A stretch of 64,000 nucleotides of DNA from NCBI RefSeq assembly GCF_023736155.1, contig NZ_JAMLJJ010000001.1, positions 992,001 to 1,056,000 on the forward strand, given 5' to 3'. Both the position numbers and the translations under genes were made by a program. Of this stretch, positions 1 through 64,000 are shown one piece after another. Below the pieces are notes generated by a model. That model searched no databases, was not told the origin of the DNA, and saw only the letters and a list, made by a program, of their open reading frames with translations. Source of the DNA: Larsenimonas salina. Its GTDB lineage: Bacteria > Pseudomonadota > Gammaproteobacteria > Pseudomonadales > Halomonadaceae. Within the stretch, counting starts at the first letter, position 1, and each line of letters begins with the position of its first letter.

Positions 1-727
1 AGTCCGCGCCGTGACGGTCGCGAAAGCGAATCACGACAAAGGATTCATCGTCACTTGGAATATCCTGAATCTCGAACGGGTTCGACGTATCGACCGTCGG
101 CACGCGCTGAAAGTTGACGTGGGTGCGCGAAAACTGGGGCAGGATGTAGTGCACATAATCTTCCATACGCCCAAGAATGGTATCGACCACGGCCTCGTGA
201 GAGTATCCCCGCATGTTGGTATCGCGGTTGATCTTTTGAATCCACTCGAGGTTCATGGTCGGCGCCACGCCCACCAGCAGATCGACATGACGAGCCACAT
301 CGTACTCGGACGTCACCAACCCGCCGTGAAGCCCCTCGTAGAACAAAAGATCCGTGCCTTCAGGCAGCGGCTGCCATTCGGTGAAGGTACCGACCTGATA
401 GCCAGCCTCCAGCATCTGCTTGTCTTCGGCATGAATGTAGTGACGGTAAGTACCACCCCCGCGTTCGCCATACTCCCTGAACAGCCCCTCGAGCCGGTCG
501 AGCAGGTTGGCCTCGACCGCAAAGTGTGAAAGCTCTGCCTTGCGCTCGGGCTCTTCTCTGAAGATGCGCCGCAGGTCTTCGCGGGTATACCGGTGAAAGG
601 CGTCGCCATCAACGACGGCAGCGTGGATCGATTCCCGGGCGAACATGCGCTCGAACGCTCGACGAACGGTGGTCGTTCCCGCCCCGGACGAGCCGGTCAC
701 GGCCACGATCGGATACTCTCGAGACAT
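1..727 (-). CDS. prkB: Phosphoribulokinase-like kinase PrkB, 3' end outside window
   Basis: The first 242 codons are visible; the C-terminus lies beyond the left edge. A P-loop, GSSGAGTTT at about residues 12-20, follows MSREYPIVAVT, and the downstream sequence (TREDLRRIF, HFAVEAN, YEGLHGG, PTMNLEWIQKI) matches the phosphoribulokinase/uridine kinase family, closest to proteobacterial PrkB (about 290 residues). These occur in organisms without RuBisCO, so a Calvin-cycle role is not implied and the physiological substrate is uncertain. The ATG at 725-727 is preceded by a strong GGGAGGAGAG Shine-Dalgarno. It lies 52 bases after purD on the same strand and may be co-transcribed with it. Confidence 0.88.
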   Translation of the reverse strand, partial: MSREYPIVAVTGSSGAGTTTVRRAFERMFARESIHAAVVDGDAFHRYTREDLRRIFREEPERKAELSHFAVEANLLDRLEGLFREYGERGGGTYRHYIHAEDKQMLEAGYQVGTFTEWQPLPEGTDLLFYEGLHGGLVTSEYDVARHVDLLVGVAPTMNLEWIQKINRDTNMRGYSHEAVVDTILGRMEDYVHYILPQFSRTHVNFQRVPTVDTSNPFEIQDIPSDDESFVVIRFRDRHGAD

Positions 728-779
728 GCTCTCCTCCCAGATGATGATCGACGCCGTTTAAAGGCAGTGGATTACGCGA

Positions 780-2069
780 TTACGACCCCAGCCGCCCGAT
801 CGCTCGATGAGCGATGTCACGGCGAACAGTCGCCCCCTCGAACCGGACAGTATCCACCCCGAGGTAGGCGCTCTTGCAGGCGGAGCGAACGTCCTCACCG
901 AGTGCGGTTACACAAAGAACTCGCCCACCGCTGGTCACCACGCGCCCACGCTCGTTTTCGCAAGTACCGGCATGAAACACCTTGCAGCCATGACGTTCGG
1001 CCTCATCGAGGTGCGTGATCTCATGACCTTTCTCATACGCCTGCGGATAACCAGCCGCCGCCATCACCACACCGACGGCAACACGCGGATCCCAGTGACA
1101 CGACTGCTCATCAAGGCGCGCCTCACAGGCGGCTGCGCACAGCGCAACCAGATCGCTCTCAAGACGCATCATGATCGGTTGAGTTTCCGGGTCACCGAAG
1201 CGGCAGTTGTACTCGATGACCTTGGGCGCGCCGGCCTCATCGATCATCAGCCCAGCGTACAGAAACCCGGTATACGGATGGCTTTCCTCACGCATGCCCT
1301 TGACCGTTGGCCAGATGACCTCATCCATGATTCGTGCATAAACGTCGTCCGTAACGACCGGCGCGGGCGAATAGGCCCCCATACCGCCGGTATTGGGGCC
1401 GGTATCGCCCTCACCTGCACGCTTGTGATCCTGACTGGTGGCCATCGGCAGGACATGCTCGCCATCGACCATCACAATGAAGCTGGCTTCCTCGCCCTCG
1501 AGAAACTCCTCGATCACCACCCGGGCGCCTGCATCACCAAACGCGTTGCCTGACAGCATGTCTCGCACGGCAGCCTCGGCCTCGTCATCACTCATGGCAA
1601 CAACGACCCCCTTGCCGGCCGCCAGGCCATCTGCCTTGATCACGATGGGCGCCGGGTGCGTTTTCAGATACGCCAGCGCCTCGTTCACATCGGCGAAGTT
1701 GCCGTAGGCGGCGGTCGGAATCGCATGACGCTCGAGAAAAGCCTTGGTAAAGGCCTTCGATCCCTCGAGCTGAGCGGCCGCCTGGGTCGGCCCGAAAATC
1801 GCGAGCCCCTCGGCCTGAAACCGGTCGACTACACCCTCCACCAGCGGCGCTTCCGGCCCGACAATCGTCAGATCGATGCCGTTGTCCTTGGCAAACGCCA
1901 GCAGCGCTTCATAGTCGGTAGCCTCAATGGCTACATTGGTCATGCCCTCGTCCCGGGCGGTACCGGCATTGCCGGGAGCGACAAAAACCATTTCGGCCAG
2001 ATCGGACTGCGCCGCTTTCCAAGCCAAAGCGTGTTCGCGACCGCCGCCGCCAATAATCAAAACCTTCAT
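780..2069 (-). CDS. purD: Phosphoribosylamine-glycine ligase
   Basis: PurD (GAR synthetase) ligates glycine to phosphoribosylamine with ATP, the second step of purine synthesis, in the cytoplasm. The 429-residue product has the usual family length and starts MKVLIIGGGGREHALAWK, the conserved N-terminal nucleotide-binding loop. ATP-grasp signatures follow (VIKADGLAAGKGVVVA, GPNTGGMGAYSPAP, EYNCRFGDPETQ). The ATG at 2067-2069 is chosen because homology starts there; a reading frame open 24 codons further upstream has no family similarity. No strong Shine-Dalgarno is visible. purD diverges from rsmE across 124 bases. purH, its frequent partner, is not adjacent. Confidence 0.97.
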   Translation of the reverse strand: MKVLIIGGGGREHALAWKAAQSDLAEMVFVAPGNAGTARDEGMTNVAIEATDYEALLAFAKDNGIDLTIVGPEAPLVEGVVDRFQAEGLAIFGPTQAAAQLEGSKAFTKAFLERHAIPTAAYGNFADVNEALAYLKTHPAPIVIKADGLAAGKGVVVAMSDDEAEAAVRDMLSGNAFGDAGARVVIEEFLEGEEASFIVMVDGEHVLPMATSQDHKRAGEGDTGPNTGGMGAYSPAPVVTDDVYARIMDEVIWPTVKGMREESHPYTGFLYAGLMIDEAGAPKVIEYNCRFGDPETQPIMMRLESDLVALCAAACEARLDEQSCHWDPRVAVGVVMAAAGYPQAYEKGHEITHLDEAERHGCKVFHAGTCENERGRVVTSGGRVLCVTALGEDVRSACKSAYLGVDTVRFEGATVRRDIAHRAIGRLGS

Positions 2070-2193
2070 TCGGGATCCGTATCCGTATTCGATGAAAAAG
2101 CGTTGCGAAATTATCGCAGAAAAAAAGCGGGCTGTACGCATTCGACCATCGCCGCGAATGGTCTATGATGGGCGCGCCAGCCGAGGACCGCTT

Positions 2194-2913
2194 ATGAATC
2201 TAGTATTACTGCCCGCCTCAAGCCAGATCGGCACCCAGCTGACCGTGACCGACCCCAGGCGATTGAAACACCTGAAAGAAGTACACAAGGCCACCCCCGG
2301 TCAATCGCTTTCGGTGGGGCTTGAAAACGGGGCGATGGGACGCGCTCGCCTGGACGCGCTCGACGGCGAATCGGCGACCTTTACCATCGAGCACCTCGAC
2401 ACGCCCATTCCCGAGCCCCTTCCCATACACGTCGTTCTGGCTCTGCCGCGCCCGCGCATGCTGGCCCGCAGCCTTGAAAACATGGCCGCCCTCGGGGTCA
2501 AGCGAATTACGCTACTACACACTCGTCGGGTCGAAAAGAGCTACTGGCAAAGCCCGGAGCTTGCCCCCGACAAGCTCACCCACCATTTGATTCTGGGCCT
2601 TGAGCAGTGCAAGGACACTCGCCTGCCGACGATCACCCTCGAAAAACGCTTCAAACCCTTTGTGGAAGATCGCCTTCCCGGTCTGCTCGAAAGCGCTGAA
2701 GGGCTATTCGCTCACCCCGGCGAAGCGCACGCCTGCCCCCACGGGCGCGCACTCGATGCACCGCCGGTCGTACTGGCCATCGGCCCCGAAGGCGGCTTTA
2801 TCGACTATGAAGTGGAAGCACTTAGAGCCTCTGGCATGCAGGGCATCCACTTGGGGTCGCGCATTCTTCGGGTCGAAACCGCCGTGGTCAGCCTGGTGTC
2901 GCGACTTTTCTGA
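2194..2913 (+). CDS. rsmE: 16S rRNA m3U1498 methyltransferase RsmE
   Basis: RsmE methylates N3 of U1498 in 16S rRNA using S-adenosylmethionine. The 239-residue product has an N-terminal PUA-like part (MNLVLLPASSQ..., LKEVHKATPGQ) and a C-terminal SPOUT knot domain with the signature GPEGGFIDYEV followed by LGSRILRVETA, which forms the cofactor-binding knot. The ATG at 2194 has GAGGA six bases upstream. The frame is open further upstream, but that part overlaps the start of purD and shows no family similarity. It is divergent from purD and convergent with the OsmC-family gene, 54 bases away, with no clear terminator between them. Confidence 0.96.
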   Translation: MNLVLLPASSQIGTQLTVTDPRRLKHLKEVHKATPGQSLSVGLENGAMGRARLDALDGESATFTIEHLDTPIPEPLPIHVVLALPRPRMLARSLENMAALGVKRITLLHTRRVEKSYWQSPELAPDKLTHHLILGLEQCKDTRLPTITLEKRFKPFVEDRLPGLLESAEGLFAHPGEAHACPHGRALDAPPVVLAIGPEGGFIDYEVEALRASGMQGIHLGSRILRVETAVVSLVSRLF

Positions 2914-2967
2914 CTCGGCCACATATTCTCTGCTTCAACCCTCTACGGCGTTTGATCCGGTGACCGA

Positions 2968-3432
2968 TCAGCCGTCGGCGTGGACGATCTCGGGCTTGAG
3001 CTCGATGGCGCAGCGCACCGAGCGCGCAATGAAGCAATAGCCATGCGCGCGCTCATGCAATTCAAACGCACGCGAGGCGTCCGAGTCCGCCCGGATCTCA
3101 ACACGCGGGGCCAGCCGAACCGTCGTGAATTCACCGGCCCCACCGGGCTCCAGCAGCAGAGTGCCCGTCGGATGGTCATCGTAGGACAGCACGACCACAC
3201 CGCTCTCGGCACAGAGATGGAGGTACCAGAGCATGTGGCAGCTGCTCAACGAGGCCAAAAAGAAGTCTTCAGGATTGTGACGCTCTGCGCTTCCTAGAAA
3301 GGCCGGGTCGGCGCTGACGTCAAGTACGGGCTTTTGAGCGCAGCAAAGCTTGTGATCACGCGAGTAGGCGCGGTAATCGGTCGTGCCGCTGGCGCTGTGC
3401 CAGGTGACATGCGAGGTATAGGTGTGTTGCAT
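2968..3432 (-). CDS. OsmC/Ohr-family peroxiredoxin-like protein
   Basis: The 154-residue product belongs to the OsmC/Ohr family, which reduces organic hydroperoxides through two cysteines. Both are present: Cys65 in the helix FLASLSSCHMLWYL and Cys133 in GYCFIARSVRC. The N-terminal strand is MQHTYTSHVTWHSASGTTDY. The sequence resembles the general OsmC-like branch more than classical Ohr, so substrate and reductant are unknown. The ATG at 3430-3432 is supported by homology; the frame is open 21 codons further upstream. A stress role is plausible from the family, but no regulator gene is adjacent. Confidence 0.85.
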   Translation of the reverse strand: MQHTYTSHVTWHSASGTTDYRAYSRDHKLCCAQKPVLDVSADPAFLGSAERHNPEDFFLASLSSCHMLWYLHLCAESGVVVLSYDDHPTGTLLLEPGGAGEFTTVRLAPRVEIRADSDASRAFELHERAHGYCFIARSVRCAIELKPEIVHADG

Positions 3433-3683
3433 TGGGCGCGGCTCCCGAGCGGAATTGAGCGGTTCAGCCAGCGCCCACCAGACCCGTCGATGCATGAACT
3501 GTACTTAAGCGAGGCTGGCCGATCAGGTCGGCTTATGACTGGCGAGTGTGGCAGGGCCATGATACATTCCATAACGATCAAAAATACTATGGCTTTTTTT
3601 GTAACACTTTCAACAAGCTATAGAAGGGTCGACGCGCTAACCGGGAAGACCGCCCCAAAGCGCCGGGATGAAGGAGAGACGCC
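3433..3683. other. Non-coding stretch before the small ORF and mrp operon
   Basis: No convincing gene was seen here. It holds the upstream regions of the OsmC-family gene and, on the other strand, of the small ORF and mrp. An AT-rich patch around 3575-3625, including a T-run and a TATAGA hexamer at 3619-3624, is the likeliest place for a rightward promoter, but no well-spaced -35 element could be assigned. Confidence 0.4.
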
Positions 3684-3848
3684 ATGACCGTTTCAAGCCA
3701 GACAATAAAGACAAGGCCCGCGCCCTTGATGTGTCGGGCAGAAAACGGCCACGCTGCTACCGAGGTTGCACCATCGCAGCTGGCGCCCGCCTGGCTTGAT
3801 GCCCCTCGCGCTCATCGACTGCCGTTTCTGACCGACCCGCCCGCCTGA
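3684..3848 (+). CDS. Candidate 54-residue small protein upstream of mrp
   Basis: A short frame, MTVSSQTIKTRPAPLMC... ending LPFLTDPPA, begins at an ATG placed five bases after a near-perfect Shine-Dalgarno (AAGGAGAG, 3671-3678). It ends 97 bases before mrpA on the same strand. The protein is polar, rich in Ala and Pro, has no membrane segment and no recognised domain. The ribosome-binding site is better than that of mrpA itself, which argues for real translation. It could be a leader peptide influencing mrp expression, an independent small protein, or a chance ORF. No family is recognised. Confidence 0.4.
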   Translation: MTVSSQTIKTRPAPLMCRAENGHAATEVAPSQLAPAWLDAPRAHRLPFLTDPPA

Positions 3849-3945
3849 TTTCTGCCATGCTAGTACCACTGTGACGAGCAGCACACGCTACGTTTTCCGG
3901 ACGCATCACCTGCGGCTTTACACTGAATAAAAAGAGCACGTCTTC

Positions 3946-6738
3946 ATGACCCTGCTACTGATCATATTGTTGCCGCTCATCGGCAGCCTGGTACCGCTTG
4001 CGAGCGCCCGCTTCAAACGCACGACCATTGCCTGGCTGGTGGCCATTCTCCCCGCTATCGCCCTCGGCGTTGCCGCCTACCACACCACGAGCGTCTTTTC
4101 TGGCAACATTCCAACGGTTTCCTTGCCCTGGGTGCCGTCTCTGAGCCTGGATCTTGCGTTCAGACTCGATGGTCTGTCGCTACTCTTTGTGTATCTGGTG
4201 CTTGGCATCGGGCTTTTGATCATTCTCTACGCCCGCTACTACCTGTCGGAAAACGACTCGATCGTGCGCTTTTATGGCTATCTGATGCTGTTCATGACCG
4301 CGATGCTTGGGATCGTCACTTCCGATAACCTACTGCTTCTGTGGTTTTTCTGGGAATTGACCAGCCTCTCGTCTTTTCTACTGATCGGCTATTGGTCCGG
4401 GCTCAGCAGTGCGCGCAAGGGCGCGCGGATGGCCTTGACGGTCACCGGCGCAGGCGGGCTCTGTCTGTTAGCCGGCATTCTCTTGATCGGTAATGTTGTC
4501 GGCTCGTTCGACCTGACCACCGTGCTCGAAAGCCGCGAACTCATTCAATCAAGCCCTTATTACACGGCGATTTTGCTGCTGGTGCTTCTGGGCGCCTTTA
4601 CCAAATCGGCCCAGTTCCCGTTTCAATTCTGGCTGCCACACGCCATGGCGGCACCGACGCCTGTGTCGGCGTACCTTCACTCCGCCACCATGGTCAAGGC
4701 AGGCGTCTTTTTGCTGGCACGCTTCTACCCTGTCCTTTCAGGCACCGACGAGTGGTTCTATATCGTCACGCTGGTGGGTCTGACCACGCTGCTGTACGGG
4801 GCATTCTTCGCCCTGATCAAGCAGGACCTGAAAGGGGTTCTGGCCTTTTCGACCATCAGCCACCTTGGCCTCATTACACTTCTGTTCGGGTTCAATACCG
4901 AGCTTGCTGCCGTCGCGGCCGTGTTTCACATCATCAACCACGCGACGTTCAAGGCGTCGCTGTTCATGGCGGCCGGCATCGTCGACCATGAGTGCGGCAC
5001 ACGCGACATTCGAAAGCTCAACGGCCTGTGGCGTTACATGCCCTACACCACCGTGCTCGCCGCCGTGGCCTCAGCGTCGATGGCCGGTGTTCCCTTGCTC
5101 AACGGTTTTCTTTCCAAGGAAATGTTTCTGGCCCAAAGCCTCGATGCCCAGATGCTGGGCGGACTTTCCTGGATCATTCCGGCACTGGCGACCCTCGGCA
5201 GCATTTTGTCGGTGGCGTACTCGCTTCGCTTCATTCATGACGTTTTCTTCAACGGCGAGCCCAAGGACCTGCCCAAGACGCCTCATGAGCCGCCCCGGTA
5301 TATGCGTCTGCCCATCGAGGTGCTGATTCTGATCTGCGTGCTGGTCGGGATCTTGCCGGCCATTCTGATCGAGCCGATTCTGACCGCCGCGACTGCGGCG
5401 GTCGTGCCGGGCGAGCCGCCCCAGGTTCACCTGTCACTCTGGCATGGGCTCAACCTACCACTGATGATGAGCGGTATTGCGCTCATGGGCGGTCTACTGG
5501 TGTATATCGCGCGCGATCACATCTACCGCTTCCACCGTCAGTTCAAGACCCTGAACGCCCGCGACTCGTTTGAGAGCATGGTGCAGAAACTGGTCAAGCT
5601 GTGTCAGTGGAGCATTGATCGGTTCGAAAACGGCTCCCTGCAGCGCTACATGTTCTGGCTCTTGTTGACGGCGGTTGGCTTTGCGGCCTCAGGGCTTTTT
5701 CAGGTGCCAAAGCTTGCCGGCGACAAGGTCGTGCAACCCGTCGACAGCGTACTGATCATTGGCGGCGTCATTTTGTGCCTGGCCGCGATCGGTACCATCA
5801 TGACTCACCGAAAGCGTCTGATTTCGCTCTTGTTCCTGTCTGTCGTCGGCATGCTGGTGTCACTGACCTTCGCGCGCTTTTCAGCGCCGGATCTGGCACT
5901 GACGCAGCTGGCGGTCGAGGTCGTGACCATCATTTTGTTAATGCTTGCGCTGTTCTTCCTGCCGCAGAAGACGCCCAAGGAGTCCACCGGTGGGCGCGTA
6001 CTTCGCGACCTGTTATTGGCCGGGACCTTTGGCGGTGTTATCGCGAGTCTCAACTACGCGGTCATCACGCGCCCGGTCGACAGCATTTCACGCTTTTTCA
6101 TCGAGAACAGCGTTCCAGGCGGCGGCGGTCATAACATCGTCAACGTGATCTTGGTCGATTTCCGTGGCTTCGATACGCTCGGCGAGATCACCGTACTCGG
6201 CATCGCCGGTGTCGCTATCTATAAACTGCTCAATCGGCTGCGACTGTTCATGCCCTCAAGCGATCTTGAGGGGCGGCCATGGTCGTCCGAGCGCTTCCCG
6301 GTCATTTTGTACTCGGTTTCACAAACGCTGCTGCCCCTGGCGCTTTTAGTATCAGCGTTCATTTTCCTGCGCGGCCACAATCTGCCGGGCGGCGGATTCA
6401 TCGCCGGGCTCGTGGCCGCCGTTGCCATCATTTTGATCTACATGGCGCGCGGCGTTGAATGGTCTCAACGACGGCTGTCCTTCAACTATCAGCCCATCGC
6501 AGTCACAGGTGTTGCTATCGCAGCGCTTACAGGGCTTGGCAGCTGGGTGTTCAATGCGCCATTTCTGACCTCAAGCTTCGGGCACTTCGAGATTCCAGTG
6601 ATCGGTGATATTGAGCTTGCCACCGCCCTGCTGTTCGATCTCGGCGTCTATCTGACCGTAGTCGGCGCAACGCTCATGATTCTTGCCAACCTCGGCAAGG
6701 TCACTACCTCGCACAGGCCGACCAAGGAGAAACAGTAA
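3946..6738 (+). CDS. mrpA: Mrp Na+/H+ antiporter subunit A, fused MrpA-MrpB
   Basis: This is the large subunit of the seven-component Mrp (Mnh/Pha) cation/proton antiporter in the inner membrane. At 930 residues it is the proteobacterial form in which MrpB is fused to the C-terminus. The NuoL-like part spans roughly 1-500, with the conserved membrane glutamate in [12 protein letters not shown] (Glu137) and lysine in [17 protein letters not shown] (Lys220). A middle segment carries [14 protein letters not shown]. The MnhB-type end has [14 protein letters not shown]. It opens the operon and overlaps mrpC by one base (TAATG). Its Shine-Dalgarno is weak. In halophiles Mrp exports sodium and supports alkaline pH homeostasis. 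Confidence 0.96.
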
Positions 6739-7085
6739 TGGAAGCGCTTTACGCAACCGTCACCGGTGTTCTGACCGCGTGCGGCATCTACCTGACGCTT
6801 CGCGGTCGCACCTTTCCAGTGGTGGTCGGGCTGACGCTCCTATCCTACGCCGTCAACCTATTCTTGTTTTCAATGGGCGGCCTTGCCTCCAAGAGCACCA
6901 CCATCGTCGACAGCAGTTTTCCCTATGCAGACCCCCTGCCCCAGGCGCTGGTCCTGACGGCGATCGTGATCGGGTTCGCCATGACGGCCTTCGTGGTCAT
7001 CCTTGCCATGCGCACCCGAGGCGATCTCGGCAGCGACAGTGTCGACGGCCAGCGAACCGATGAGCCGCGCGAGGAGCGTAAGTGA
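6738..7085 (+). CDS. mrpC: Mrp antiporter subunit C (NuoK-like)
   Basis: The 115-residue protein is homologous to NuoK and to MnhC/PhaC: three hydrophobic segments (YATVTGVLTACGIYLTL, VVVGLTLLSYAVNLFLF, QALVLTAIVIGFAMTAFVVIL) and the family-typical YAVNLFLFSMGG and DPLPQALVLTAIVIG stretches. It is an essential part of the membrane antiporter complex. Its ATG shares one base with the mrpA stop, and its TGA shares one base with the mrpD ATG, so translational coupling is likely. The length is normal for the family. Confidence 0.95.
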   Translation: MEALYATVTGVLTACGIYLTLRGRTFPVVVGLTLLSYAVNLFLFSMGGLASKSTTIVDSSFPYADPLPQALVLTAIVIGFAMTAFVVILAMRTRGDLGSDSVDGQRTDEPREERK

Positions 7086-8626
7086 TGGATCATTTGTTGG
7101 TCATGCCCATTATTCTGCCGCTGTTTGCAGGCCTTGCCATACTCTGGAAACGCGACGCCAGCGCCCGATTCAAACGCCTGGTCAGTCTCAGCGCCATGGT
7201 CCTGTTGGTGGCGGTCAGTGTGGCGTTGGTCACCCTGGCAAGCGACGATACCATCCGCTATTACGCCCTCGGCGACTGGCAGCCGCCCTTTGGCATCGTG
7301 ATGGTCCTGGACCGCCTTTCCGCGCTGATGGTGCTTCTGACCTCAGTGCTTGCCCTGTTCGCGGGCCTTTATGCCTGCGCAGGCCAGGATGAGGAAGGCT
7401 CCAACTTTTACGGTCTTTTCCAGCTGCAACTGATGGGCATCAATGGCGCCTTCATGACCGGCGACCTGTTCAATCTGTTTGTCTTCTTCGAGGTGCTCTT
7501 GATCGCCTCCTATGCCCTTTTGATGCATGGCGGCGGCAAGGCACGAACCCAGTCAGGCCTTCACTACGTCGCACTGAACCTTGCCGGCTCCTCGCTGTTT
7601 CTCATCGCGCTCGGCGTGCTCTATGGCACGCTCGGCACATTGAACATGGCGGACATGGCGCAAAAGGTCGCGACCCTCGACACCAGCAGCGCGGGCCTTA
7701 CCATGGCCGCCGGCCTGCTGCTTCTGACCGTGTTCGCGCTGAAATCAGCCATGCTGCCGCTCTATTTCTGGTTGCCGCGCGCCTACGCCGCCGCCCCGGC
7801 CGCGGTGGCGGCGCTGTTTGCCATCATGACCAAGGTCGGCATCTACGCCATTTTGCGTGTGTTCTCGTTGATCTTCGGTAATCATGCAGGCGCGCTTGCC
7901 GATATGGCAAGCCCGTGGATCTGGTGGGGCGGCCTTGCAACGCTTGCGCTTGCAGCTGTTGGCTGCCTGTCGGCGCGGGACATGCGCACGCTTGTAAGCT
8001 ATCTGGTTCTGGTGTCGGTCGGAACGCTTCTGGCGGCGGCAAGCCTTCCCGGCCAGCAAAGCCTCTCGGCGCTTCTCTATTACATGCCCCAGACCACACT
8101 GGTCACGGGGGGCCTTTTTCTGCTCGCGGACCTTATCGATGATCAGCGTGGCAAGGCCGGCGCGCGCATCGTCAAAAGCCGCCCCTTACGCCAACCGGCA
8201 CTCCTTGGAACGCTGTTTTTCATCGGCATGGCCGGTATCGCGGGACTGCCTCCCTTTTCCGGTGCGATCGGCAAGGCCATGATTTTACAGGCCACGCCGG
8301 AAGGCGCGCGCGTATGGCTTTGGTCGATCCTGCTCGTTGCTGGACTCTGCGCCATCGTCGCGGCCTCACGCGCCGGATCGACCTTTTTCTGGCGCTCAAG
8401 CGAGGGTGAGGCAAGTGGCCCATTGGCCGGGCCTGCCCGGGGCATCGCGACTGCAGCTCTGATCGGTGCGGCGCCGCTTCTTGCGCTATTGGCAGGCCCG
8501 ATCACTCAATTTACCGATGCAACCGCCGAACAGCTCGATCACCCGGCACGCTACATCGATGCCATCCTGAACCCAGACCCTGAAAATCAGGCGATGCCGA
8601 TGAGCAACAGCGAGGAGACGCCATGA
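7085..8626 (+). CDS. mrpD: Mrp antiporter subunit D (NuoM/N-like)
   Basis: The 513-residue polytopic membrane protein is related to NuoM/NuoN and is one of the two proton-translocating subunits of Mrp. The key membrane glutamate is in FNLFVFFEVLLIASY (Glu136) and the conserved lysine in FALKSAMLPLYFWLPRAY (Lys220). The ATG at 7085 is preferred because GAGGAG (7071-7076) lies eight bases upstream; an in-frame GTG immediately before it is possible. It overlaps mrpE by four bases (ATGA). Confidence 0.95.
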   Translation: MDHLLVMPIILPLFAGLAILWKRDASARFKRLVSLSAMVLLVAVSVALVTLASDDTIRYYALGDWQPPFGIVMVLDRLSALMVLLTSVLALFAGLYACAGQDEEGSNFYGLFQLQLMGINGAFMTGDLFNLFVFFEVLLIASYALLMHGGGKARTQSGLHYVALNLAGSSLFLIALGVLYGTLGTLNMADMAQKVATLDTSSAGLTMAAGLLLLTVFALKSAMLPLYFWLPRAYAAAPAAVAALFAIMTKVGIYAILRVFSLIFGNHAGALADMASPWIWWGGLATLALAAVGCLSARDMRTLVSYLVLVSVGTLLAAASLPGQQSLSALLYYMPQTTLVTGGLFLLADLIDDQRGKAGARIVKSRPLRQPALLGTLFFIGMAGIAGLPPFSGAIGKAMILQATPEGARVWLWSILLVAGLCAIVAASRAGSTFFWRSSEGEASGPLAGPARGIATAALIGAAPLLALLAGPITQFTDATAEQLDHPARYIDAILNPDPENQAMPMSNSEETP

Positions 8627-9120
8627 TTCCAGCAACGCGCCTGATTCCGACGCCTTTTCTGACGCTGCTGCTGATCGCGGTCTGGCTGATGCTTCAGAAT
8701 TCGCTCAGCCCCGGCAATATCATCATGGCGGTTATCCTCGGAATCGCCCTGCCACGGTTGACCTACCGGTTCTGGGACCGGCAGCCGGACGTTCAGCGGC
8801 CCTGGCTTTTAATTCGATACATCCTGAGGCTGGTCGGCGACATCATCGTCGCCAACTACGAGGTCTCGAAACTGGTGCTCTCTCCGCGGCACAAGCCCAA
8901 GCCTTACTTTGTGGTGTATCCGCTGTCGATGACCGATCATTTCGCGATCACGGTCCTCACCAGTACGATCTCGCTGACCCCCGGCACCATTTCAGCGCAT
9001 TTTCGACTTCATGAAGGCACGGTGCTGGTTCATGCGCTCGACCTTGAAAACGAAGAGGCGCTGATCAATGAGATCTATGAGCGTTACGAGAAGCCACTCA
9101 AGGAGATTTTCGGATGCTAG
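8623..9120 (+). CDS. mrpE: Mrp antiporter subunit E
   Basis: The 165-residue protein fits MrpE/MnhE: two N-terminal hydrophobic stretches (FLTLLLIAVWLMLQN, NIIMAVILGIALPRL), then VGDIIVANYEVSKLVL and the family hallmark TVLTSTISLTPGTIS. MrpE is a membrane subunit without obvious proton-channel residues and is thought to assist assembly or stability. Its start overlaps mrpD by four bases and its end overlaps mrpF by seven, with GAGGAG upstream. All of this fits one tightly coupled operon. Confidence 0.95.
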   Translation: MIPATRLIPTPFLTLLLIAVWLMLQNSLSPGNIIMAVILGIALPRLTYRFWDRQPDVQRPWLLIRYILRLVGDIIVANYEVSKLVLSPRHKPKPYFVVYPLSMTDHFAITVLTSTISLTPGTISAHFRLHEGTVLVHALDLENEEALINEIYERYEKPLKEIFGC

Positions 9121-9383
9121 AGCGCGCCGTCGAGATAAGCGCCGTATTGTTCATGATTGCGATCGCACTGAACTTCTATCGGCTGATTATGGGCCCGAGC
9201 CTGCCGGATCGCATCGCGGCGGTGGACACCATGTACGTCAACGCCATCGGAGCCATCGTGCTCTATGGCATGTGGCTCAAGACCACGCTGTATTTCGAAG
9301 CCGCGCTCTTGATCGCGATGCTTGGGTTCATTAGTACTGTCGCGGTCTGTAAATACCTGCTGCGCGGCGACATCATCGAATAA
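9114..9383 (+). CDS. mrpF: Mrp antiporter subunit F
   Basis: The 89-residue protein has three transmembrane helices and the MnhF/MrpF hallmark GPSLPDRIAAVDTM in its first loop, followed by IGAIVLYGMWLKTTLYFEAALLIAMLGFISTVA. It is a small membrane subunit of the Mrp complex; bile-salt export has been reported for some homologues. Its start lies inside the last codons of mrpE (seven-base overlap). Ten bases separate it from mrpG. Confidence 0.95.
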   Translation: MLERAVEISAVLFMIAIALNFYRLIMGPSLPDRIAAVDTMYVNAIGAIVLYGMWLKTTLYFEAALLIAMLGFISTVAVCKYLLRGDIIE

Positions 9384-9393
9384 GGAGACCACG

Positions 9394-9777
9394 ATGGATT
9401 GGCGGTTTGCGCTGGAGCTTTTGGTATCGGCCTTTTTGATTTTCGGTGGAGTGTTCGCCGTGGTCGGCGCGATGGGCATGGTTCGCTTCAAGGATTTCTA
9501 CATGCGCCTGCACGGGCCGACCAAGAGCACCACGCTCGGCGTTGGCTGTATCCTGCTCGCGTCCATGAGCTACTACTGGCTTCGAACCGACACGCTCAGC
9601 ATGCAGGAAATGCTGATTACCCTGTTTCTGTTCATCACCACCCCGGTCAGCGCCCATCTTCTGACCATGAGTGGCCTTCATCACAAGCTGCCCTGCGATG
9701 ACGCCACCCGCGGGCGCCCCTACGAACTCAAGGAATCCGGGGGCGCCACCAAGGAGTCGACCGCGTCCAAGCGGTAA
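9394..9777 (+). CDS. mrpG: Mrp antiporter subunit G
   Basis: The 127-residue protein begins MDWRFALELLVSAFLIFGG and contains the MnhG signature GMVRFKDFYMRLHGPTKSTTLG followed by two further membrane helices (LITLFLFITTPVSAHLL). The ATG at 9394 follows AAGGAGA (9382-9388). It is the last gene of the operon, and its TAA at 9775-9777 directly abuts the hemH stop codon on the other strand. No hairpin terminator separates them, so mrp and hemH transcripts should run into each other. Confidence 0.95.
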   Translation: MDWRFALELLVSAFLIFGGVFAVVGAMGMVRFKDFYMRLHGPTKSTTLGVGCILLASMSYYWLRTDTLSMQEMLITLFLFITTPVSAHLLTMSGLHHKLPCDDATRGRPYELKESGGATKESTASKR

Positions 9778-10767
9778 TCACCAGCCCTGCGTATGCTGCT
9801 CGACCAGAGACGCCAACATCGCGACATGGTCGTCTCTGTCGTTCAGCGCCGGAATATAATGATACTCGCCACCGCCGGCTTCCTGGAAAAACTCCTTGTT
9901 CTGCATCGCGATTTCCTCGAGCGTTTCGAGGCAGTCGGCCGAAAATGCCGGACACATGACATCGACGTGCTGCCGGCCTTCCTTGCCCCAAGCCGTTAAT
10001 ACCTCGTCGGTGTAGGGCTTGAGCCATTCTTCACGGCCAAAGCGTGACTGATAGGTCATGGTCCACTCCTCCGGCCCAAGGCCCAGCTCTTCAGCCACTA
10101 GCGCACTGGTCCTCTCGCAGTGCCTCGGGTACGGGTCGCCCTCCTCGGCGTAGCGCTTGGGCACGCCATGGTAGGACATCAAAAGATGCCCCTGCTTGCC
10201 AAGCTGCTGCCAATGCTCCCGCACCGAGTTGGCCAATGCCTTGATGTAGTCCGGATGGTCGTGGAAATCGCGAATCATGCGAAGCTCGGGCAAATGCGGG
10301 CAAGGTTTTAGTGCCTTGGCCAGCCGATCAAACACGGCGGCGGTCGTCGAACGCGAAAACTGGGGGTACATCGGCAATACGACAATGCGCTCGACGCCTG
10401 CACGACGAAGTTCGAGACCAGCCTCTTCCATCGAGGGTTTGCCATACGTCATGGCAAGCGCCACCGGCACATCCACGCCAAATCGAGACTTGAGTTCAGC
10501 CTTCAAAGCACGCTGTTGCTTGAGACTGACCGACATCAACGGAGACCCATCCTCGGTCCAGATGGAGGCGTAGGCCTCGGCCACTTTTTTCGGGCGCGTG
10601 CGTAACACGAAACCATTCAGGATGGCCCACCATACGGGTCTGGAAATGTCGATGACACGTGGATCCCACAGGAATTCGCCAAGATAGGTGCGAACGGCTT
10701 CCGGGGTCGGGGCCTCGGGCGTGCCGAGATTTGCCATCAATACCCCAAATCGGGCCTGGTCACTCAT
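9778..10767 (-). CDS. hemH: Ferrochelatase
   Basis: HemH inserts Fe2+ into protoporphyrin IX, the last step of haem synthesis, at the inner face of the cytoplasmic membrane. The 329-residue product begins MSDQARFGVLMANLGTPEAP and shows family motifs: VVLPMYPQFSRSTT, HLLMSYHGVPKRY (catalytic His) and the C-terminal CPAFSADCLETLEEI with its conserved acidic residues. AAGGAGTGATTAG precedes the ATG. The gene converges with mrpG without a spacer. Iron regulation is conceivable, but no Fur-like site was seen in front of it. Confidence 0.97.
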   Translation of the reverse strand: MSDQARFGVLMANLGTPEAPTPEAVRTYLGEFLWDPRVIDISRPVWWAILNGFVLRTRPKKVAEAYASIWTEDGSPLMSVSLKQQRALKAELKSRFGVDVPVALAMTYGKPSMEEAGLELRRAGVERIVVLPMYPQFSRSTTAAVFDRLAKALKPCPHLPELRMIRDFHDHPDYIKALANSVREHWQQLGKQGHLLMSYHGVPKRYAEEGDPYPRHCERTSALVAEELGLGPEEWTMTYQSRFGREEWLKPYTDEVLTAWGKEGRQHVDVMCPAFSADCLETLEEIAMQNKEFFQEAGGGEYHYIPALNDRDDHVAMLASLVEQHTQGW

Positions 10768-10957
10768 CTAATCACTCCTTGAATTTCAATAAACCCATAC
10801 TATCAGTGCTGAAGGCAGAGTACCCATCGAAAAGGGCTATCCTTGGCTCAGGCAGCACTAATGGGCAAATATCTATTGAAACCGAAGGGGCGCTGGTCGG
10901 GAAAGACGATGGCGGGAAATACCCCGGGGCCGGATGTCGCATCCAGGCCTCGGGTCA

Positions 10958-11263
10958 TCAGAAAACGAGGGGAATGTGTGAGGTCATCGGGGATTTGTAG
11001 GATGCGCCACGGGCAACGTCATCGCTGTCATGAGGCATGGTCTTGACCAGATAGGCCCGGTGTACACCTGCGTGGCGAAGCGTACTGTAGACGGCGTCGA
11101 GCGAGCGAAACAGCTGGGGCTTGCCCCGGCGCTTAAGCAGGCTGCTCTCACCCTCTTCCGGGCGAAGCTCAACCTGATAAAGGTCGCTGCCCATGTGGCT
11201 GACGACGCGGACTTCACCTGAGTTCAGATGGCGGATGGCGTGTAGAAACTGCTGAAATTCCAT
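10958..11263 (-). CDS. DUF6482-like conserved small protein
   Basis: This 101-residue protein (MEFQQFLHAIRHLNSGEVRVVSHMGSDLY...) resembles the DUF6482 group of Halomonas and Pseudomonas proteins; the family assignment is from memory. It is a soluble mixed alpha/beta protein with no membrane segment and no catalytic motif. The stretch GKPQLFRSLDAVYSTLRHAGVHRAYLV suggests a small ligand- or partner-binding fold. GGAG lies upstream of the ATG. Function is unknown. The gene stands alone between hemH and the GX2H gene. Confidence 0.7.
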   Translation of the reverse strand: MEFQQFLHAIRHLNSGEVRVVSHMGSDLYQVELRPEEGESSLLKRRGKPQLFRSLDAVYSTLRHAGVHRAYLVKTMPHDSDDVARGASYKSPMTSHIPLVF

Positions 11264-11349
11264 GTCTTGCTCCTGCGTTTATCGGATCTTTCTCAACTAT
11301 AGACGCTAAGCTAAGACATTTTCATGACACCTAAAGCCTTGAATAACGA

Positions 11350-12336
11350 TCAATTAAGCTCGCTTTCAAGGAAGGACCCCGACGCCAGCGCCACACCGAG
11401 CTCGTTCAGAACATGTTCCGGGAAAAGCTGCCAAAGCTGACGCTGACGTTCAACGCTTCGGGTTTCGATGCGCGCCCGCGTGCGTTCAAGCCAACCGGCA
11501 TCGCTCAGTCGCCCTTCTGGCAGGCACACAGTGCGCGTGAAGGCACCGGCGTGCCAGAGCATGTCGCAGTAGTTGCGGGTGTAACCCACACCCTGCCCCT
11601 TGCGGGTAAACCCGTCAAACGGCCAGCGCCCGACCGCCGGTGCATCATCCAATACGATCACCGAGCCTATCGGCCACGCTGCAGTAGCCTCCGTGTGCGT
11701 AGGCCCATCGATGACCGGCCAGAGCGTAGTGAGCTGCCTTGCCAACAGCGTGCCCATCGACGGCGCACGCGCGTCCGGAAGCGTCGATTTGATCAGGTGC
11801 ATCGCCCCGAAAATCAAGAGCGCCTTGTCATCGCGTGCCAGCACATGGCGTGTCACACAGTCAGCGTAGCGCGCATCGCGTTCGTCCATGGCCGCCTGCC
11901 AGCGCGTCTCAGTGGCGGTTTGCCAGTCGAAGGCGGCCTCCGCCAGTAGAACCCGCCACCGCTTCGAGGGTGGAAGCGTCTGATTGACGCGCCGCACGTG
12001 CTCGAAAAACTGCTGATAGACCCACGGCGACCAAAGCACACCATGCAGCGTGTCCTCACAGATCAGGCTAAGCGCGGTGTCGGAAAGGGCTTCCCCCGCC
12101 AGATATCGGTCAAGCATGCCCTGATGGCGCTCACTGCCGAACTCAACCACCACGGTCTGGGTGTGTGCCTGCACCGCTGGCGCCTCGATCAGCGCAAACA
12201 TCTGCTCAAGGACCTCAGGGCACCAGTGCATCTCGCCAACGCCGACCAAGGGCGTGCGCTGAAAGCCTGCATCGACCGCCTCGATCAGGGAACAGACGGC
12301 GGCCGCATCGATGTCAGAGGCAGGGCGTTCGCTCAT
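11350..12336 (-). CDS. Uncharacterised GX2H-motif protein (EreA/ChaN/TraB-like), partner of the NRPS
   Basis: The 328-residue protein has two GX2H motifs, GEMH at residues 34-37 and GAMH at 177-180, with a conserved-looking glutamate in VVVEFGSER (Glu65) and an acidic/basic central region. This is the layout of the EreA/ChaN/TraB (Tiki) superfamily, whose members include erythromycin esterase and iron-regulated haem-binding ChaN. The assignment is motif-based and moderate. No signal peptide is evident, so a cytoplasmic location is likely. The ATG overlaps the end of the NRPS gene by 23 bases, so the two are probably translated from one Fur-controlled mRNA. A hydrolase or product-handling role is inference. 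Confidence 0.55.
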   Translation of the reverse strand: MSERPASDIDAAAVCSLIEAVDAGFQRTPLVGVGEMHWCPEVLEQMFALIEAPAVQAHTQTVVVEFGSERHQGMLDRYLAGEALSDTALSLICEDTLHGVLWSPWVYQQFFEHVRRVNQTLPPSKRWRVLLAEAAFDWQTATETRWQAAMDERDARYADCVTRHVLARDDKALLIFGAMHLIKSTLPDARAPSMGTLLARQLTTLWPVIDGPTHTEATAAWPIGSVIVLDDAPAVGRWPFDGFTRKGQGVGYTRNYCDMLWHAGAFTRTVCLPEGRLSDAGWLERTRARIETRSVERQRQLWQLFPEHVLNELGVALASGSFLESELN

Positions 12337-15300
12337 GGCTCAAAACCTCCTCGAGACGAGCCGCGATGTGACGCGCGGCCTCGGGTTGAATCATGCCCGG
12401 ATGATCACAGGGCAGGTCGTGATTGATCAAGTCGCCCCGCACATAAGGCCGCCAGGCCAATCGATTGAGCCAGTCCTCGTCTCGGGGAGCGGCAGCGGTA
12501 AAGAACTCCACATCGCCCTCATAAACCTGATGGTGAGACTCGCGCACCAGCCGACTGTTATTGGCAACCACATCGACCATGGCATCCAGCACCCGACCTG
12601 GCAGGCTTGCGAGCGCATGCCCCTCCTGACTCAAGAGCTCGATCACATCCTGCCGGGTCGCGCCCGACTCCGGAAGTCTGAGACCTGCAATGCGCAATAG
12701 TGCCGTCAGCGCGTCCTGCTCATCCGGCGGGGCCAGATGGCGCCACTGATCGCTTGGGTAAGCGTCCAGCATCGCAAGCAAGCGCACCTCATCGCCGCGG
12801 GCCTGCAATTTAGCGGCCAACGTATGAGCGATCATGCCCCCGATCGACCAGCCAGCGAGCCAGTAAGGCCCTTCGGGCTGAACCGTCTTCAGCTGGTGAA
12901 GGTAATCCTCAGCCATCGCATCAAGCGTCAGCGGCAATGGCTCATCCACCGCAAGCCCCCGCGCCTGAAGCCCATAGATGGGGCCGAAGGACGGCAGCGC
13001 GCGCACCAGCGCGTTATAGCACCACCCCAACCCACCAGCAGGATGACACAGCACCAGCGGGGCATCACCTGTCTGCGCCTTAAGGGTCAGCAGCACCGAT
13101 AACCCATCCTGACCGGAAGCCTTTTCATAATGCGAAGCCAATGCACTGACGCTCGGCGCCTCGAACAGTGTGGCAAGGGTGATCTCCCAGCCAAGCGTTT
13201 CCCGTACGCGCACCGACAGCGCGACCGCCGTTAGGGAGTGCCCACCCAGATCAAAAAAGTTGTCATCGACCCCGACCCGTTCTAAATCGAGCGCTTCGGC
13301 GAACAAGGCACAAAGCGCACGCTCCTCCTCGCTGTCGGGCGCACGATAATGTTCGTGATCACTCAATTCCGGCATCGGCAGCGCCTTGCGATCGAGCTTG
13401 CCATTATCGGTCAGCGGCAGCGCCGATAGCGTGCAGAGGTGCTGGGGGACCATGTAGCTCGGCAACTGCGAGGCCGCCCATGCCCTAACCGCATTGGCAT
13501 CGAGCGACTGCCCGGCGTCCATGACGACGTAGGCCACAAGTCTCGGATCATTCTCTCGCGGCGAAATAACGCTGACGGCGGCCTGAGCGACGCCCGGCGC
13601 CCGAGTGATGACGTCGTTGATTTCATCGAGCTCGATGCGCTGACCGCGAAGCTTCACCTGGCCATCTAGACGCCCCATATACTCGAGCGCGCCTTCTTGA
13701 TTCCAGCGCGCGAGATCACCGGTGGCATAAAGTCGGCCAAGCTCGGAGTGCTGGATAAATCGTTCGCGCGTCAGATCCTCACGCCCGATATAGCCTCGGG
13801 CCAGATTCATGCCGCCAATGTAGAGCTCACCAGCCGCCCCAACCGGCATTGGCTGGCCGTGGTCATCGAGCACGTGAAGCTGCGTGTTCCAGATCGGCCG
13901 GCCGATCGGCAGGCTCGCCCGCATGTCTTGTGCCTTGCAGGGCCAATAGGATACGTCGATGGCCGCCTCGGTCGGGCCGTAGAGGTTATGCAACAAGACC
14001 TCAGGCAAGGCGTCATGCAGCCGAGTCTGGAGCAGCTTCGGCAGAGCCTCGCCGCTGCAAAATACCTGCCGAAGCGAAGTGCACTCAGACACCGGTGCAC
14101 TGTCTAAAAAGGCCTGCAGCATGGAGGGGACAAAGTGGAGCGTGGTAATCCGGTGCGTCTTGATGGCCTCGAGCAGATACCATGGGTCCTTGTGCCCGCC
14201 TGGGCGCGCCATCACCAGCGTGGCCCCACTCAGTACCGGCCAGAAGAACTCCCAGATCGAGACGTCGAACCCGGACGGCGTCTTTTGCAGCACCCGATCC
14301 CCTTCGTCGAGCTGATACATCGCCTGCATCCACTCGAGCCGGTTGACGATGGCCTGCTGCTCGATCATCACGCCCTTGGGCTTGCCGGTCGAGCCCGACG
14401 TGAACAGCACATAGGACAGCGCCGACGGCGAGCGCGCATCGCGACGGGGGTTATCACTGGGCTGGGCTGCGAGCGCGCCTTGACTGTCTGGCGCATCGAT
14501 AACCAGCTGCTCGACCGTTATGCCCTCGGGCAGCAGTGATCGAGTGTCTTCCGCACTGACAATCAAACGTGGCCCGGCCTGCTCGATCATATAGCCAAGG
14601 CGCGCCTTCGGATAATCACTCGACAACGGCATGAAGGCTGCACCCACCTTTTGCGTCGCAATCAGCGCCACTTCCAGCAAGGCGCCGCGCTCGAGCGCTA
14701 CACCCACGATGTCGCCCGCCCCAACGCCGTACGCGCTCAACAGGTGCGCCAGGCGGTTCGCGTCCTGATTGAGCGTTAAATAGTCGAGCGTGCCGGAGGC
14801 GCTGATCAACGCCGGCGCCTCAGGCGTGCGCAGCACCTGACGCTCGAACAGGCTTGCCAGATCAGTGGACTCTACTGGCGCTGCCGTGGCGTTCCAGTCG
14901 TCGAGGCTGGTTTGCTCACGGGTCAGTCGCCAGGGCAATTCGTGAACCGGGCGCTCTGCATGGGTCGAAAAGGTCTGCGCCCAGCGCATCAAGCGATCGA
15001 GGTGGTCGGTCATGACCGCGCGATCATAGCGGTTGGGGTTGGCCTCGACAGCCAGCTTGGCCCGCCGCCCGACCCCATCCCAGTGCAGATAGAACGAAAT
15101 ATCATGCTCGGGCCCGGCCACCAGATGATCGAGTGCCGACGTCAGGGCGTGCCAGTCGGTCGGTTGCGCAAAGGGCATGATGTTGACCTGCGGCCCGAAC
15201 AACGCCCGTTCGCCCGGGCGTCGCATGACGTCGCGCTGAAGCGCTTCGTAGCGGTAGCGCTGATGGCGCCGGATCCCGCCCATGGCCTCGCGCGCGTGGG

Positions 15301-16228
15301 CGGCCCACATGGCCGGCGTGTCGGAACGGGCCTGTGTCAGGCGAAGCGGCAACACGTTGACCTGGGTGATCGGCGTTTTCATATCGGCGCCCGTGTAGCG
15401 CCCCATCATCGGCAGTCCCAGTGTCACGTCATCGCGCTGGTTCCAGCGGCACACATACGCCCCCACCGCAGCCACGAACACCTCGGCCGGGTGCAGCGCC
15501 TGAACGTCGGCGCCGTCGATCAAGGCCTCGATGACGTCCTGGCCCAGCCAGGCCTCGATGCGGTCCGCCCGCTCGGCGGCAAGGTGCGTACGTTCGGTCA
15601 GCGTGATCGGATCGGGGTCGTCCGCGAACTGGCGCGCCCAGTACGCCCGGTCGGCCTCGCAGGCCTCGCTTGACTGGTACGTTCGGTCGCGCTTGATCAT
15701 GGCGGTGACCTCACCGAACCAGGGTGACGGCGCGTCGGTGGCCGTACACAGCGCGTTGTAGTGCTCACAGGCGCGCCTTTGGAGCAGGCTGTAGGCAAAG
15801 GCATCGGCGGCCAAGTGATGGATCACCATCAGCCACCATACTTCCGACTCCGACAGGCGAAGAACGGTAAAGCGGTAGAGTCTCGGCGTGTCGAGTTCGA
15901 TGCCATGATCAAGCTGTGCGTCGATCCAGCGCTGAGCGTACTGCCTGGGCTGCTCGACGCAGCGGAAGTCCTGCACCTCAACCTGCGGCGCGATGTGTTC
16001 AAAAAAGGCCTGGACCGGCCCATCAGCCCCCATTTGAGCCCGAGCGGTAAGCGTTGGCGCTTCCATGACTGTTCGCTCGATGGCCTCGACCAAGGCCTCG
16101 ACATCAGGCGCTCCCGTCAAGCGCAGGCACTGTGAGGTGGTGTACGTCGCGGCCGTGCCGCTCATTTGCTGCGCGAACCAGATACCTGCTTGCGCACTAC
16201 TGAGCGAATACGTGGGGGACGTGGGCAT
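12314..16228 (-). CDS. EntF-like single-module NRPS (C-A-PCP-TE), predicted serine-activating
   Basis: The 1304-residue protein has the EntF domain order. Condensation (about 7-430) carries HHLAADA at 137-143 instead of HHxxxDG. Adenylation (about 450-960) has FTSGSTGKPKG at 609-619; the specificity residues read D655, V656, W659, H698, F723, S725, L749, I757, D758, which is the serine code with Ile for Val at one position. The carrier domain holds LGGHS with Ser998. The thioesterase has GWSIG (Ser1128), Asp1155 and His1276. E. coli EntF is 1293 residues. ATG 16228 is preferred over a TTG one codon earlier because AAGGAG sits seven bases upstream. A Fur box covers the promoter. A catecholate or related siderophore is inferred, but no dihydroxybenzoate genes are nearby. 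Confidence 0.92.
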   Translation of the reverse strand: MPTSPTYSLSSAQAGIWFAQQMSGTAATYTTSQCLRLTGAPDVEALVEAIERTVMEAPTLTARAQMGADGPVQAFFEHIAPQVEVQDFRCVEQPRQYAQRWIDAQLDHGIELDTPRLYRFTVLRLSESEVWWLMVIHHLAADAFAYSLLQRRACEHYNALCTATDAPSPWFGEVTAMIKRDRTYQSSEACEADRAYWARQFADDPDPITLTERTHLAAERADRIEAWLGQDVIEALIDGADVQALHPAEVFVAAVGAYVCRWNQRDDVTLGLPMMGRYTGADMKTPITQVNVLPLRLTQARSDTPAMWAAHAREAMGGIRRHQRYRYEALQRDVMRRPGERALFGPQVNIMPFAQPTDWHALTSALDHLVAGPEHDISFYLHWDGVGRRAKLAVEANPNRYDRAVMTDHLDRLMRWAQTFSTHAERPVHELPWRLTREQTSLDDWNATAAPVESTDLASLFERQVLRTPEAPALISASGTLDYLTLNQDANRLAHLLSAYGVGAGDIVGVALERGALLEVALIATQKVGAAFMPLSSDYPKARLGYMIEQAGPRLIVSAEDTRSLLPEGITVEQLVIDAPDSQGALAAQPSDNPRRDARSPSALSYVLFTSGSTGKPKGVMIEQQAIVNRLEWMQAMYQLDEGDRVLQKTPSGFDVSIWEFFWPVLSGATLVMARPGGHKDPWYLLEAIKTHRITTLHFVPSMLQAFLDSAPVSECTSLRQVFCSGEALPKLLQTRLHDALPEVLLHNLYGPTEAAIDVSYWPCKAQDMRASLPIGRPIWNTQLHVLDDHGQPMPVGAAGELYIGGMNLARGYIGREDLTRERFIQHSELGRLYATGDLARWNQEGALEYMGRLDGQVKLRGQRIELDEINDVITRAPGVAQAAVSVISPRENDPRLVAYVVMDAGQSLDANAVRAWAASQLPSYMVPQHLCTLSALPLTDNGKLDRKALPMPELSDHEHYRAPDSEEERALCALFAEALDLERVGVDDNFFDLGGHSLTAVALSVRVRETLGWEITLATLFEAPSVSALASHYEKASGQDGLSVLLTLKAQTGDAPLVLCHPAGGLGWCYNALVRALPSFGPIYGLQARGLAVDEPLPLTLDAMAEDYLHQLKTVQPEGPYWLAGWSIGGMIAHTLAAKLQARGDEVRLLAMLDAYPSDQWRHLAPPDEQDALTALLRIAGLRLPESGATRQDVIELLSQEGHALASLPGRVLDAMVDVVANNSRLVRESHHQVYEGDVEFFTAAAPRDEDWLNRLAWRPYVRGDLINHDLPCDHPGMIQPEAARHIAARLEEVLSHERTPCL

Positions 16229-16263
16229 CAAGGCACTCCTTGGAGAATCGGATCATGACACAA

Positions 16264-16280
16264 ATGATAATAGTTATCAT
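16264..16280 (-). promoter_or_regulatory. Fur box upstream of the NRPS operon
   Basis: A perfect inverted repeat, ATGATAA-TAG-TTATCAT, sits 36 bases upstream of the NRPS start. Its core, TGATAATAGTTATCA, differs from the 7-1-7 Fur consensus TGATAATNATTATCA at one position. It lies between and over the predicted -35 and -10 elements, so Fur-Fe2+ binding would block RNA polymerase. Repression by iron is inferred from this placement and from the siderophore-like gene it controls. Confidence 0.82.
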
Positions 16281-16291
16281 AATCAATTCAA
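16264..16291 (-). promoter_or_regulatory. Predicted sigma-70 promoter of the NRPS operon
   Basis: On the minus strand TTGAAT (16291-16286) is followed after 16 bases by TATCAT (16269-16264), a 5/6 match to the -10 consensus. Transcription would start near 16257, leaving a leader of about 29 bases that includes the AAGGAG ribosome-binding site. The Fur palindrome occupies the spacer and the -10 element. Confidence 0.6.
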
Positions 16292-16325
16292 GAGCGTATG
16301 ACACCCCTTCTCATGGTTCAGGCAT

Positions 16326-16350
16326 AAAAAAACGCGGCCCTTCGACCGCG
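16326..16350 (-). terminator. Rho-independent terminator after the 97-residue protein gene
   Basis: Read on the minus strand, a CGCGG...CCGCG hairpin with an eight-base loop is followed by seven T residues. It lies 35 bases past the stop of the small gene at 16386 and separates the dnaB-side transcripts from the Fur-controlled NRPS promoter. Confidence 0.75.
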
Positions 16351-16385
16351 CTCTCATCGCTGCACGCAAGGCGTGCGTTACTGCA

Positions 16386-16679
16386 TCAATCGCGGTTAAA
16401 CGTCGAGGGGTCGATGGCGACCCCGAGCGAGCGGCGATCGACCCAGCGACCGGATTTGGTTTCCTTGTAGCGAAACACCACATAATCGCCTTCACTGACC
16501 GGAAGCTCTGCGTCCTCGATCTGATGCGTGTAGGTTTCACCATTGACCGTCAGGGTATACCGGTAAAGGTCGGGCATGCCGAGCCACTCCTTGAACGGGC
16601 CCTCGCGCTCGACGCTTTCCAGAGTACCTCGCGCCTCTAACTTGGGTTGACGTGCGCCACGTCCACGATAACCAGCCAT
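16386..16679 (-). CDS. Conserved hypothetical 97-residue protein
   Basis: The protein starts with a basic, Gly/Arg-rich segment (MAGYRGRGARQPKLEAR) followed by a predicted all-beta part (GTLESVEREGP..., YTLTVNGETYTHQIEDAELPVSEGDYVVFRYKE). This could be a small OB- or SH3-like barrel, perhaps binding nucleic acid, but no family is recognised and this is inference. GGGAGAAGAG precedes the ATG. It lies 75 bases downstream of dnaB on the same strand and ends at a clear terminator, so it may be the last gene of the dnaB transcript. Confidence 0.7.
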   Translation of the reverse strand: MAGYRGRGARQPKLEARGTLESVEREGPFKEWLGMPDLYRYTLTVNGETYTHQIEDAELPVSEGDYVVFRYKETKSGRWVDRRSLGVAIDPSTFNRD

Positions 16680-16754
16680 GCTCTCTTCTCCCGTTTGGCA
16701 AGCCGGGCATTATACCGGCCTATGTATGCGACTCAACCGGCGAACAGCCAGGCA

Positions 16755-18140
16755 TCACTCTTCGAAATCGCCATAGCTTCCAGGCGCCAGATCCTCGAAG
16801 CGGGTGTATTTCCCGATGAACGCCATGTGTACGGTCCCGATCGGGCCATTACGCTGCTTACCGATGATCAGCTCCGCAAGTCCCTTGTTATCGGGATTGT
16901 CCTTGTTATAGACCTCATCACGATAGACGAAGGCAATCACATCGGCGTCCTGCTCGATCGCGCCGGACTCACGAAGATCCGACATGACCGGGCGCTTGTT
17001 GGGGCGCTGCTCGAGCGAGCGGTTCAACTGCGACAGCGCCACCACCGGGCAGTTGAACTCCTTGGCAAGCCCCTTCAACGAGCGCGAGATTTCCGAGATT
17101 TCGGCCGTTCGGTTCTCGGAAAGCCCCGGCACTTGCATCAACTGAAGGTAGTCGATCATGACAAGGCCGATATCACCGGCCTCACGCGCCAATCGCCGCA
17201 CGCGAGCGCGCATCTCATTGGGCGACAGTGCCGGTGTGTCATCGACAAATAATTGTTTGTCCTTCAAAAGATTGACCGCCGAGGTGAGCCGTGGCCAGTC
17301 TTCATCTTCGAGCTGACCGGTTCGGACACGGGTCTGATCGATGCGCCCGAGCGAGGACACCATACGCAGCATCAACTGCTCGGCGGGCATTTCCATCGAA
17401 AAGACCACAACGGCCTTATCACCGCTGACCACCGCGTGCTCGACCAGGTTCATCGCAAAGGTCGTCTTACCCATCGAGGGCCGCCCGGCCACGATAACGA
17501 GATCCGAAGGCTGAAGACCGGAGGTCATGTCATCCAGATCCCGAAAACCGGTCGAAATGCCGGTCATGCTGCCTTTCAGGCTGAACAACTGATCGATGCG
17601 GTCGACTGCCTTGGTCAGCAGCTGGCTCATGCCCTGAGGCCCGCCGAACTTGGGCCGGTCCTCGGCGATCTGAAAGACCAGCCGCTCGGCTTCATTGACC
17701 AGATCGTCAGAGGTCTTGCCTTGCGGATAGAAGGCCCCTTCCGCGATCTGATTGGCCGCCTGGATCAACTTTCTAAGCGTTGCCCGCTCGCGAACGATGT
17801 CGGCGTACGCCCGAATATTGCTTGCCGACGGCGTATTGCGCGCAAGCTCTGCCAGATAGGAAAGCCCACCGACTTTCGACAGCTGATCTCTGGATTCAAG
17901 CACCTCGGACAGCGTCACGGCATCCAGCGGGCGGCCTTCATCGGACAGACGCGCTATGGCGTTGAAGATATAGCGATGTTCAAAGCGGTAGAAATCATCG
18001 GCAACCAGCCGCTCGGACACCGTATCCCAGCTGCTGTTATCGAGCATCAGGCCACCAAGCACCGATTGCTCGGCTTCCAGGGAATTGGGCGGCACCTTGA
18101 TGGTCGATGTTTCCTGATCAGAGACTGCGATTTCATTCAT
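16755..18140 (-). CDS. dnaB: Replicative DNA helicase DnaB
   Basis: DnaB is the hexameric 5'-3' helicase that unwinds the replication fork and recruits primase. The 461-residue product has the N-terminal domain (NSLEAEQSVLGGLMLD, YRFEHRYIFNAI) and a RecA-like C-terminal ATPase domain with Walker A GRPSMGKTTFAMN, Walker B VMIDYLQLM and the terminal RESGAIEQDADVIAFVYRDE arginine-finger region. Length is typical (E. coli 471) and no intein is present. A weak ribosome-binding site precedes the ATG. It lies downstream of rplI but beyond a strong terminator, so it probably has its own promoter within 18141-18228. Confidence 0.97.
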   Translation of the reverse strand: MNEIAVSDQETSTIKVPPNSLEAEQSVLGGLMLDNSSWDTVSERLVADDFYRFEHRYIFNAIARLSDEGRPLDAVTLSEVLESRDQLSKVGGLSYLAELARNTPSASNIRAYADIVRERATLRKLIQAANQIAEGAFYPQGKTSDDLVNEAERLVFQIAEDRPKFGGPQGMSQLLTKAVDRIDQLFSLKGSMTGISTGFRDLDDMTSGLQPSDLVIVAGRPSMGKTTFAMNLVEHAVVSGDKAVVVFSMEMPAEQLMLRMVSSLGRIDQTRVRTGQLEDEDWPRLTSAVNLLKDKQLFVDDTPALSPNEMRARVRRLAREAGDIGLVMIDYLQLMQVPGLSENRTAEISEISRSLKGLAKEFNCPVVALSQLNRSLEQRPNKRPVMSDLRESGAIEQDADVIAFVYRDEVYNKDNPDNKGLAELIIGKQRNGPIGTVHMAFIGKYTRFEDLAPGSYGDFEE

Positions 18141-18228
18141 GGGGACACATACGCTTGAGTGAGGCCGAAGCGGCTAGCTTATCAAACCGGCCTCGTCTTC
18201 GGACAACCTGCAACGAAGTACAGGCATC

Positions 18229-18263
18229 AAAAAAGGGCATGACGCTTGGCGTCATGCCCTTTT
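18229..18263 (-). terminator. Terminator of the rpsF-rpsR-rplI operon
   Basis: A perfect 11-base stem, GGGCATGACGC with TTG loop and GCGTCATGCCC, is flanked by a run of A on the left and T on the right. On the minus strand it ends in TTTTTT, 28 bases past the rplI stop. This is a strong intrinsic terminator separating the ribosomal operon from dnaB. Confidence 0.88.
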
Positions 18264-18291
18264 CCACCAGCGCCTTGCAGTACGAATGTAC

Positions 18292-18738
18292 TTACTCGGC
18301 GACTACCACGACACGAATGCTGGCGGTGACGTCGGCGTGCAGCTGCAGCGCGATGTCGTATTCACCAGTCTGACGCAGCGGACCTTCCGGCATGCGAACT
18401 TCGCTCTTGGCGACGTCGATACCGGACTGAACCAGTGCTTCGGCCAGATCGCGCGGACCGATAGAACCGAACAGTTTCCCTTCTTCGCCAGCTTTGGCGA
18501 CGAGAGAAAGTTCGATTTCGGACAGCTGCTCGGCGCGCGCTTCAGCGCTTGCCTTGCGATCTTCCGCTTCACGCTCGAGCTCGGCCCGGCGTGCTTCGAA
18601 CATGTTGACGTTGTCCTGAGTTGCCGGAACAGCGAGACCGTAAGGCACCAGGTAGTTGCGGCCATAGCCGGCTTTGACGGTGACCTTGTCACCGAGACCG
18701 CCGAGCTTGCCCAGCTTGTCGAGCAGAATAACTTCCAT
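18292..18738 (-). CDS. rplI: 50S ribosomal protein L9
   Basis: L9 binds 23S rRNA near the L1 stalk. The 148-residue product begins [36 protein letters not shown], the signature N-terminal domain with its Gly/Lys loop, followed by the long central helix ([23 protein letters not shown]) and the C-terminal domain. Length matches E. coli (149). It is the last gene of the rpsF operon, 21 bases after the membrane protein gene, and ends at a strong terminator. Confidence 0.98.
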
Positions 18739-18759
18739 CTCTCGTAGACCTCTTCTATG

Positions 18760-19605
18760 TTAACTGCCTGCCAGCCGCGCGCGAACGTTTAGCGCGCTGT
18801 CGAACAGAGCAAGCAGCAGAACAATCACAATCGCGGGCCAGGCCATCAACAGCAGAATATAGAATCCGCCAAGCCAGAGCCCACTCATCCCTTTAATCCC
18901 AATGACTGCGTGCACAAGCGCGATGCCGGCAATCAGTACCGGTATCCAGGACACCAGTATCAGCGATGGCACGCCAAGCACGAACCCGACGATGCTTAAA
19001 AGCAGTAACGCACCGATCTCCTTGGGCGCGAGACGAAAGGCATGAAACTCCTCTCGAAACCCACCCGGATTGAACAGTGCGGCTTGCCAGCTGCGCCCGA
19101 GTGCCAGGCAGGCAACCGAGGCCAGCATGACCACGATGCCGACCAGCGCGCCCATGACCAACATGGTCAACTGATCAACCGAAATACCTTGCGCGGCGTA
19201 GTTCGAGAGCATCGTATCGAGCTCGGTCGAGCTCGAGCGAAGTTCGGCTACAATCGCGCCGGCGTTCGGCGGAATCAGTACGCCCAGCTTGATCAGAAGC
19301 GCTGAAACGAGCGCGCCTGCGATCAAGGTCTCGCCCCAACGTGCCCTGGCACGCAGGATCACTGCCAAGAGCGTGGTCAAAAGCAGCGTGGCAAGTGGCA
19401 CCGCATCACCCTGCGTCCACCACCACCCAAGCGGCAAGGCGGCGCCGATCAATACCGGCAGCGCCAGCGCCAGGCCACGCCGTAGCGTGACCAGTGCAGC
19501 GATCGCGGTGCCCAGCCAGAAAAGCCACGGTATGAGGCTTGACACAAAGGCCAGAAGCGTCGCGTTAACGGGTGAGCGCAGGGCCCATCGTGCAAGCGCA
19601 ATCAT
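18760..19605 (-). CDS. DUF2232/YybS-like integral membrane protein
   Basis: The 281-residue protein is strongly hydrophobic with about eight membrane segments (for example LFWLGTAIAALVTL, LIAGALVSALLIKLGVLI, LTMLVMGALVGIVVMLASVA, IGALLLLSIVGFVLGV). It occupies the position between rpsR and rplI that Pseudomonas fills with an uncharacterised membrane protein, and looks like the DUF2232 family. Its function is unknown. The gene starts ten bases after the rpsR stop and is evidently co-transcribed with the ribosomal protein genes. Confidence 0.75.
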   Translation of the reverse strand: MIALARWALRSPVNATLLAFVSSLIPWLFWLGTAIAALVTLRRGLALALPVLIGAALPLGWWWTQGDAVPLATLLLTTLLAVILRARARWGETLIAGALVSALLIKLGVLIPPNAGAIVAELRSSSTELDTMLSNYAAQGISVDQLTMLVMGALVGIVVMLASVACLALGRSWQAALFNPGGFREEFHAFRLAPKEIGALLLLSIVGFVLGVPSLILVSWIPVLIAGIALVHAVIGIKGMSGLWLGGFYILLLMAWPAIVIVLLLALFDSALNVRARLAGS

Positions 19606-19615
19606 TCAAGAAAGC

Positions 19616-19843
19616 TTACAGGTGACGATCGGTATAAGGCAGAAGTGCCAGATAACGAGCGCGCTTGATCGCAGTGGACAGCTGACGCTGATAGCGTGCA
19701 CGGGTGCCGGTAATGCGACTCGGTACGATCTTGCCTGTTTCAGTGATGTAGGACTTCAGCGTATCGAGGTCTTTGTAATCAATGTACTTTACGCCTTCGG
19801 CGGTAAAGCGGCAGAACTTGCGGCGACGGAAAAAACGTGCCAT
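19616..19843 (-). CDS. rpsR: 30S ribosomal protein S18
   Basis: S18 pairs with S6 in the platform of the 30S subunit. The 75-residue product, [25 protein letters not shown]..., is full length, with the basic N-terminus and the RNA-binding stretch [30 protein letters not shown] precedes the ATG. It follows rpsF by 29 bases; the priB gene that lies between the two in E. coli is absent, as in Pseudomonas. Confidence 0.98.
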
Positions 19844-19872
19844 GTCATGAATCTCCAGAAGTGATGAATCGA

Positions 19873-20286
19873 TCAGTTAGCTGTTTCTTCAGTCTGCTCT
19901 GATTCTTCGGAATCAGAGGACTGGTCGGCGCTGTCGCGACGATCTTCGCGACGACGGCCCTTGTCTTCAGCGGACTTCATCATCGGGGACGGCTCGGTCA
20001 CCGCTTCCTTGCAACGAACAACCATATTGCGAATGATGGCATCGTTGAAACGGAAGATGTTCTCGATTTCGTCGAGCGTTTCGCTTTCGCACTCGATGTT
20101 CATCAGAACGTAGTGTGCCTTGTGGATCTTGTTGATCGGATAGGCAAGATGGCGGCGACCCCAGTCTTCGAGACGATGCACAGTGCCGCTGTTTTCAGTC
20201 ACGAGGCTTGTGTAGCGCTCGATCATGGCAGGCACCTGCTCGCTCTGATCCGGGTGGACCATGAACACGATTTCGTAATGACGCAT
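19873..20286 (-). CDS. rpsF: 30S ribosomal protein S6
   Basis: S6 binds 16S rRNA together with S18. The 137-residue product starts [19 protein letters not shown] at the ATG 20284-20286, with AAGGAG upstream; sequence further upstream in this frame is untranslated leader. Signatures are [23 protein letters not shown] and [14 protein letters not shown]. The C-terminus is a long acidic and Ser-rich tail ([17 protein letters not shown]). E. coli S6 also has an acidic tail, to which RimK adds glutamates. It opens the rpsF-rpsR-membrane protein-rplI operon. Confidence 0.97.
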
Positions 20287-20411
20287 GATGTCTCCTTTCG
20301 GGTTGACAGCTTTCGCACGCCAGCGCCGGTTCAGGCAATTGGTCGTGAAAAGCAAGGAGTTAACGGAAGGTTTACTTACTGACAGAATATGCCGGTGAGC
20401 AAAGCCGGATA

Positions 20412-20440
20412 ATTGTAAAGACCCAATCCCGGCCTTGCAA
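20412..20440 (-). promoter_or_regulatory. Predicted promoter of the rpsF operon
   Basis: On the minus strand TTGCAA (20440-20435) and TACAAT (20417-20412) are separated by 17 bases, a good sigma-70 match, just past the rlmB stop codon. The implied leader before rpsF is about 120 bases, long enough to hold a regulatory RNA structure such as the S6:S18-binding leader known from other bacteria. That structure was not modelled. Confidence 0.5.
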
Positions 20441-20450
20441 GCCAAAGCAC

Positions 20451-21248
20451 TTAATGAGGGCGCTGCTGCCTGACGGCCTCGAACAGACAGATCCCGGTTG
20501 CGACCGACACATTGAGACTCGATACGCTGCCCTGCATCGGAAGCTTCACCAGGTGGTCGCAGGCTTCACGCGTCAATCGGCGCATGCCCTTGCCCTCGGC
20601 ACCCATCACCAGTGCGACGTGGGCATTGAAGTCGGCGCCGAACACGCTCTGCTCGGCCTCGCCTGCCGTACCGATAATCCAGACACCCAGCTCTTTAAGC
20701 TTTGAAAGCGTTCGAGCGAGATTAACCACCTGATACACCGGCATGGCTTCGGCCGCCCCACAGGCAACCTTTCGTACGATGCCATTCAATGGCGCCGATT
20801 TATCTTTAGGTACGATCACGCCCTTGACGCCCGCAGCATCGGCGCTTCGAAGGCACGCCCCGAAATTATGGGGGTCGGTCACGCCATCCAGCACCAGCCA
20901 CAGCGCGGGCTCTTCCACCCGCTCAGCTTCCCAGTAAAGGCGCTGTTCGCCTTCAAACGACAGCGGCTGGCAAAACGCCACGATGCCCTGATGCGCCACC
21001 GGACCCATTGCCTGCTCAAGCGCTTGGCGCGTTTTAAACTCGACCGAGACGCCCTTGGCACGAAGCGCCTCAATGACTTCGATCAGGCGGCGCTCCGAGG
21101 CGCCTTCCTGAACCCAGGCATAGTCCGGGGTTTGATGGTCAAGAAGCGCACGCACCGCATGCACCCCTGAAACCGCTTCAAGCCCATTCGGGGCGGCGCT
21201 GGGCTTGGGCTTGCCAGCCCCTTGTTTTTTACGGCGCGACGAATTCAT
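20451..21248 (-). CDS. rlmB: 23S rRNA 2'-O-methyltransferase RlmB (Gm2251)
   Basis: RlmB methylates the ribose of G2251 in the peptidyl-transferase region of 23S rRNA. The 265-residue SPOUT enzyme has an N-terminal substrate-binding domain ([31 protein letters not shown]) and the SpoU signature motifs: [41 protein letters not shown] and [21 protein letters not shown]. Its N-terminal extension is basic. It overlaps the end of rnr by four bases (ATGA), the conserved rnr-rlmB pair. Confidence 0.96.
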
Positions 21249-23764
21249 GACTGCTCGCTGCCTTTACTGTCGCTTTTTTTACTGCCGTCTTTTTTGGACG
21301 ACTTTTTCTTCTTCGGACGGTCGGACTTGGAGTGCGCCTCGCCCTTGTCACCGCCTTTATTATCGCCTGTTTTGTCCGCACTTTTCTTTCGACGTGCGCG
21401 TTCTTTCTTGCCGGGCCGGGACTTGCGCTTCTTCTTGGGCGTTTCGGCGTTGTCGCTTGCCGGCGCATCGCTTGCCTCCGGTGCCGAACGCGTCTTGCGC
21501 GCGCGACGCCGCGATGTGGGCTCAGCTACTGCAAGCTCGAAATCGAGCTTGCGATCGTCAAGATCGACACGCGCCACGCGCACGACCACGCCATCGCCCA
21601 ACCGGTAGATCATGCCGCCGCGCTCACCCTTGAGCTGAAAGCGGGTTTCCTCGTAGCGGTAATAGTCCGACGGCAGCGAGGAAATGTGCACCAGACCTTC
21701 AACGAAGTGCGCATCCAGGCGTACAAACAGACCGAATTGCGTAACCGAGGCGATCGTTCCATCGAAGGTTTCACCGACCTTGTCGGACATGAACTCGCAC
21801 TTAAGCCAATCTTCAACGTCACGCGTGGCGTCATCGGCGCGACGCTCGGTCATCGAGCAGTGCTCGCCAAGCTCAACCATCTGCTCAAACGTATAGGGAC
21901 ACCACTTCGACAGTGGCTCGCTCGGCGCGCCCTCGACACGCAGCACGCTATTGCTTGCCTGCTCACTTCGGATCACCCCGCGAATGGCGCGATGCACCAA
22001 AAGATCCGGATAACGGCGAATGGGCGACGTGAAGTGCGCGTATGCCGAATAGGCAAGACCGAAATGCCCTTCATTGTGCGGCGTGTAAATCGCCTGATTC
22101 ATGGTGCGCAACATGATCGTTTGGATAATGTCGGCATCAGGGCGATCCTGAATCAACTGACGCAGCTGCTGAAAATCGCGCGGCGTCGGCTTCTCACCAC
22201 CCTCAAGCGTAAGCCCAAGCTCGCCCAGAAACGTCTTGAAGGTTGTCAGACGTTCGCTTTTCGGGCTGTCGTGGACGCGATAGAGCGCTGGAAGCTTGTG
22301 CTTCTCGAGAAAACGCGCGGTGGCCACGTTGGCCGCCAGCATGCATTCCTCGATCAGCTTGTGCGCGTCGTTGCGCTCGCGCGGAACGATTCGTTCGATC
22401 TTGCGGTCGTCGTTGAACACGATCTGGGTTTCGGTCGTTTCGAAATCGATCGCACCCCGAACTTGGCGCGCCGAACGGAGCGTGTGATAAAGCTCATAAA
22501 GCTGCTCGAGCGGTTTGACCACGTTGTGGTAGTGCTTTCGAAGCGCCTGACCCTGTTCGCTGTCGGCGTCCTGAAGCATGGTACCGACATCGGTGTACGT
22601 CAGACGCGCGTGGGAGCGCATGACGCCTTCGTAGAAGCGGTAACGGCTGATCTCGCCCTTCTGTGAAATATTCATCTCACAGACCATGCAAAGACGGTCG
22701 ACATCCGGGTTCAGAGAGCACAGCCCATTGGACAGGATTTCCGGCAGCATCGGAACAACTTGCCCAGGGAAGTACACCGAGTTGCCGCGCTCGATGGCTT
22801 CGCGGTCAAGCGGCGAATCAACCGGTACATAATGGGATACGTCCGCGATCGCGACGATCAGCTTGGTGCTGCCGGACTTGGTTTTCCAGGAATAGACCGC
22901 GTCGTCGAAATCCTTTGCATCTTCCCCGTCGATGGTCACGAGCGGCAGATCCCGGAGGTCGACCCGGTGATGCTTGTCTTCCTCGCGCACCTGGTCGGAG
23001 AGCGATTCGATCTGCTCGAGCACGTCAGAGGGGAACGTGGCCGGAATATCGTGCTCGCGAATGGCGATGTCGATTTCAAGCCCCGGGTCCATGCGCTCGC
23101 CCATCACCTCGATGACCTCGCCCTCGGGCTTGGTTCGAACGGCGGGCTGCTGCGTCAGGCGCACTTCGACGATCTGGCCGTCTTTCGCACCGTTTTCAGA
23201 GCCCGCCGGGATGATGATGTCCTGACTGATACGGGAGTTTTCAGGGACAAGAACGCCGAGGTCGGCGCCGCGAACGCGGTAAACACCGACCACGGTTTCA
23301 GTATTGTGCGCAAGCACTTGCATGATCCGCACTTCCGCACGACCACGCCGGTCGCGACCGCTGATGCGACCTCGGACTCGGTCACCGTGAAAGACGCGCT
23401 GCATCTGACGCGAAGGAATGACGAGATCGGGTTTTTCACCGTCATCGCGTACTAGAAAGCCGATGCCATCACGGTGACCGATCACACGCCCTTCAATGAT
23501 TTCTTCGGGAGGAATCACCGTAAAGGAGTTGTCACGCTGCTTCTTGAGCTGACCGTCACGGTCCATGGCGATCAGGCGGCGACGAACCCCTTCGCGCTGA
23601 TCTTCATCGGTCAGACCGAGCGCATCGTTCAGGCTGTCGGCGGAAATGGGTTTGCCATGAGCTTCGACGCGAGAAAAAAGAAATTCCCGGCTGGGTACCG
23701 GATTTTCATAATTTTGCGCTTCGCGCTCTGCTTGCGGATCGTCGGATAACGTCCAGTGTTTCAT
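21245..23764 (-). CDS. rnr: Ribonuclease R
   Basis: RNase R is a processive 3'-5' exoribonuclease that degrades structured RNA and takes part in rRNA quality control and stress responses. The 839-residue protein has an N-terminal winged-helix part, cold-shock domains (about 70-220), the RNB catalytic domain (about 260-590, with DGEDAKDFDDAVY carrying the metal-binding aspartates), an S1 domain (VGETFDGTIASVTQFGLFVRLD) and a long C-terminal tail that is mostly Lys/Ser/Asp. The tail is low complexity. E. coli RNase R is 813 residues. AAGGAA precedes the ATG. It is the first gene of the rnr-rlmB unit. Confidence 0.97.
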   Translation of the reverse strand: MKHWTLSDDPQAEREAQNYENPVPSREFLFSRVEAHGKPISADSLNDALGLTDEDQREGVRRRLIAMDRDGQLKKQRDNSFTVIPPEEIIEGRVIGHRDGIGFLVRDDGEKPDLVIPSRQMQRVFHGDRVRGRISGRDRRGRAEVRIMQVLAHNTETVVGVYRVRGADLGVLVPENSRISQDIIIPAGSENGAKDGQIVEVRLTQQPAVRTKPEGEVIEVMGERMDPGLEIDIAIREHDIPATFPSDVLEQIESLSDQVREEDKHHRVDLRDLPLVTIDGEDAKDFDDAVYSWKTKSGSTKLIVAIADVSHYVPVDSPLDREAIERGNSVYFPGQVVPMLPEILSNGLCSLNPDVDRLCMVCEMNISQKGEISRYRFYEGVMRSHARLTYTDVGTMLQDADSEQGQALRKHYHNVVKPLEQLYELYHTLRSARQVRGAIDFETTETQIVFNDDRKIERIVPRERNDAHKLIEECMLAANVATARFLEKHKLPALYRVHDSPKSERLTTFKTFLGELGLTLEGGEKPTPRDFQQLRQLIQDRPDADIIQTIMLRTMNQAIYTPHNEGHFGLAYSAYAHFTSPIRRYPDLLVHRAIRGVIRSEQASNSVLRVEGAPSEPLSKWCPYTFEQMVELGEHCSMTERRADDATRDVEDWLKCEFMSDKVGETFDGTIASVTQFGLFVRLDAHFVEGLVHISSLPSDYYRYEETRFQLKGERGGMIYRLGDGVVVRVARVDLDDRKLDFELAVAEPTSRRRARKTRSAPEASDAPASDNAETPKKKRKSRPGKKERARRKKSADKTGDNKGGDKGEAHSKSDRPKKKKSSKKDGSKKSDSKGSEQS

Positions 23765-23900
23765 TCAATATTTCCTTGTTGGAAGTCGAGATGCAGGGCA
23801 GAGAGCACGGCGAGACGCTTTATCTTTAACATGTCGGCCAGTATAGCGACACTAAAGGCCCGACCCAAGCGACATTTACCTACAAAACCGATTCAAAGGG

Positions 23901-23928
23901 TTGCATCGGCCCAAAAAATGCGTATTAT
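23901..23928 (+). promoter_or_regulatory. Promoter of the tRNA-Leu pair
   Basis: TTGCAT (23901-23906) and TATTAT (23923-23928) are separated by 16 bases, and the G/C-rich stretch between the -10 element and the tRNA resembles the discriminator of stringently controlled stable-RNA promoters. It lies about 12 bases upstream of the first tRNA. Confidence 0.65.
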
Positions 23929-23939
23929 ACGCCGCAGTT

Positions 23940-24026
23940 GCCCGGATGGCGGAATTGGTAGACGCGCTAGCTTCAGGTGCTAGTGACCGTATGGTCGTGG
24001 AGGTTCAAGTCCTCTTCCGGGCACCA
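23940..24026 (+). tRNA. tRNA-Leu, anticodon CAG
   Basis: An 87-base class II tRNA with encoded CCA. The acceptor stem GCCCGGA pairs with TCCGGGC. The anticodon loop TTCAGGT is closed by the CTAGC/GCTAG stem, giving anticodon CAG (reads CUG). A long variable arm and the GGTTCAAGTCC T-arm are present. It closely resembles E. coli leuT. Confidence 0.97.
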
Positions 24027-24108
24027 GACATCGTTTTCGATGTGATCGCATTGAGCAGATCGAATACAAGAACGCAGTAATTTTGAAATCGCCCTGATTT
24101 CACGCAAG

Positions 24109-24195
24109 GCCCGGATGGCGGAATTGGTAGACGCGCTAGCTTCAGGTGCTAGTGACCGCATGGTCGTGGAGGTTCAAGTCCTCTTCCGGGCACCA
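24109..24195 (+). tRNA. tRNA-Leu, anticodon CAG, second copy
   Basis: A near-identical duplicate of the tRNA 82 bases upstream, differing by one base in the variable arm (C for T in GCATGGTC). CCA is encoded. The pair is probably one transcript from the promoter at 23901-23928. No hairpin terminator was found immediately after it. Confidence 0.97.
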
Positions 24196-24479
24196 TCTAG
24201 ACACCCTGTTTAGATCGAATTCTTTCTTCAAGTATTCTCTATTTTCTCCTCATATTCTTTATACGCGCCTGATCTTAAAAGCTCGATCTACAAGCTATAA
24301 CCCACACTCGCTTTATCCCGACACCCCTGCGATCAGCCCCGAATGCACCCCGTTGCGCTCTCTTTAAACGATTGCGCCGCACCTCAGACGCACACGATCC
24401 ATTCTAACGCGTACACATCTTGAAAGATTACGCCTCACGAATCGATCGAGCGTGAGCCAGGCTACCCAAGGCGCTTTTC
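24196..24479. other. Non-coding AT-richer gap after the tRNA-Leu pair
   Basis: No gene, repeat or hairpin terminator could be supported in these 284 bases between the tRNA-Leu pair and the converging nuclease gene. The first 120 bases are noticeably richer in A and T than the surroundings. Confidence 0.5.
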
Positions 24480-25328
24480 TTAATAACGAGACGGTAACCG
24501 GGACACCCGCGCCAGACGCCAGGGCTTACTGTCGACCGTGCTTTCCAAACGTGCTTCGAGGTTGTCCGGCAGGTCGCTGAAAAAGTCCAACCCCGTTCGC
24601 TGCTCGATCGTATCAATCGATACCACGAAGTCACTCAGCGGCTCATTGCCTTTTACGGTTTGAGGCATGATGAACGCGAGGGCCTTGGGCGGCTTACCCA
24701 CCGACCCGGGCACGACGAGAATCTTGTAGAACGCATCGGGAATCTCGATCAAGGAGTCCATCCGTCGAATATCCTTGTCAAAGATCGGCCCGGTCGTGAC
24801 CCAAACCGTCCCGAAGCGTGGCACGAAATGATCGATCACGACCTCTTCCAATCGCTGCCAGACCTTGCGGTTCAAGTCGGGCTTTTGCGGTGAAATGTTG
24901 GTCATCAGGAAGGTATCGAGCTGAGATGCTCGCCCGTGAACGACAGACATTGCGTAGTTGGGCGCCATATGGCCGCGATCAAACCCGGAATGACTGTAAT
25001 CGCGACTGGTAATGGGCCAGAGCGAACGCCAGTCTTCCTTGAATCCGCGCGGGCGCGGATCGCTGTGCGGGTCTTTCACCCGGGTCAGCCGGTAGGTCAC
25101 CCACAGCGGGTTACCACGCACATCCGACCATCCAACCAGAAACCCGTGATTGATCAGCGGCCGATTGAAACTGCGCCAGTCGTACCAGGTTTCAGCGACC
25201 GGCATACCTTCATAGCTCAGCGCGGCCCACTTATCACGAGCCTGGAAAAACCACAGCCCACCAAGAATGGCTGCAAACACCAGCCCGATACCGCCCATAC
25301 GGGCCAGGCGCATTATTAAACCGATCAC
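24480..25328 (-). CDS. Membrane-anchored DNA/RNA non-specific endonuclease (NUC family)
   Basis: The 282-residue protein has one hydrophobic N-terminal segment (MGGIGLVFAAILGGLWFF) followed by a beta-beta-alpha-metal nuclease domain with DRGHMAPN at 117-124 (catalytic His120) and the metal-ligand region MTNISPQ (Asn144). This matches the Serratia nuclease/endonuclease G family, which cleaves DNA and RNA. The uncleaved-looking N-terminus suggests a periplasm-facing anchored enzyme, perhaps for nucleotide scavenging or defence against incoming DNA; this is inference. The GTG start at 25328 has GGAG six bases upstream; an ATG five codons later is an alternative. It lies about 130 bases after spoVR on the same strand. 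Confidence 0.9.
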   Translation of the reverse strand: MIGLIMRLARMGGIGLVFAAILGGLWFFQARDKWAALSYEGMPVAETWYDWRSFNRPLINHGFLVGWSDVRGNPLWVTYRLTRVKDPHSDPRPRGFKEDWRSLWPITSRDYSHSGFDRGHMAPNYAMSVVHGRASQLDTFLMTNISPQKPDLNRKVWQRLEEVVIDHFVPRFGTVWVTTGPIFDKDIRRMDSLIEIPDAFYKILVVPGSVGKPPKALAFIMPQTVKGNEPLSDFVVSIDTIEQRTGLDFFSDLPDNLEARLESTVDSKPWRLARVSRLPSRY

Positions 25329-25457
25329 TCGCCGCTCCCACCCGAATACGAACTCGACACCAAGCGGCGGATTCTAGTCGGCCCGCCTTCAAAAGCCAAA
25401 CATGAAAAAGCGGCGCTGAACGCCGCATTTTCAAGCTTCTATCCTTTCAACCTTCGC

Positions 25458-27014
25458 TCACGAGGCATCGGGCAGCGGCCATTGATAGCGGTGAACTACG
25501 TCGTCGCCATCAAAGGAATCAAGTTTGACCGGGAACCCCCACAGCTGATGAAGATAGCGAAGCACTGGATACACCGACTGATCGAGCGGCCGACGCTTGT
25601 GCACCAGGTGCCTGAGCGTCAATGAGCGATCACCCCGCACATCCGCCGACCACACCTGGATATTGGGCTCGCGCTGACCGAGCGCGTATTGCGCCGATAA
25701 CGCCTCGCGCACACGGCGGTACCCCTGCTCATTATGAATGGCCCCCACTTCGATCATGTCGTCCTGATCATCATCGATAATGGCGAACATCTTGAAATCT
25801 CGCATAACCTTGGGCGAGAGAAACTGCTGTACGAACGATTCGTCCTTGAAATTTGCCATGGCGAAGTGAAACGTATCCAGCCAGTTGCTGCCGGCAATAT
25901 CCGGAAACCACTCGCGGTCCTCGTCGGTCGGGTGCTCACAGATGCGCTTGATGTCACTGAACATTGCAAACCCGAGCGCGTAAGGGTTGATGCCGTTGTA
26001 ATAGGGGCTATCGAAAGTGGGCTGCGCAACGACCGAGGTGTGTGACTGGAGAAACTCGAGAATAACGCCCTCATCGATCAACCCTTCATCAAAGAGCTGA
26101 TTCATGATGGTGTAATGCCAGAACGTCGCCCAGCCCTCGTTCATGACCTGTGTTTGACGCTGCGGGTAGAAATACTGCGCCATCTTTCGAACGATGCGCA
26201 CGACTTCGCGCTGCCATGGCGCCAGCAGCGGCGCGTTCTTTTCAATGAAGTACAACAGGTTTTCCTGGGGCTCTGGCGGGTAATGAAACGGCGCCCTAAG
26301 CGCCAGCGGGTCTTCGCTGTCCGTCACGGCCCGATCCGATAGGTGCTCGGTGTCATGGGTGGGGATAGTGGTCCAGAGCGCATTGACCTGAGTCTGGAGA
26401 TAAGCCTCGCGCTCTTCCTGACGTTTCGATTCGGCTTCGGGCGACATGGGTGATGGCCGCTTGTAGCGGTCCACGCCGTAATTTTGAAGCGCGTGACAGG
26501 CATCCAGCAGCTGCTCGACCGTCTCGACCCCGTGCTTTTCCTCGCACTCGCTGATGTAGCGCCGCGCGAATACCAGATAATCCACAATGGCCGAGGCATC
26601 GGTCCAGGCACGGAACAGATAATTGCCCTTGAAAAACGAATTGTGGCCGTAGCAGGCGTGCGCCATCACCAGAATCTGCATCATCAGCGTATTTTCTTCC
26701 ATCAGATACGCGATGCAGGGGTCGGAATTGATGACCAACTCGTAGGCAAGCCCCATCTTGCCACGACGGTAGGACTGCTCCACCGACAGGAACTGCTTAC
26801 CGAACGACCAATGGTGATAGCCCACCGGCATCCCGACACTTGCGTAGGCATCCATCATTTGCTCGGACGTGATGATCTCGATCTGATTGGGGTAGATGTC
26901 GAGCCGGTACTCCTTGGCAATACGCGCAATGGCCTGCTCATAGTATTCAAGCGTTTCAAACGTCCAATCGGCGCTTTTGCGTTCACCCCCTGAGACACTG
27001 GCGGTATCGGTCAT
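25458..27014 (-). CDS. ycgB: SpoVR family protein (YcgB-like)
   Basis: The 518-residue protein matches the SpoVR/YcgB family throughout: DIYPNQIEIITSEQMMDAYASVGMPVGYHHWSFGK, ELVINSDPCIAYLMEENT, AHACYGHNSFFKGN and NEGWATFWHYTIMNQL. It was named for a Bacillus spore-cortex gene but is widespread in non-sporulating bacteria; the biochemical activity is unknown. The conserved His/Glu clusters look metal-binding. AGGAGGAG precedes the ATG. It starts eight bases after yeaH, completing the yeaG-yeaH-spoVR set seen in many proteobacteria and linked to stationary-phase and starvation responses. Confidence 0.95.
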   Translation of the reverse strand: MTDTASVSGGERKSADWTFETLEYYEQAIARIAKEYRLDIYPNQIEIITSEQMMDAYASVGMPVGYHHWSFGKQFLSVEQSYRRGKMGLAYELVINSDPCIAYLMEENTLMMQILVMAHACYGHNSFFKGNYLFRAWTDASAIVDYLVFARRYISECEEKHGVETVEQLLDACHALQNYGVDRYKRPSPMSPEAESKRQEEREAYLQTQVNALWTTIPTHDTEHLSDRAVTDSEDPLALRAPFHYPPEPQENLLYFIEKNAPLLAPWQREVVRIVRKMAQYFYPQRQTQVMNEGWATFWHYTIMNQLFDEGLIDEGVILEFLQSHTSVVAQPTFDSPYYNGINPYALGFAMFSDIKRICEHPTDEDREWFPDIAGSNWLDTFHFAMANFKDESFVQQFLSPKVMRDFKMFAIIDDDQDDMIEVGAIHNEQGYRRVREALSAQYALGQREPNIQVWSADVRGDRSLTLRHLVHKRRPLDQSVYPVLRYLHQLWGFPVKLDSFDGDDVVHRYQWPLPDAS

Positions 27015-27022
27015 GACTCCTC

Positions 27023-28306
27023 CTAGGCCGCCTCTCGGCGACGAAACAGCTCACGAAACACGGAATAGATGTCGCCGGCCTCAACGATCTGCTGCATGGC
27101 GAATCGATCGGGGAAATCGGCGGCGACGCGCTCGTACTCATCCCAGAGCGCCTGATGGGCGTGCGGCGTGATTTCAACGTAGGCGTAGTACTGAAGCCGA
27201 TGCATGATCTTGTCACTCAGGATCTGACGGCAGGTGGTCGAATCGTCGTCCCAGTTGTCCCCATCGCTTGCCTGCGCCACGTAAAGATTCCACTGCCCCG
27301 GCGGGTAGCGCGTCTCGATCACTTCATCGAGTAGATTCAACGCGCTCGACACGATGGTGCCCCCGGTTTCCCGGGAGTAGAAAAACTCTTCTTCATCCAC
27401 TTCCTTGGCCGCGGTGTGGTGACGAATGAACACCAGCTCGATCTTTTCGTAGTTGCGCTCGAGAAACAGATAGAGCAACAGGAAAAACCGCTTGGCGATG
27501 TCCTTATGTGCCTGGGTCATGGAGCCGGAAACGTCCATTACACAGAACATGACGGCCTTGTTGGAAGGCACCGGCTGATTGGTCATGTTGTTGTAGCGCA
27601 GATCGAACGTGTCGATGTAAGGCACCGCCTCCAGGCGCCGCTTGAGCTGGTCGATCTCGGCCCGAAGTTCCTCGAGCCGCAGCTTGTTTCTGAGCGCAGG
27701 CTCCTTGCCCTCTTCTTCTGCCAGCGCCTCTTCGGCCTCCTTCAATGCCCGCCGGATCGGTGCTCGCATGGCGATTCGACGCGCATAGGCCTCTCGCATC
27801 GAGCGCACCACATTCATTCGCGCCGGAATACCATCCCGCGAGATCCCCGAGCGCACCGGTTTAACCTCTTCGATGTCCAGCAGCTGCTTGCGCTCCAGGT
27901 TCGGAAGCTCCAGCCCATCGAATACGAATTCGAGAAATTCTTCGCGGGTCAGTGAAAACGCGAACTCATCCACGCCCTCGCCCTGATTGGACGCAGAACC
28001 TTCGCCAGATCCGTCGCCTCCGCCCTTGCCACTCGGTCGGTTGAACCGGTCGCCCTCGTTGAACTCCTTGTTGCCGGGGCTAACGATGGTGTTATCTCCC
28101 CCGCGACCGTGGCGAAATACCGGCTCGGAAATATCACGGTCTGGAATGGAAATTTTCTCGCCGCGCTTCATGTCGGTAATGGAGCGGCGATTGACCGAAT
28201 CCTCAACCGCCCGCTTGATGTGCTTTCGATAGCGCTGCAAAAAACGCTGTCGATTGACGGCGCTCTTGTGCTTTGCATTCTCTCGTCGATCAATGAAATA
28301 GCTCAT
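27023..28306 (-). CDS. yeaH: YeaH/YhbH family protein (DUF444)
   Basis: The 427-residue protein has exactly the length of E. coli YeaH and starts [34 protein letters not shown]. Its second half has a von Willebrand A-like domain with [18 protein letters not shown] (a MIDAS-type DxSxS motif). The middle contains a charged region ([34 protein letters not shown]), probably coiled coil. It is thought to act with the kinase YeaG. The ATG at 28304-28306 is chosen by homology; the frame is open 24 codons upstream. It lies 90 bases after yeaG. Confidence 0.95.
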
Positions 28307-28396
28307 GACGTACCCCCGACGACCCGGCCGGGCCGCGTTGGGGCCGCCGCCACAGTGAATGGCGGCGGCGTTCGACAAACCTGATGTCAGGCGGCG

Positions 28397-30316
28397 TTAC
28401 TGCGACTTGCGAACCCGCAGATACCACTCCGACAGAAGACGCACCTGCTTTTCGGTGTAGCCGCGTTCCTGCATCCGATTGACGAAATCCTCGTGCTTTT
28501 TCGCATCGGCAGACGACGCCTTGGCGTTGAACGAGATGACCGGCAACAGCTCTTCGGTGTTGGCGAACATCTTGTGCTCGATCACGCCCTTGAGCTTCTC
28601 ATAGGACTGCCAGCTCGGGTTGTTGCCGTTGTTCTGAGCGCGCGCCCTCAATACGAAGTTGACTACCTCATGGCGAAAATCCTTCGGATTGGAAATGCCC
28701 GCCGGCTTTTCAATCTTCTCAAGCTCATCATTGAGCGATTGACGATCAAACAGCTCACCGGTTTCGGGGTCTCGGTACTCCTGATCCTGAATCCAGAAAT
28801 CGGCATAGGTGACGTAGCGGTCGAAGATGTTCTGGCCATATTCGCTGTAGGACTCCAGATACGCTGTCTGGATTTCCTTGCCAATGAACTCGACATAACG
28901 CGGCGCCAGAAACTCCTTGATAAAGCGCAGGTAGCGGTCATGCACCTCTTTCGGCAGCTGCTCGCGCTCGATGCTCTGCTCAAGCACATACAGCAAATGA
29001 ACCGGATTGGCGGCCACCTCGGTACTGTCAAAGTTGAAAACCTTCGAGAGAATCTTGAACGCAAAGCGGGTCGATAGCCCGTTCATGCCTTCGTCAACGC
29101 CTGCGTTGTCTCGATACTCCTGGATCGACTTGGCGCGCGGGTCGGTATCCTTGATGTTCTCGCCGTCATAAATCCGCATTTTCGAATAGATGCTCGAGTT
29201 TTCGGGCTCCTTGAGCCGCGAAAGTACCGAGAACTGGGCGAGCATGCGAAGCGTATCGGGGGCGCATGGGGCGTAATCGAGCGACGAATGTTCAAGCAGT
29301 TTTTGATAGATCTTCATCTCCTCAGAAACACGCAGCGAGTACGGCACCTTCACAATGTAGACCCGATCCAGAAACGCCTCGTTATTGCGGTTATTTCTAA
29401 ACTGCTGCCATTCCGATTCGTTGGAGTGGGCAAGAAGCACGCCATCGAACGGAATCGCCCCCATGCCTTCGGTGGGGTTGTAATTCCCTTCCTGTGTCGC
29501 GGTCAGCAGTGGATGAAGCACCTTGAGAGGCGCCTTGAACATTTCGACAAATTCCATCAGCCCCTGGTTGGCCTTGCAGAGCCCGCCGGAGAAACTGTAG
29601 GCATCCGGATCATCCTGAGAGAACAGCTCGAGCTTTCGAATATCGACCTTGCCGACCAGCGCCGAGATATCCTGATTGTTGTCATCGCCCGGCTCGGTTT
29701 TCGACACTGCGACCTGATTGAGCCTTGAGGGGTAGAGCTTGACCACTCGGAACTGGGAAATATCGCCGCCATATTCCTTGAGCCGCTTCGCCGCCCACGG
29801 CGACATCACCGAGCGCAGATACCGCCTGGGAATGCCGTACTCCTTCTCGAGCAGGTCGCCATCCTCCTGCGCAAAGAGCCCAAGAGGTGATTCATAGACG
29901 GGCGAGCCCTTGATGGCGTAGAACGGCACGGCCTCCATCAGCGCTTTCAAGCGTTCAGCGAGCGATGACTTGCCGCCCCCCACCGGGCCAAGCAGATAAA
30001 GAATCTGCTTGCGCTCTTCAAGACCCTGCGCGGCGTGACGGAAGTAGGACACGATCTGCTCGATCGCATCCTCCATGCCATAGAACTCCTCGAACGCCGG
30101 GTAGCGCCGGATCACCTTGTTCGAGAAAATGCGCGAGAGCGCCGGATCCTTGGACGTATCGATCACCCGAGGCTCACCGATGGCCTCCAGCATGCGCTCG
30201 GACGCAGACGCATAGGCCCGAGGGTCGTCCTTGCACAACTGAAGGTATTCCTGAAGACTCATCTCTTCCTGTTGCGTTCGTTGATAGCGGTTTTGCACAT
30301 GATCGAAGATGCTCAT
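28397..30316 (-). CDS. yeaG: PrkA-type serine protein kinase YeaG
   Basis: YeaG/PrkA is an AAA+-containing serine kinase induced by starvation and stress. The 639-residue product begins MSIFDHVQNRYQRTQQEEMSLQEYL, carries Walker A LLGPVGGGKSSLAERL, and matches the family along its length (YPAFEEFYGMEDAIEQIVSYFRHAAQGLEERKQ..., LLAHSNESEWQQFRNN). E. coli YeaG has 644 residues. The ATG at 30314-30316 has AAGGAGG six bases upstream. It heads the yeaG-yeaH-spoVR operon. In E. coli the operon depends on RpoS and on nitrogen control; no sigma-54 site was recognised here. Confidence 0.97.
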   Translation of the reverse strand: MSIFDHVQNRYQRTQQEEMSLQEYLQLCKDDPRAYASASERMLEAIGEPRVIDTSKDPALSRIFSNKVIRRYPAFEEFYGMEDAIEQIVSYFRHAAQGLEERKQILYLLGPVGGGKSSLAERLKALMEAVPFYAIKGSPVYESPLGLFAQEDGDLLEKEYGIPRRYLRSVMSPWAAKRLKEYGGDISQFRVVKLYPSRLNQVAVSKTEPGDDNNQDISALVGKVDIRKLELFSQDDPDAYSFSGGLCKANQGLMEFVEMFKAPLKVLHPLLTATQEGNYNPTEGMGAIPFDGVLLAHSNESEWQQFRNNRNNEAFLDRVYIVKVPYSLRVSEEMKIYQKLLEHSSLDYAPCAPDTLRMLAQFSVLSRLKEPENSSIYSKMRIYDGENIKDTDPRAKSIQEYRDNAGVDEGMNGLSTRFAFKILSKVFNFDSTEVAANPVHLLYVLEQSIEREQLPKEVHDRYLRFIKEFLAPRYVEFIGKEIQTAYLESYSEYGQNIFDRYVTYADFWIQDQEYRDPETGELFDRQSLNDELEKIEKPAGISNPKDFRHEVVNFVLRARAQNNGNNPSWQSYEKLKGVIEHKMFANTEELLPVISFNAKASSADAKKHEDFVNRMQERGYTEKQVRLLSEWYLRVRKSQ

Positions 30317-30687
30317 GGAAGCCTCCTTGGGCGTACCGTACCGAATCACCAGAATATGAGGGCAACGCCTGGCGCGTTGTTTTTGGAGAACGTATTTCCT
30401 GGAAATCTGCTTTTTGGACGTCTTTTTATGATCCTAGACCGAACATACCGCGTAAGGTGCTTTCAACAAGATGAAAAAGATTCAGCTTAAGTACGCTTAA
30501 GCTTGCCGGACTCCGGCTGAGCGGCGCGCATCAAGCGCACGTCAGCGCCACTCGGCCCGCTCATTAACGCTAGCCAGTCATCTCGCGCCGCCATATCACG
30601 AAAAGCCCACGGGAATAGCGCTTTTTCTCGATGCAACGCATCGGCACACACGCATCGCGCACGCCCATCCACCGATCAAGAGCCCAC
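30317..30687. other. Divergent intergenic region yeaG / alpha-beta-hydrolase-like gene
   Basis: About 370 bases without a firmly supported gene. On the minus strand TTGTTG and TATGTT, 16 bases apart near 30445-30475, could be part of the yeaG promoter. A small inverted repeat GCTTAAG-TACG-CTTAAGC lies at 30484-30501. A 61-codon minus-strand frame (30487-30672, GTG start) ends in that repeat but has no ribosome-binding site or recognisable similarity. Confidence 0.35.
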
Positions 30688-31524
30688 ATGTCCGAGCGCA
30701 CGCCAGAGCCAGACCCGAGCACACCAGCCACGACAACGTACTCGCTGACAACACCTTCGACGACACTCACATTGACCCGCCGCCTCCCTGCACAAGACAC
30801 AACACCTCAAGGGGCGCTGCTTATCTGGCCAGACACCCGACTTACGTCGGCCCAAACGTGCCTGGCTTCGAACGGACTGGCCTGCTGGCTTGCTCGATAC
30901 GGGTTCGACGTGGGGGTAATCGACGCATCTCCTCACCATCCGGGGCTTATAGACGAAGTGATTCCAAGCGTTTTAAAGCAATGGGCCACTATCAGCGGCC
31001 ACGGCAAGTTCAACGTCGTGGCACAGGGCTGGACAGGTGTTGCACTGGCCTCATCCATGGCCCGCGCACCAGAGCTTCGGCGCATGAACCGAGGACAGAT
31101 TCTTCTGGGCAGCCGTCGCCATCGCTCCAGGGGCACAGCTGAGGCAACGCCCTTGCGCGAGCTTTGGAAAACGATTCGATCAAAAGTGCGTGGCTACGAG
31201 CACGCAAAACCGATCCACCCGATGGAGAGGTACTGGCTGAAAGGCAACCCATGGCAGGACAGCGACGGCCTTGATTACGGCAAATCACTGATCAGAGGCG
31301 GTATGCCACCCACCCTGTTCGTTGCAAGCGAAGACGCGCCTCACTGCACGCCAGGCGATGCAGCGCGTTTTCGAGACGAATGCGGCCCGCATCAGGGCGA
31401 CTTCCTGCTACTTGGTACGGCGTGCGGATTTTCAAGAGACTACAGCGTGAGTGACATGCTTGCGGACCCCGACGCCACCAAAGAGGTGTATCCGCGACTA
31501 CTGGACTGGCTGATGGAGTACTGA
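30688..31524 (+). CDS. Alpha/beta-hydrolase-fold protein lacking the nucleophile
   Basis: The 278-residue protein has a Thr/Pro-rich N-terminal segment (about 1-35) and then an alpha/beta-hydrolase-like pattern: GALLIWPDTRLTSA, a helix, VGVIDASPHHPG, and a nucleophile-elbow-like strand-turn KFNVVAQGWTGVALAS. There the GxSxG serine is replaced: aligned to a canonical GHSLGG elbow the serine position is Gly114. Near the end, TLFVASEDAPHCTPGDA resembles the acid-residue loop. It may be a pseudoenzyme or bind a ligand. The start is uncertain; ATG 30688 is chosen because the frame upstream is Arg/His-rich and improbable. It stands alone. Function unknown. Confidence 0.6.
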   Translation: MSERTPEPDPSTPATTTYSLTTPSTTLTLTRRLPAQDTTPQGALLIWPDTRLTSAQTCLASNGLACWLARYGFDVGVIDASPHHPGLIDEVIPSVLKQWATISGHGKFNVVAQGWTGVALASSMARAPELRRMNRGQILLGSRRHRSRGTAEATPLRELWKTIRSKVRGYEHAKPIHPMERYWLKGNPWQDSDGLDYGKSLIRGGMPPTLFVASEDAPHCTPGDAARFRDECGPHQGDFLLLGTACGFSRDYSVSDMLADPDATKEVYPRLLDWLMEY

Positions 31525-31842
31525 ATGCGCCCATAGAACTTTCCCAGTACACGTATAAGAAGTACACACCCCAAACAGCACCTACTGTTGGAGCAATACT
31601 TATAGAGAGACAGCCCCTCAACAACGAGCGCCCCTCGGCAACGAACGCACAGCGGCTATCGCGCGTGCAGCGCACATATAGCCCATCAAGAGACGTAAGT
31701 AATGGAGATAGTGACGCGGTGACATGCATCAAACGCACAGATGGCCCGTACGACAGAAGTCTTTAATAGAAGACGTGCGTCAAACAGAACTACTTCAAGA
31801 GAGGGGACAAGCAGAAAACACATCGGGGAGGAAGAGAGTAAA
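31525..31842. other. Non-coding gap downstream of the tRNA operon
   Basis: About 320 bases between the alpha/beta-hydrolase-like gene and the last tRNA of the minus-strand cluster. No ORF with a ribosome-binding site, no strong hairpin and no repeat were found. Transcripts from both sides converge here without an evident intrinsic terminator. Confidence 0.4.
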
Positions 31843-31919
31843 TGGCGGACCGGACGGGACTCGAACCCGCGACCTCCGGCGTGACAGGCCGGCATTCTAA
31901 CCAGCTGAACTACCGGTCC
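31843..31919 (-). tRNA. tRNA-Asp, anticodon GTC (third of three)
   Basis: 77 bases with encoded CCA. Acceptor GGACCGG pairs with CCGGTCC, and the anticodon loop CTGTCAC gives GTC. It is the last gene of a five-tRNA minus-strand cluster and is identical in sequence to the copy at 32043-32119. Confidence 0.97.
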
Positions 31920-31946
31920 GCATCATAGACTCTTTCGTGCTTGATG

Positions 31947-32022
31947 TGGTGGGTGGTACTGGGCTCGAACCAGTGACCCCCAGCTTGTAAGGCTGGTGCT
32001 CTTCCAACTGAGCTAACCACCC
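31947..32022 (-). tRNA. tRNA-Val, anticodon TAC (second of two)
   Basis: 76 bases with encoded CCA. Acceptor GGGTGGT pairs with ACCACCC, and the anticodon loop CTTACAA gives TAC. Same sequence as the copy at 32244-32319; fourth gene of the cluster in transcription order. Confidence 0.97.
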
Positions 32023-32042
32023 ACAATCAAACGGTGCATTAG

Positions 32043-32119
32043 TGGCGGACCGGACGGGACTCGAACCCGCGACCTCCGGCGTGACAGGCCGGCATTCTAA
32101 CCAGCTGAACTACCGGTCC
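32043..32119 (-). tRNA. tRNA-Asp, anticodon GTC (second of three)
   Basis: 77 bases with encoded CCA, identical to the copy at 31843-31919. Third gene of the cluster, 23 bases after the preceding Asp copy in transcription order. Confidence 0.97.
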
Positions 32120-32143
32120 GCATTTAATGCGTCGACTTTTGAA

Positions 32144-32220
32144 TGGCGGACCGGACGGGACTCGAACCCGCGACCTCCGGCGTGACAGGCCGGCATTCTA
32201 ACCAACTGAACTACCGGTCC
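32144..32220 (-). tRNA. tRNA-Asp, anticodon GTC (first of three)
   Basis: 77 bases with encoded CCA. It differs from the other two Asp copies by one D-loop base (AACTGAAC instead of AGCTGAAC on the plus strand). Second gene of the cluster. Confidence 0.97.
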
Positions 32221-32243
32221 GCATCAAAAATCTCATGACTCGA

Positions 32244-32319
32244 TGGTGGGTGGTACTGGGCTCGAACCAGTGACCCCCAGCTTGTAAGGCTGGTGCTCTT
32301 CCAACTGAGCTAACCACCC
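32244..32319 (-). tRNA. tRNA-Val, anticodon TAC (first of two)
   Basis: 76 bases with encoded CCA, anticodon TAC. It is the promoter-proximal gene of the Val-Asp-Asp-Val-Asp cluster, about 22 bases downstream of the predicted -10 element. Confidence 0.97.
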
Positions 32320-32341
32320 GTCTCGGGTCATGTGGCGCTGC

Positions 32342-32369
32342 ATTCTACAGGCTCTCGCTTTCAAGTCAA
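32342..32369 (-). promoter_or_regulatory. Promoter of the tRNA Val/Asp operon
   Basis: On the minus strand TTGACT (32369-32364) and TAGAAT (32347-32342) are 16 bases apart, each 5/6 to consensus, followed by a G/C-rich discriminator. The nearest tRNA starts at 32319. Confidence 0.72.
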
Positions 32370-32441
32370 CAAATCCGACTCACTTTTTTTCAATCAATTC
32401 AGAAACGTGCCTGAAACGCCCACCGGCCGGGCCCTTGCCGA

Positions 32442-33380
32442 TTACGACGACGTATCGAGAGTGATCGAATCGATCCGGTCCGCGTGCATGCTGGCCTGCT
32501 TCTGCTCGAGCCCTTCGAAGTCGAACAGGGCCCGATCCGCCAACTGACTCGGTGCAACGTTCGTCATTGCCTTGAACATCGACTCGATGCGGCCCGGATG
32601 CTTGTGCTTCCACTCCTGAAGCATGCCCTTCACGGCCTGACGCTGGAGGTTTTCCTGGGAGCCACACAAATTGCAGGGAATGATCGGAAACTGCATTTGA
32701 TCCGAGTAGCTCTGAATATCGGCCTCACTGCAGTACGCAAGCGGTCGGATGATGATGTTGCGCCCATCATCAGAGAGGAGCTTCGGCGGCATGGCCTTGA
32801 GCGTCCCACCGTGGAACATGTTGAGAAAAAGCGTTTCAAGCAGATCATCGCGATGATGCCCGAGCGCCACCTTGGTGGCTCCAATCTCCTCGGCAAACCC
32901 ATAGAGTGTTCCCCGCCGAAGACGCGAGCACAGCGCGCAGGTGGTCTTGCCCTCTGGCACCTTCTCCTTGACGATCGAATAGGTGTCACGCTCGACCACG
33001 TAATACTCGATGCCAAGCGTGTCCAGGTACTCAGGCAGCACATGCTCTGGAAAACCGGGCTGTTTCTGGTCCATGTTGACCGCGACCAGCTCGAAGTTGA
33101 CCGGCGCATTACGCTGTAGGTTCATGAGGATAGACAACATGGTGTAGGAGTCCTTCCCACCGGAAAGGCACACCATGATGCGGTCACCCTCCTGAATCAT
33201 GTTGTAGTCGATAATGGCGTTGCCGGTCAGGCGACGCAGGCGCTTCTGAAGTTTATTGAACTCGCGCTTGGCCTTGGCTTCGGCGCTTGACTCTTTCGCG
33301 CTTAAGTCGGTGTCTGGCACCGAGGGCGCAGCCGCGTCGACATAGGACGCACGGTCGGAGGCGTTATGAACGTCTTGCAT
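32442..33380 (-). CDS. ttcA: tRNA 2-thiocytidine synthetase TtcA
   Basis: TtcA thiolates cytidine 32 of certain tRNAs and carries an iron-sulfur cluster. The protein has the PP-loop ATP pyrophosphatase motif [12 protein letters not shown] (SGGKDS at 73-78), the conserved [10 protein letters not shown] and CNLCGSQ cysteine pairs, and [34 protein letters not shown]. The ATG at 33378-33380 gives 312 residues; another ATG 15 codons upstream is possible, and neither has a clear Shine-Dalgarno. The first 40 residues are a poorly conserved acidic extension. It lies upstream of the tRNA Val/Asp cluster on the same strand but the tRNAs have their own promoter. Confidence 0.93.
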
Positions 33381-33528
33381 AGGAATTCGAAATCGTCGAT
33401 GAGATAAGAAGTGTCGCGTGCGCATACGCGCAGGAAAGGCGTTTTATCCTACCAGCCCCGTTAGTGCGTGGCGAGACTATCGCGCAGCATGCGCCGCTCT
33501 CACGCAGCAGCAATGCGGATCGAGACCA

Positions 33529-33556
33529 GTGACTTTGCGTTTGATACCACTAGAAT
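33529..33556 (+). promoter_or_regulatory. Possible promoter of crbS
   Basis: GTGACT (33529-33534) and TAGAAT (33551-33556) lie 16 bases apart, giving a predicted transcript start about 20 bases before the crbS ATG. The -35 match is only moderate. Confidence 0.35.
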
Positions 33557-33583
33557 GAGCGCAGATCTGCAAGGGAGAGGGAC

Positions 33584-36500
33584 ATGTTTCAAGGCTGGCT
33601 ACTGATTGCCGCATCACTGACTTACATCGCGCTGCTGTTCGGAATCGCCTGGCTTGGCGATCGCCGCGCGGTGCAACAGGGCGCGGCCAAGCGCCGCCCG
33701 ATCGTCTACAGTCTTGCCCTTGCGGTGTACTGCACGTCCTGGACGTTCTATGGCAGCGTCGGCCAGGCCGCGACCCAGGGGTGGTCCTACGCCAGCATTT
33801 TCATTGGCCCGATCCTGACGTTCGTGCTGTTCTGGCCGGTGCTTGCCAAGATGATCCGCGTTGCCAAGCGCCAGAACGTAACATCGATCGCCGACTTTAT
33901 CGCCTCACGTTACGGCAAGTCTCAGGAGCTTGCCGCATTTACAAGCGTTGTGGTTCTGATCGGCACCCTGCCCTACATCGCGCTTCAGCTAAAGGCAATG
34001 TCCTCGAGCCTCACCCTTCTGACCGACAATGCCGACATCCTGCACTCGCCGCTGTTCGGCGATACCGCGTTCTACATCGCCATGTTGATGGCAATTTTCG
34101 CCATCTTGTTCGGTACACGACATACCGACGCGACCGAGCACCATGAAGGCTTGATTCAGGCCATCGCGTTCGAGTCGGTGATCAAGCTGGCGGCCTTTTT
34201 GTTGCTCGGCGCCGTCATCACCTGGGGTACCTTCGACGGGCTTGGAGATCTATCGCGCCGGGCAAGCGAGCTTCTGCAGATCAAAAGCCTCGGCACTCAG
34301 GAATCCTCCCACGGTTTCTGGACACAGACCCTTCTGGCCATGCTCGCGATGTTCTGCGTGCCTCGCCAGTTTCACGTCACGGTGGTCGAAAACACCCACC
34401 CAGACGACAGCCGGCATGCCCGCTGGCTGTTCCCGCTGTACCTTGCGCTGGCGGGCTTTTTCGTCCTCCCCCTGGCCACCGCCGGCCTGAGTCTGCTTCC
34501 GGCCGGCAGCACCCCTGACAGCTTTGTCCTGCTGCTGCCGATGGCGCTCGACAATGATCTGCTGACGTTTCTGACGTTCATCGGAGGGTTCGCCGCCGCC
34601 AGCGGCATGGTCATCATGGCCGGCGTAACGCTTGCCATCATGATCTCAAACGAAGTACTGATCCCGCTTCTGTTGAAGCTGCACTGGTTCGACGCCCACC
34701 ACGGCGATTACGCCAAATGGGTCCTTAGAACGCGCCGCGTCGTCATCGTTCTGGTTCTGGCGCTCGCCTACGGCTTTTATCGACTGGTTGCCGAGTTCAG
34801 CACCCTTTCAAGCATTGGCATGCTGTCACTGGCCGCGCTTGCCCAGCTGGCCCCGGCACTGCTTGGCGGGCTTTACTGGAAGAAAGGCAATCGTTTCGGC
34901 GCCTCGGTCGGGCTTGGTGCCGGCATCGCCATCTGGGCCTACACGCTGCTCCTGCCCGCGCTTAATCGTGCGAATCTGGTCCCGACCGGCATCATGGAAC
35001 ACGGCCCGTTCGGCGTTGCGTTTCTCGCGCCGGGCCATCTGTTTGGCTTCTCGGTCGGTGATCCATTGACTCAGGGCGTGATGCTCTCGCTTGGCGTCAA
35101 CCTGTTCTGCTACATCTTTTTCTCTCAGTCCAGCAGCGAGCGCGTGGTGGATCGGATTCAGGCCTCGCAGTTCGTCGACAGCTCAGGCCACCCCTATGCG
35201 TCGGTCAATCGTCCCTGGCAGGGCCAGACCACGATCGGGGACTTGAAAACCCTGTGCAAACGCTTCTTGAGCGACGAACAGGTCGAGCGCGCGTTTCGCG
35301 ACTATCACAAGAACCGCCCCCCGATCAGCCCCAACGACCGCGCGTCGATCGACATGATTCAATTCAGCGAGCGCCTGCTCTCCTCGGCCATCGGCGCCTC
35401 CTCGGCGCGCATCGTCATCAACTCGGGGCTCTCGGGCCGGGAAATCGCCATTTCGGATGTGGTCTCCATCGTCGATGAAGCCTCTCAGGTGCTCGAGTTC
35501 AACCGCGCGCTGCTGCAGGCCGCGATCGAGAACTTCCATCAGGGCGTCATGGTGGTGGATCACCGTCTGCGCCTGGTGGTCTGGAACCAGTATTACCTGG
35601 AGCTGTTCGGTTTTCCCGACAACATGATTCGCGTCGGCGCACCGATCGATCAGGTCTTTCGCTACAACGCCGAACATAACGAATACGGCCCCGGTGACCC
35701 GGAAGAGCACGTCAACCTCTTGATCGATAACATCAAATCGGGCCAGCCACACCACTATCAGCGCTATCGCCCAAACGGCACGGTACTGGACGTTCACGGC
35801 AACCCGATGGCGGGCGGCGGGTTTGTGTATACCTATCAGGACATCACCCAGCAAAAGCGCACGGAAGAGGCGCTGATTCGCTCGGAAAACAACATCCGCA
35901 TCTACACCGACAACGTCCCGGCACTGATCGCCTACTTCGACCGGGAGTGTCGTTTCCTGTTTGCCAACCACGCCTATGAAGAGGCCATGAACGTCGACCG
36001 TGCCTCGGTGATCGGCAAGCGTGCCGAGGACGTGATGACACGCAGCGACTGGCGCGAACGCGCGCCCTGGATGCTGCGGGCCCTTGCCGGTGAGCGCGTT
36101 TCCTACGAGCTTTCGATGACTGATGATGAAGGCGGTACGCGCTACATGCTTGCCACCTATACGCCACACCACGGCGATCAACAGCGCGTACTGGGTTTGT
36201 TCGCCCTGTATCAGGACATCACCGAGCGCCGTCTTGCCGAAATCGCCCTCAAGGAAACCAACGAAAACCTGGAAGAACGCGTCAAGGAACGCACCCAGGC
36301 GCTTTCTCAGGTCAACGAAGCGCTTCGCCAGGAAAACAAGGTGCGCGCCGAAGCCGAGCGCGCGCTTCGCCACGCCAAGCAGATCGCCGAGGACGCCAAC
36401 GCGTCGAAAACTCGCTTTCTGGCCGCGGCAAGTCATGACCTTCTGCAACCGCTCAACGCAGCCCGCCTCTTCACCTCCGCACTGACGCAGCAGATGGACG

Positions 36501-37522
36501 ATCAGGGCGGTCAGAAACAGACCCTGACCCACATCGACAACTCATTGCAGGCCGCCGAGGAACTGCTCAGTACCCTGCTCGATATCTCCAAGCTCGACGC
36601 AGGCGCCCTGACCCCCAAACGCTCGGTGTTCCGACTCAAGGACATCTTCGCGCCGCTGCAGGCCGAGTTCGAAGTCATGGCCTCCGAGCGCGGCCTCGAT
36701 CTGAGCGTGGTCACGCCGCACCACTTCGTGGACAGTGATCCGCAGATGCTGCGTCGTATCGTTCAGAATTTCCTGTCCAACGCGCTGCGCTACACCCAGG
36801 AAGGCCGGGTGCTGTTGGGGTGCCGTCGCCGGGGCGAACACCTGGTCATTGAGGTGTGGGATACCGGCCCTGGCATCCCTGAATCCAAGCAAAGCGAAAT
36901 CTTTCAGGAGTTTCAGCGACTCGATCAGAAATCACGTCACCGCGAAAGCGAAAAAGGCCTCGGCCTGGGGCTCTCGATTGCCGACCGCATGGCGCGAGTG
37001 CTCGATCACTCGATTCGCATTCGTTCATGGGTCGACCGGGGCAGCGTATTCTCGGTCGAGGTACCGATCGGTCAGGGAAAAACAGGGGATACTCGAGCCG
37101 AAGCCTCACTGGCGCGCGCCAAGCCCGCCAACAAGTTAAGCGGCGCTCGTGTGCTTTGCATCGACAACGAAACGCTGACGCTTGAAGGCATGAAGGCGAT
37201 CCTTACCGGCTGGAACATCGAGGTCTATACGGCCACCAGCATCGGCGGCGCCAAGTCGGTCCTTAGAAATCTCAGCTCGCCTCCCGATGCAATTCTTGCC
37301 GATTACCACCTCGATAACGAAGTGACTGGCCTGATGGCGCTCGATGTACTGCTCGAGGGCATCGAGCAGGAGGTGCCCGGCATCGTCATTACCGCCGACC
37401 GTACCGAAGAGGTGGCCGACGAGGTCAAAAAGGCCGGGTTCCATATGCTCAACAAACCGGTTAAACCCGCCGCTCTTCGAGCACTTCTGACCCGAGCACT
37501 CCAGGCCAGCCGGTCACGCTAG
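33584..37522 (+). CDS. crbS: CrbS-type hybrid sensor kinase with SSS transporter domain
   Basis: The 1312-residue inner-membrane protein fuses a sodium:solute-symporter-like domain (about 1-520, some 13 helices) to a hybrid kinase. Two PAS domains (about 640-755 and 765-880) and a coiled coil (880-935) precede the HisKA domain with phospho-His951 (AAASHDLLQPLNA). The ATPase domain carries Asn1066, DTGPGIPE (Asp1093) and GLGLGL (1125-1130). The C-terminal receiver has Asp1240 and Lys1291. This is the CrbS architecture; CrbS/CrbR controls acetyl-CoA synthetase in Vibrio and Pseudomonas, and both crbR and acs lie just downstream here, which strengthens the call. GGGAGAGG precedes the ATG. The transported or sensed ligand is unproven. 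Confidence 0.9.
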   Translation: MFQGWLLIAASLTYIALLFGIAWLGDRRAVQQGAAKRRPIVYSLALAVYCTSWTFYGSVGQAATQGWSYASIFIGPILTFVLFWPVLAKMIRVAKRQNVTSIADFIASRYGKSQELAAFTSVVVLIGTLPYIALQLKAMSSSLTLLTDNADILHSPLFGDTAFYIAMLMAIFAILFGTRHTDATEHHEGLIQAIAFESVIKLAAFLLLGAVITWGTFDGLGDLSRRASELLQIKSLGTQESSHGFWTQTLLAMLAMFCVPRQFHVTVVENTHPDDSRHARWLFPLYLALAGFFVLPLATAGLSLLPAGSTPDSFVLLLPMALDNDLLTFLTFIGGFAAASGMVIMAGVTLAIMISNEVLIPLLLKLHWFDAHHGDYAKWVLRTRRVVIVLVLALAYGFYRLVAEFSTLSSIGMLSLAALAQLAPALLGGLYWKKGNRFGASVGLGAGIAIWAYTLLLPALNRANLVPTGIMEHGPFGVAFLAPGHLFGFSVGDPLTQGVMLSLGVNLFCYIFFSQSSSERVVDRIQASQFVDSSGHPYASVNRPWQGQTTIGDLKTLCKRFLSDEQVERAFRDYHKNRPPISPNDRASIDMIQFSERLLSSAIGASSARIVINSGLSGREIAISDVVSIVDEASQVLEFNRALLQAAIENFHQGVMVVDHRLRLVVWNQYYLELFGFPDNMIRVGAPIDQVFRYNAEHNEYGPGDPEEHVNLLIDNIKSGQPHHYQRYRPNGTVLDVHGNPMAGGGFVYTYQDITQQKRTEEALIRSENNIRIYTDNVPALIAYFDRECRFLFANHAYEEAMNVDRASVIGKRAEDVMTRSDWRERAPWMLRALAGERVSYELSMTDDEGGTRYMLATYTPHHGDQQRVLGLFALYQDITERRLAEIALKETNENLEERVKERTQALSQVNEALRQENKVRAEAERALRHAKQIAEDANASKTRFLAAASHDLLQPLNAARLFTSALTQQMDDQGGQKQTLTHIDNSLQAAEELLSTLLDISKLDAGALTPKRSVFRLKDIFAPLQAEFEVMASERGLDLSVVTPHHFVDSDPQMLRRIVQNFLSNALRYTQEGRVLLGCRRRGEHLVIEVWDTGPGIPESKQSEIFQEFQRLDQKSRHRESEKGLGLGLSIADRMARVLDHSIRIRSWVDRGSVFSVEVPIGQGKTGDTRAEASLARAKPANKLSGARVLCIDNETLTLEGMKAILTGWNIEVYTATSIGGAKSVLRNLSSPPDAILADYHLDNEVTGLMALDVLLEGIEQEVPGIVITADRTEEVADEVKKAGFHMLNKPVKPAALRALLTRALQASRSR

Positions 37523-37546
37523 ACGGGCCGGCATGAGCCCGAACTC

Positions 37547-37580
37547 AAAAAGGCCAGTGGCGTACGCCACTGGCCTTTTT
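37547..37580. terminator. Bidirectional terminator between crbS and crbR
   Basis: A perfect 34-base palindrome: a run of five A, GGCCAGTGGCG, its exact complement and five T. It lies between two converging stop codons and would end transcription from both crbS and crbR. Confidence 0.92.
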
Positions 37581-37606
37581 GAAAGAAGCACTTACGTCGT
37601 TTGACG

Positions 37607-38272
37607 TCAGTTGGAATCCACCTTGGGCGGATCGACTTCGAGTTTTTGAGCCGCGATGACCGCCTGAGTGCGCGAATGCACACCGAGCTTTCGAAGAATC
37701 GCGGTCACATGCGCCTTGATGGTCGCTTCAGAGACGTTCAGGTCATAGGCGATCTGCTTGTTGAGCATGCCTTCGGTCAACATGTTGAGCACGCGAAACT
37801 GCTGAGGCGTTAATGAGGCAATGGCTTCGGCAAACTTGGTTTCTTCCTCATTGGATTCTCCAAGTGCAGCAGCCATTTCAGGCGGAAGCCATATCTCGCC
37901 GTCGATAATTTCACTGATGGCGCCGGCAATAACATCCAGGGAAGCGGACTTGGGAATGAAACCGGAAGCACCATAATCGATCGAGCGGCGCACCACGCTG
38001 ACTTCCTCGCTGCCGGAAACGACCGCAACCGGAATATCAGGCATCTGACCACGCAGTTGGATCAATCCGGAAAAGCCATGCGCGCCAGGCATATGAAGAT
38101 CAAGCAGGATCAAGTCGACGTCAGGGTGACGCGTGACGGCATCGACGGTCGCTTCCATGGTGTCGGCTTCCACAATGTCGACCTGGGAGGCGACTTGGCG
38201 AAGCGCCTGGGTCAACGCCGCCCGAAACAACGGATGATCGTCGGCAACAATAAATTTCTGGGCTAAAGCCAT
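37607..38272 (-). CDS. crbR: CrbR-type LuxR-family response regulator
   Basis: The 221-residue regulator has an N-terminal receiver (IVADDHPLFR, phospho-acceptor Asp58 in LILLDLHMPG, Lys in GFIPKSAS) and a C-terminal LuxR/NarL helix-turn-helix (LTPQQFRVLNMLTEGMLNKQIAYDLNVSEATIKAHV). The ATG at 38270-38272 fits family starts and has GGAG upstream; a GTG ten codons earlier is unlikely. It faces crbS and lies downstream of acs on the same strand, from which a terminator separates it. The inferred role is transcriptional activation of acs and other acetate-use genes on phosphorylation by CrbS. Confidence 0.88.
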   Translation of the reverse strand: MALAQKFIVADDHPLFRAALTQALRQVASQVDIVEADTMEATVDAVTRHPDVDLILLDLHMPGAHGFSGLIQLRGQMPDIPVAVVSGSEEVSVVRRSIDYGASGFIPKSASLDVIAGAISEIIDGEIWLPPEMAAALGESNEEETKFAEAIASLTPQQFRVLNMLTEGMLNKQIAYDLNVSEATIKAHVTAILRKLGVHSRTQAVIAAQKLEVDPPKVDSN

Positions 38273-38500
38273 TTCGTCCGTTCTCCTCAAAACCCTGTGC
38301 ACTAAAAAAGTACAGGCGCCTGGTGCATCTTCACCTTGGCTGCCGGTGTTACCTGCGGCACACGCGCTACCGTTATTTAGGTCATCTGTCTTATCGGGCA
38401 GTTTCTGCCCTTGTATGCGTACTACCTATGGCTACATCTTTGCCCATACGCACAGGGTGTGTCCACACATCGGTCGACTTTATGCGCACATCAAACATGG

Positions 38501-38525
38501 AAAAGGCGCCCGCAGGCGCCCTTTT
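38501..38525 (-). terminator. Terminator of acs
   Basis: On the minus strand a GGCGCC-TGCG-GGCGCC hairpin, 16 bases past the acs stop, is followed by TTTT and preceded by AAAA. It separates acs from crbR. Confidence 0.8.
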
Positions 38526-38541
38526 AAACAGGACTTAACCC

Positions 38542-40485
38542 TCAGCCTGCCCGGTGATCGATCAGATCGTCGACCACACTTGGATCGGCCAGCGTACTGG
38601 TATCACCCAGGCCGTCGAGTTCGTTGGCGGCAATCTTTCTCAGGATGCGTCGCATGATCTTGCCAGAACGCGTCTTGGGAAGACCCGGTGCCCACTGAAT
38701 GACGTCCGGTGTCGCAATCGACCCGATGTCCTTTCGCACCCACTTCACAAGCTCGCTTCGAAGCTCATCCGACGGCGTGACGCCTTCATTCAACGTCACA
38801 TAGATATAAATGCCCTGACCCTTGACGTCATGAGGGAAGCCAACAACGGCCGCTTCGGCCACGGCCTCGTGCGCCACCAGCGACGACTCGATCTCGGCAG
38901 TGCCCATGCGGTGACCGGAGACATTCAACACGTCATCGATTCGGCCGGTGATCCAGTAGTAGCCGTCTTCGTCGCGTCGGCAGCCATCGCCTGTAAAATA
39001 GACGTCATCGAACGTCGAGAAGTAGGTCTGCACGAACCGCTCGTGGTTGTTCCAGATGGTGCGCGCCTGACCGGGCCAGCTGGCCTTGATGACGAGATTG
39101 CCTTCAGTCGCTCCCTCGAGTTCATTGCCCTCATTGTCATAGAGTGCAGGCTGAATACCAAAGAACGGATGCGTCGCCGACCCTGGCTTGAGCTCGGTCG
39201 CCCCGGGCAACGGCGTGATCATGACCCCGCCGGTTTCGGTTTGCCACCAGGTGTCCATGATCGGGCATTGGCTGTTACCGATCACACGATAGAACCATTG
39301 CCACGCCTCGGGATTGATCGGCTCGCCCACCGAGCCCAGTACTCTCAGCGACTGCCGTGAGCTTGAATCCATGATGTGATCGCCCTGCGCCATCAGTGAG
39401 CGCACCATGGTGGGGGACGTATACAAAATGGTCACGCCATAGCGGTCGATGATTTCACCGATGCGGCCATGATCGGGGTAACTCGGCACGCCTTCGAACA
39501 GTACCGACGTCGTGCCATTGGCCATTGGGCCGTAAACGATGTAGGAGTGACCGGTAATCCAGCCGACATCCGCGGCGCACCAGTACACGTCGTCATCGTG
39601 CACGTCGAAGATATCGTGATGCGTCATCGACGCGTACAGAAGATAGCCGCCCGTGGTATGCAAGAGCCCTTTCGGGGCGCCGGTCGAGCCGGAGGTATAA
39701 AGAATGAACAGCGGGTCTTCCGCCTTCATGGGCTCAGCCGGGCACTCGGCGCTCTGATCCGCCACCACATCGTCATACCAGCGGTCGCGCTCGGTGGTCT
39801 CGATATCAGCACCGGTACGCTTGACCACGACAACGTGCTCGACCACATCCGTGCCCGGGCGGTCGAGCGCCTCGTCGACGTTTTCCTTCAGCGGAATCTG
39901 CTTGCCACCGCGAACCGATTCATCGGAGGTAATGACCACGCGGGAACCTGAATCGACGATGCGGTTGGCCAGCGCGTCCGGTGAAAACCCGCCGAATACC
40001 ACCGAATGAATGGCCCCGATGCGCGCGCAGGCGAGCATGGCCACCACAGCTTCAGGAATCATCGGCATATAGAGCGTAACGGTGTCGCCCTTTTTGACGT
40101 CAAGCGCTTTCAAGCCATTGGCAAACCGGCAGACCCGCTCGTGCAGCGCCTTGAACGTGATCGAATCGGTTTTGCCCGGATCGTCGCCTTCCCAGTAGAG
40201 CGCGACCTGATCGCCTTTCGTATCGAGATGCCGGTCCAGGCAGTTATAGCAGGCGTTCAGCCTGCCCTCTTCAAACCACTTGATCGACACACTGTCGGGC
40301 GAAAAGGACACATTTCCTGCCGTTTTCGGCGTTGAAAACCAGTCAAGCCGTTCGGCCTCTTCGAGCCAGAACGCATCGGTGGACTCAACGGACGCCTGGT
40401 AGCGAGTACGGTATGCCGTTTCATCAACCCAAGCACGCTCGCGGATGGCTTCAGGCACCGGATAGCGTTTGGCTTGTTCAGTCAT
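38542..40485 (-). CDS. acs: Acetyl-CoA synthetase
   Basis: Acs activates acetate to acetyl-CoA through acetyl-AMP, the high-affinity route for acetate scavenging. The 647-residue enzyme has the AMP-binding signature [18 protein letters not shown], the A5 motif [11 protein letters not shown], the [21 protein letters not shown] hinge and the C-terminal [13 protein letters not shown], whose lysine is the known acetylation site. ATG 40483-40485 has GGGAG upstream and matches family starts ([14 protein letters not shown]). E. coli Acs has 652 residues. Only 88 bases separate it from sprT, so its promoter and any CrbR site must lie there. Confidence 0.97.
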
Positions 40486-40573
40486 GGACCCACTCCCTAG
40501 CTTGTTATGGTTGCAGTGCAGCATCAGCACTTTGGCCTAATTAGCATAGACAGAACATGACCCCGTGACTGTA

Positions 40574-41143
40574 TTAGACCTTGGTGGCAGCAACTGGGTC
40601 ATTCGGCCCTTGATAATGCAGGGGTTTACCACAGGCGCGACACCGATAGCGCGTTCCCTTGAGCGTATTGAGATAGCGTCGATGCGAGAGGTGATGGGTT
40701 GAGCACGCGCAGCGAAATCGGTACGGCCGGGGGCTTGCCTGCGTCACATCGAACGAGTGAGTGACTGAAGGGGTGCGCATGAAAACGTCGCGCATCATGG
40801 CCTGCCACGCTGCGCCGTGAGGCGCTCGACGCCTTCCATCATTCTCAAGCGCATGAAACACGAACCAGTGGGCCATTTCATGCGGCACCACCTCGTGCAA
40901 AAAGCGCCATGGATTCTCGCGCAACAGCGTCGCATTGAACCGCAGCCCCCCGCGCTTGAAATGCGCCTGACCGGCGCTCTTGCCCTTGAGATCCAACCAG
41001 TGTGGCGGGCATGGCACATCGGGGTAATAACGACAGCCCTGGTGCCAGCTGGCCGTGACGCACTCATCCAGGAGTGCACCCAACGCCGAGCCCGACACGC
41101 CGCTCAATTCAGTCGCATCAGGCAGATTCAGATATTCGGTCAT
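40574..41143 (-). CDS. sprT: SprT-family zinc metalloprotease-like protein
   Basis: The 189-residue protein has the SprT domain: GLRFNATLLRENPWRFLHEVVPHEMAHWFVFHA, with the HExxH zinc site HEMAH, then HGAAWQAMMRDVF, and a C-terminal zinc-ribbon-like part (CACSTHHL and RCRACGKPL). SprT-like proteins include the eukaryotic DNA-protein crosslink protease Spartan; the bacterial role is poorly defined. It lies upstream of acs and divergent from the UPF0149 gene, 81 bases away. Confidence 0.9.
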   Translation of the reverse strand: MTEYLNLPDATELSGVSGSALGALLDECVTASWHQGCRYYPDVPCPPHWLDLKGKSAGQAHFKRGGLRFNATLLRENPWRFLHEVVPHEMAHWFVFHALENDGRRRAPHGAAWQAMMRDVFMRTPSVTHSFDVTQASPRPYRFRCACSTHHLSHRRYLNTLKGTRYRCRACGKPLHYQGPNDPVAATKV

Positions 41144-41224
41144 GAAACGTCCGCCATGGGCTTATCCACAGTTCATGTCAACGATGATAAAATGGCCTTT
41201 TAAGTCGACAAGGTTCTGGCCCGC

Positions 41225-41878
41225 ATGACCGACCATCCCGAACAGCATCCCCTCATCGATGATGACGACCTTGAAACGCTCGACGCCTTTCTCGACTCCG
41301 ATACCGTCGATGAAGAAACCCTCAGCATCTACGGCACGCATGGCTTCATGGTGGCTCAAGCCATCGCCTTGAACCGGATGGACGCTGCCGTCTGGGTGCC
41401 GACCATCTTCAATGGTGAGCCGCCGTTTGAAAACGATGACGAACAGTCGTCCATTCTGGCGCTGTGTCAGGCACTTCGCGACAACGCCATCGACCTGTTC
41501 GAACAGGGTGAGTACGTCGAATTGCCGTTCGATGACGAGTTTGAACTCGACACCCGCAATCACCCGGTCGCGGACTGGTGCAGCGGATTCATGGAAAGCG
41601 TGTTCATGGATGAGACCGCCTGGTTCGGTGATCTCGAAGAGGAAGCGGCCAAGTTGTTGCTTCCCTTCATGGCTCTGTCAGGGCTTTTCGACGATGAGGA
41701 CCCAGACCTTGCCTCCATGGGTGCTACCCCAAAAGACGCGCAGAAACTGATGGCGCAACTGCCGGAACTGGCACTCGATCTGTACCTGCTTTATCGCACG
41801 CCCAAGGAAACCAAAAAGCCGGTCCCCTCCGCAAAGAGCGGTCAGACCGGCAAGAAAAAGGGCGCCCGAAAGCGCTGA
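41225..41878 (+). CDS. UPF0149 (YecA/YgfB) family protein
   Basis: The 217-residue acidic protein (IDDDDLETLDAFLDSDTVDEETLSIYGTHGFMVA..., HPVADWCSGFMESVF) fits the UPF0149/YecA family. It ends in a basic Lys/Arg-rich tail (TGKKKGARKR), whereas many YecA proteins end in a SEC-C zinc motif, which is absent here. Function is unknown. It diverges from sprT and converges with clsB, nine bases apart, without a terminator. Confidence 0.85.
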   Translation: MTDHPEQHPLIDDDDLETLDAFLDSDTVDEETLSIYGTHGFMVAQAIALNRMDAAVWVPTIFNGEPPFENDDEQSSILALCQALRDNAIDLFEQGEYVELPFDDEFELDTRNHPVADWCSGFMESVFMDETAWFGDLEEEAAKLLLPFMALSGLFDDEDPDLASMGATPKDAQKLMAQLPELALDLYLLYRTPKETKKPVPSAKSGQTGKKKGARKR

Positions 41879-41887
41879 TGCCCGTGA

Positions 41888-43015
41888 TCAGCGAAGGCGA
41901 GTCATCATGCCATTGATGTGGCCATAGACGTACTCGCGCCCACGCTGCCACCAGGAGCGCTTGAACCACTGTTCAGCGATCACTTCCTCGCTCTGGGCAA
42001 AGTTGCGCTCGAACAGCTCAGTAAGCTCCTTGGCAAACTCGGGGTGATGAATCTCCTGATTCGCCTCGAGGTTCCACTGGAGACTCCAGTGGTCGAAGTT
42101 ACACGACCCGACGGTGCACCAGTCGTCACAGAGACTGAACTTGGCGTGCGTAAAGCGCGGCTGAAACTCCATTATGCGCACGCCCGCCTTCAAAAGGCGC
42201 GTGTAGTAGCGCTGGCCGGCGTAATAGACGCCCGGGTGGTCATGATTCTTGCCCGGCAACAGTAGGCGCACATCCACCCCCCGGCGAGCCGCGGCAATCA
42301 TCTTGCGCCGAAGGCTTCGCGTCGGTACGAAATACGGCGTGCAGATCCAGACCTGGTTTTTGGCCCTATCGACCTGATCCTGCAGCGACTTTCGAATCTG
42401 CTGAAAACGATACCCCTGCCCCCAGATCGCCCGGCCATCCATCTCGCCGGCGGGTTCGTCGGCCTTTTCAGCACTGGCCCCCAGCACACTTCGATCAATG
42501 CTGGGCTGGCCAGGCCCGCGCGAGAGGCGCGACTGCCAGACGCGTCGATAAAGCGAAATCCAGTCGTTGACGCACGGCCCTTCGATGCGCACCGCCACCT
42601 CGAACCAGGAATCCAGGAAGAAGTCGGAAGCCCCAAAGCCACCGGTGAAGGCCACCTTGCCATCGACGATCATCAACTTGCGGTGATCACGTGAAATGAA
42701 TTTACCCAGGTGACGCAGCGTCAGCGGATTGAACTCACGAAACTCGACGCCGGCGTCGATCAAGCGCTTTCGACTCTTGCGGGACAAATTCCAAGAGCCG
42801 CAGGCATCGATCATCAGCCAGACCTTTACGCCACGCTGGCAGGCGTTTTCCATCGCCTTGATGAATCGCTCACCCAGTTCGCTGTCCTCGAACATGTAAA
42901 GCTCGAGCAGCAGCGATGTTTCGGCGTTGTCCATCTCCTTGAACAGCGCCGGCAGAAACTGATCCGAATCCGGCAGCAACGTGAAACTGTTACCCTCGCG
43001 CCATTGTGCGCGCAT
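41888..43015 (-). CDS. clsB: Cardiolipin synthase B-like phospholipase D protein
   Basis: The 375-residue protein has two HKD (phospholipase D) motifs: HRKLMIVDGKVAFTGG at 111-126 (His111, Lys113, Asp118) and THAKFSLCDDW with His290, Lys292, Asp297. It has no N-terminal membrane helices, which points to a ClsB-type enzyme rather than ClsA. Cardiolipin synthases join phosphatidylglycerol to a second phospholipid. ATG 43013-43015 has AAAGGGAG seven bases upstream; starts further upstream lack one. It is divergent from plsB across 98 bases, so two phospholipid genes share a control region. High cardiolipin is common in halophiles. Confidence 0.88.
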   Translation of the reverse strand: MRAQWREGNSFTLLPDSDQFLPALFKEMDNAETSLLLELYMFEDSELGERFIKAMENACQRGVKVWLMIDACGSWNLSRKSRKRLIDAGVEFREFNPLTLRHLGKFISRDHRKLMIVDGKVAFTGGFGASDFFLDSWFEVAVRIEGPCVNDWISLYRRVWQSRLSRGPGQPSIDRSVLGASAEKADEPAGEMDGRAIWGQGYRFQQIRKSLQDQVDRAKNQVWICTPYFVPTRSLRRKMIAAARRGVDVRLLLPGKNHDHPGVYYAGQRYYTRLLKAGVRIMEFQPRFTHAKFSLCDDWCTVGSCNFDHWSLQWNLEANQEIHHPEFAKELTELFERNFAQSEEVIAEQWFKRSWWQRGREYVYGHINGMMTRLR

Positions 43016-43049
43016 AGTTGAACTCCCTTTCAAACTCCCGGCCATGAAC

Positions 43050-43079
43050 TTAGCACCGACGACAGCCAACCGCTATACT
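43050..43079 (+). promoter_or_regulatory. Possible promoter of plsB
   Basis: TTAGCA (43050-43055) and TATACT (43074-43079) are 18 bases apart, upstream of the plsB GTG start at 43114. The -10 element is strong and the -35 moderate. Confidence 0.45.
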
Positions 43080-43113
43080 GGCCGATTGTCCCGCGCTCAG
43101 GAGCTTCATTGAC

Positions 43114-45552
43114 GTGTCTTTTTTCTGGCAAAGCAGTTTGCAGCCCCTGTTGAAGCGCTGGCTGCGCTTTCGCTCCATTGCCCCGGAAACCACGGCGCTC
43201 AACGTAGCAGCGAACGACCGGCTGGTATATGTACTTGACCATGATGCCTTAAGTGATCAGCTGGCGCTCGACAGTTTGCGCGCCCAGACAACGCTACCCG
43301 GCATCCCCGCAGACTCGGCCAGCGAGCCCGGGCAGACTCTTCCGGCGCACGTGGCGCTCAATCAGCTCAAACGCAACGCCCTGCGCGGGCCGCAGAAACA
43401 CCCCTCGCCCAAGTTCGACGCGTTGCTCGAGCGACTTCAAACCGACGATCAACCCGATGTGGTATTTCTGCCGGTGTCGTTTTTCTGGGGCCGACGCCCC
43501 GGACGAGAAACGCGCGGTATATGGCGGCTCATGACCGCCGACCGCTGGCCACTGTCCGGCCGGTTTCGACGACTACTGTCGCTTGCCTTCAACGGGCGCC
43601 ACATTGATGTACGCTACGGCACGCCGTATCGGGCGAGTGACCTGCTCACCTCGTCAGCCCCCAGCCAGGCGCACGCACGCAGGCGTTCGATACGCTTTCT
43701 GAACCGTCAATTTCGCCAGCGTCGGCAGGAAGTACTGGGACCGGACCTTTCGCACCGACGCACACTGGTGCGCACCGTGACCCAGGCGCCCGAGGTGCGA
43801 CAGCAGATCCGTCAAACGCACCAGGCGCACGACATCACGCTTGAGCGCGCAACGAAACGGGCCCGCCGCTACGCACGCGAAATCGCCTCACACACCTCGC
43901 CCCGAGCGCTTTGGTTGATGTACAAACTGCTGGGCCAGCTCTGGAACCGGCTCTATAACGGCGTCAACGTCACGGGCCTCGACCGCGTTCGCGCACTCGC
44001 CGGCACCCATGAGCTCATTTACGTGCCGTGCCATCGAAGCCATATCGATTATCTGCTGCTGTCCTACGTGATCTATCACCACGGCCTGACCACACCGCAG
44101 ATCGCGGCAGGCAAGAACCTGGACATGCCGGGCATCGGTGCCGTACTGCGACGAGGCGGGGCCTTTTTCATTCGCCGAAGCTTCAAGGGCAATGCGCTGT
44201 ATGGCGCGGTCTTCAACGAGTATTTGCACCAACTGATCACCCGAGGCTATCCGGTCGAGTACTTCATCGAAGGGGGCCGTTCACGTACCGGGCGCATGCT
44301 GCCTCCGAAGCTTGGCATGCTGGCCATGACGCTTCGCTCCTACGTGCGTGAGCCAAATACGCGCCCGATGGCCTTCATTCCGGTCTACATCGGCTATGAA
44401 AAAGTGCTCGAATCCGGCGCCTATCAAAAAGAGCTCACCACCGGCAAGAAAAAGGCCGAATCGCCCTTCGACCTGGTGCGAGTGATCAAACGCCTGCGCC
44501 AGCCGTTCGGACAGGTGCACGTCAACATCGGTGAGCCGCTCGCGCTCGATTACTGGCTTGACGCGCAGCAGCCTGACTGGCGCACCGAACCCACTCAGGA
44601 TTGGCATCCTGCAGCCGTGCGCGCGCTTGGCAAGGACGTGGTTCAACGCATCAACGAGGCAGCCACACTCAACGGCGTCAATCTGGTCGCGCTGGCGCTT
44701 TTGTCCACCTCACATCAGGCCATGGAAGAGTCGCTGCTCGAAGCGCAGATCGAAACGCTCAACGCGCTTCAGCGCCTCGCCCCTGCAACCCGCCACGTGA
44801 TGCCCGCAGACGGCACGCCCGTGCAATGGATCGAGCACGCAATCCATCTGGGCATGGTCAAACGCGTCCCTCAGGCACTCGGGCCGATCATCGTCGTGCA
44901 GGACAACCAGACCGCCCTTCTGACCTGGTATCGCAACAACGTACTGCATCTTTTTGCCCGCTTCGCGTTGGTCGCTTTCGCGTTCAGACACCACACGCGA
45001 CTGACCCTCGAGGAGCTGGAACACTTGGTTGGGCCAATGTGGCCGGCGCTTGATAACGAGTTCTTTCTGCCGGGCGTGAGCAACCGAAGCCACACGTTCG
45101 ACACCCTTCTTCACGCCCTGAAGGGGCAAGGTCTTCTCGAATATAACGGAGAATACTGGACACGCCCGACCCGCAAACTGATTCGAAACGAGCAGCTGAT
45201 GACGCTCGGCTCGATCATCGTGCCCACGCTTGAGCGCGGGTATTTACTGGTCTCCCTGCTCCTGAGAGCGCCCTCCGGCAGCTACACCCAGGAAAGCCTT
45301 GAAGGTCAGAGCCAGGCGCTTGCCGAGCGGCTGACGCTTTTGCAGGGCGTGAATGCGCCTGAGTATTTCGATAAACGCCTGTTTCAGGGGCTCTTACAGA
45401 CGCTTACCGATGAGGGGTGGTGCTGGGAGGATGATGCCGGCGTACTTCACATTCATGAAGAGCTCAAGGACGCGCTCAATACCCGGCGGCGGCTGTTCGA
45501 CCCGGCGCTTAGACAACGCCTGATCCACCTACTGGCAACGAAAGCAGTCTAG
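43114..45552 (+). CDS. plsB: Glycerol-3-phosphate 1-O-acyltransferase
   Basis: PlsB acylates position 1 of glycerol-3-phosphate, the first step of phospholipid synthesis, at the inner membrane. The 812-residue protein has the acyltransferase block I motif YVPCHRSHIDYLLLSYV (HX4D), block II GAFFIRRSFKGN, block III YFIEGGRSRTGRMLPPKLGML and block IV IPVYIGYEKV. E. coli PlsB has 807 residues. Translation starts at GTG 43114 with AGGAG ten bases upstream. It ends six bases before the convergent rsmJ with no terminator between. Confidence 0.97.
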   Translation: MSFFWQSSLQPLLKRWLRFRSIAPETTALNVAANDRLVYVLDHDALSDQLALDSLRAQTTLPGIPADSASEPGQTLPAHVALNQLKRNALRGPQKHPSPKFDALLERLQTDDQPDVVFLPVSFFWGRRPGRETRGIWRLMTADRWPLSGRFRRLLSLAFNGRHIDVRYGTPYRASDLLTSSAPSQAHARRRSIRFLNRQFRQRRQEVLGPDLSHRRTLVRTVTQAPEVRQQIRQTHQAHDITLERATKRARRYAREIASHTSPRALWLMYKLLGQLWNRLYNGVNVTGLDRVRALAGTHELIYVPCHRSHIDYLLLSYVIYHHGLTTPQIAAGKNLDMPGIGAVLRRGGAFFIRRSFKGNALYGAVFNEYLHQLITRGYPVEYFIEGGRSRTGRMLPPKLGMLAMTLRSYVREPNTRPMAFIPVYIGYEKVLESGAYQKELTTGKKKAESPFDLVRVIKRLRQPFGQVHVNIGEPLALDYWLDAQQPDWRTEPTQDWHPAAVRALGKDVVQRINEAATLNGVNLVALALLSTSHQAMEESLLEAQIETLNALQRLAPATRHVMPADGTPVQWIEHAIHLGMVKRVPQALGPIIVVQDNQTALLTWYRNNVLHLFARFALVAFAFRHHTRLTLEELEHLVGPMWPALDNEFFLPGVSNRSHTFDTLLHALKGQGLLEYNGEYWTRPTRKLIRNEQLMTLGSIIVPTLERGYLLVSLLLRAPSGSYTQESLEGQSQALAERLTLLQGVNAPEYFDKRLFQGLLQTLTDEGWCWEDDAGVLHIHEELKDALNTRRRLFDPALRQRLIHLLATKAV

Positions 45553-45558
45553 CCTCGA

Positions 45559-46326
45559 TCAGGGCAGTTTCTTGTGCACGTACACGTCATAGCGGCTGGT
45601 CTTGCCGATAACCTGATGCGACGGCCTGGGGCCATCAAGCGTTGGTGCCTTGCGGGGACGTTTGACCACCACGCGATAGAGCGCCGTATCCAGCGCTGCG
45701 GTAAGCAGGGTCGAGGCGTCGGGGTCGTCTCCGGCAAGCGCTCGAAAAAGGCGCATGTCCTTTTTGACCAGCGCGGACTTGTCCCGATGTGGAAACATGG
45801 GGTCGAGGTGAACGACCTCGGGGGCAAACGCAGCGTCACTGACAAGCGATTTGAGTGCCGTGGCACTGTCACCGTAACGAAACATCATTCGGGCCGCGAC
45901 CTCGGCCGTGTCTTCATGAGTGCGGGCGCGCTCGACCCCGTTTTCAAGCAGCGCCGCGATGGCGGCCACCCGCTCGATCATGAGCACCCGACACCCAAGC
46001 GCTGCCAGAACAAATGCATCACGGCCAAGGCCTGCGGTCGCATCGACGATGTCCGGCGTCGCGCCTTTTGAAAGCCCGCAGGCCTTGGCGATCAGCTGCC
46101 CTCGCCCGCCGCCGAAACGACGACGGTGAGCGTTCTTGCCTTCGGTAAAATCGACCCGGAGCGGATGGCCGAATTCAGCAGGGTCCCCGCCGAGCTCAAC
46201 GCCCTGATCACTTATAAACAGGGCGACGCCTTCATCCACTGCGCCCGCCGGGTCAATCAGCGCAAGCCCATAGCGCGAGGCGAGGCCTTGCACGGCCTCG
46301 CTCCCATCGTCGATCACTGCGGTCAT
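45559..46326 (-). CDS. rsmJ: 16S rRNA m2G1516 methyltransferase RsmJ
   Basis: RsmJ methylates N2 of G1516 in 16S rRNA. The 255-residue product has the SAM-binding motif DIVDATAGLGRDAFVLAALGCRVLMIER and the catalytic-site stretch VVHLDPMFPHRDKSALVKKDMR, both diagnostic. ATG 46324-46326 shares its A with the uppP TAA (TAATG), so translational coupling with uppP is expected; an alternative upstream start inside uppP lacks similarity. Confidence 0.95.
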   Translation of the reverse strand: MTAVIDDGSEAVQGLASRYGLALIDPAGAVDEGVALFISDQGVELGGDPAEFGHPLRVDFTEGKNAHRRRFGGGRGQLIAKACGLSKGATPDIVDATAGLGRDAFVLAALGCRVLMIERVAAIAALLENGVERARTHEDTAEVAARMMFRYGDSATALKSLVSDAAFAPEVVHLDPMFPHRDKSALVKKDMRLFRALAGDDPDASTLLTAALDTALYRVVVKRPRKAPTLDGPRPSHQVIGKTSRYDVYVHKKLP

Positions 46327-47123
46327 TACAGAAACGCCACCAGCAGCACCGCGCCCAGCACCAGCCGGTAGATCACAAACGGCAGCATGCCGATCCGATC
46401 CAGTGCCGCCAGGAACAGCTTGATGCACACCAACGCCGACACGAAGGAGATCACGACGCCTCCCAGGATATCGAACAGATACGCGTCGGTGCCGGTCTGA
46501 GCAAGTTCAATGCCCTTGAGAGTGCCGGCGGCAAGGATCAGAGGAATTGACAGCAGAAACGAAAACTTGGCAGCGGCCTGTCGAGTAAAGCCCATCATCA
46601 GTGCGGCCGTGATGGTAATCCCTGACCGCGACGTGCCGGGAATCAGAGCCAGCGCCTGCGCGACACCGATCAAAAATGCATCGCGAAAGGTCAGGGTGGG
46701 CATGTCGCGCTCTCGGCGGCCCCGCTTGTCGGCCCACCAAAGCAACAGACCGAAAATAATGGTCGTGGCCGCGATGACCAGCGCCGAACGCGCATAGCTT
46801 TCGATCACGCTTTCAAACATGTAGCCAAAAAACAGCGCCGGCAGCGTTCCAAGCAGCACGCACCACCCCATTCGGGCTTCTTCGGAAGGCGTGCGCTTGA
46901 AGACATGGGCGAACCAGCCAGCAAGAATCTGCTTGATCTCGGTCCAAAACGCCATGATGACCGCCAGCAGCGTACCGACGTGCACGGCGACGTCAAAGGC
47001 AAGCCCCTGGTCGGGCCAGCCAAACAGTTGCGATGGCAGGATAAGGTGGGCCGATGATGAAATCGGTAGAAACTCAGACAGACCTTGGATCAAGGCCAAT
47101 GCAACAACGTGCATCCACTCCAT
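46326..47123 (-). CDS. uppP: Undecaprenyl-diphosphatase (BacA/UppP)
   Basis: UppP dephosphorylates undecaprenyl diphosphate to recycle the lipid carrier of peptidoglycan synthesis. The 265-residue polytopic membrane protein starts MEWMHVVALALIQGLSEFLPISSSAHLILP, the signature with catalytic Glu and SSSAH, and carries the second motif ALIPGTSRSGITITAALMMGFTRQAAAKFSFLLSIP. Length is typical. It lies 19 bases after tsaB on the same strand and is coupled to rsmJ. Confidence 0.97.
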   Translation of the reverse strand: MEWMHVVALALIQGLSEFLPISSSAHLILPSQLFGWPDQGLAFDVAVHVGTLLAVIMAFWTEIKQILAGWFAHVFKRTPSEEARMGWCVLLGTLPALFFGYMFESVIESYARSALVIAATTIIFGLLLWWADKRGRRERDMPTLTFRDAFLIGVAQALALIPGTSRSGITITAALMMGFTRQAAAKFSFLLSIPLILAAGTLKGIELAQTGTDAYLFDILGGVVISFVSALVCIKLFLAALDRIGMLPFVIYRLVLGAVLLVAFL

Positions 47124-47142
47124 TGGACTTCCTTAACGTGAA

Positions 47143-47832
47143 TCAGTGACGGCGCGATGCAACCTGGTCGCGCAGATAGATGGGTGTGGCCTCATGAGGC
47201 GCAACTGCGTTCCCTGCATCCAGCCCCTTTTGCGCCAGACAGACCATATCGCGGGCATCAGGCTCAAGGGTGTTGTTATCATCGATCACGCACTGTGCCA
47301 CCTCGAGTGAAAGGCGATCACGGAGCGTCCAACCACTGCCTGCGCCGAACCATCGCGCCCCCTCGAACATGGCAGCCTCAAGTGCCTGCGGGGCACAAAC
47401 GCGCTCTTCAAGGCAGCAGCGTAGCTGATACGTCTTAACGTTTACTTCAAACGCAGCCACATAAAGTTCATTCATTCGCGCATCGAACGCCGGAACGACG
47501 TGGGTAACACCGTGCTGCCTTGCCGCCCCAAGGGCCAGAGTTTCAAGGGTCGATACCGGAACGATCGGGCGGTCAAGCCCATAGGCAAGCCCCTGTACGG
47601 TGCCGGCCGCGATGCGAATGCCCGTAAACGACCCAGGCCCTCGTCCGTACGCCAGGGCATCGAGTTGGGACAGCGACAGCCCCGCCTCGCTCATCAGGCG
47701 ATCCACCATCGGCATCAGACGCTGCGTGTGCTCGCGAGGCGCAATGACGTGCTCGCCGAGAATGGTGCCACGATGCCAGAGCGCGACCGAGCAGGCGGAA
47801 GAAGACGCATCGAGCGCAAGCAATGTAGACAT
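47143..47832 (-). CDS. tsaB: tRNA t6A37 biosynthesis protein TsaB
   Basis: TsaB is the non-catalytic partner of TsaD in N6-threonylcarbamoyladenosine formation at A37 of ANN-decoding tRNAs. The 229-residue product begins MSTLLALDASSSACSVALW and has the YeaZ motif LDALAYGRGPGSFTGIRIAAGTVQGLAYG and VPAFDARMNELYVA. ATG 47830-47832 is chosen; a TTG four codons earlier is less likely. No strong Shine-Dalgarno. A perfect TATAAT lies about 37 bases upstream, after the adk terminator. Confidence 0.96.
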   Translation of the reverse strand: MSTLLALDASSSACSVALWHRGTILGEHVIAPREHTQRLMPMVDRLMSEAGLSLSQLDALAYGRGPGSFTGIRIAAGTVQGLAYGLDRPIVPVSTLETLALGAARQHGVTHVVPAFDARMNELYVAAFEVNVKTYQLRCCLEERVCAPQALEAAMFEGARWFGAGSGWTLRDRLSLEVAQCVIDDNNTLEPDARDMVCLAQKGLDAGNAVAPHEATPIYLRDQVASRRH

Positions 47833-47868
47833 AAATGATTTCAATCAAATGGCAAATGAACGATCGAC

Positions 47869-47874
47869 ATTATA
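47869..47874 (-). promoter_or_regulatory. Candidate -10 element for the tsaB-uppP-rsmJ unit
   Basis: A perfect TATAAT on the minus strand, between the adk terminator and the tsaB start. No good -35 hexamer is found at standard spacing, so the promoter may be activator-dependent or weak. Confidence 0.4.
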
Positions 47875-47968
47875 AAGAGCCGGACCCTACACCAAAAGGA
47901 CTATTGCCAAAACAGATGACGAAGTCAGGAGGAAGGCAGATCAGGCACAGTATCAGAGGCCGCGCATC

Positions 47969-47995
47969 AAAAAAGCCGGCATTGCCGGCTTTTTT
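47969..47995 (-). terminator. Terminator of adk
   Basis: AAAAAAGCCGGC-ATT-GCCGGCTTTTTT: a hairpin with flanking A and T runs, 24 bases past the adk stop on the minus strand. Functional in both orientations by sequence. Confidence 0.88.
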
Positions 47996-48018
47996 AAGGG
48001 ACATGATGACCGCGTCGC

Positions 48019-48684
<666 letters not shown>

Positions 48685-48735
48685 TCAAGTGTTTAACGCA
48701 GCGCGTCGGGCCGGTGCCCTTCAATAATAGGTGTG

Positions 48736-48757
48736 TTGCCTGCGTGAGCGCAGGCAA
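48736..48757. repeat. Perfect 9-bp inverted repeat upstream of adk
   Basis: TTGCCTGCG-TGAG-CGCAGGCAA forms a perfect 9-base stem with a 4-base loop. It is not followed by a T-run in either direction, so it is unlikely to be a terminator. It lies just upstream of a TATTAT -10-like element of adk, where an operator would be expected. Its role is unknown. Confidence 0.5.
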
Positions 48758-48848
48758 TCGCCAAAGCAAACACGCACCATAGCGGGCAGGCCCTGCGACC
48801 ACAAGTCCCGCGCCTGGCTTATCCGGTATTCATTAGTTGCAGACGTAA

Positions 48849-48872
48849 AGAAGCGGCCCGAAGGCCGCTTCT
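48849..48872 (-). terminator. Probable terminator of aceE-aceF
   Basis: A 10-base stem, AGAAGCGGCC-CGAA-GGCCGCTTCT, starts 38 bases after the aceF stop. The T-tract on the minus strand is short (TTT), so termination may be incomplete. Confidence 0.7.
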
Positions 48873-48909
48873 CGTTTCACTTGGCACGACTGTGACCGAG
48901 TGTCGCAGC

Positions 48910-51027
48910 TCAGAGCACCAACCGTCGAATGTCGGTCAGGACACTTGCCAGATAGGCCGTGAAGCGCGCAGCGTCGGCACCGTTGACCGCACGGTGATCG
49001 TAGGACAATGACAGCGGCATCATCAGACGCGGCTGGAACGCACTGCCATCCCACACCGGCTTCATCTGGGATTTCGACACCCCAAGGATCGCCACTTCCG
49101 GCGTATTGACGATGGGCGTGAACGCCGTACCGCCAATGGAGCCAAGACTTGAGATGGTAAAGCAGCCGCCTTTCATCTCATCGCCCTTGAGCTTGCCCTG
49201 CTGGGCACGCTTGGCAAGGTCGACCGACTCTTTAGCAAGCTCGATGACCGACTTCTGATCGGCATTGCGGATCACAGGCACCAGCAGCCCATTGGGCGTG
49301 TCCACGGCGATGCCGATGTTCACGTATTTCTTCCAGACTACGGTTTCGCCGTCGGACTTGAGTGATACGTTGAACTGCGGGTACGCCTTCAGCGCATGAG
49401 CAGCCGCCTTGATCATGAACGGCAGCGGCGTCAGCTTGGCGCCCTGCTGCTCCGCCTCGGCCTTCATCGACTTGCGGAACGCCTCGAGCTCGGTGATGTC
49501 GGCTTCGTCGAACTGCGTCACGTGCGGCACGTTCAACCAGCTGCGATGCAGGTTGGTCGCACCCGCCTTCATCAGACGGCCCAACTTCTGCTCTTCGACC
49601 TCACCGAACTGGCTGAAGTCGATGTCCGGCACCTGCGGAATACCCGAGCCACCGGACGGCGCTGCAGACGGTGCCGCCTGCTTGCCGGCCTTGCCGCGCT
49701 CGGTCATGGCCTGCTTGACGAAGGCGTGAACGTCTTCTTTCAGCACCCGGCCCTTCGGACCGCTGCCGGTAACCTCGGACAGATCGACACCCAGCTCACG
49801 CGCCAGCATGCGAACGGCCGGACCTGCATGCGCGCTTGGCGCCTTCTGGCCCGCTTGGTCACCGGCCATCTGCGCCTCGGGGGACGCTGAAGACGAGACC
49901 TGCTCCTGCTTGGCGGCGCCCTCTTGCTTCTTGGCGTCGCTCTTCTTGCCACCGGCGCCCTTGGACGATGCCGCCTTGTCGCTCTTGCTCTCGGACGTCG
50001 ATGCGCCTTTATCCGATGCGGGCTTTTTCTTCTTGCCACCGCCGCCGGCGGTTTCAATGTAGCCGATCAGGTCGCCCTCGGAGACCGTATCGCCTTCCTT
50101 GACGGAAAGCTCGACGATCTTGCCCTTGTAGGGGCTTGGGATATCCATCGATGCCTTGTCGGATTCAAGCGTGATCAGGCCGTCTTCCTTCTCGACCTCA
50201 TCGCCTTCGGACACCGAAACCTCGATGATTTCGACACCTTCGCTGCCACCGATATCCGGCACACGAATTTCCTGACGGCCGCCCTCTTCTTCGGCGCCAT
50301 CGTCGTCATCGCCTTGATCGTCAGCGCTGTCATCAGACGCATTGCTGTCGTTGTCAACGTCAGAAGCCGCGTCATCGTCGTCCGAGGCGTCTTCGTCATC
50401 ACCGCCTTCGCCGGCGATTTCCATCTGACCGATCACGTCGCCTTCAGACACGGTGTCGCCTTCCTTGACGGAAAGGCTGACAATCTTGCCCTCGTGCGGG
50501 CTTGGAATGTCCATCGAGGCCTTGTCGGACTCAAGCGTGATCAGCGCGTCTTCCTTGGCCACCTGGTCGCCTTCGGAAACGGCCACTTCGATGACCTCGA
50601 CGCCTTCGCTGCCACCAATGTCCGGCACCTTGATGTCAACGACCTGAGAACCGCCCTTGGCGCCGCCTTTCTTGGGCGCGTCTTCGGACGTGTCCTTCTT
50701 GGACGTATCGGTGTTTTCTTCGGCCTCGGATTCAGACTCGGACTCACTGGATGACTCTTCGGCGTCGTCCTGATCATCGCTGTCACCGTCGTCTTCGGTC
50801 TCAAGCTCGAGGATCTGATCGCCTTCGCTGACCTTGTCGCCTTCGCTGACCAGCACCTTGACCACCTTGCCGGCCTTCGGCGAGGGAATATCCATCGAAG
50901 CCTTATCGGACTCGAGCGTGATCAGCGAGTCCTCGGCGGACACCTCATCGCCTTCCGAGACCAACACCTCGATGATTTCAACGCCTTCGCTGTCCCCGAT
51001 GTCGGGCACTTTAATTATTTCGCTCAA
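48910..51027 (-). CDS. aceF: Pyruvate dehydrogenase E2 (dihydrolipoamide acetyltransferase), three lipoyl domains
   Basis: The 705-residue core subunit of the pyruvate dehydrogenase complex transfers acetyl groups from lipoyl-lysine to CoA. Three lipoyl domains carry the lysines in LESDKASMD at 42, 169 and 291. A peripheral-subunit-binding domain (about 397-435: PSAHAGPAVRMLARELGVDL) and the catalytic domain with LSYDHRAVNG (His678) follow. The linkers between lipoyl domains are extremely acidic (for example DDGDSDDQDDAEE and DDEDASDDDDAASDVD) rather than Ala/Pro-rich as in E. coli. Translation appears to start at TTG 51025-51027: AAGGAG lies nine bases upstream and no ATG is available near the homologous N-terminus. 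It follows aceE by 65 bases. Confidence 0.95.
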   Translation of the reverse strand: MSEIIKVPDIGDSEGVEIIEVLVSEGDEVSAEDSLITLESDKASMDIPSPKAGKVVKVLVSEGDKVSEGDQILELETEDDGDSDDQDDAEESSSESESESEAEENTDTSKKDTSEDAPKKGGAKGGSQVVDIKVPDIGGSEGVEVIEVAVSEGDQVAKEDALITLESDKASMDIPSPHEGKIVSLSVKEGDTVSEGDVIGQMEIAGEGGDDEDASDDDDAASDVDNDSNASDDSADDQGDDDDGAEEEGGRQEIRVPDIGGSEGVEIIEVSVSEGDEVEKEDGLITLESDKASMDIPSPYKGKIVELSVKEGDTVSEGDLIGYIETAGGGGKKKKPASDKGASTSESKSDKAASSKGAGGKKSDAKKQEGAAKQEQVSSSASPEAQMAGDQAGQKAPSAHAGPAVRMLARELGVDLSEVTGSGPKGRVLKEDVHAFVKQAMTERGKAGKQAAPSAAPSGGSGIPQVPDIDFSQFGEVEEQKLGRLMKAGATNLHRSWLNVPHVTQFDEADITELEAFRKSMKAEAEQQGAKLTPLPFMIKAAAHALKAYPQFNVSLKSDGETVVWKKYVNIGIAVDTPNGLLVPVIRNADQKSVIELAKESVDLAKRAQQGKLKGDEMKGGCFTISSLGSIGGTAFTPIVNTPEVAILGVSKSQMKPVWDGSAFQPRLMMPLSLSYDHRAVNGADAARFTAYLASVLTDIRRLVL

Positions 51028-51092
51028 GAGATGCGCTCCTTCAATACTGACCGCTTACGCCACGGGGGCGGCAAGGCCGCCCCAGTTCCTCA

Positions 51093-53771
51093 TCAACTGG
51101 TGACAGGATAGGCCTTGTTCGGATCGATGCCGTACTTCTCCATCGCCTGCTTGACGACCTTGCGATCGATCTCGCCGCGATCCGCCAGCGCCTTCAGCGC
51201 CATGACCGTCACGAAATAGCGATCTACCTCGAAGAAGTAGCGCAGCTTTTCGCGCGTGTCGGAACGGCCGTAACCATCGGTACCGAGCACGTAGTAGTCG
51301 GTCGGAACCCACGCACGCACCTGATCGGAGAACAGCTTCATGTAATCGGTCGAAGCGATCGCCGGCCCGTCTCGGCCTTCGAGACACTGGGTCACCCAGG
51401 GCTTGCCGGGTTCGGCATCGGGATTGATGAAGGCGTTACGGTCGATCTCGAGCGCTTCGCGACGAAGCTCATTGAAGCTGGTCACGCTCCAGATGTCGGC
51501 ACTGACGCCAAAGTCGTCAGCCAGAAGTTCAGCGGCGCGCTCGACTTCGATCAGGATCGTGCCGGAGCCCATCAGCTGAACGTGGCCGTTCTTGCCCTTC
51601 TCGCCTTCACGCAGCAAATACATACCCTTGATGATGCCTTCTTCTGCCCCTTCCGGCATTTCCGGATGGTGGTAGTTTTCGTTCATCAACGTCAGGTAGT
51701 AGAAGCAGTTTTCCTTGTCCTGATACATACGCTTCAAGCCGTCGTGCATAATCACGGCGACTTCGTGCCCGTACGTCGGGTCATAGCTTCGGCAGTTCGG
51801 AACAGTGGAGGCCAGAATGTGGCTGTGGCCGTCCTGGTGCTGAAGCCCTTCGCCGTTGAGCGTGGTGCGCCCTGCAGTACCGCCGAGCAAGAAGCCTCGC
51901 GCCTGCATGTCGCCAGCAGCCCAGACCAGGTCACCGACACGCTGGAAGCCGAACATCGAGTAATAGACGTAAAACGGCAGCAGCGGCACGTGGTGGTTGG
52001 CGTACGAGGTGGCGGCCGCAATCCAGCTGGACATGGCGCCGGCTTCGTTGATGCCTTCCTCAAGAATCTGACCGGCCTTGTCTTCGCGGTAGAACATGAT
52101 CTGGCCGGCATCCATCGGCTCGTACTTCTGGCCTTCGGCCGTGTAGATGCCGAGCTGACGGAACATGCCTTCCATACCGAACGTACGCGCTTCGTCAGGC
52201 ACGATCGGAACGACCTGCTTGCCGAACTGCTTATTCTTGACCAGGCCATTGAGCACGCGCACGAAGCTCATGGTCGTGGATACTTCGCGGTCTCCCGAGC
52301 CCTTGAGCTGGCTTGAGAACATCTTGTCGTCGAGTCCCGGGAACTCGATTGACTCGAAGTCATGCTTACGCGCCGGCAGGTACCCACCCAGACGTTCCCG
52401 CATGAGATGCATGTACTTCATCTCGGGGCTGTCTTTTTCGGGCTTGTAGTACGGCATTTCCTTATCGATTTCCTCATCGGAAACCGGGATACCGAAGCGG
52501 TCGCGGAAGGTCTTGATCGCGCCCACTTCCATCGACTTGATCTGGTGCGCTTCGTTGTCCGCCTCACCGCTATCGCCGCCCATACCGTAACCCTTGACGG
52601 TGTGCGCAAGAATAACGGTCGGCTTGCCATTGTTGTTGTGGAACGCCTCGTGATAGGCCGCATAGACCTTATAGGGGTCATGGCCGCCACGGTTCAGGCG
52701 CCAGATGTCCTCATCGGTGAGGTCCTTGACCATGTCCTTGGTTTCATCGTATTTGCCAAAGAAATGCTCACGGGTGTAGGCGCCGCCCTGGGCCTTGTAA
52801 TTCTGGTACTCGCCGTCGACCACCTCATCCATGCGTTTTTGCAGGATGCCCTTGGTGTCCTTCTCGAACAGCGGATCCCAGAAACGACCCCAGACCACCT
52901 TGATGACGTTCCAGCCAGCACCGCGGAAGATACCTTCGAGTTCATCGATGATACGCGCATTACCGCGCACCGGGCCGTCCAGACGCTGGAGGTTGCAGTT
53001 GATGACGAACACGAGGTTGTCGAGCTTCTCACGCCCGGCCAGTGAAATCGCACCAAGTGACTCGGGCTCATCGCACTCGCCGTCACCGAGAAATGCCCAG
53101 ACCTTGCGGTCCTGCATCGGCTGCAGACCACGTGCGTCGAGATACTTCATGACGTGGGCCTGGTAGATCGCCATGATCGGGCCCAGACCCATCGAGACGG
53201 TCGGGAACTGCCAGTAGTCCGGCATCAGCCAGGGGTGCGGGTAAGACGACAGGCCATCGCCGTCGACTTCCTGGCGGAACTTGTCCATCTGTTCTTCGGA
53301 GAGACGTCCTTCCAGGTAGGAGCGCGCGTAGATGCCCGGCGCACTGTGGCCCTGGATGTAGACCAGATCACCCTTGAAATCACCTTCCGGCGCACGGAAG
53401 AAATGGTTGAAGCCCACGTCGTAAAGCGTTGCGCTGGACATGAAGCTGGCCAGGTGACCGCCCAGCCCCTTGTGCTTCTTGTTGGTACGGATGACCTGCG
53501 CTGCCATGTTCCAGCGAATCAGGGAACGAATGCGACGCTCCATGAACAGATCACCCGGCATACGCGCCTCGCGATGCACCGGGATGGTGTTGCGATGAGG
53601 CGTGTTCACAGAGAAGGGGGGCTGCATCCCATCACGGCGAAGCCGATCCGCCAGGCGGCTCAGCAAATATTGGGCTCGATCTTCGCCCTCGCGATCCAGT
53701 ACCGATTCTAAGGACTCTAACCATTCCGTCGTTTCGGTAGGATCGAGGTCTTCTCGTGCCTCCAGACTCAT
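51093..53771 (-). CDS. aceE: Pyruvate dehydrogenase E1 (homodimeric)
   Basis: AceE decarboxylates pyruvate with thiamine diphosphate and acetylates the lipoyl groups of AceF. The 892-residue protein matches the homodimeric proteobacterial E1 (E. coli 887), with the thiamine-diphosphate motif FLGDGECDEPESLGAISLAGREKLDNLVFVINCN, HAPGIYARSYLEGRL and PFYVYYSMFGFQRVGDLVWAAGD. GGAGAGAC precedes the ATG. It is first in the aceE-aceF operon; the E3 gene lpd is not here. ATAATA/TATTAT near 53793-53798 may be its -10 element. Confidence 0.97.
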   Translation of the reverse strand: MSLEAREDLDPTETTEWLESLESVLDREGEDRAQYLLSRLADRLRRDGMQPPFSVNTPHRNTIPVHREARMPGDLFMERRIRSLIRWNMAAQVIRTNKKHKGLGGHLASFMSSATLYDVGFNHFFRAPEGDFKGDLVYIQGHSAPGIYARSYLEGRLSEEQMDKFRQEVDGDGLSSYPHPWLMPDYWQFPTVSMGLGPIMAIYQAHVMKYLDARGLQPMQDRKVWAFLGDGECDEPESLGAISLAGREKLDNLVFVINCNLQRLDGPVRGNARIIDELEGIFRGAGWNVIKVVWGRFWDPLFEKDTKGILQKRMDEVVDGEYQNYKAQGGAYTREHFFGKYDETKDMVKDLTDEDIWRLNRGGHDPYKVYAAYHEAFHNNNGKPTVILAHTVKGYGMGGDSGEADNEAHQIKSMEVGAIKTFRDRFGIPVSDEEIDKEMPYYKPEKDSPEMKYMHLMRERLGGYLPARKHDFESIEFPGLDDKMFSSQLKGSGDREVSTTMSFVRVLNGLVKNKQFGKQVVPIVPDEARTFGMEGMFRQLGIYTAEGQKYEPMDAGQIMFYREDKAGQILEEGINEAGAMSSWIAAATSYANHHVPLLPFYVYYSMFGFQRVGDLVWAAGDMQARGFLLGGTAGRTTLNGEGLQHQDGHSHILASTVPNCRSYDPTYGHEVAVIMHDGLKRMYQDKENCFYYLTLMNENYHHPEMPEGAEEGIIKGMYLLREGEKGKNGHVQLMGSGTILIEVERAAELLADDFGVSADIWSVTSFNELRREALEIDRNAFINPDAEPGKPWVTQCLEGRDGPAIASTDYMKLFSDQVRAWVPTDYYVLGTDGYGRSDTREKLRYFFEVDRYFVTVMALKALADRGEIDRKVVKQAMEKYGIDPNKAYPVTS

Positions 53772-54168
53772 AGACGTCTCTCCGATGAAGAAATAATATC
53801 AGTCGCCTTCCGATCAGGAAGTGCGTCACAGTGCTCTTTGTCAGTTAAAACGGGCGCAGGTTTTTGTAGAGTCGCGCTGCTCGCCGCATGTCGTAATTCT
53901 GCAACGGGTGGCTGTGATACCAGCCTTGACGGGGGACGAAGATACCGCAAACACAAGCGGCTGCCAATTGATAGGCAAAAGGCGCATCCCCCCGAAAGCC
54001 TGTGGCATATACCGTGCCACGGCGCGGGTCGGATGCATTGGTCGCTTGAAAAAACGCAGCCTGTCATAGCCACCGTGTGTCGCCGTTTTGGTGAGGGTCA
54101 CGTTTCAAAGACCCCACAAATGTAGTTTTCTTACGCCGAATTACCAGTAGACCGCTCGGACTCGAGCT
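53772..54168. other. Intergenic region upstream of aceE
   Basis: About 400 bases between the aceE start and the ampD stop. No frame here has a ribosome-binding site or recognisable similarity. It must contain the aceE promoter and perhaps regulator sites, but no PdhR-type operator could be identified with confidence. A minus-strand TATTAT sits at 53793-53798. Confidence 0.4.
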
Positions 54169-54711
54169 TTAGCCTCGCAGCCTCTGAAAGAAGTATTGCC
54201 AATCAAACGAGGGGCCTGGATCGACCTTTCTGAGCGGTGCCACGTGCTGATGCCCGGTAATACGCTCAGGCGTGAGCGCTGAGTATTTGCCCATGAGCGC
54301 ACGCGTGAGCTCAACAAGGCATGCGTATTGCGCACGTGTAAACGGCCGATGATCGCCTTCAAGCTCCACGCCAACGGTGAAATCATTCAACCGCGACCGG
54401 CCCTGCCAGCAGGATTTTCCGGCATGCCAGGCCCGTTGATCGAATCCAACGTATTGGATCACCTGCCCACTGCGTCGAATCAGACAGTGGGCCGACACAC
54501 GAAGCCCCTTGATCTTCTTGAAATAGGGATGCGCCTCAGGGTCGAGTCGGCCAAGAAATAGATCCGTGATCGCCTTCCCCCCGAACTCACCGGGCGGCAG
54601 ACTGATCGAGTGCAGCACAAGCCCTGAAATTTCACCCTGAGGCCGAGTGTCGCAGTGCGCCGAGGGCGCGTGTTCAGCCTCGCTCAGCCAGTGCAGATCG
54701 TTGACATGCAT
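54169..54711 (-). CDS. ampD: 1,6-anhydro-N-acetylmuramyl-L-alanine amidase AmpD
   Basis: AmpD cleaves the peptide from anhydro-muropeptides in the cytoplasm during cell-wall recycling; its loss derepresses AmpC in bacteria that have ampR. The 180-residue amidase-2 protein contains zinc ligands in LVLHSISLPPG (His), GHQHVAPLRKVDPGPSFDW (His and Asp) and the AmpD-typical FLGRLDPEAHPYF and FTVGVELEGD. Length matches (E. coli 183). It is divergent from nadC, the classic arrangement, but ampE does not follow. Confidence 0.95.
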   Translation of the reverse strand: MHVNDLHWLSEAEHAPSAHCDTRPQGEISGLVLHSISLPPGEFGGKAITDLFLGRLDPEAHPYFKKIKGLRVSAHCLIRRSGQVIQYVGFDQRAWHAGKSCWQGRSRLNDFTVGVELEGDHRPFTRAQYACLVELTRALMGKYSALTPERITGHQHVAPLRKVDPGPSFDWQYFFQRLRG

Positions 54712-54852
54712 ACCGGACGTCGCTTCCTTATTGGTCGATTGTTCAAGTCACTCTATCCTATACTTTATCGCCCGGCGTCGACGCACAGGCGCCGGCCACT
54801 CAAAGCCCCGCGATAAGGCCTCATCAGGTCCACGCCCAGGAGAGAGTTCTCA

Positions 54853-55707
54853 ATGACGTTTCAAGAAGCCCTCGCTGAAGACATTCGAACCACCGCCAGC
54901 CGAATGATCAACGAGGACATTGGCGGCGGCGACATCACCGCTCAGTTGATCGCATCGAAACAGTGGGCGCGTGCCGAAGTCATCAGCCGGCAGCCCGCTA
55001 TCCTCTGTGGCGTTGCCTGGGTCGAGGAGCTTTACCGCCGCATCGACCCGACGGTGAAACTCACCTGGAGCCACGAAGACGGCAACGCACTGATACCGGA
55101 TACGCCCTTTCTGACGCTTGAAGGGCCGGCTCGCTCATTGATGACCGGCGAGCGCGCCGCGCTCAACCTGCTGCAGACGCTTTCCGGCACGGCAACAACC
55201 ACCCGTCATTACGTGGATCTGGTCGCAGACTATCCGGTCTCGGTGCTCGATACGCGTAAAACGCTGCCGGGCCTTCGCCTGGCTCAGAAGTATGCGGTCA
55301 ACTGCGGCGGCGGCAATAACCACCGGCTAGGGCTTTATGACGCCTTCCTGATCAAGGAAAACCACATTACCGCATGCGGCGGCATCGAACGCGCCGTCAA
55401 GGAGGCGCGCGACATCGCGCGCGAGCTTCCGGTCGAGGTTGAAGTCGAAACCTTCGAGGAGCTCAATCAGGCACTCGAAGCCGGGGCCGACATCATCATG
55501 CTGGACAATTTCTCGCTTGATGACATGCGACAGGCCGTAGAGCTGACCGCCGGCCGCGCGCAGCTCGAGGCCTCCGGCAACGTCGATGAAGACACCCTAG
55601 TCGATATCGCCAAAACCGGCATCGACCGCATCTCGATTGGCGCGCTCACCAAGCACGTTACCGCCATCGATCTTTCGATGCGTGTGCATGAGGTGGAAAC
55701 GCGGTAG
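54853..55707 (+). CDS. nadC: Quinolinate phosphoribosyltransferase (nicotinate-nucleotide pyrophosphorylase)
   Basis: NadC converts quinolinate and PRPP to nicotinate mononucleotide in de novo NAD synthesis. The 284-residue product has [73 protein letters not shown] (substrate-binding Arg, Lys, His) and [33 protein letters not shown] precedes the ATG. A TATACT hexamer at 54759-54764 may be part of its promoter. It converges with the LysE-family gene, six bases apart. Confidence 0.97.
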
Positions 55708-55713
55708 TCAGCA

Positions 55714-56334
55714 TCAGTGCCTATACGCCGCCAACAAACCGGCGGCGCCGATGAACAGCCCGCCGAAGGCTTTATTGATGGCCCGCTGCTGCGCTGGCGT
55801 TTTCAAAAATCGAGCAATGGCGGTCGAAAGCGTGGCATAACCGAACATGACCGCGATGTCGACCGCCACCATGGTCGCCCCCATGATGGCGAACTGCGGC
55901 GCATGAGGTGCCTCGGCCACCAGAAACTGAGGCAACAGCGCCATTAGAAACACCGTGGCCTTGGGGTTGGTCGCATTGACCAGCGCGCCCTTCCAAAGCC
56001 GCGTCCATCCAGAAAGTGTTGCATCCTGATTTTCGGCGCTGAAGGCATGTGCGGTTTCTCGCCACTTGGTAATACCGAGATACACCAGGTAAACCACACC
56101 CAGCCACTTGATGATCGTAAACGCCAGCGCAGAGCTTGAAAGCAAGGAGCCCAGGCCGATACCGACCACCACCATCTGGAAGGCAAGACCGATCTGCAGC
56201 CCGAGAATGGAAGGAAGCGTGCGCCGGACGCCGTAGACCATGCCATTGGCCATGGTATTGATGGCCCCGGCCCCCGGCGTCACGCTGATCAACACACACG
56301 CCACAAAAAAGGCGCTGAATAAGGTCCAGCTCAT
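55714..56334 (-). CDS. LysE/RhtB-family amino acid exporter
   Basis: The 206-residue membrane protein has about six helices and the LysE/RhtB N-terminal signature FSAFFVACVLISVTPGAGAINTMANGMVYGVRRTLPSILGLQIGLA, plus GALVNATNPKATVFLMALLPQF. Members export amino acids such as lysine, threonine or homoserine lactone analogues; the substrate here cannot be predicted. ATG 56332-56334 is chosen by family length; a GTG eight codons earlier is possible. It is unlinked to any biosynthetic gene and converges with nadC. Confidence 0.93.
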   Translation of the reverse strand: MSWTLFSAFFVACVLISVTPGAGAINTMANGMVYGVRRTLPSILGLQIGLAFQMVVVGIGLGSLLSSSALAFTIIKWLGVVYLVYLGITKWRETAHAFSAENQDATLSGWTRLWKGALVNATNPKATVFLMALLPQFLVAEAPHAPQFAIMGATMVAVDIAVMFGYATLSTAIARFLKTPAQQRAINKAFGGLFIGAAGLLAAYRH

Positions 56335-56424
56335 TCCCGCTCTACTCCCGTAAACCACGCAATACTATAAAGGGTGAGCCATACCGCTCGGCAGGCGTAT
56401 CCATGCCGAACGGCCTTGCGGCCA

Positions 56425-56934
56425 CTAGGTAGATGACGCAATTCGCGCCTTGAGTGCTGCATTGAATCGCTTGCGGTCCTTAAGCGGCAATAGCCCTGAA
56501 GGAATGGTACGTCGCGTCGGCTTACTGACCGTACCCCGAGCGCTGTCGTTCAGCACGACACGCACACCGACCGAGCTCTCCCGCTCGATGCGACTGATAC
56601 TGGAAAGCGCGATCTCTTCAAGCCGCGGCGCGTAAAGCGGGCCGCCGATGAAATAGACCGAGCGCTCATCGAGGCGAAGAATCGGCGACAGCCGACGCCG
56701 CCCCATGAGATTGCCCCCGATCATCATGCCCCACAGGAAGATCAATAGCGCGACCGGCGCCATTGGCCACCACTGCTTCTGCTGGTAGCAATACACTAAA
56801 AGCGTAATGCCACCTGCGACCGAAAAGGCAAACGCCACGCCCAACATACGCGTATTGCTGCGCTTCTCGGTAAAAAGCATCGGGTCGGTGCCGTCACTGG
56901 CGTGGGATTGGGGCTGAGTCATGGTCGATATCAT
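56425..56934 (-). CDS. Small two-helix membrane protein, unknown function
   Basis: The 169-residue protein has two adjacent hydrophobic segments (MLGVAFAFSVAGGITLLVYCY and MAPVALLIFLWGMMIGGNLMG) followed by a soluble domain (LSPILRLDERSVYFIGGPLYAPRLEEIALSSISRIERESSV...) reminiscent of bacterial PH-like domains in membrane proteins. No family is assigned. Its ATG overlaps the GNAT stop by four bases (ATGA), so it ends the mtnB-mtnD-mtnC-GNAT transcript; an internal ATG four codons later is an alternative start. Confidence 0.65.
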   Translation of the reverse strand: MISTMTQPQSHASDGTDPMLFTEKRSNTRMLGVAFAFSVAGGITLLVYCYQQKQWWPMAPVALLIFLWGMMIGGNLMGRRRLSPILRLDERSVYFIGGPLYAPRLEEIALSSISRIERESSVGVRVVLNDSARGTVSKPTRRTIPSGLLPLKDRKRFNAALKARIASST

Positions 56935-57431
56935 AAAACCGTGTCATTGAGTTGGCGTTTGCATCGAACGCGCGGCAGGCGCTCGCCTTCTCGTTCGACC
57001 GCGCTCTCGCCAAGTGATTCCCAGCCGCTTGCCAAAAGACGCGGGGCAAGCATCAGGCTTGCCTCGATATAAAGGGCGTGGTGGCCCTGCTTACGGGCGT
57101 GATCGCAGGCAAGCTCGATCAGGCGTGATGCGATGCCATTGCCTTGAAGCGCAGGCCAGACGTACAGACATTCGATGTGAGACGCGTTGAGGTCGAGCTC
57201 ACAAAAACCGACGCAGCGTCGGTCGAGATCGGCCACGAAGGTCGTTAGACGGCGCTGCCGTAGCTGCCAGGTCGCGGCTTCGCGCGGCAAGACATTCGCC
57301 CAGGCCTGACGCTGTCCGAGACTGTAGAACGACGAGGCGCCGTCCATGATGGCGTGGAAAAACACCTCGGCCTGATCGGCGCCGTCGGCGTCACGTGCAA
57401 GGCGAAACCGCAGACGATCAAGCCAGTTCAT
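56931..57431 (-). CDS. GNAT-family N-acetyltransferase
   Basis: The 166-residue protein has the GNAT acetyl-CoA-binding pattern LYVWPALQGNGIASRLIELACDHARKQGHHALYIEASLMLAPRLLASGWES (motif A QGNGIA) and an N-terminal part typical of small-molecule acetyltransferases. The substrate is unknown. Its start codon lies 14 bases inside mtnC, and its stop overlaps the next gene by four bases, so it is translationally embedded in the methionine-salvage operon. The frame is open upstream within mtnC, but the GNAT homology starts at MNWLDRLRFRLA. Confidence 0.85.
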   Translation of the reverse strand: MNWLDRLRFRLARDADGADQAEVFFHAIMDGASSFYSLGQRQAWANVLPREAATWQLRQRRLTTFVADLDRRCVGFCELDLNASHIECLYVWPALQGNGIASRLIELACDHARKQGHHALYIEASLMLAPRLLASGWESLGESAVEREGERLPRVRCKRQLNDTVL

Positions 57432-58104
57432 CGAGATCAATCTCATCGAAGCTGTGAACGCAGCGGTGGTGACCGGTCTCCATTTCCGGGTCACGTACCA
57501 GCTGGCAGGTGCGAATGCCGGCGTCTTCGGCTGCATCCAGCTCAGCCGGCACATCGGATAGGAACAGCACGTCTTCGGCTGGCACACCCAACACATCAAG
57601 CATACGCCGATAGCTGTCACTGTCGCGCTTGGCGCCGAGCGTGGTGTCGAAATAATGGGTAATCAAGGGCGTGATGTCGCCACGCTCGGTGTGGGAAAAC
57701 ATCAGCTTCTGGGCGTGCACCGAACCTGAGGAATAAATGCTGAGTTCAAGGCCTTGATCGTGCCATAGCTTGAGACACTCGGCGGCGTCTGGATAGATGT
57801 GGCTCGTGAAATCGCCCGCACGGTAGCCCTCCTCCCAGATCATGCCTTGAAGGGTCTTGAGCGGCGTAGCCTTGCGGTCCTCATCGATCCACTGAACGAG
57901 AACGTCTGCAAGCCGCTCGACGCTTGCGTCCTCTTCAGAGGTCATCGCGCGTACGGCGTCAAGCTGCTCCGCCACCGCCGGCTGGCCGGCGCGGGCTTCG
58001 AGCCATTGCGGCAGGCGCTCACGGGCGTAGGGGAAAAGCACCTCGTGCACGAACGCGATCGAGCTGGTGGTGCCTTCGATATCGGTCACGATGGCCTTGA
58101 TCAT
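57418..58104 (-). CDS. mtnC: Enolase-phosphatase E1 (methionine salvage)
   Basis: MtnC is a bifunctional HAD enzyme that enolises and dephosphorylates 2,3-diketo-5-methylthiopentyl-1-phosphate to the acireductone. The 228-residue protein has MIKAIVTDIEGTTSSIAFV (nucleophile Asp8), LSIYSSGSVHAQKLMF and DVLFLSDVPAELDAAEDAGI, with the length of the family. Its ATG overlaps the mtnD stop by four bases and its end overlaps the GNAT gene. Confidence 0.97.
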   Translation of the reverse strand: MIKAIVTDIEGTTSSIAFVHEVLFPYARERLPQWLEARAGQPAVAEQLDAVRAMTSEEDASVERLADVLVQWIDEDRKATPLKTLQGMIWEEGYRAGDFTSHIYPDAAECLKLWHDQGLELSIYSSGSVHAQKLMFSHTERGDITPLITHYFDTTLGAKRDSDSYRRMLDVLGVPAEDVLFLSDVPAELDAAEDAGIRTCQLVRDPEMETGHHRCVHSFDEIDLDELA

Positions 58105-58655
58105 GACGCCTCCAGACCTTCGAATCGTGGAAAGCGCTCGGCGATGGGGCTGCCGGTCATGTGCGCAATCCAGCCCTCCGTCCGCGTGAACAGACGAATG
58201 CAGGAAAAGGCCGGCGCCGGGCCCATATCAAACCAGTGCGGCGTACCGGTCGGCACCGACATCAGATCGCCCTGGGCGCAGCCGATCGCATAGACGCGGT
58301 TATCAAGGTGCAGGTAGAACACTCCTTCCCCACGCACGAAAAAGCGCACCTCATCTTCATCGTGGCGATGCTCGTCCAGAAACTTGGTACGGAGCGCGTC
58401 CTTATCCGGATGGTCTGGCGTCATGTGGATAACATCGGCGCTTTGAAAGCCTTCCTCGCGCCTGAGCCGCTCGACCTCCTCGCTGTACGCTGCAAGAATT
58501 TCGGCCTGATCGGCAGACTCAGACAGCGCTTTCAGCGGCCAGCGCTCAAAGCGAATACCGTGGGCGCCAAGCTCTCGGGCGATGACGTCGCCTTCGGTGG
58601 CTGAAAACACGGGCTGAGTCGCATCTGCGTCGTTAAACACTTTCAAAAAGCTCAT
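58101..58655 (-). CDS. mtnD: Acireductone dioxygenase
   Basis: MtnD is a cupin that oxidises the acireductone to the methionine precursor 4-methylthio-2-oxobutyrate when loaded with iron, or to an off-pathway product with nickel. The 184-residue protein has the metal site FLDEHRHDEDEVRFFVRGEGVFYLHLD and the second motif VPTGTPHWFDMG. The ATG at 58653-58655 overlaps the mtnB stop by four bases and has GAGG upstream; two earlier in-frame ATGs are less likely. Confidence 0.97.
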   Translation of the reverse strand: MSFLKVFNDADATQPVFSATEGDVIARELGAHGIRFERWPLKALSESADQAEILAAYSEEVERLRREEGFQSADVIHMTPDHPDKDALRTKFLDEHRHDEDEVRFFVRGEGVFYLHLDNRVYAIGCAQGDLMSVPTGTPHWFDMGPAPAFSCIRLFTRTEGWIAHMTGSPIAERFPRFEGLEAS

Positions 58656-59269
58656 CGGCATCGCCTCACGGTAAGTTCGCAATCAAAAAGCGCGCTCAGC
58701 GCTTCGACCTGATACAGGCAGCGAGTCATATCTCGCGCCCAGGTGTAAAGCCCATGCCCTCGAATCAGATAGACATGGCAATCGTCTTGCGTCAGGCGAG
58801 GCTCGACCTCGCGCGCAAGCGCTGGAATGTCCTGCGAGTTGTCGACCACCGGAATTGTGAGCCGGGCCTCGTGGGTTGTGATGCCCTCAAACACCTTTAA
58901 AAGCTCAAACCCCTCGAGCACCAGCTCATCGCCCTCGACCAGACACGACAGCGCCGTCGCGGCCCGGCAGTGTGTGTGCAGCACCGCACCGACATCAGGA
59001 CGCAGACGGTAGAGCTGCCCGTGCAGGAGTGCTTCATCGGAGGGTTTCAACGTACTGCCCAGTGGCACGCACTCGAAGTCCGTGACCATGATGTCTGAGC
59101 CGCTCAACTGGCCCTTGTGGCGGCCGGATACGGTGACCGCCATGAAGCGCTCATCAAGGCGCATGGAAAAGTTGCCGCCGGTGGCCGGCACCATATTGGC
59201 CCGATCCAACACCCGGCCAGCATCGATCAGGCTCGCCTGAGCCCGCGCAAGCCCTGGAAGGTCGATCAT
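58652..59269 (-). CDS. mtnB: Methylthioribulose-1-phosphate dehydratase
   Basis: MtnB dehydrates 5-methylthioribulose-1-phosphate in methionine salvage. The 205-residue class II aldolase-fold protein shows MVPATGGNFSMRLDERFMAVTVSGRHKGQLSGSDIM, the zinc motif VLHTHCRAATALS (His, His) and IRGHGLYTWARDM with the third His. GGAG precedes the ATG. It is first in the operon mtnB-mtnD-mtnC-GNAT-membrane protein. mtnA and the MTA nucleosidase or phosphorylase are not in the window. Confidence 0.96.
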   Translation of the reverse strand: MIDLPGLARAQASLIDAGRVLDRANMVPATGGNFSMRLDERFMAVTVSGRHKGQLSGSDIMVTDFECVPLGSTLKPSDEALLHGQLYRLRPDVGAVLHTHCRAATALSCLVEGDELVLEGFELLKVFEGITTHEARLTIPVVDNSQDIPALAREVEPRLTQDDCHVYLIRGHGLYTWARDMTRCLYQVEALSALFDCELTVRRCR

Positions 59270-59418
59270 CGACGGTCTCCGTTATCGATATATGTAGTGC
59301 ATGCGTTGTGTGTGACTACGGGTTGCGCCAGACTACCCAACTCGCCGGTCAGCCGCCAGCATCTTGATGCGCGCACGCCCCCGGCGGTACGCCATGGCCC
59401 ACCTTCGACGATATTTTC

Positions 59419-60144
59419 ATGCACGCAACGCATCCAACAACCCTCGAGCCGATCGGCCATATCGAAAGCTGTTACCCGGACAAGTTCGGCATTCCAAGAC
59501 AGCCAGGCCTTGCCCCCAGCGCCAAAGCGCAGCTTGTATTGCACGCGCCCTACAACGACCCCTTGGCCGTTCGAGGGCTCGATGCCTTCAGCCATATCTG
59601 GGTAACGTTTCTCTTTCACAAGAGCCCACCCAGCTGGACGCCTTTGGTCAGACCGCCACGTCTTGGTGGCAACGCCAAGGTCGGCGTGTTCGCAACACGG
59701 GCAACCCATCGACCAAACCGCCTTGGCCTGTCGCTGGTCGAGCTGGTCTCGATCAATACCGAGGGCGGCGTCGCTCTGACGCTTTCCGGCCATGATCTGG
59801 TCGATGGCACGCCGGTATTCGATATCAAGCCCTACCTGCCCTGGGCCGATGGCGTTGAGGGCGCTCGAAGCGGTTTCGCCCCTGCCCCACCGGTGATTCG
59901 CCCGGTGTGCTTTTCGCAGACGGCCCGCACGCAGCTCAATGCACTAAGCGATGGCGCCGCCGTCAAGGCGCTGATTGTTGAAGTACTGGCGCAAGACCCG
60001 AGACCTGCCTATCAGCACGGTTCAACCGGGCGCGTGCACGGGGTTCGTCTGAGCGACAAGGACGTTCGTTTTCGGGCGTTTGTCGATGACACCGGCCGCA
60101 TTGCGCTCGAGGTCATCGACATTGCCTCCGGCGGCCCAACGTAA
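59419..60144 (+). CDS. trmO: tRNA t6A37 N6-methyltransferase TrmO
   Basis: TrmO (YaeB/TsaA family) methylates t6A37 to m6t6A in some tRNAs. The 241-residue protein has the signature ESCYPDKFGIPRQPGLAPSAKAQLVL, LDAFSHIWVTFLFH, KVGVFATRATHRPNRLGLSLVEL and DLVDGTPVFDIKPYLPWAD, diagnostic of the beta-barrel SAM-binding fold. It is divergent from mtnB and ends at a bidirectional terminator shared with purC. TsaB, also in this window, acts earlier on the same nucleoside. Confidence 0.95.
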   Translation: MHATHPTTLEPIGHIESCYPDKFGIPRQPGLAPSAKAQLVLHAPYNDPLAVRGLDAFSHIWVTFLFHKSPPSWTPLVRPPRLGGNAKVGVFATRATHRPNRLGLSLVELVSINTEGGVALTLSGHDLVDGTPVFDIKPYLPWADGVEGARSGFAPAPPVIRPVCFSQTARTQLNALSDGAAVKALIVEVLAQDPRPAYQHGSTGRVHGVRLSDKDVRFRAFVDDTGRIALEVIDIASGGPT

Positions 60145-60172
60145 AATGCCGCCCCGGCCAGGGCGGCATTTT
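60143..60172. terminator. Bidirectional terminator between trmO and purC
   Basis: A perfect 12-base stem AAAATGCCGCCC / GGGCGGCATTTT with a 6-base loop; the first arm overlaps the trmO stop codon. It serves trmO rightward and purC leftward. Confidence 0.88.
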
Positions 60173-60225
60173 ATCAGGGTGCTCGAAAGGCCCTTTCAGG
60201 CAGTGCTCGAGCCGGTCACCGGCGC

Positions 60226-60939
60226 TCAGTCGAAGGAGATACCGATGCGGCGGCCCACTTCCTCATAAGCCTCGATCACCCCGCCAAGGCCCTGACGGAA
60301 ACGGTCCTTATCGAGTTTCTCGCGCGTATTGCTGTCCCAGAGACGGCAGCCATCCGGTGAGAACTCATCGCCAAGCGTCAGCTCACCTTTGAATACGCCA
60401 AATTCAAGCTTGTAATCCACCAGCAGAATATCGCCGTCGAGAAACAGCTGCTTGAGCACCTCGTTGACCTTATAGGTCAGCGTTTTGGCCTCGGCCAATT
60501 GCTCAGGGGTCGCCCAGCCGAAGCTCTCCGCCAGCGACTCATTGATCATGGGGTCGTGCTGGGCATCATTTTTGAGAAACAGCTCGAACGTCGGCGGCGT
60601 CAGCGCGAGGCCTTCCTCGACGCCCAGGCGTCGACACAGGCTGCCAGCGCTGTAGTTACGAACCACACATTCGACCGGCAGCATATCGAGCTTCTTGACC
60701 ACCGATTCGGTATCGGAATGCAGGTGCTCGAAGTGGGTCGGAATGCCCGCCGCCTTCAGCTTATCCATGATGAAGGCGTTGAACTTGTTGTTCACCATGC
60801 CCTTACGCGCCAGCTGCTCGACCTTCTCGCCATCGAAGGCGCTGGTGTCGTCGCGGAATTCGAGAATCAGACGATCGGGGTCGTCAGTGGTGTACACGGA
60901 TTTGGCCTTGCCGGCGTACAAGGCATCACGCTTTTCCAT
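60226..60939 (-). CDS. purC: SAICAR synthase
   Basis: PurC joins aspartate to CAIR with ATP in purine synthesis. The 237-residue protein starts [39 protein letters not shown] and has [19 protein letters not shown] and [13 protein letters not shown], characteristic of the short bacterial form. It is last of the dapA-bamC-MBL hydrolase-purC run, 41 bases after the MBL gene, as the E. coli dapA-bamC-purC order predicts. Confidence 0.98.
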
Positions 60940-60980
60940 CGAAGCTCTCCAGAGATAGAAGTCATAGGTGTTCGGGTATT

Positions 60981-61766
60981 CTAGGCGCAGGCGAGGCGAC
61001 GGCGCACTACCTGCCAGGGAAGCCCTTCGTGTTGCTGCGCGATCAACAGGCGCTGCTCATCGAAACCAAGCACCGGCATCAAGGCATCATACGCACGCTC
61101 GGCGCAATTGTTCTGCTCCGACAGGTGCGAGGCAACAACGCATTGAAGGCTGTCAGCGTCGATGGCCTGCATGAATTCAAGCGCCTGCTGATTGGAAAGA
61201 TGGCCCCAGTGACCGCCGACCCGCCGCTTGAGGCTTGGAGGGTATGGCCCGCGCGCCAGCATATCGGGGTCATGGTTGCATTCAAGCACCAGAGCGTCGC
61301 AACGTCGATAGCGCTTGAGCACATGGCCGGTCACGTGACCAATATCAGTCAAAAGCCCCAGACACGCCCCGCCCGAGCGCACGATGAACTGCACGGGCTG
61401 GCGCGCATCATGGGGCACGGTAACCACATCGATCTCCAGATCCCCGATGGCAAAGCACTGTTCGGGGTGGATGAACGTCACGCTTGTCACGCCCTTTAGT
61501 TTGCTCTTGAGCCAAGTTCCGGGGGTCATGTAGACCGGCAGGCCGTAGCGACGCACCAGCGCGGCCGCGCCGCGCACGTGATCGATGTGTTCATGAGTGA
61601 TCAAGAGCGCATCAAGTGTGGCGGCATGGCAGCCAAGGCGAGCAAGACGCGCCTCGATCTCCTTCAGGGCAAAACCACAGTCGATGAGAATGCGGGACTC
61701 ACCGCTCTCGACCACGGTCGCGTTGCCCTTGCTCCCACTACCCAGCGATGCGAACTTGAACGCCAT
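60981..61766 (-). CDS. MBL-fold metallo-hydrolase (YycJ-like)
   Basis: The 261-residue protein is a metallo-beta-lactamase-fold enzyme with THEHIDH at about 57-63, further metal ligands in [11 protein letters not shown] and [12 protein letters not shown], and the N-terminal [27 protein letters not shown] typical of YycJ/WalJ-type proteins, some of which are 5'-3' exonucleases. The activity here is unproven. Its ATG overlaps the bamC stop by one base (TGATG), placing it in the dapA operon. Confidence 0.9.
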
Positions 61767-62713
61767 CAGCGAAGCAGTGACGCAACACGGTCCAGCAGTT
61801 CGCGGGCGGTCGACGTCTCGATTGATGAGCCATCGTCGCGGCGTGCATGAATGATGGACTGGCCGTTGTCAGTGTCGATCTGAAGCTGGTAGCGCTTGGG
61901 CTCGGGGTCGCTGCCGAATATCCACCAGCCACTGCCGCTGGCGTCGGACGGCAGATAGTCCACCGTAAAGCGCCGCTGGCTGCGGTCCTGATCGACCAGT
62001 CGCGCATCGTCGGTGTCGAATTCACGCTTGAGCTGGTAATCAAGTTCCGACCAGATGCTGGCGAAATCCTTCTGCACCACAACCTGCCACTGGCCCTGAC
62101 GATTGCGCAGGATCACGCTGCTGTCGTTTGAGAGGTTCTGCCCGACGAGCGAGACGCCCTCTCCGGCATTGCCCGCATTCTGGGTCAGATACGTTGAAAG
62201 ACGCGACAGGCAGTCGCTGTTTGCCGCGCCATTCTGGTCACAACGCACCTCGGAAGAGCCTCCGCGCACGCCTTGCTTGACCGACAGCGTACCGTTGGTG
62301 GTCTTGATCAGCCCCTGCGAGGCATCGAGTTCGCTGACGCGATAGCCGGTGGCGGCCACGAAGCGTTGAAGCTTCGGCCAGACCGCATTGGGCGCGGCAT
62401 TGACCAAAAGCCACTGCTGGCCCCGCTCACCGCGCATCTGAACGAACGACTGAGCAGCCTGTTCGCTCATCTTGGGCTGCGGTCGCGGTACGTCGAACCC
62501 ATCCTGAGGACGAACGTAGTCGCTGTTGGCCTTGGGCACCGGCATGGCGTCCTGAACCGCGCCCTGGCGGGCCGACTCCGGCAGCTCCAGCGGTGCGACC
62601 ATCTCGGCATTCTTATACTCGTAGCTGCGATCGTAGTAATACCCGTCGTTACCGCAGCCGGAGAGCGCCACCAGCAACGAGGCCGCAGCGACCCAGGGAG
62701 TCTTCGACATCAT
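61766..62713 (-). CDS. bamC: Outer membrane assembly lipoprotein BamC
   Basis: BamC (NlpB) is an accessory lipoprotein of the beta-barrel assembly machine at the outer membrane. The 315-residue precursor has a signal peptide ([13 protein letters not shown]) ending in lipobox LSGC with Cys21 or so, an unstructured segment ([25 protein letters not shown]) known to bind BamD in E. coli, and two C-terminal helix-grip domains ([45 protein letters not shown]). The ATG at 62711-62713 overlaps the dapA stop by four bases. Confidence 0.92.
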
Positions 62714-63594
62714 TGTTCGAGCACTCCCGCGAGGTGAAGCGCCTCGGCAATCGTTGCATGGTACTTCTCGGACAGCCACGTCAGTGGCAGGCGAATGCCC
62801 TGCTCGGCAAGGCCCATCTGACACAGCGCCCACTTGACCGGAATCGGATTGGCCTCGATGCCAAGCGAGGCATTGAGCGGCATCAGGCGAGTATTGATCT
62901 GGTGCGCGAGATCGTGATCGCCGGCAATGGCGGCCATCGACATGTCGTGCATGCCTTTCGGCGCCACGTTGGCGGATACGGAGATCACGCCATGGCCACC
63001 GGCAAGCATCAGCTCGCAGGCGGTCGGGTCGTCGCCCGAATAGATTGCGAAGTCCTGCCCCTTCAAGTGCTCGATCAGTTCGGCGGCGCGCTCGAGGTTA
63101 CCCGTGGCGTCCTTGAGGCCGACGATGTTGTCGATCTTGGCCAGGCGGAAGGTGGTGTCGTTGTAGAGATCGACGCCGGTTCGGCTCGGCACGTTGTACA
63201 AAATGATCGGAAGATCAGAGGCTTCCGCGACGGCCTTGAAGTGCTGATACAGCCCTTCCTGGGTCGGGCGATTGTAGTAGGGCGTGACCGACAGGCACGC
63301 ATCGGCACCAACGTCCTTGGCGTACTTGACCAGCTCGACCGCCTCGGCGGTGGCATTGGCACCAGTCCCTGCAATGACCGGAATCCGGCCATCGACCACA
63401 TTCACTACTTCACGGATAACGTCAAAATGCTCGGCGAACGACATCGTGGTGGGCTCACCGGTGGTGCCCGCCGCCACGATGCCATCGGTCTTGTGTTCGA
63501 GATGGAAGTTCACCAGTCGACGAAGCGCGTCCCAATCAATATCGCCATTGCCTTTCATTGGCGTCGCCAAAGCGACCAGGCTGCCTTTGAACAT
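62710..63594 (-). CDS. dapA: 4-hydroxy-tetrahydrodipicolinate synthase
   Basis: DapA condenses pyruvate with aspartate semialdehyde for lysine and diaminopimelate synthesis. The 294-residue aldolase has [51 protein letters not shown] (catalytic Tyr), [13 protein letters not shown] and the Schiff-base lysine in [11 protein letters not shown]. The ATG at 63592-63594 has GAGGA upstream; an earlier in-frame start is unlikely. It heads the dapA-bamC-MBL-purC operon and is divergent from bcp. Confidence 0.97.
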
Positions 63595-63804
63595 CTCGAA
63601 TCCTCTTATGTCGCACACCGGAAAAACGCGTTTATGTCGGCCTCGGGCTATCTCGGGATCAGCGCATGAATTTGCCTGATCAAACCGCCCCGGGCGGGGG
63701 TAGATGGTACTCAGGCAGACTCCACCTGTACAGTTCAGACAGACGAATCGCGCACAAAAGCGCTAGACTGTTGCCGGGTTTTCCTACGCTTTAAAGGAGT
63801 CACC

Positions 63805-64000
63805 ATGACCATCGACGTCGGCCAATCGCTGCCCGAATTCAATGTTCCCGCCACCTCGGAACTGACCGTCACGCCCGAGACCCTCAAGGGCCATTACACC
63901 GTACTGTACTTCTATCCCAAGGACAGCACGCCCGGCTGCACCACCGAAGGCCAGCAATTTCGTGACCTCTTCGAGGACTTCAAGGCCTTGAACGCCGTGA
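63805..64000 (+). CDS. bcp: Peroxiredoxin Bcp, 3' end outside window
   Basis: The first 65 residues of a thiol peroxidase of the BCP/PrxQ type are visible: MTIDVGQSLPEFNVPATSELTV..., then LYFYPKDSTPGCTTEGQQFRDLF with peroxidatic Cys in the PGCT motif. It reduces hydroperoxides with thioredoxin. AAAGGAG precedes the ATG. It diverges from dapA across 210 bases, the common bcp/dapA arrangement. The gene runs off the right edge. Confidence 0.93.
   Translation, partial: MTIDVGQSLPEFNVPATSELTVTPETLKGHYTVLYFYPKDSTPGCTTEGQQFRDLFEDFKALNAV

Follow-up and report, generated by a model that had tools for sequence, protein, structure and literature searches.

The ferric enterobactin esterase of Escherichia coli is Fes, a protein unrelated to the ChaN-like protein described here. 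To our knowledge, Fes, PfeE, IroD, IroE and BesA are all alpha/beta hydrolases. Esterases of the IroE/PfeE type act in the periplasm. On the side of synthesis, MbtH is a cofactor of A-domains, while type II thioesterases and EntH clear wrong or stalled acyl groups from carrier domains. Excerpts of PMC11965169 name the same five esterases for catechol siderophores, give Fes and PfeE as examples of those that open Fe-enterobactin, and state that reduction often comes after hydrolysis. Kushneria konosiri JCM16805 makes enterobactin together with the linear dimer and trimer, as demonstrated by isotope labelling and mass spectrometry; enterobactin is induced by iron limitation in this organism, and a distance of over 500 kb separates entF from the dhb operon (PMC13251462, 2026, excerpts). 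No mention of the gene downstream of entF was found in the excerpts of that paper.

A 2His/2Glu motif is required for catalysis in a TIKI protease, and H85 and E113 are named as the His-Glu pair of Bcr135 (PMC6254334, excerpts). Among the publications listed in our literature searches, we found none that links a ChaN- or Ere-type protein to the use of siderophores; the presence in two graspetide loci of an erythromycin-esterase homologue, described there as unclear in function, is a weak parallel only (PMC8939145, excerpts). A "DUF399" lipase considered as a relative of ChaN was rejected, since the family is given as DUF3996 in the excerpted text (PMC8409650). In the window, by which we mean the whole stretch of 64,000 nucleotides of Larsenimonas salina DNA that was analysed, the gene of a ChaN-like protein, P0001, overlaps the end of an EntF-type NRPS gene.

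Results

The ChaN-like gene and its partner NRPS

The features of the gene pair are as follows.

11350..12336, minus strand: P0001, a ChaN/Ere (TIKI) superfamily protein of 328 aa, proposed as an enterobactin-system hydrolase (ORF and translation, family alignment, profile tests)
12314..12336, minus strand: overlap of 23 bases between the NRPS gene end and the ChaN-like gene start (sequence)
12346..12352, minus strand: GAGGAGG, which probably serves the ChaN-like gene as ribosome-binding site, within the end of the NRPS gene (sequence)
12314..16231, minus strand: EntF-type NRPS, C-A-T-TE, with serine code DVWHFSLIDK and TE triad S/D/H (Pfam domains, alignment with E. coli EntF)

P0001 runs on the minus strand from an ATG at 12336 to a stop at 11350 and is present in one copy in the L. 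salina genome. A reading made from the sequence alone (hereafter, the sequence-only reading) had coupled it to a thioesterase-bearing NRPS, and this coupling is supported by the overlap of 23 bases, by the C-terminal thioesterase domain of the NRPS (PF00975) and by the same pairing in 18/18 EntF-linked relatives. The overlap measures 4-23 bases in 17 of the 18 pairs; the start codon of the remaining pair (L035) is ambiguous. The closest relative found is the copy of Larsenimonas suaedae, at 92% identity. Between these two species dN/dS is 0.25 for P0001, 0.09 for the NRPS and 0.03 for hemH, showing that P0001 is under purifying selection and evolves faster than its neighbours.

The partner NRPS, of 1305 aa, starts with a TTG at 16231 or an ATG one codon later. 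Its A-domain code, DVWHFSLIDK, is shared with L. suaedae and L025; in 13 other partner NRPSs the code is DVWHFSLVDK, identical to that of EntF, and in L039/L040 it is DVWHMSLVDK. The Ser/Asp/His positions of the TE are kept in 18/18 partner NRPSs when these are aligned with E. coli EntF (the code positions and the EntF triad numbering are presumed). NCBIfam ranks EntF first, although the PRK10252 score of 805.5 bits is far under the equivalog cut-off of 2400. By domain order (C-A-T-TE, as in EntF), serine code and TE triad, the partner NRPS is of the serine-specific EntF type, and the context is therefore that of enterobactin, which was absent from the sequence-only reading.

Link to enterobactin synthesis

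EntE-grade matches, defined as those above a line of 600 bits that we set ourselves with at most five candidates scored per genome, occur in 26/275 genomes of the same family, including 15/15 of those with the pair (Fisher p 4e-18, a value that ignores kinship). They score 614 to 854 bits, and the remaining genomes reach at most 369 bits among the matches listed. Relative to the curated EntE cut-off of 723.55, 7/26 lie above and 19/26 below, the L. salina match (707.5 bits) being among the latter. Two genomes of genus g10 that lack the pair (G125 and G127) have no EntE. L. salina carries entC-entE-entB-SIP-entA and a TonB receptor apart from the pair, on contig C12 (SIP and receptor assigned by Pfam, ent genes by BLAST), and SIP, the flavin siderophore reductase, was recognised in 6/7 ent loci fetched from pair genomes. 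K. konosiri (G122) is itself among the pair genomes, with about 540 kb from the pair to entE.

The pair adjoins ent genes in six genomes (G117, G118, G005, G423, G344 and G913). In family f35 the order at L039 is entC-entE-entB-entF-[MbtH+ChaN-like]-four ABC uptake genes-PPTase-TonB receptor-entA, where entC, entE and entA are above NCBIfam cut-offs and entB and the ABC genes were named by eye; L040 has the same gene content by BLAST. In these 2/18 an MbtH-like domain (PF03621) is fused N-terminally to the ChaN-like domain, directly after entF (L039 8740-10128, E 2e-7; L040 8854-10323, E 5e-10). None of the 15 Halomonadaceae genomes with the pair gave an MbtH match. Judged by this linkage, it is nearly certain that the ChaN-like protein belongs to the enterobactin system.

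Distribution and phylogeny

The EntF and ChaN-like pair was found in 18 genomes of three families: 15 Halomonadaceae of five genera, two members of f35 and a single one of f204 (in this count the contig-identical L001 stands for G130). Searches with P0001 and its family gave matches in 16/275 same-family, 9/390 same-order, 3/369 same-class and 4/398 same-phylum genomes; these four samples overlap and amount to 23 different genomes. The five matches outside the pair set are G145, G1086, G565, G575 and G624. Three of them (G565, G575, G624) are stand-alone relatives, and the G145 match (7.5e-5) was discarded as spurious, since it holds two internal stops. The same-phylum matches comprise three Halomonadaceae already counted and the weak partial match of G1086 (E 4e-4). 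In f204 a match was seen in just 1/27 genomes (G913), which suggests that this copy arrived by horizontal transfer.

In the tree, pair and stand-alone members are split from ChaN by a 100/100 branch. The pair members do not form one clade; four stand-alone relatives branch among them and their kin in the family tree, where the stand-alone L043 is grouped with the copy of G913. The stand-alone loci L041, L042 (two neighbouring copies) and L043 have no siderophore genes recognised nearby, and some of their N-termini are signal-like. Remote stand-alone relatives annotated as hypothetical, with no NRPS alongside, lie on plasmids of Agrobacterium vitis and Paraburkholderia (L138 9911-10906, L139 9992-10993). 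In the plasmid collection the P0001 query recovered three remote relatives (the contexts of two were viewed), the G913 copy recovered two of these records, and the G117 copy gave no relative. A scan of IMG/VR with the family alignment returned 34 pattern matches and zero relatives. Gene calls in the fetched loci are a greedy choice of longest ORFs, which hid, for example, EntE in L078 and DnaB in L031.

Relation to ChaN, Ere and TraB proteins

The sequence-only reading had suggested the EreA/ChaN/TraB superfamily, and this placement is supported: PF04187 (ChaN) is the top Pfam match, and profile-profile and PDB-profile comparisons agree with it. In direct profile searches the relation to ChaN is present but weak, and all three families remain below their gathering cut-offs. 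For P0001, PF04187 gives E 8.6e-4 and 19.8 bits against a gathering score of 27.7; it is weakly matched by 13/18 relatives, with a best E of 1.5e-4 (22.3 bits, below gathering). Counting matches at E up to 0.5 among the 18 relatives, PF05139 (erythromycin esterase) is seen in 3/18, under its gathering cut-off with a best E of 0.15, and PF01963 (TraB/PrgY/GumN) in 2/18 with a best E of 0.12, P0001 scoring 12.7 bits against 26.8. No NCBIfam family was found for P0001 up to E 1, phmmer against the PDB gave zero matches up to E 10, and a profile built from only the 18 pair members gave three chance-level PDB matches, none of the superfamily.

True ChaN sequences were taken from 16/76 order-level genomes above the cut-off, of which 14/16 loci were used; L125 and L130 fell below the similarity cut, and L128 and L131 are in the 14-row set but outside alignment A3. 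The 18-row family profile matches the 14-row ChaN profile with E 4.8e-5 and a probability of 68%, and addition of the four stand-alone relatives brings this to E 1.9e-7 and 94%. A 12-row family profile (eight pair and four stand-alone members) matches a 12-row ChaN profile with E 9.7e-8. As controls, one reversal and five column shuffles of the profile, together with four ent families that are unrelated, gave E 0.036-0.63. The 12-row family profile also matches 2RAD/3B55, a structure of the Ere type (E 0.0026; H37 is aligned with H85, and E65 with E113), and the 12-row true ChaN profile matches the ChaN structure 2G5G (E 5e-42). These comparisons give good support to P0001 as a divergent relative within the ChaN/Ere/TraB (TIKI) superfamily.

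The core of ChaN (PF04187, 2G5G) aligns with that of P0001, and E35, H37, E65, Q72, G177 and H180 are present in nearly all rows. However, ChaN is a haem-binding lipoprotein of the Tiki superfamily, whereas P0001 has no lipoprotein signal by eye and scores below the Pfam gathering line; R115, R128, E133 and R268 are invariant in the P0001 family and unconserved in ChaN; and the partner of the P0001 family is EntF, unlike that of ChaN. Bcr135/Bcr136 (3B55/2RAD) share with P0001 the aligned His-Glu pair at identical His-to-Glu spacing. They differ in having ExxH where the P0001 family has ExH, and PF05139 reaches only E >= 0.15 in 3/18 members.

Conservation of the 2His/2Glu motif

The codons of the motif are placed as follows.

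12226..12234, minus strand: codons of E35-M36-H37, the first half of the 2His/2Glu motif (E35 and H37 invariant 18/18)
12142..12144, minus strand: codon of E65, 28 residues past H37 as in Bcr135 H85/E113 (alignment, invariant 18/18)
11797..11799, minus strand: codon of H180, the second GxxH (invariant 18/18)

The GxxH motifs lie where they had been placed at first reading, as G34-E35-M36-H37 and G177-A178-M179-H180, and E65 was also correctly named. Two GxxH motifs per protein are by themselves not rare; what counts is their conservation. In the alignment, E35, H37, E65, G177 and H180 are invariant across 18/18 EntF-linked relatives, while G34 is replaced by Ser in 2/18. All four motif positions are among the 20 invariant of 328, for which the hypergeometric value of 1.0e-5 is optimistic because invariant positions cluster. 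At the E35 position 4/4 stand-alone relatives carry Asp. True ChaN keeps all four residues (E35, H37, E65, H180) in 13/14 rows, and the motif is therefore no proof of an esterase. An AlphaFold run given only P0001 and the L. suaedae copy returned a mean pLDDT of 38.7. From the alignments, P0001 would adopt the superfamily fold with its parallel beta-sheet core, and E35, H37, E65 and H180 would share one pocket.

Fes and PF00756 esterases in related genomes

Fes is composed of PF11806 and PF00756, both of which are matched by E. coli Fes, whereas P0001 matches neither (Pfam Enterochelin_N and PF00756, E up to 10). The Fes N-domain was found in 0/18 pair genomes and in 3/13 other genomes tested; these three (G274, G191, G161) are among the 11 EntE-positive Halomonadaceae without the pair. 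Esterases of the IroE/PfeE type, a PF00756 family distinct from that of P0001, are encoded in the ent clusters of G008, G172 and G183, three related genomes without the ChaN-like gene; each of these has an EntF-like serine NRPS with TE, and its PF00756 esterase lies no further than about 10 kb from entE. The names IroE and PfeE as used for these esterases are our own labels, not database results. In G008 the NRPS lies in two overlapping ORFs, perhaps through a frameshift, and the esterase match holds one stop, with an open frame of 290 aa covering the match. The other eight EntE-positive genomes without the pair comprise six with longer or split NRPS ORFs and two (G048, G274) with no NRPS in 20 kb. 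Thus, the EntF-type systems recognised in Halomonadaceae are 15 with a ChaN-like gene after entF and three with a PF00756 esterase in the cluster.

We had considered that the pair genomes might lack any other siderophore esterase. This reading was dropped, as a PF00756 esterase of the G183 type was matched elsewhere in 14/18 pair genomes (best E 2e-45 to 2e-10); no such match was found in G119, G423, G344 and G913. PF00756 as a whole is matched in 18/18, above cut-off in 17, the strongest match being what we take to be S-formylglutathione hydrolase. In K. konosiri (L175) one PF00756 protein begins in a twin-arginine-like manner, and its neighbour is a 763-aa ORF, TonB-receptor-like by eye; and L. 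salina has two PF00756 candidates (L110, L176) with exported-type N-termini by eye, so that Fe-enterobactin could be opened in these organisms without the ChaN-like protein.

Two further observations were made around such genes. In G125, locus L115 (7750-12777) holds a TonB-receptor-like gene, a PF00756 esterase and ABC uptake genes with no EntE-grade match, and resembles a cassette for the uptake and use of catechol siderophores made by others. A secreted protein, YncE-like beta-propeller by eye, is found repeatedly in the vicinity of genes for catechol siderophores, receptor-like proteins or PF00756 esterases (L037 1383-2612, L085 5654-6940, L086 13510-14790, L175 12783-13916, L176 8295-9455).

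Regulation and cell location

The candidate control site of the pair is the following.

16266..16284, minus strand: Fur-box-like site, 16/19 to consensus, upstream of the NRPS (consensus scoring)

The consensus used is a presumed one. When the mononucleotides of the 300 bases upstream were shuffled 200 times, no shuffle scored as well. The scan covered the 15 loci other than L039, L040 and L114; scores elsewhere are 16 in L001 and L025 (about 290 bases upstream), 15 in L026 and 14 in L035-L037, and the site is weak (11-13/19) in eight genus-g10 loci, that of K. konosiri included. In L. salina the ent TonB receptor has a 16/19 site, and the stretches upstream of entC, hemH and dnaB reach 13, 12 and 10.

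Most family members start without a signal by eye. The G913 copy (L114 10123-11190, the same as L044 1357-2424), whose ATG overlaps the EntF stop, has a Tat-like start by eye and would act in the periplasm. The f35 copies, with their MbtH domain, are probably cytoplasmic. A siderophore, being present in both compartments, would fit this mix of cytoplasmic and Tat-like members better than would the NRPS as substrate.

Discussion

Among the roles put forward by the sequence-only reading (product cleavage, cyclisation control, iron or haem binding), siderophore cleavage is the best supported. The likeness to Fes extends to gene order, since Fes also sits beside MbtH and entF (fes-ybdZ-entF in E. 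coli), and the reaction is one that we propose they share. We consider that P0001 most likely hydrolyses the serine trilactone ester backbone of (ferri-)enterobactin in place of Fes, a reading that we hold to have about an even chance of being right. In this scheme, low iron would lift Fur repression, and EntF and the ChaN-like protein would be produced from one message. With DHB supplied by EntC/E/B/A encoded elsewhere in the genome, EntF would build cyclic (DHB-Ser)3, which would be exported, bind iron and be taken up again. The ChaN-like protein, presumably acting in the cytoplasm in most members, would then open the lactone with water activated by its H37/E65 pair together with E35 and H180, and the SIP of the ent operon would reduce the iron of the linear product.

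We further propose, tentatively and with slightly less than even confidence, that this is a second type of enterobactin esterase, of separate evolutionary origin: a TIKI-fold 2His/2Glu hydrolase that is translationally welded to EntF, joined to MbtH in one lineage, and replacing Fes in Kushneria, Larsenimonas and relatives. If true, a ChaN/Ere-fold esterase would be a new enzyme type among catechol-siderophore esterases; it would suggest a route of iron recovery from enterobactin in Kushneria and its kin; and the ChaN family, which Pfam characterises through its binding of haem, would gain a testable chemical activity.

It seems unlikely, though it is the alternative that we take most seriously, that P0001 serves EntF during synthesis, either as an editing hydrolase that frees the carrier domains of incorrect or stalled acyl groups or as an accessory of the A-domain. 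Such a role would agree with the overlap with entF of 4-23 bases in 17/18 pairs, with the MbtH domain fused in 2/18 and with MbtH being unmatched in the 15/15 Halomonadaceae pair genomes. However, E. coli Fes is also beside ybdZ-entF, so that this position fits an esterase equally well; the Tat-like start of L044/L114 would take that relative out of the cytoplasm; and the three EntF-type clusters without the ChaN-like gene carry a PF00756 esterase.

Hydrolysis of enterobactin is also to be weighed against a role in which P0001 handles iron or haem as ChaN does, binding haem or the iron released from the siderophore and passing it on without hydrolysis. The closest Pfam family is indeed ChaN, described by Pfam as haem-binding and having the same four residues, and the ferrochelatase gene hemH lies two genes downstream of P0001 and near the pair in 12/15 Halomonadaceae loci. 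We regard this role as improbable, as the hemH link is local, no hemH having been found in the surroundings of the pair (about 19-20 kb each) in G117, G118, G005, G423, G344 and G913, and P0001 lacks a lipoprotein signal by eye. A function in producer protection or on another substrate, with entF associated by linkage only, would suit the stand-alone relatives of L041-L043 and of the Agrobacterium and Paraburkholderia plasmids, which have no recognised siderophore genes nearby, but is very improbable given that the pairing recurs in different gene neighbourhoods and three taxonomic families.

Regarding the remaining neighbours, a 101-aa ORF lies between the pair and hemH on the minus strand (window 10958-11263) and is present in 8/11 other hemH-near loci at 40-99% identity. 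Elsewhere in the window, the plus strand holds a 1312-aa ORF at 33584-37522.
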